From: an uncultured bacterium
GTDB lineage: Bacteria > CALINM01
Assembly (NCBI GenBank): GCA_938045315.1
Contig: CALINM010000022.1
Span: 1 to 10,883 of the forward strand
Reading direction: 5' to 3'
Length of the DNA stretch: 10,883 nt
In this document: one piece after another, positions 1 through 10,883 of the stretch
Position numbering within the stretch: position 1 is the first letter of the stretch
How the letters are laid out: each line of letters starts with the position of its first letter
The notes under the pieces: generated by a model
What the model was told of the DNA's origin: nothing
The model's input: the letters and a program-made list of their open reading frames with translations, nothing else
Databases searched by the model: none
Program-made: the position numbers and the translations under genes

Positions 1-1
1 A

Positions 2-991
2 TACTCCATAAGAAGCCCCTCCAGGGAGCCAGTTACAGGCCTGAAGGTCTTTATAGATGGAAGACCCTTATCCACGCAGAGAGGCCTTCAGATAAAGCCA
101 AAGCCTGGTTCAGAGGAGTTTGAGGACACCATTACTCTTCAGGTCCCTTCAAGGGATATGGAACTTAGCCTCATTGCAGAAAACAGGTTTGGCTCCAGTG
201 AGCCATCTACCATAAGGCTCTTCTGGAAGGGAAAGAAGGAGGAGTATGCAGTAAAGCCAAAGCTCTATATCCTTGCCATAGGCATAAGCAAATACAGGGA
301 TGAAAGCCTGAGGCTCCAGTTTGCCCATAAGGATGCACTGGACTTTGTAAATACCATGTTAAGACAGAAGGGTAAGCTCTATGAGGATATAAAGGTAAAG
401 CTCCTTACAGATGAAAAAGCAACAAAGGATGAGATACTGGATGGACTTGAGTGGCTTCAGAGGGAGGCCACCCATAAGGATGTGGCGATGCTCTTTATGG
501 CAGGCCATGGAATAAATGACCAGGCAGGGATATATTACTTTCTACCCCATAATGCGGACCTTGAAAAACTCAAAAGGACAGGTGTGCCCTTTTCTGACAT
601 AAAAAACACAGTCTCAAGCTTAGCATCTAAGGTGGTGATGTTTGTGGATACCTGTCATTCTGGTGGTGTGATGGGCAGAAGGGCAAGCACTGACCTGACA
701 GGTGTAATAAACGAGCTTATAAGTGCTGAAAATGGTGTTGTGGTATTTTCCTCATCTACGGGAAGGCAGTATTCCCTTGAGGACCCAAAGTGGCAGAACG
801 GGGCATTCACAAAGGCACTTGTGGAGGGGCTTGAGGGTAAGGCAGACCTCCTTAAGAAGGGCAAGGTCACCATAAATATGCTTGATGCCTTTATCTCTGA
901 AAGGGTAAAGGAGCTTACTGGAGGTAAGCAGAGCCCTGTTACAGCAAAGCCCCAGACCATACCGGATTTTCCTGTGGTGGTAATAGAATAG
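2..991 (+). CDS. Caspase-fold (peptidase C14) protein, 5' end outside the window
   Basis: The reading frame is open from the first bases, so the N-terminus is missing. The ATG at 158 is internal, because in-frame coding sequence continues upstream of it with a beta-rich look (VTGLKVFIDGRPLS). Such an extension often precedes bacterial caspase domains and may follow a WD40-type propeller, but the window does not show that. The C14/p20 domain starts near KLYILAIGISKY (about 260-300). It contains the catalytic His in LFMAGHGIND (codon 506-508) and the catalytic Cys in MFVDTCHSGG (codon 653-655). It then continues into the usual FSSSTGRQYS and QNGAFTKALVEGL segments, so the dyad is intact. Known relatives cleave after basic or acidic residues and act in signalling or defence, but the substrate here is unknown. 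The next gene starts 19 bases downstream, so the two are probably co-transcribed. Base composition is richer in G+C (about 45-50% in the lines I counted) than most of the window. Confidence 0.9.
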   Translation, partial: YSIRSPSREPVTGLKVFIDGRPLSTQRGLQIKPKPGSEEFEDTITLQVPSRDMELSLIAENRFGSSEPSTIRLFWKGKKEEYAVKPKLYILAIGISKYRDESLRLQFAHKDALDFVNTMLRQKGKLYEDIKVKLLTDEKATKDEILDGLEWLQREATHKDVAMLFMAGHGINDQAGIYYFLPHNADLEKLKRTGVPFSDIKNTVSSLASKVVMFVDTCHSGGVMGRRASTDLTGVINELISAENGVVVFSSSTGRQYSLEDPKWQNGAFTKALVEGLEGKADLLKKGKVTINMLDAFISERVKELTGGKQSPVTAKPQTIPDFPVVVIE

Positions 992-1010
992 TTTTTTAAG
1001 GAGGAAGAGG

Positions 1011-1853
1011 ATGAAAAGGGCTTTTCTGTGCTTTATGCTTTCTTTGCTTCTTGGGTCCCTCTGTCTTGCTCAACAATCCACCATCACTGAATCAGAGGGC
1101 TATGCCTGTATGGGTGAGGATAGGACTAAAAGGCAGACAGAGGAGATAGCACTTCAGGATGCAAAAAAGAAAGCTATTGAACAGGTTTCTACATATATAC
1201 AGGCAGAGACACAGATTGAGGATTTTGAGCTCAAGAAAGATTTAATCAACGCCTATGCTAATGCAAAGGTTAAAATAATTTACCAGCAAGGTAAGTGGGA
1301 TAGTGAGCCTCCTAAGGTTGGTGACTGCTATAGGGTAAGTATAAGAGCTGAGGTGGTACCCGATGAATATGCGATGAAAAAGATAGGAGAGGTAAAAAAT
1401 TTAGATGATCCATCACTACCTTTGAAGGTAAAGCTATGGACTGAAAAAAGAGTGTTTGAGAAGGGGGAAAAAATTAAGATCTTTTTTAAAGGGAATAAAC
1501 CTTTTTTTGCTAAAATACTGTACAAACAAAGTGATGGTAATGTAATTCAAATACTCCCAAATCCTTACAGACTTGATAACTACTTTCAAGGTGGAGTTGT
1601 TTATGAGATCCCCTCTGGACCGGATAGATTTGAGCTTGAGGTAACACCGCCTTTTGGTGAGGAAAATATAATTATCTATGCCAGCACCTCTCCTCTGGGT
1701 AGCTTTGATTTAGAGAACGTAAATAATGTATTTCTTGTAAAAAGTAAAGATTTTAGTGAAAAAACAAGGGGTATTTTGATAAGAAAAAAAGATGATAATA
1801 AACCCTCTGCAGGGGAGTTTTTTGAAGAGGTTTTAAGAATTACCACAAAGTAG
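1011..1853 (+). CDS. Secreted LPP20-like/DUF4384 protein
   Basis: The start is fixed by an AAGGAGGA ribosome site about 5 bases upstream of ATG 1011. Residues 1-20 are a signal peptide (basic KR, long hydrophobic core, cleavage near LCLA|QQ). No lipobox cysteine is present, so a soluble periplasmic or exported protein is expected. Residues about 25-120 resemble the LPP20/FlgT-N type fold, with a run of Ala/Lys-rich helix (IALQDAKKKAIEQ) and a closing strand (CYRVSIRAEVV). Residues about 135-235 fit DUF4384: VKLWTEKRVFEKGEKIKIFFKGNK and a later Gly/Pro-rich EVTPPFGEENIIIYAS segment. DUF4384 proteins are often encoded beside caspase-like genes, which matches the layout here, but the molecular role of the domain is not established. 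A partner, sensor or envelope-anchored substrate of the caspase is an inference. The second half is much richer in A+T than the first. Confidence 0.8.
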   Translation: MKRAFLCFMLSLLLGSLCLAQQSTITESEGYACMGEDRTKRQTEEIALQDAKKKAIEQVSTYIQAETQIEDFELKKDLINAYANAKVKIIYQQGKWDSEPPKVGDCYRVSIRAEVVPDEYAMKKIGEVKNLDDPSLPLKVKLWTEKRVFEKGEKIKIFFKGNKPFFAKILYKQSDGNVIQILPNPYRLDNYFQGGVVYEIPSGPDRFELEVTPPFGEENIIIYASTSPLGSFDLENVNNVFLVKSKDFSEKTRGILIRKKDDNKPSAGEFFEEVLRITTK

Positions 1854-1865
1854 GTACTCCTCATA

Positions 1866-1897
1866 ACTGGGCACTCCATGGGGAGATCAGTTTTTTT
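1866..1897 (+). terminator. Rho-independent terminator after the caspase/DUF4384 unit
   Basis: Two stacked stems are visible: ACTG (1866-1869) with CAGT (1888-1891) outside, and CTCC (1874-1877) with GGAG (1882-1885) inside. They are separated by a small asymmetric internal loop, and the inner loop is ATGG. A run of seven T (1891-1897) follows. It lies 13 bases past the DUF4384 stop, which fits transcription ending there. Confidence 0.6.
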
Positions 1898-1987
1898 GGC
1901 CTATAAGCAATAACTTTTTATTAGAATGTTTTATCGAGACAAAGGGCAAAATCTTATGAAACGGCTGGCTTTCCAAAAAAAACTGGA

Positions 1988-2017
1988 TTATAAAACAGTC
2001 TTAAGATATGCTATAAT
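1988..2017 (+). promoter_or_regulatory. Extended -10 promoter for the HMG-CoA lyase unit
   Basis: A perfect TATAAT (2012-2017) is preceded by the extended -10 dinucleotide TG (2009-2010). The -35 is weak (TTATAA at 1988-1993, spacer 18), as is usual for extended -10 promoters. Transcription would start near 2024, giving a leader of about 20 bases before ATG 2046. The rest of the 1854-2045 gap, apart from the terminator, shows nothing I can name. Confidence 0.55.
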
Positions 2018-2045
2018 GGTTTTGAAGCTCAATTACCAGGGATAG

Positions 2046-2933
2046 ATGAAAAGCGTGATTGATAGAATTAGTATAATTGAAGTGGGTCCAAGAGATGGCT
2101 TACAAAATATTGGAAAATTTATACCCACAGAGATTAAATGTGAGTTTGTAAAAGCTCTTGTAGAATCTGGGATCAGGGAGCTTGAGGTTACATCCTTTGT
2201 AAGCCCTAAAAACATTCCACAGCTTTCAGATGCGGAGAAGCTAATGTCCATGCTTGATAAAAGAGATGATGTGGTATACTCTTGCCTTGTGCCAACAGTT
2301 AGGGGATTGGAAAGGGCTATTAGAGTGGGAGTAAAGAAAGTTGTTTTCTTTGTAGGTGCGTCAAATGAATTCAATGTAAGGAATTTAAATGCTAATATTG
2401 AAGAAACGATTTCAAATTTTAAAATTATGAAAAAAATCTGTGAAGAGAATAGAATTAAGATAAAGGGGAGCATTTCAACGGCTTTTTACTGCCCCTTTAG
2501 GGGTTACGTAAATCCTGAAGATGTAATAAGGGTTATGAATATGCTTAATGACATGGGAGTTGATGAAATTATCCTCTGTGATACGGCAGGATATGCAACA
2601 CCTAAGGATGTGGAAATACTCTTAAATAAAGTTTTTAAGTATTATAAACCAGAATCTTTAGGGCTTCATATGCATAATACATACGGGTTTGCTATAGCTT
2701 GCGTATATAAAGCTTTTGAGATGGGTATTAGAAAATTTGAAGCCTCAACAGGTGGTTTAGGTGGATGCCCCAATGCACCGGGTGCAACTGGAAATGTTGC
2801 TACGGAAATTCTGGTAAATTTTTTTGAAAAAATGGGTTTTCAAACGGGTATCTCTTTAATAGACTTAGAAAAAGCACTGGATATGATAAACGAGTTTATT
2901 GAGAAAGATAAAAAATGTATAAGAAACATGTGA
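2046..2933 (+). CDS. mvaB: Hydroxymethylglutaryl-CoA lyase (DRE-TIM lyase)
   Basis: This 295-residue protein has the family's usual length and order. It should cleave 3-hydroxy-3-methylglutaryl-CoA to acetoacetate and acetyl-CoA, the last step of leucine breakdown, in the cytoplasm. Residues 11-21 (IEVGPRDGLQN) carry the substrate/metal-binding Arg16-Asp17. HMHNTYG at 208-214 carries the two metal-binding histidines (His208, His210). STGGLGGCPNAPGATGN at 234-250 carries the catalytic Cys241 and Asn250, the equivalents of human Cys266 and Asn275. The residue after the second His is Asn, where most relatives have Asp. A CAGGGA ribosome site lies about 5 bases before ATG 2046. It is the first gene of a unit that also holds an acyl-CoA dehydrogenase, which supports acyl-CoA catabolism. 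Methylcrotonyl-CoA carboxylase and enoyl-CoA hydratase are not in view, so the leucine route is an inference. Lyases for related longer 3-hydroxyglutaryl-CoA substrates share these motifs. Confidence 0.88.
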   Translation: MKSVIDRISIIEVGPRDGLQNIGKFIPTEIKCEFVKALVESGIRELEVTSFVSPKNIPQLSDAEKLMSMLDKRDDVVYSCLVPTVRGLERAIRVGVKKVVFFVGASNEFNVRNLNANIEETISNFKIMKKICEENRIKIKGSISTAFYCPFRGYVNPEDVIRVMNMLNDMGVDEIILCDTAGYATPKDVEILLNKVFKYYKPESLGLHMHNTYGFAIACVYKAFEMGIRKFEASTGGLGGCPNAPGATGNVATEILVNFFEKMGFQTGISLIDLEKALDMINEFIEKDKKCIRNM

Positions 2934-3005
2934 AAAAAATCTACTGGCAATAGAACAGTTTTTTGTTTATTATAAAATCCCTCAATTTTATGTTTAGGAG
3001 CTTTG

Positions 3006-3587
3006 ATGGAGTATAGGAAATTACATTTACATTCAATAATTGTTCATTCAATTGTTGCTTTTGCTTTTGTATCGGCAATAGCCCATATCTTTGAAGTTTA
3101 CAGACTGCGGTTTATGGGTATAACTGAGTTTGACTGGGTATTTATAAGAAATTTTACTCAGTTTTTTATATTTCTCTTTTCAATACCAGCAACCCTAAGT
3201 GGCATCTCTGAGATTAATAAAATGTATGTTAACTGGCATTTTACACATAAGGCGAAGCTTTTAATTTCAATAATTTTGCTCGTAAGTTCAGGTTATGTTT
3301 TATATGATGCTTTTACTTGTTTACCTGAAGGTTCTATGAGGTGTATTAGCGATGGCTTTGCATTTCGTAGTTTTTTAATTATCATTATAAATAATCTTTG
3401 TGTGTGGCTTTTATCCTTTTATGGACTAAGAATCACATTGGGAAGGCAGTCCTTAGCGAAGACAAGCTATACTCCCGATTTTTACAATAAAAAAAATCCT
3501 GTAGATATTCTCGATGTTGTGAGAGATGAAATAAGAGAAAAACCAAAGATTAGAGGAATAATAAATGCAGGAGAGGATTTAGAATGA
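3006..3587 (+). CDS. Four-helix membrane protein, DUF2231-like
   Basis: ATG 3006 is preferred over the in-frame TTG at 3003, because the GGAG at 2997-3000 is then 5 bases away instead of 2. The 193-residue protein has four hydrophobic segments at roughly 10-30, 48-68, 82-101 and 121-142. A charged cytoplasmic-looking tail of about 45 residues follows. Histidines sit at the first helix (His7, His9, His14), and a HFTHK motif (78-82) follows a conserved-looking P61-ATLSG66 turn. This helix and His/Gly pattern resembles DUF2231 membrane proteins, some of which are suspected to bind haem, but the family match is by eye. The stop overlaps the acyl-CoA dehydrogenase start (ATGA at 3584-3587), so translation is coupled. 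A redox or quinone-linked role next to the dehydrogenase is an inference. Confidence 0.65.
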   Translation: MEYRKLHLHSIIVHSIVAFAFVSAIAHIFEVYRLRFMGITEFDWVFIRNFTQFFIFLFSIPATLSGISEINKMYVNWHFTHKAKLLISIILLVSSGYVLYDAFTCLPEGSMRCISDGFAFRSFLIIIINNLCVWLLSFYGLRITLGRQSLAKTSYTPDFYNKKNPVDILDVVRDEIREKPKIRGIINAGEDLE

Positions 3588-4720
3588 TTGATTTTAATCT
3601 TACAGAGGAGCAAAAAAAACTTGTGGAAAAAGCAAGAGAATTTACAAAAAATTTTATATCCCCCAAGGCAATGGAGTATGATAGAACAGGGGAATTCCCC
3701 AAGGATATTTGTGAAGAAGCCTTTAAACAGGGGCTTATGAACTTACATGTGCCCAGGGAATATGGTGGACCGGGGCTTTCTGCTGTTGATTGTGTACTTG
3801 TGGAAGAAGAGATGGCAACAGGCTGTAGTGGTATTACAACAGCCATAAATTCTAATGGCCTATCACAGTATCCCATAATACTTTTTGGAACTGAGGAGCA
3901 GAAAAAGAGATTTCTGGAGCCCATGACAAGGGAGCTTATGTTTTCAGCATATGCAGTAACAGAGCCCGGAGCTGGTTCAGACGTAAATAGAATCTCTACA
4001 ATAGCTGTAAGGTATGGCAACGAATATGTTATTAACGGTGTTAAATGGTGGATAACAAATGGTTCTGTTGCAAGCTGGTATTTTGTCCTTGCTAAGGTGG
4101 ATGGTAAACTAACAGGTTTTATTGTTCCTGCTGATCTGCCAGGAATAATTAGGGGACCTAAGGAAATCAATTTGGGACAACATGCTTCAAATACGGTAAG
4201 AATAACTTTTGAAGATGTAAAAATACCAGCCTCTTATAGGGTTGGTGAAGAGGGAGATGGCTTTAACATTGCTATGAAAACCTTTGATCATACAAGGCCC
4301 GGGGTTGCTGCAGGGGCAAATGGTGTTGCAAAAGCTGCAATAAATCTGGCCCTTGAGTATGCAAAAAGAAGAAGAACTTTTGATAAAAAGTTAATATCCA
4401 ATCAGGGTATATCTTTTCCCCTTGCAGAGCTTTTAACAAAATTAGATGCTTCCAGAATGCTTACATTAAGAGCAGCATGGCTTATCGACAGGGGAAAAGA
4501 TAATTCCAAGGAAGCGGCGATGGCTAAGTGGTTTGCGGCAGATGTGGCGATGGAAGCGGCAATAAAAGCAGCACAAATTCTTGGTGGATATGGTTATACA
4601 AACGAGATGCCCGTGGAAAAGTTAATCAGGGATGCTAAAATTTATCAAATATATGAAGGGGCAACAGAGATACAGAAAATGGTAATAGTCGCAAAAATGA
4701 TGAGAATGAAAGAGGTTTAG
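3584..4720 (+). CDS. Acyl-CoA dehydrogenase
   Basis: This is a full-length 378-residue FAD enzyme of the short/medium-chain type. It oxidises an acyl-CoA to the trans-2-enoyl-CoA and passes electrons to electron-transferring flavoprotein. Visible signatures are YAVTEPGAGSDV (123-134, flavin/substrate loop), KWWITNG (154-160) and the helical FDHTRPGVAAGANGVA segment (234-249). The C-terminal signature QILGGYGYTNEMPVEKLIRD (331-350) runs into IYEGATEIQ, with the catalytic base Glu358 in the MCAD position. The start overlaps the preceding membrane-protein stop by four bases, and the next gene begins two bases after its stop, so these three are tightly coupled. Position in the same unit as HMG-CoA lyase makes isovaleryl-CoA or another branched/short acyl-CoA a reasonable substrate, but chain length cannot be read from sequence by eye. 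Confidence 0.93.
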   Translation: MIDFNLTEEQKKLVEKAREFTKNFISPKAMEYDRTGEFPKDICEEAFKQGLMNLHVPREYGGPGLSAVDCVLVEEEMATGCSGITTAINSNGLSQYPIILFGTEEQKKRFLEPMTRELMFSAYAVTEPGAGSDVNRISTIAVRYGNEYVINGVKWWITNGSVASWYFVLAKVDGKLTGFIVPADLPGIIRGPKEINLGQHASNTVRITFEDVKIPASYRVGEEGDGFNIAMKTFDHTRPGVAAGANGVAKAAINLALEYAKRRRTFDKKLISNQGISFPLAELLTKLDASRMLTLRAAWLIDRGKDNSKEAAMAKWFAADVAMEAAIKAAQILGGYGYTNEMPVEKLIRDAKIYQIYEGATEIQKMVIVAKMMRMKEV

Positions 4721-4722
4721 AA

Positions 4723-5445
4723 ATGATAGATGTTATCGGGAAACCTGCAAGTTTGCTTATAAATAATTTGAAGAGAAAATTTTATGGAAAAACTTTTTTC
4801 TGTCCCGTATGTCATCTCGAGCTATCCTTTCATGATGCTGATGAGGATGGTCTTTTGGTTTGTCCCCTATGCGGAATTGTTATCGAAATTACAGATGTTT
4901 TTGGACATCCTCTGCCAGTCGTCCATGATGTGGAGATAAAGAGGCATCAGCCTAAGATGAGGATTCATCCTCTTTCAACGCATTTACCAATCGGGCTTTA
5001 CCCCTTTGCTTTACTGGGCACACTATTTATTTTTTTCATCTCCCTTATCCAGCATATTTATTTAAAGAATGGATTTACCTTAGATGAGGAAATACTCTTA
5101 TACGTGCCTTCCATAAAGAAGATGTCTGATGTATTTCTTTTTCTTTCAGTAATTTTATCGACCATAACATTTGCCTCCGGTTATTATGACTGGTATATGC
5201 GGTATGAAAAACGAAAATATCGGATGATAACTGTTAAGATTTATTTTTCTTTGCTCTTTCTCATTCTGGGCTTACTATCCTTATTTCTACAAACAAGTGG
5301 TTTCATTTTTGGAGAAAATGGATTTTTAATGATTAATACTGTTAGTGTTCTTCTTTTTTGTTTGTACATTTTGTTAATGTTTACTAATATGTGTTTACTT
5401 ACTGCATTGGGGCATATAGGTGGTCTTCTTGTATTTGGAAAATAA
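4723..5445 (+). CDS. Rubredoxin-like ribbon plus DUF2231-like membrane protein
   Basis: This 240-residue protein has two parts. Residues 20-60 hold a four-cysteine ribbon, CPVC (27-30) and CPLCG (47-51), like two rubredoxin or zinc-ribbon knuckles but with a short 16-residue gap between them. Residues 82-240 hold four membrane segments (about 92-112, 135-155, 170-190, 203-225). They carry a HPLSTHLPIGL start, a GYYDW motif (153-157) and a closing HIGGLLV (231-237), the pattern I associate with DUF2231. The ribosome site AGAGG at 4711-4715 lies inside the end of the dehydrogenase gene, two bases separate the genes, and ATG 4723 is well spaced. Metal identity is open: Zn would be structural, Fe would make a one-electron carrier. 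A path for electrons from the acyl-CoA dehydrogenase toward the membrane is my inference. It appears to be a distant relative of the protein at 3006-3587. Confidence 0.65.
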   Translation: MIDVIGKPASLLINNLKRKFYGKTFFCPVCHLELSFHDADEDGLLVCPLCGIVIEITDVFGHPLPVVHDVEIKRHQPKMRIHPLSTHLPIGLYPFALLGTLFIFFISLIQHIYLKNGFTLDEEILLYVPSIKKMSDVFLFLSVILSTITFASGYYDWYMRYEKRKYRMITVKIYFSLLFLILGLLSLFLQTSGFIFGENGFLMINTVSVLLFCLYILLMFTNMCLLTALGHIGGLLVFGK

Positions 5446-5451
5446 TTTTAA

Positions 5452-5479
5452 TTGACCTTGATTATAGAAGAATCATAAA
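5452..5479 (+). promoter_or_regulatory. Possible weak promoter before yggS
   Basis: TTGACC (5452-5457) and CATAAA (5474-5479) are spaced by 16 bases. Initiation would fall near 5486, almost on the ATG at 5488, giving a leaderless message. That agrees with the absence of any Shine-Dalgarno sequence there. Read-through from the upstream gene, 42 bases away, is equally possible. Confidence 0.25.
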
Positions 5480-5487
5480 AAATAACC

Positions 5488-6186
5488 ATGACATATAATG
5501 AAAAAGCGATAAAAGAAAGGCTTCTCCAAATTAAGAAAAATATTATAGATGCCATGGAAAGGGTTGAGAGGAAAAATCCACCCAAAATTGTTGCGGTTAC
5601 AAAAACTCATCCACCGGAGCTGTTAAACATTATAAAAGAAATAGGGATTGAAGATGTGGGTGAAAATTATGTTCAGGAGATGCTGTATAAAATGCAATTA
5701 CATCCCGAATTAAACTGGCATTTTATTGGGAATCTTCAAAGAAATAAAGTTAAATATATAGTTGGCAGGGTTTGTTTAATACATGGAGTAAGTTCTTTAA
5801 AACTCGTTGAGGAAATTGATAAGAGAGCTAAAGTATTAGGCATAACGCAAAATGTTTTATTACAAATTAACCAGGGAGAAGAGTCAAAGGGGGGATTAAA
5901 AAAAGAGGAATTGGAAATATTTGTTAAAGAGTTGAATAGGTTTGATAATGTGTGTTTAAAGGGGCTTATGGCATTGCCACCCTATTATGAAGATCCAGAA
6001 AAAGTAAGGCCATTTTTTGTGGAAATTAAAGAGCTTTTAGAAAATATAAATAGAAAAAATTTGTATAAAGCAAGACTAACTGAACTTTCCATGGGAATGT
6101 CAGGTGACTATGTTGTGGCTGTTGAAGAGGGATCTACAATTTTAAGAATAGGTACTGCACTTTTCGGAGAGAGAGTTAAAAATTGA
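5488..6186 (+). CDS. yggS: YggS/PLPBP-family pyridoxal-phosphate homeostasis protein
   Basis: This 232-residue single-domain fold-type III PLP protein has the usual length. Lys39 in KIVAVTKTHP is the expected PLP-binding lysine. WHFIGNLQRNKVKYIV (77-92) matches the family signature, and the C-terminus has LSMGMSGDYVVAVEEGSTILRIG, which contacts the phosphate. Members have no established catalytic activity. They buffer PLP and affect amino-acid and vitamin B6 balance in the cytoplasm. The gene follows the membrane protein by 42 bases and no ribosome site is visible before ATG 5488; the nearby ATG at 5498 is out of frame. It is often encoded near cell-division or proC genes in other bacteria, but neither is seen here, so I read it as a housekeeping gene unrelated to its neighbours. 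Confidence 0.93.
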   Translation: MTYNEKAIKERLLQIKKNIIDAMERVERKNPPKIVAVTKTHPPELLNIIKEIGIEDVGENYVQEMLYKMQLHPELNWHFIGNLQRNKVKYIVGRVCLIHGVSSLKLVEEIDKRAKVLGITQNVLLQINQGEESKGGLKKEELEIFVKELNRFDNVCLKGLMALPPYYEDPEKVRPFFVEIKELLENINRKNLYKARLTELSMGMSGDYVVAVEEGSTILRIGTALFGERVKN

Positions 6187-6196
6187 TTTTCATATC

Positions 6197-6224
6197 TTGA
6201 CAAATTTGTATTTGCTGGTAATAT
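6197..6224 (+). promoter_or_regulatory. Strong promoter of the peptide cassette
   Basis: TTGACA (6197-6202) is a perfect -35. TAATAT (6219-6224), 16 bases on, is preceded by TG (6216-6217), so the -10 is extended. It is the most consensus-like promoter in the window. Transcription should begin near 6231, leaving a leader of about 25 bases that contains a full AAGGAGGTG ribosome site (6241-6249). Confidence 0.75.
6200..6209. repeat. Palindrome ACAAATTTGT overlapping the peptide promoter
   Basis: A perfect 10-base palindrome starts on the last bases of the -35 and fills the first half of the spacer. Its position would let a bound dimeric regulator block polymerase, so it is a candidate operator. 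It is short and AT-rich, so chance is a real alternative. Confidence 0.3.
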
Positions 6225-6254
6225 TAGCTTATGGAATAAAAAGGAGGTGTTAAT

Positions 6255-6317
6255 ATGAAGATTAAAAAAGTAAAAAAGATAGTTAGAGGTCTTTGTAAGT
6301 GCAAGAGTTCCTGCTAA
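6255..6317 (+). CDS. 20-residue Cys-rich peptide, putative RiPP precursor
   Basis: The whole product is MKIKKVKKIVRGLCKCKSSC. The gene is very short but its signals are excellent. A near-consensus promoter lies about 55 bases upstream, a full AGGAGGT Shine-Dalgarno (6242-6248) sits 6 bases before the ATG, and a terminator follows the stop. The N-terminal half is strongly basic (six Lys and one Arg in the first 11 residues), and Gly12 separates it from a Leu-Cys-Lys-Cys-Lys-Ser-Ser-Cys tail. Two genes downstream lies a radical-SAM/SPASM enzyme with a PqqD-like peptide-binding domain, the usual partner of such precursors. By inference the basic part is the leader and Cys14, Cys16 and Cys20 are modified, perhaps to thioethers as in ranthipeptides and sactipeptides. 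A product held as a metal ligand or redox cofactor is also possible. The Cys-x-Cys-x3-Cys tail is reminiscent of short clostridial Cys-rich rSAM substrates, but I do not recognise the family. The alternative, a regulatory leader peptide, is considered under the findings. Confidence 0.75.
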   Translation: MKIKKVKKIVRGLCKCKSSC

Positions 6318-6347
6318 TACTAAGCTAATTTATCTTTCCATGGGAAG

Positions 6348-6377
6348 AGGGGGTATTTTACACCCCCTTATTTTTTT
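6348..6377 (+). terminator. Intra-operon terminator between the peptide and downstream genes
   Basis: AGGGGGT (6348-6354) pairs perfectly with ACCCCCT (6362-6368) around a seven-base loop. The tail TATTTTTTT runs to 6377. The ATG of the next gene is at 6378, with no base in between. Partial read-through would give a large excess of peptide message over enzyme message, a familiar device in RiPP operons. Confidence 0.85.
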
Positions 6378-6692
6378 ATGAAGTTCATTTGTAGAAAGTA
6401 TTGCATGTATTATAAAGAAAATAAGAAGGATGAGAAGGGGTGCTATCCTATTTCATTGATAAAAAAGATGCCTGTTTACTATTTTCCTCAGGAGAGTTTT
6501 AAGCATACAACTGATTTTGATATGCTAAAATCCATACTTTGTCCCAATTGTGATTATCAGAAAAATGATTGTGATTTTCAGCAGGAAAGTAATCCAGGTC
6601 CGCCATGTGGAGGATATATATATTTCCAGCATATTCTTTCTAAAGGCTTAATTGACATTGATGATATTAGACGGATTTGTGAGATTATCTGA
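6378..6692 (+). CDS. Small eight-cysteine protein, probable partner of the radical-SAM maturase
   Basis: I do not recognise a named family for this 104-residue protein. Cysteines are at 5, 9, 22, 55, 58, 65, 77 and 101. Two clusters are plain: C5-x3-C9 near the start, and CPNCDYQKNDCDF (55-67) followed by PPCGGY (75-80). The number and spacing suggest an Fe-S or zinc-binding protein. No membrane segment or signal peptide is present, so it should be cytoplasmic. ATG 6378 directly follows a terminator T-run and lacks any ribosome site, so expression should be low. Cys5 and Cys9 favour this start over the later Met10. The end overlaps the radical-SAM start by 32 bases (6661-6692), which indicates translational coupling and a shared task. 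Possible jobs are electron delivery to the maturase, docking of the peptide, or being a second substrate. None is proven. Confidence 0.7.
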   Translation: MKFICRKYCMYYKENKKDEKGCYPISLIKKMPVYYFPQESFKHTTDFDMLKSILCPNCDYQKNDCDFQQESNPGPPCGGYIYFQHILSKGLIDIDDIRRICEII

Positions 6693-7815
6693 CCATTTTA
6701 TTCCAAAAAAGCTTGAAAAGACTTATCTTCTTGATAAAAAGAGTGATGAGTTGTACGAGCTTAATGAGGAGGCATTTAATTTTATATTAAATTGTGATGG
6801 CACAAAACAACTGTCCCACTTAAATCCACCAAAAAGATTTTTCAAGACCCTACTAAAAAACTCAATTATTGAAATTATTAAGAAGAGGAAGAGAAGAAAA
6901 TTCATAATTTTTAACCCTCCCTTTCCAACCCTTAGATATTTAGAAATCCAATTAACAAGTAAGTGCAATCTTATGTGTCTTCACTGCTATCAGGGTGAAA
7001 AAAAGGAGACGGAGATTCCCTTTATACTTTTAAAAAAAGTTTTGCAGGAATTTATAAAATTACAGGGAATAAGGTTGATTTTATCGGGCGGAGAACCATT
7101 ATTATATTCTCATTTTCAAGAGCTGAATAGTTATCTTAAGGGATATCCGGCAAGGGTAGTTTTGCTAACAAATGGCACATTATTAGACAAACTGGATTTG
7201 GGGGGATTAAATATTGATGAGATTCAAATAAGTCTTGACGGGATTGAACATGGTCACGATTTCATAAGGGGTAAAGGCACTTTCAAGAAAGTAATTAAAA
7301 ACATTGAAAAACTAAGAAAAAATACTAACATTGATATTTCAATAGCAACTATGATTCATAAAGAAAATCTAAAAGAGTTTAAGGAAATGAAAAAATTAAT
7401 AAAAGAATTTAACATAAAGGAATGGGGAATAGATTTTCCGGTGGTTACAGGTAATTTAAGCTTGAATAAAAGTATAGTACCATCTCTTAATGATGCTATT
7501 AGCTGTTTTAAATATAGATTTGGAGCAAGTTTTCATTCAACAGAGGAAAATTATGAGTATGGATGTGGAACTCATTTAATGACCCTTACGCCAGATGGTA
7601 AATTTTTACCCTGTGGATTTTTTCAGGATAGGGTTTATGGTAGAATTGAAAAGGGATTGTTTAATGCTGTGCAAAATAGAAGATTAATCAGACTCTCTGA
7701 AATTGAGGAGTGCTGTAATTGTGTCTATTTAAGGGAGTGTGGAGGGGGATGCAGATATCGAGCGGGAGGAATAGAAAAAAAAGATGCCATTATGTGTAAA
7801 ATTTTTGGTTTCTAA
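6661..7815 (+). CDS. PqqD-like/radical-SAM/SPASM peptide maturase
   Basis: The protein is 384 residues from ATG 6661; TTG 6652 is also in frame but less likely. Residues about 5-75 look like a PqqD/RRE peptide-binding domain (FVRLSDHFIPKK, then YLLDKKSDELYELNEEAFNF and NCDGT). The radical-SAM core follows, with C102-x3-C106-x2-C109 for the [4Fe-4S] cluster, LSGGEPLL (141-148) for S-adenosylmethionine and IQISLDGIE (189-197). The C-terminal SPASM domain is complete: C302-x10-G-x4-C318, then C351-x2-C354-x5-C360-x3-C364 and C379, enough for two auxiliary clusters. Enzymes of this build install thioether, C-C or similar crosslinks on ribosomal peptides, with the fused RRE binding the leader. The peptide at 6255-6317 is the obvious substrate. 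It overlaps the eight-Cys gene and is the last gene of the cassette. The exact chemistry cannot be read from the sequence. Confidence 0.9.
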   Translation: MILDGFVRLSDHFIPKKLEKTYLLDKKSDELYELNEEAFNFILNCDGTKQLSHLNPPKRFFKTLLKNSIIEIIKKRKRRKFIIFNPPFPTLRYLEIQLTSKCNLMCLHCYQGEKKETEIPFILLKKVLQEFIKLQGIRLILSGGEPLLYSHFQELNSYLKGYPARVVLLTNGTLLDKLDLGGLNIDEIQISLDGIEHGHDFIRGKGTFKKVIKNIEKLRKNTNIDISIATMIHKENLKEFKEMKKLIKEFNIKEWGIDFPVVTGNLSLNKSIVPSLNDAISCFKYRFGASFHSTEENYEYGCGTHLMTLTPDGKFLPCGFFQDRVYGRIEKGLFNAVQNRRLIRLSEIEECCNCVYLRECGGGCRYRAGGIEKKDAIMCKIFGF

Positions 7816-7820
7816 ATTGA

Positions 7821-7849
7821 TTGACTTTTTTAAATTAATTCATTATATT
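7821..7849 (+). promoter_or_regulatory. Promoter of the DksA-like gene
   Basis: TTGACT (7821-7826) and TATATT (7844-7849) are separated by exactly 17 bases, five of six consensus matches each. Initiation near 7856 gives a leader of about 30 bases to ATG 7888. It starts only a few bases past the stop of the radical-SAM gene, so the regulator is transcribed separately. Confidence 0.7.
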
Positions 7850-7887
7850 AAACACTCATTTCAGAACCTATGTTAAAGGGGGAGGTT

Positions 7888-8298
7888 ATGGAAGATATAA
7901 AAAAATTGTTATTAAAGATGAGGGAAGAAATAATTCGCGATATAAATTCCATAAGAGAGAGTGAACATGCGGAGCATAATGAAGTGGGAGATGAATATGA
8001 TTTAGCATCACAAGAGAGGGAAAGAGAGCTGGGTATAATAATGTCTGCTCAAGAGAAAAATAAACTTATGGCAATAGAAGAGGCTTTAAGAAGAATAGAT
8101 GAAGGGACATATGGTTACTGTGAAGAATGTGGCGAGAAAATATCAAAACAAAGATTAAAGGCAGTGCCTTTTGCAACCCTTTGTGTGAGTTGCAAGGCAA
8201 AAAAAGAGGCAAAAGAGGGGATTTTTACTCCCTTTGAAGAGGAAGAAATAGAAACATTTGAAGAAGAACCGGAAGAAACATTAGAGGAAGAAGAATAA
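7888..8298 (+). CDS. DksA/TraR-family C4 zinc-finger transcription regulator
   Basis: I chose ATG 7888 because a GGGGGAGG ribosome site (7878-7885) lies just before it; the in-frame ATG 7870 has none. The 136-residue protein has an N-terminal coiled-coil hairpin (about 1-70). Its tip carries DEYDLA (35-40), which fits the D-x2-D-x-A motif that DksA uses inside the RNA polymerase secondary channel. The C4 zinc finger is YCEECG (C78, C81) and LCVSCK (C99, C102). The last 20 residues are almost all Glu (FEEEEIETFEEEPEETLEEEE region), longer and more acidic than in classical DksA. By family knowledge it should bind RNA polymerase and adjust initiation, often together with ppGpp. It sits on its own promoter between the peptide cassette and the convergent arginine decarboxylase. 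Whether it governs either is unknown. Confidence 0.88.
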   Translation: MEDIKKLLLKMREEIIRDINSIRESEHAEHNEVGDEYDLASQERERELGIIMSAQEKNKLMAIEEALRRIDEGTYGYCEECGEKISKQRLKAVPFATLCVSCKAKKEAKEGIFTPFEEEEIETFEEEPEETLEEEE

Positions 8299-8373
8299 AT
8301 ACTCTCACCCTTCGATAAAATAAAGGTAATCTCAAATCTATGTTATTTTGTTGAAAAAAATTGTATAGTTTAA

Positions 8374-8958
8374 CTAAAATGTAAAAACTGCAGCTGCCAA
8401 AACAGTAGCATATTTGTTTTTTGGTACTATTGCTTCCTGGGCAATAGAAGATGTTATAACTATTTTATCTGATATTTTCCATACTTGTCTCTTTTCATCC
8501 CAGTTGGCATCTTCATCGAATTCAATTCCCAGTGTTGTTGCCAGCATCATTGTTGCTAAATCTTCGGCATAATCACCAGCTTCCTGTTCATTTTGACCAA
8601 AACGATGATGTTCTGATAGATAGCCATAAACATTCTTCTCCTTTGGGATAGCACAACCAACAGAAGCAACAATAAGTCTATGAGGCTCATTTGAGGTTAG
8701 TTTACTCATTACACAGAAGGTAATCTGACCAGGCTGGAGCATTTTTAAACCTTCTTTTTTTGAGATAATTTCACAATGGGGAGGGAATATACTTGAAACG
8801 GTGACTAAATTATATTTTTCAATTCCTGCATCTCTAAGGGCAAGCTCAAAAGAAGCAAGCTCTTCTGAATGATAACCTACTCCTCTTGTAAAAAAAACCT
8901 TTTTTGGAATGAAATTTAATCCCGAGAGAGGACTTTCAATTTTCTTTTTTTTTGGCAC
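8374..8958 (-). CDS. pdaD: Pyruvoyl-dependent arginine decarboxylase
   Basis: This 194-residue proenzyme decarboxylates arginine to agmatine, for polyamine synthesis or acid tolerance, using a pyruvoyl group made from its own serine. The self-cleavage site is LVTVSSIFPP (51-60), with cleavage between Ser55 and Ser56 to give a beta and an alpha chain. The preceding FTRGVGYHSEELASFELAL stretch (23-41) and the later VYGYLSEHHRFGQNEQEAG segment, which holds the conserved acidic residues, are typical of the PvlArgDC family. The start is GTG 8958, with AAGGAG six bases upstream of it on the minus strand. The N-terminus is lysine-rich (PKKKKIE). It converges on the DksA-like gene with 75 bases between stops and no convincing terminator there. 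An agmatine-using gene is not in view. Confidence 0.93.
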   Translation of the reverse strand: MPKKKKIESPLSGLNFIPKKVFFTRGVGYHSEELASFELALRDAGIEKYNLVTVSSIFPPHCEIISKKEGLKMLQPGQITFCVMSKLTSNEPHRLIVASVGCAIPKEKNVYGYLSEHHRFGQNEQEAGDYAEDLATMMLATTLGIEFDEDANWDEKRQVWKISDKIVITSSIAQEAIVPKNKYATVLAAAVFTF

Positions 8959-8973
8959 TTTCTTCTCCTTTTG

Positions 8974-9057
8974 CTATGGATTTTCAAAATCTTTAAACAT
9001 TTCACATCTAAAACAAACAACTATATTGGTCACACATTTTTTAATAAATACTTTCAC
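8974..9057 (-). CDS. Possible 27-residue small ORF upstream of pdaD
   Basis: A GTG at 9057 has AAGGG eight bases upstream on the minus strand. It opens a frame for a 27-residue product beginning MKVFIKKC and ending FKDFENP, stopping with TAG 15 bases before the pdaD start. Three cysteines occur, including a CFRC pair (15-18). A second GTG three codons upstream is also in frame. It could be a real small protein, a leader controlling pdaD, or chance in AT-rich sequence; the length alone proves nothing. The rest of the 8959-9112 gap shows only A/T-rich short repeats. Confidence 0.25.
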   Translation of the reverse strand: MKVFIKKCVTNIVVCFRCEMFKDFENP

Positions 9058-9112
9058 TGTAAACACCCTTCAAAAATGCAATTTTTAAAGTTACAATTTT
9101 TGTTGAAAAAAA

Positions 9113-10195
9113 TCAAGAAAAATTACTGCTTCTAAATTTTTTTATTATTTTTACCTCTGAGTTTACATCTAATCTATAAAAATTGCTCACCTGATAAAAA
9201 TTTTTAATATAAACTATGTCTCCCCTGCTTAAGTTTTTAAATTCTTTATTAAGTTCATTTAGATGCTTTTTCAATATGGAAAATAATCGTATCCCCATAT
9301 TACCGCATAGATAAATAGCATATTCACCTTTTCTAACAAAAAGATTACTAACAACTTTAAAAGTATTTTCATGGAAAACAAAAGCTTTTTTTGTATTTGT
9401 ACTGAAAAATCCATAAGAAAAGTTGATAAACTTGTTATTCAAGCCCGTTTTTTGCTCGATGTATTCAATAAGAGTGCTTCTTGGGAAAGGGATGTTTTCA
9501 TGGCACCAATCATTTTCATCAACAGGACAATGTTCTGTGGGGCATGCGTTCAAAAATTTAAACCCCCTTCTGTTGAGAAATTGCTTTGCTGTTATTATGT
9601 TTTTAAACCCCTTCTTGGTGCCAGGCTCTATGATTATTAGAAGATTATTCTCCATATCAATCATTTTAATCATTTTTTCTAAAAAAGGAGTTATATTTTT
9701 CTCTTCTAATTCAGCAAGGACATTTCCTAAAAAAATAACGTTAACTTTTTCATCAGGGAGTGAGAAATTCATTTTATTATATAGCTTGAAGGATAAATCT
9801 TTAATCAGAGATTTACCTAAATATAAAATATCCTGATTCTTATCATAGGCAAAGAACTTTTCCCCTTCTAAATTCATAAGTGCACATGCACTGTAAAACG
9901 TTAGAGGTCCAGCACCATAATCAAGAAAAGCTTTTTTATTAGAAAAATATTGATAGTAGAAATCGATTAAATGCAGGCATTTATATACATTAATTGGATA
10001 AAAATATATTAAATAGGCAATTCTTAAAACGTTGCTTTGCATATAGTTTATGGTTTGTTCATCATTTCGATTAAAAATATCGGACAGCATCTTTACATAT
10101 GTAGCAATTTTTTCTTTTGGAAGATTTATATCTTGAATAATCCTGTCTATGGATAAATAAAGTTTTTTTAGTAATAAATCCGGGTTTTTTAACAT
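9113..10195 (-). CDS. Rsm22/METTL17-like methyltransferase with putative Fe-S cysteines
   Basis: This 360-residue protein has a SAM-binding motif LDYGAGPLTFYSA (91-103), an acidic residue after the second strand (AYDKN, Asp118) and the Rsm22 hallmark IIEPGTKKGFKNI (188-200). It continues to NACPTEHCPVDENDWCHENIPFPRS (217-240). Cys218, Cys223 and Cys231, with a distant Cys297 in YLCGNMG, match the kind of cysteine set that binds a [4Fe-4S] cluster in mitochondrial METTL17/Rsm22. Relatives act on or with the small ribosomal subunit. The methyl acceptor in bacteria is not firmly known to me. ATG 10195 has no clear ribosome site. The promoter is probably the extended -10 on the minus strand at 10243-10238. 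It faces away from the histidine kinase gene and lies 154 bases upstream of pdaD on the same strand. Confidence 0.75.
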   Translation of the reverse strand: MLKNPDLLLKKLYLSIDRIIQDINLPKEKIATYVKMLSDIFNRNDEQTINYMQSNVLRIAYLIYFYPINVYKCLHLIDFYYQYFSNKKAFLDYGAGPLTFYSACALMNLEGEKFFAYDKNQDILYLGKSLIKDLSFKLYNKMNFSLPDEKVNVIFLGNVLAELEEKNITPFLEKMIKMIDMENNLLIIIEPGTKKGFKNIITAKQFLNRRGFKFLNACPTEHCPVDENDWCHENIPFPRSTLIEYIEQKTGLNNKFINFSYGFFSTNTKKAFVFHENTFKVVSNLFVRKGEYAIYLCGNMGIRLFSILKKHLNELNKEFKNLSRGDIVYIKNFYQVSNFYRLDVNSEVKIIKKFRSSNFS

Positions 10196-10200
10196 AAACT

Positions 10201-10216
10201 AATTTAGTGCTAAATT
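10201..10216. repeat. Palindrome AATTTAG-TG-CTAAATT in the divergent promoter region
   Basis: Two perfect seven-base arms flank a two-base centre. The site lies in the leader of the methyltransferase gene and three bases upstream of the -35 of the histidine kinase promoter. It is placed like an operator or activator site that could affect both, though its A+T content weakens the case. Confidence 0.4.
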
Positions 10217-10218
10217 TC

Positions 10219-10247
10219 TTGTCAATTGGTTCATGTTATATTATCAT
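10219..10247 (+). promoter_or_regulatory. Promoter of the GAF-histidine kinase gene
   Basis: TTGTCA (10219-10224) and TATCAT (10242-10247) are spaced by 17 bases and each match five of six consensus positions. Initiation near 10254 leaves about 16 bases to the ATG at 10270, which has no visible ribosome site. Confidence 0.55.
10233..10243 (-). promoter_or_regulatory. Extended -10 for the methyltransferase gene, overlapping the divergent promoter
   Basis: On the minus strand TAATAT (10243-10238) is preceded by TG one base away, an extended -10 with a poor -35. It overlaps the -10 of the plus-strand promoter, so the two polymerases would compete. Confidence 0.35.
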
Positions 10248-10269
10248 AAAATAAATTGCCTTAAAATAT

Positions 10270-10883
10270 ATGAGATTTAATGTTAAAAAAGATATTGTTT
10301 TAAAACTGATAGATCTGCTTTTTTGTGAGTACATTGACTTACAAAAAATAAATTATTCATTGAAAGTTTTATTAAATGAGTTAAATGCAGATGCTGCATG
10401 GCTTATACAATGGAATTATTTTTCTTCAGCCCTTGTAGCTTCTTGTGGATTAGACAAAAATATGGAGGATTTAGAAAAAATCCTACATAAAGATTGCCAA
10501 TGCAGGCAATTAATAAATGGGGAGGAGAAAAAATATCAAATATATTATCTTGAAAAATGTAGCTATATTCCTGATCATCTGAAAAATAAACTTGATTTCT
10601 GTTATCATTATTCAATACCACTGAGGTCTAATGATGAGCTTATTGGTGTATTAAATATTGCCTATTCAAAAAAGAAAAAAATATCAGAAAACCTGTTAAT
10701 TTTCCTGTCAAAAATTTACTCAGCAGCTTTTTCTAATTATGTATTTTGTAAAAAGATTGAAGAGCAAAGTAAACAACTTGCCAGAAAAAATAATGAGTTA
10801 GAAGTTTTAGTATCAGCAATTTCTCATGATTTAAAAACACCAATAATTTCCGCTAAAGGATTTTTAAAAATTATAAAAGATAA
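10270..10883 (+). CDS. GAF-domain sensor histidine kinase, 3' end outside the window
   Basis: Only the first 204 codons are present. Residues about 15-155 look like a GAF sensor domain, ending in the typical IPLRSNDELIGVLNIAYS strand pair (116-133). A short coiled coil follows (162-182). The phosphorylation box is VSAISHDLKTPIISAKGF (181-198), with the phospho-acceptor His186 in a HisKA domain. The ATPase domain must lie beyond 10883. There is no membrane segment, so the kinase should be cytoplasmic. The sensor part holds Cys76, Cys78, Cys97 and Cys111, with His113 close by, a possible metal or Fe-S site. ATG 10270 is the first in-frame start after the promoter. The response regulator is not in view. 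Confidence 0.85.
   Translation, partial: MRFNVKKDIVLKLIDLLFCEYIDLQKINYSLKVLLNELNADAAWLIQWNYFSSALVASCGLDKNMEDLEKILHKDCQCRQLINGEEKKYQIYYLEKCSYIPDHLKNKLDFCYHYSIPLRSNDELIGVLNIAYSKKKKISENLLIFLSKIYSAAFSNYVFCKKIEEQSKQLARKNNELEVLVSAISHDLKTPIISAKGFLKIIKD

Follow-up and report, generated by a model that had tools for sequence, protein, structure and literature searches.

The window, i.e. the whole stretch of 10,883 nt that was analysed, carries a compact cassette on its forward strand. All elements named in the preliminary description of this DNA were recovered, and in the order given there: promoter, ribosome site, peptide gene, terminator, eight-Cys open reading frame (ORF) and radical-SAM/SPASM ORF. 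The features are as follows.

6197-6224, + strand: promoter-like sequence TTGACA-16-TAATAT, 10 of 12 matches
6241-6249, + strand: ribosome-binding site AAGGAGGTG
6255-6317, + strand: precursor peptide gene, ATG to TAA, 20 codons, encoding MKIKKVKKIVRGLCKCKSSC
6347-6369 (hairpin), T-run to about 6379, + strand: intrinsic terminator in the gap between the peptide gene and the C8-enzyme genes
6378-6692, + strand: C8, Cys-rich partner protein of 104 aa with a PCGG motif and seven invariant Cys
6661-7815, + strand: radical-SAM/SPASM maturase with a predicted N-terminal RiPP-recognition-element (RRE) fold; the longest ORF runs from TTG 6652

The ribosome site proposed earlier indeed precedes the ATG at 6255, and the 20-codon gene behind it encodes the Cys-bearing peptide that had been claimed, with a basic, beta-branched leader (residues 1-8) and a C-terminal core, C14-K-C16-x-S-S-C20. 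The peptide pattern has one match in the window and none in 200 shuffles. Promoter-like sites number 13 in the region and 12.0 in shuffled sequence, hence the promoter is weak evidence on its own; its TTGACA is kept in a genus-mate. The terminator on its own does not rise above the shuffles either (1 found, 1.2 expected), and its position is the same in relatives. The eight-Cys protein was likewise found, and in relatives seven of the eight Cys, along with the PCGG motif, are invariant. For the enzyme the ATG at 6661 is the likely start, since the nearest relative has its ATG at the same place in the alignment; from this start the enzyme gene overlaps the C8 gene by 32 nt. The T-run of the terminator (to about 6380) meets the next start codon without an obvious Shine-Dalgarno sequence, and a T-run straight into the start codon of C8 or the enzyme was also observed in L112, L137 and L033 (near 9380). 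The abutting T-run suggests that the maturase may be expressed at a low level, by read-through.

The other neighbours in the window, a YggS-type protein and a DksA-like protein, are uninformative on metals. At 4723-5445 the window encodes a zinc-ribbon and DUF2231-like membrane protein that the genus-mate retains ahead of its own cassette, and at 158-991 a caspase-like (C14/metacaspase-type) domain was recognised by eye, with AGHG and DTCHSGG motifs.

In the group to which the window belongs, the trio of peptide, Cys-rich gene and enzyme was present in all three genomes examined, the peptides of the relatives, MKIKKVKKMVKGLCKCKSSC and MKVKKVTKVSKGLCKCKSSC, each being encoded 5' of the Cys-rich gene and the enzyme. 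Every close relative examined has the peptide. A distant enzyme (G044, 41% identity) is followed immediately 3' by MKIRKIAKSASITCKCKSSC, and five more enzyme loci from the homology search each have a 20-residue peptide (MKIRKISKSSASTCKCKSSC, MKIRKVTKKAGITCKCKASC, MKIKKVVKTSNGLCKCKSSC, MKVKKVVKKSSGLCKCGSSC and MKLVKVSKKSRGLCKCCSSC). These first nine peptides were located next to enzymes found by homology only, with no peptide pattern in use.

A single-sequence search of genome contigs with the window enzyme gave no match; a degenerate DNA pattern for the peptide, with a free gap of 15-33 nt and other lengths permitted, succeeded instead. The pattern recovers all nine homology-located peptides and matches at least 116 stretches in public genome contigs. 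Among the matches listed 114 genes are in frame, every one of exactly 20 codons, and a Shine-Dalgarno-like motif stands ahead of 113 of these 114; counted overall, all 122 peptide genes have 20 codons, despite the freedom in the pattern. It should be kept in mind that the pattern imposes K2, C14, K15, C16, S/T19 and C20 and limits some leader positions, so that conservation there is partly built in, while length, positions 7-13 and position 17 were left free. TCN as well as AGY codons are used for Ser18 and Ser19, and synonymous variation is also seen at the Cys and Lys codons; such codon usage argues for selection acting on the predicted peptide. The gene is conserved in many bacterial groups, most of them anaerobic, and in some archaea; among the matches listed are Desulfobacterota, Nitrospirota, Syntrophaceae, Nitrospinae, Archaeoglobus and Methanoperedenaceae, along with metagenome-assembled genomes (MAGs) labelled Rokubacteria, Poribacteria, Thermoleophilia and Bacillota. 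In viral contigs the same pattern gave six matches only, out of frame and attributable to chance.

Matches in L059, L120, L093 and L118 were discarded as chance, the ribosome site being absent or the match out of frame. A Methanoperedenaceae peptide, MKITKVKKITRGTCKCGRTC (L090 7123-7185), has a ribosome site, and the family enzyme was not found in the assembly of L090; the radical-SAM gene adjoining the Methanoperedenaceae peptide is of heme-biosynthesis type by eye and was not counted. In L129 (5183-5430, in peptide orientation) two 20-residue peptides, CKCKSSC (K17) and CKCHSSC (H17), stand in tandem with one C8-enzyme pair behind them, and genes for a Cu/Zn exporter and a metal-chelate ABC transporter are close by. 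Peptide, C8 and enzyme are also found together in locus L134 of a cultured species, Desulfocarbo indianensis.

The pairing of peptide and enzyme was examined in an independent sample of 386 genomes spread over families, with an enzyme profile from alignment A4 for which true members have E<1e-100. Such members were found in 18 of the 386 genomes; one further weak match, in G377, is partial (E 5e-42) and was not accepted into the family. The exact peptide pattern occurs in 15 genomes, all 15 of them enzyme-positive. G299 and G303 have peptides adjacent to the enzyme that are one substitution from the pattern (MVIRKVSKKGATTCKCKGSC and LKIKKIKKRAKGLCKCSSNC, respectively), and in the closed genome G282 the peptide MKLVKVRKESRGLCKCASKC is encoded at another site than the enzyme, which resolves an apparent counter-example. 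All 18 enzyme-bearing genomes in the sample accordingly have the 20-residue peptide. By the exact pattern none of the 368 enzyme-negative genomes has it, relaxed forms not having been run on these 368, and the reversed-pattern control gave no matches in the 386 genomes. Where peptide genes are solitary, the enzyme is encoded elsewhere in 29 of 34 genomes among the matches listed; the five without it are mostly draft MAGs, and one is an archaeon. Certain genomes carry two or three peptide copies.

Absence of the short ORF near close homologues, or loss of its Cys codons, had been named beforehand as what would refute the proposal. Neither was seen: the 18 of 18 genomes retain the peptide with all three Cys and identical length, hence a precursor/maturase pair of RiPP type is well supported by these comparisons. 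A small precursor gene tied genetically to a modifying enzyme, as a RiPP requires, is present, and the two are adjacent in most enzyme loci.

As expected of a radical-SAM RiPP enzyme, the CxxxCxxC motif (C95, C99 and C102) is invariant in 46 sequences, as are the SPASM Cys C295, C311, C344, C347, C353, C357 and C372. The fused PqqD-like domain of the preliminary description fared unevenly. Pfam barely detects it, in only 2 of 46 relatives with a best E of 0.035, and sequence models are too weak here; in the AlphaFold model of the enzyme (pLDDT 94) residues 6-59 adopt the βββ-ααα RiPP-recognition fold. An RRE is defined as a βββ-ααα winged helix (PMC12710340), which the model satisfies. Structurally the model is closest to SuiB in complex with its precursor (Z 26.7, rmsd 3.9, 353 aligned, residues 1-377), then to SkfB (Z 26.2, rmsd 4.8, 326 aligned, residues 4-365), CteB and anSME; the SuiB and SkfB matches span almost the entire chain, N-terminus included. 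In so far as the model holds, the matches to SuiB and SkfB support N-terminal leader binding and thioether- or carbon-link chemistry, without showing either.

C8 gave no match in Pfam, among PDB sequences or among PDB folds, which is no proof that its fold is new; its predicted structure is confident and all-helical (pLDDT 88). Among the matches listed it lies beside 46 of 55 enzyme-bearing peptide loci, and in several genomes it is fused to the N-terminus of the enzyme (L054, L069, L112, L141, L145 and L146 among others). A small cupin-like protein, recognised by eye and without a Pfam match, accompanies 24 of these 55 loci and a second radical-SAM/SPASM protein 12 of them, again among the matches listed. 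Both are common next to Desulfobacterota loci, and neither has a good match in the window's genome, hence they were rejected as parts of the minimal system. The cupin-like protein (HACYxIYGxLxPGE) was observed in L148 (4642-4983, - strand) and L145 and is fused to C8 in L075, L107 and L124; the second radical-SAM/SPASM protein (IQFYPTxRCNxSCxFCFN) adjoins the cassette in L051, L055, L080, L082, L089, L142 and L148, and neither of two that were tested reached any NCBIfam equivalog cut-off.

In a tree of 42 enzymes the peptide gene precedes the enzyme gene in 27 cases and follows it in 15, the arrangement having changed only twice; GLC-type peptides go with the upstream arrangement and TC-type peptides with the downstream one. 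By a strict scan a strong terminator separates the peptide gene from C8 or the enzyme in 26 of 111 loci among the matches listed, against 1.6 expected, and this recurrence suggests that more peptide than enzyme may be made. Among the neighbours of peptide and enzyme genes no recurring peptide exporter or peptidase was seen. Taken together, the comparisons show, as far as sequence can, that the 20-codon gene is real, that selection acts on the sequence of its peptide, and that it is coupled to one radical-SAM/SPASM family, usually with the Cys-rich helper C8.

Copper-type neighbours were found at 12 of 15 peptides with His or Tyr at position 17 against 5 of 97 others (among the matches listed; Fisher p 5.5e-10); the marker genes were picked post hoc and the lineages are not independent. 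In Nitrospirota the neighbours of such CKCHSSC peptides are Cu P-type ATPases, YHS-thioredoxin-reductase-like proteins, SHOCT proteins and Met-rich secreted proteins, and an SO_0444 Cu/Zn exporter adjoins several Desulfarculaceae loci, among which is L129 with its tandem K17 and H17 peptides; the Cu P-type ATPase and the SO_0444 exporter score over the NCBIfam cut-offs. In three lineages (G044, G060 and G061) the enzyme lies within a NifU-DsrE-IscS-IscU-TusA operon, and further neighbours include SOD, ferritin-like proteins, a pyridine-nucleotide-disulfide reductase and rhodanese. The metal link is strong in some lineages only. Because of the CKCHSSC copper operons and the IscS-IscU-TusA operon in three lineages, a role in metal or sulfur handling is the leading but unproven guess. 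An ICMT/PEMT-type membrane methyltransferase was observed near Cys-ending CKCHSSC peptides (L078 2703-3341 and its cluster mates in L127 and L135), possibly by coincidence.

The statement that the system matches no named class was upheld by NCBIfam, Pfam and the searchable literature. No NCBIfam model reached its cut-off for the window enzyme or the 46 relatives, and the motif strings had no exact match in the searchable literature, which mostly leaves out subscription papers and bioRxiv; a prior description is possible. Its nearest known parallels are the following. Like the PQQ (PqqA/PqqE/PqqD) and mycofactocin (MftA/MftC) systems, the present one combines a very short precursor with a radical-SAM/SPASM enzyme with PqqD-type recognition. 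Strict co-occurrence, a conserved C-terminus and absence of a dedicated exporter are also common to all, and correspond to Haft's 'cofactor grammar' (PMC3023750); PqqA averages 23 aa (PMC3023750). In contrast to both, the core here has three Cys in place of Glu-Tyr or Val-Tyr, the length of the precursor is fixed at 20 residues, and there is a Cys-rich partner of unknown fold. Membership is not met, as no PqqE or mycofactocin model reached its cut-off (mycofactocin model: window enzyme 72 against 265 bits; best E among relatives about 1e-28).

The sactipeptide and ranthipeptide maturases SkfB, CteB/SCIFF and PapB, along with the fold relative SuiB, share the RRE, radical-SAM and full SPASM build, and SkfB, CteB and PapB likewise act on Cys-containing substrates. 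They differ in that identity is only about 20%, the precursor here is less than half as long as SCIFF, and a transporter and protease are absent. The window enzyme is below the cut-offs of the curated SCIFF, PapB, StsB and AlbA models (PapB: 64 against 340 bits), and the best E values of the 46 relatives are far off. The SbtA/SbtM thio(seleno)oxazole system also pairs a small precursor with a radical-SAM/SPASM maturase, and there is weak leader similarity to SbtA (TIGR04081, residues 1-14, E 0.099). The resemblance fails across the family, with E about 0.1 in only 3 of 38 peptides, and membership is not met (TIGR04081 12.4 against 30.5 bits; TIGR04082, SbtM, 57.6 against 350). GeoRSP is a radical-SAM/SPASM enzyme with a PqqD-type protein, as in the present system; the window enzyme scores only 59.5 with its model, against a cut-off of 400. 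Bufferins, oxazolins and methanobactins, the MNIO copper RiPPs, resemble the present peptides as Cys-based peptides in copper homeostasis, and their precursor genes may sit away from their enzyme (PMC12452194). These are made by MNIO/DUF692 enzymes from longer precursors that mostly have Sec signal peptides, whereas here the enzyme is of radical-SAM type and a signal peptide is absent. No MNIO/DUF692 enzyme was found among the window proteins tested; the neighbours in relatives were not exhaustively scanned.

Several other explanations have to be weighed. With three Cys codons and then a terminator immediately ahead of Cys-rich and Fe-S genes, the short ORF could be a functionless Cys-sensing leader peptide, where ribosome stalling at the Cys codons controls the terminator and hence the C8-enzyme operon. 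We find this very doubtful, since an attenuation leader has to lie upstream of the gene it regulates, and the peptide is downstream of the enzyme in one whole major clade (15 of 42 tree loci) and in many cases solitary, elsewhere in the genome; these copies largely refute it already, and the N-terminal residues and exact length are moreover conserved alongside synonymous codon change. That the pairing reflects shared taxonomy and no substrate-enzyme relation is scarcely credible. Desulfobacterota and Nitrospirota are the groups where the two genes are commonest, but the pair is also present in Archaeoglobus and in MAGs labelled Thermoleophilia, Rokubacteria and Poribacteria, the sampled enzyme-negative genomes lack the peptide, and most enzyme loci have the two genes side by side.

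The small peptide may instead bind metal or serve as a chaperone without being modified, much like a metallothionein, with the enzyme and C8 acting on another target in the same process; CxCxxxC is plausible as a metal-binding motif, and the CKCHSSC variants are located in copper operons. Its co-occurrence, in 18 of 18 genomes, with a single enzyme that bears an RRE fold and is of peptide-modifying type, and the presence of this enzyme in most solitary-peptide genomes, make this improbable without making it negligible. The nearest solved structures suggest an exported RiPP, i.e. a bacteriocin or signal akin to sactipeptides or ranthipeptides, with the genes for its transporter and protease at another site, as SuiB, SkfB and CteB are maturases of such RiPPs. 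We hold it to be quite improbable: the core is near-invariant across phyla and archaea, unlike that of arms-race peptides, conserved export or peptidase genes are absent alongside, and copies lie in metal and Fe-S operons.

The reading as a RiPP is thus supported at the level of the genes, by comparative data and not by any demonstration of chemistry. We consider it probable that the cassette makes an undescribed family of radical-SAM RiPP-like peptides, the modification itself not having been observed. In the scheme we infer, residues 1-8 (M-K-[IV]-[KR]-K-[VI]-x-[KR]) would bind as an extra beta strand to the RiPP-recognition domain at the N-terminus of the enzyme, and the C-terminal C-K-C-x-[SRG]-S-C would enter the active site. 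There at least one sulfur-to-carbon link at the three Cys would probably be formed by the radical-SAM cluster together with two auxiliary clusters of the SPASM domain. C8 would probably supply or hold an Fe-S cluster, metal or the substrate. The peptide would be overproduced from its own promoter-terminator unit and the enzyme made via read-through, and additional peptide copies at other genomic sites are apparently modified in trans.

Further, because no export or leader-peptidase gene accompanies the cassette and extra copies are apparently modified in trans, the product is probably retained intracellularly, where it would serve as a thiolate ligand for metal or as a redox or sulfur cofactor, copper/zinc and Fe-S or persulfide handling being the leading candidate uses. 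Most likely the peptide carries a thiol-based modification and remains inside the cell, exporters or peptidases encoded elsewhere not being excluded. The gene contexts agree with the earlier suggestion of a cofactor or metal ligand used inside the cell, which remains an inference, with neither product nor function shown; an intracellular thiol or metal role is the simplest common theme, and is not demonstrated. More tentatively, and at somewhat less than even chances, we speculate by analogy with PqqA that the last seven residues are the source of a cofactor or metal ligand that is widespread and so far undescribed. This would be common to sulfate reducers, Nitrospirota and some archaea, with specialised CKCHSSC copies located in copper operons and matured in trans by one radical-SAM enzyme.

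As the conserved 20-codon gene is missed by normal gene calling, the substrate of this radical-SAM/SPASM family stayed hidden; with the substrate named, the chemistry of the enzyme becomes directly testable. If true, the finding would parallel the recognition of mycofactocin from a short peptide and a radical-SAM gene. If the product proves to be a cofactor or metal ligand that these organisms share, it would add a new component to the copper/zinc or Fe-S/persulfide physiology of anaerobes of environmental importance and their relatives, i.e. the sulfate reducers, Nitrospirota and Archaeoglobus.
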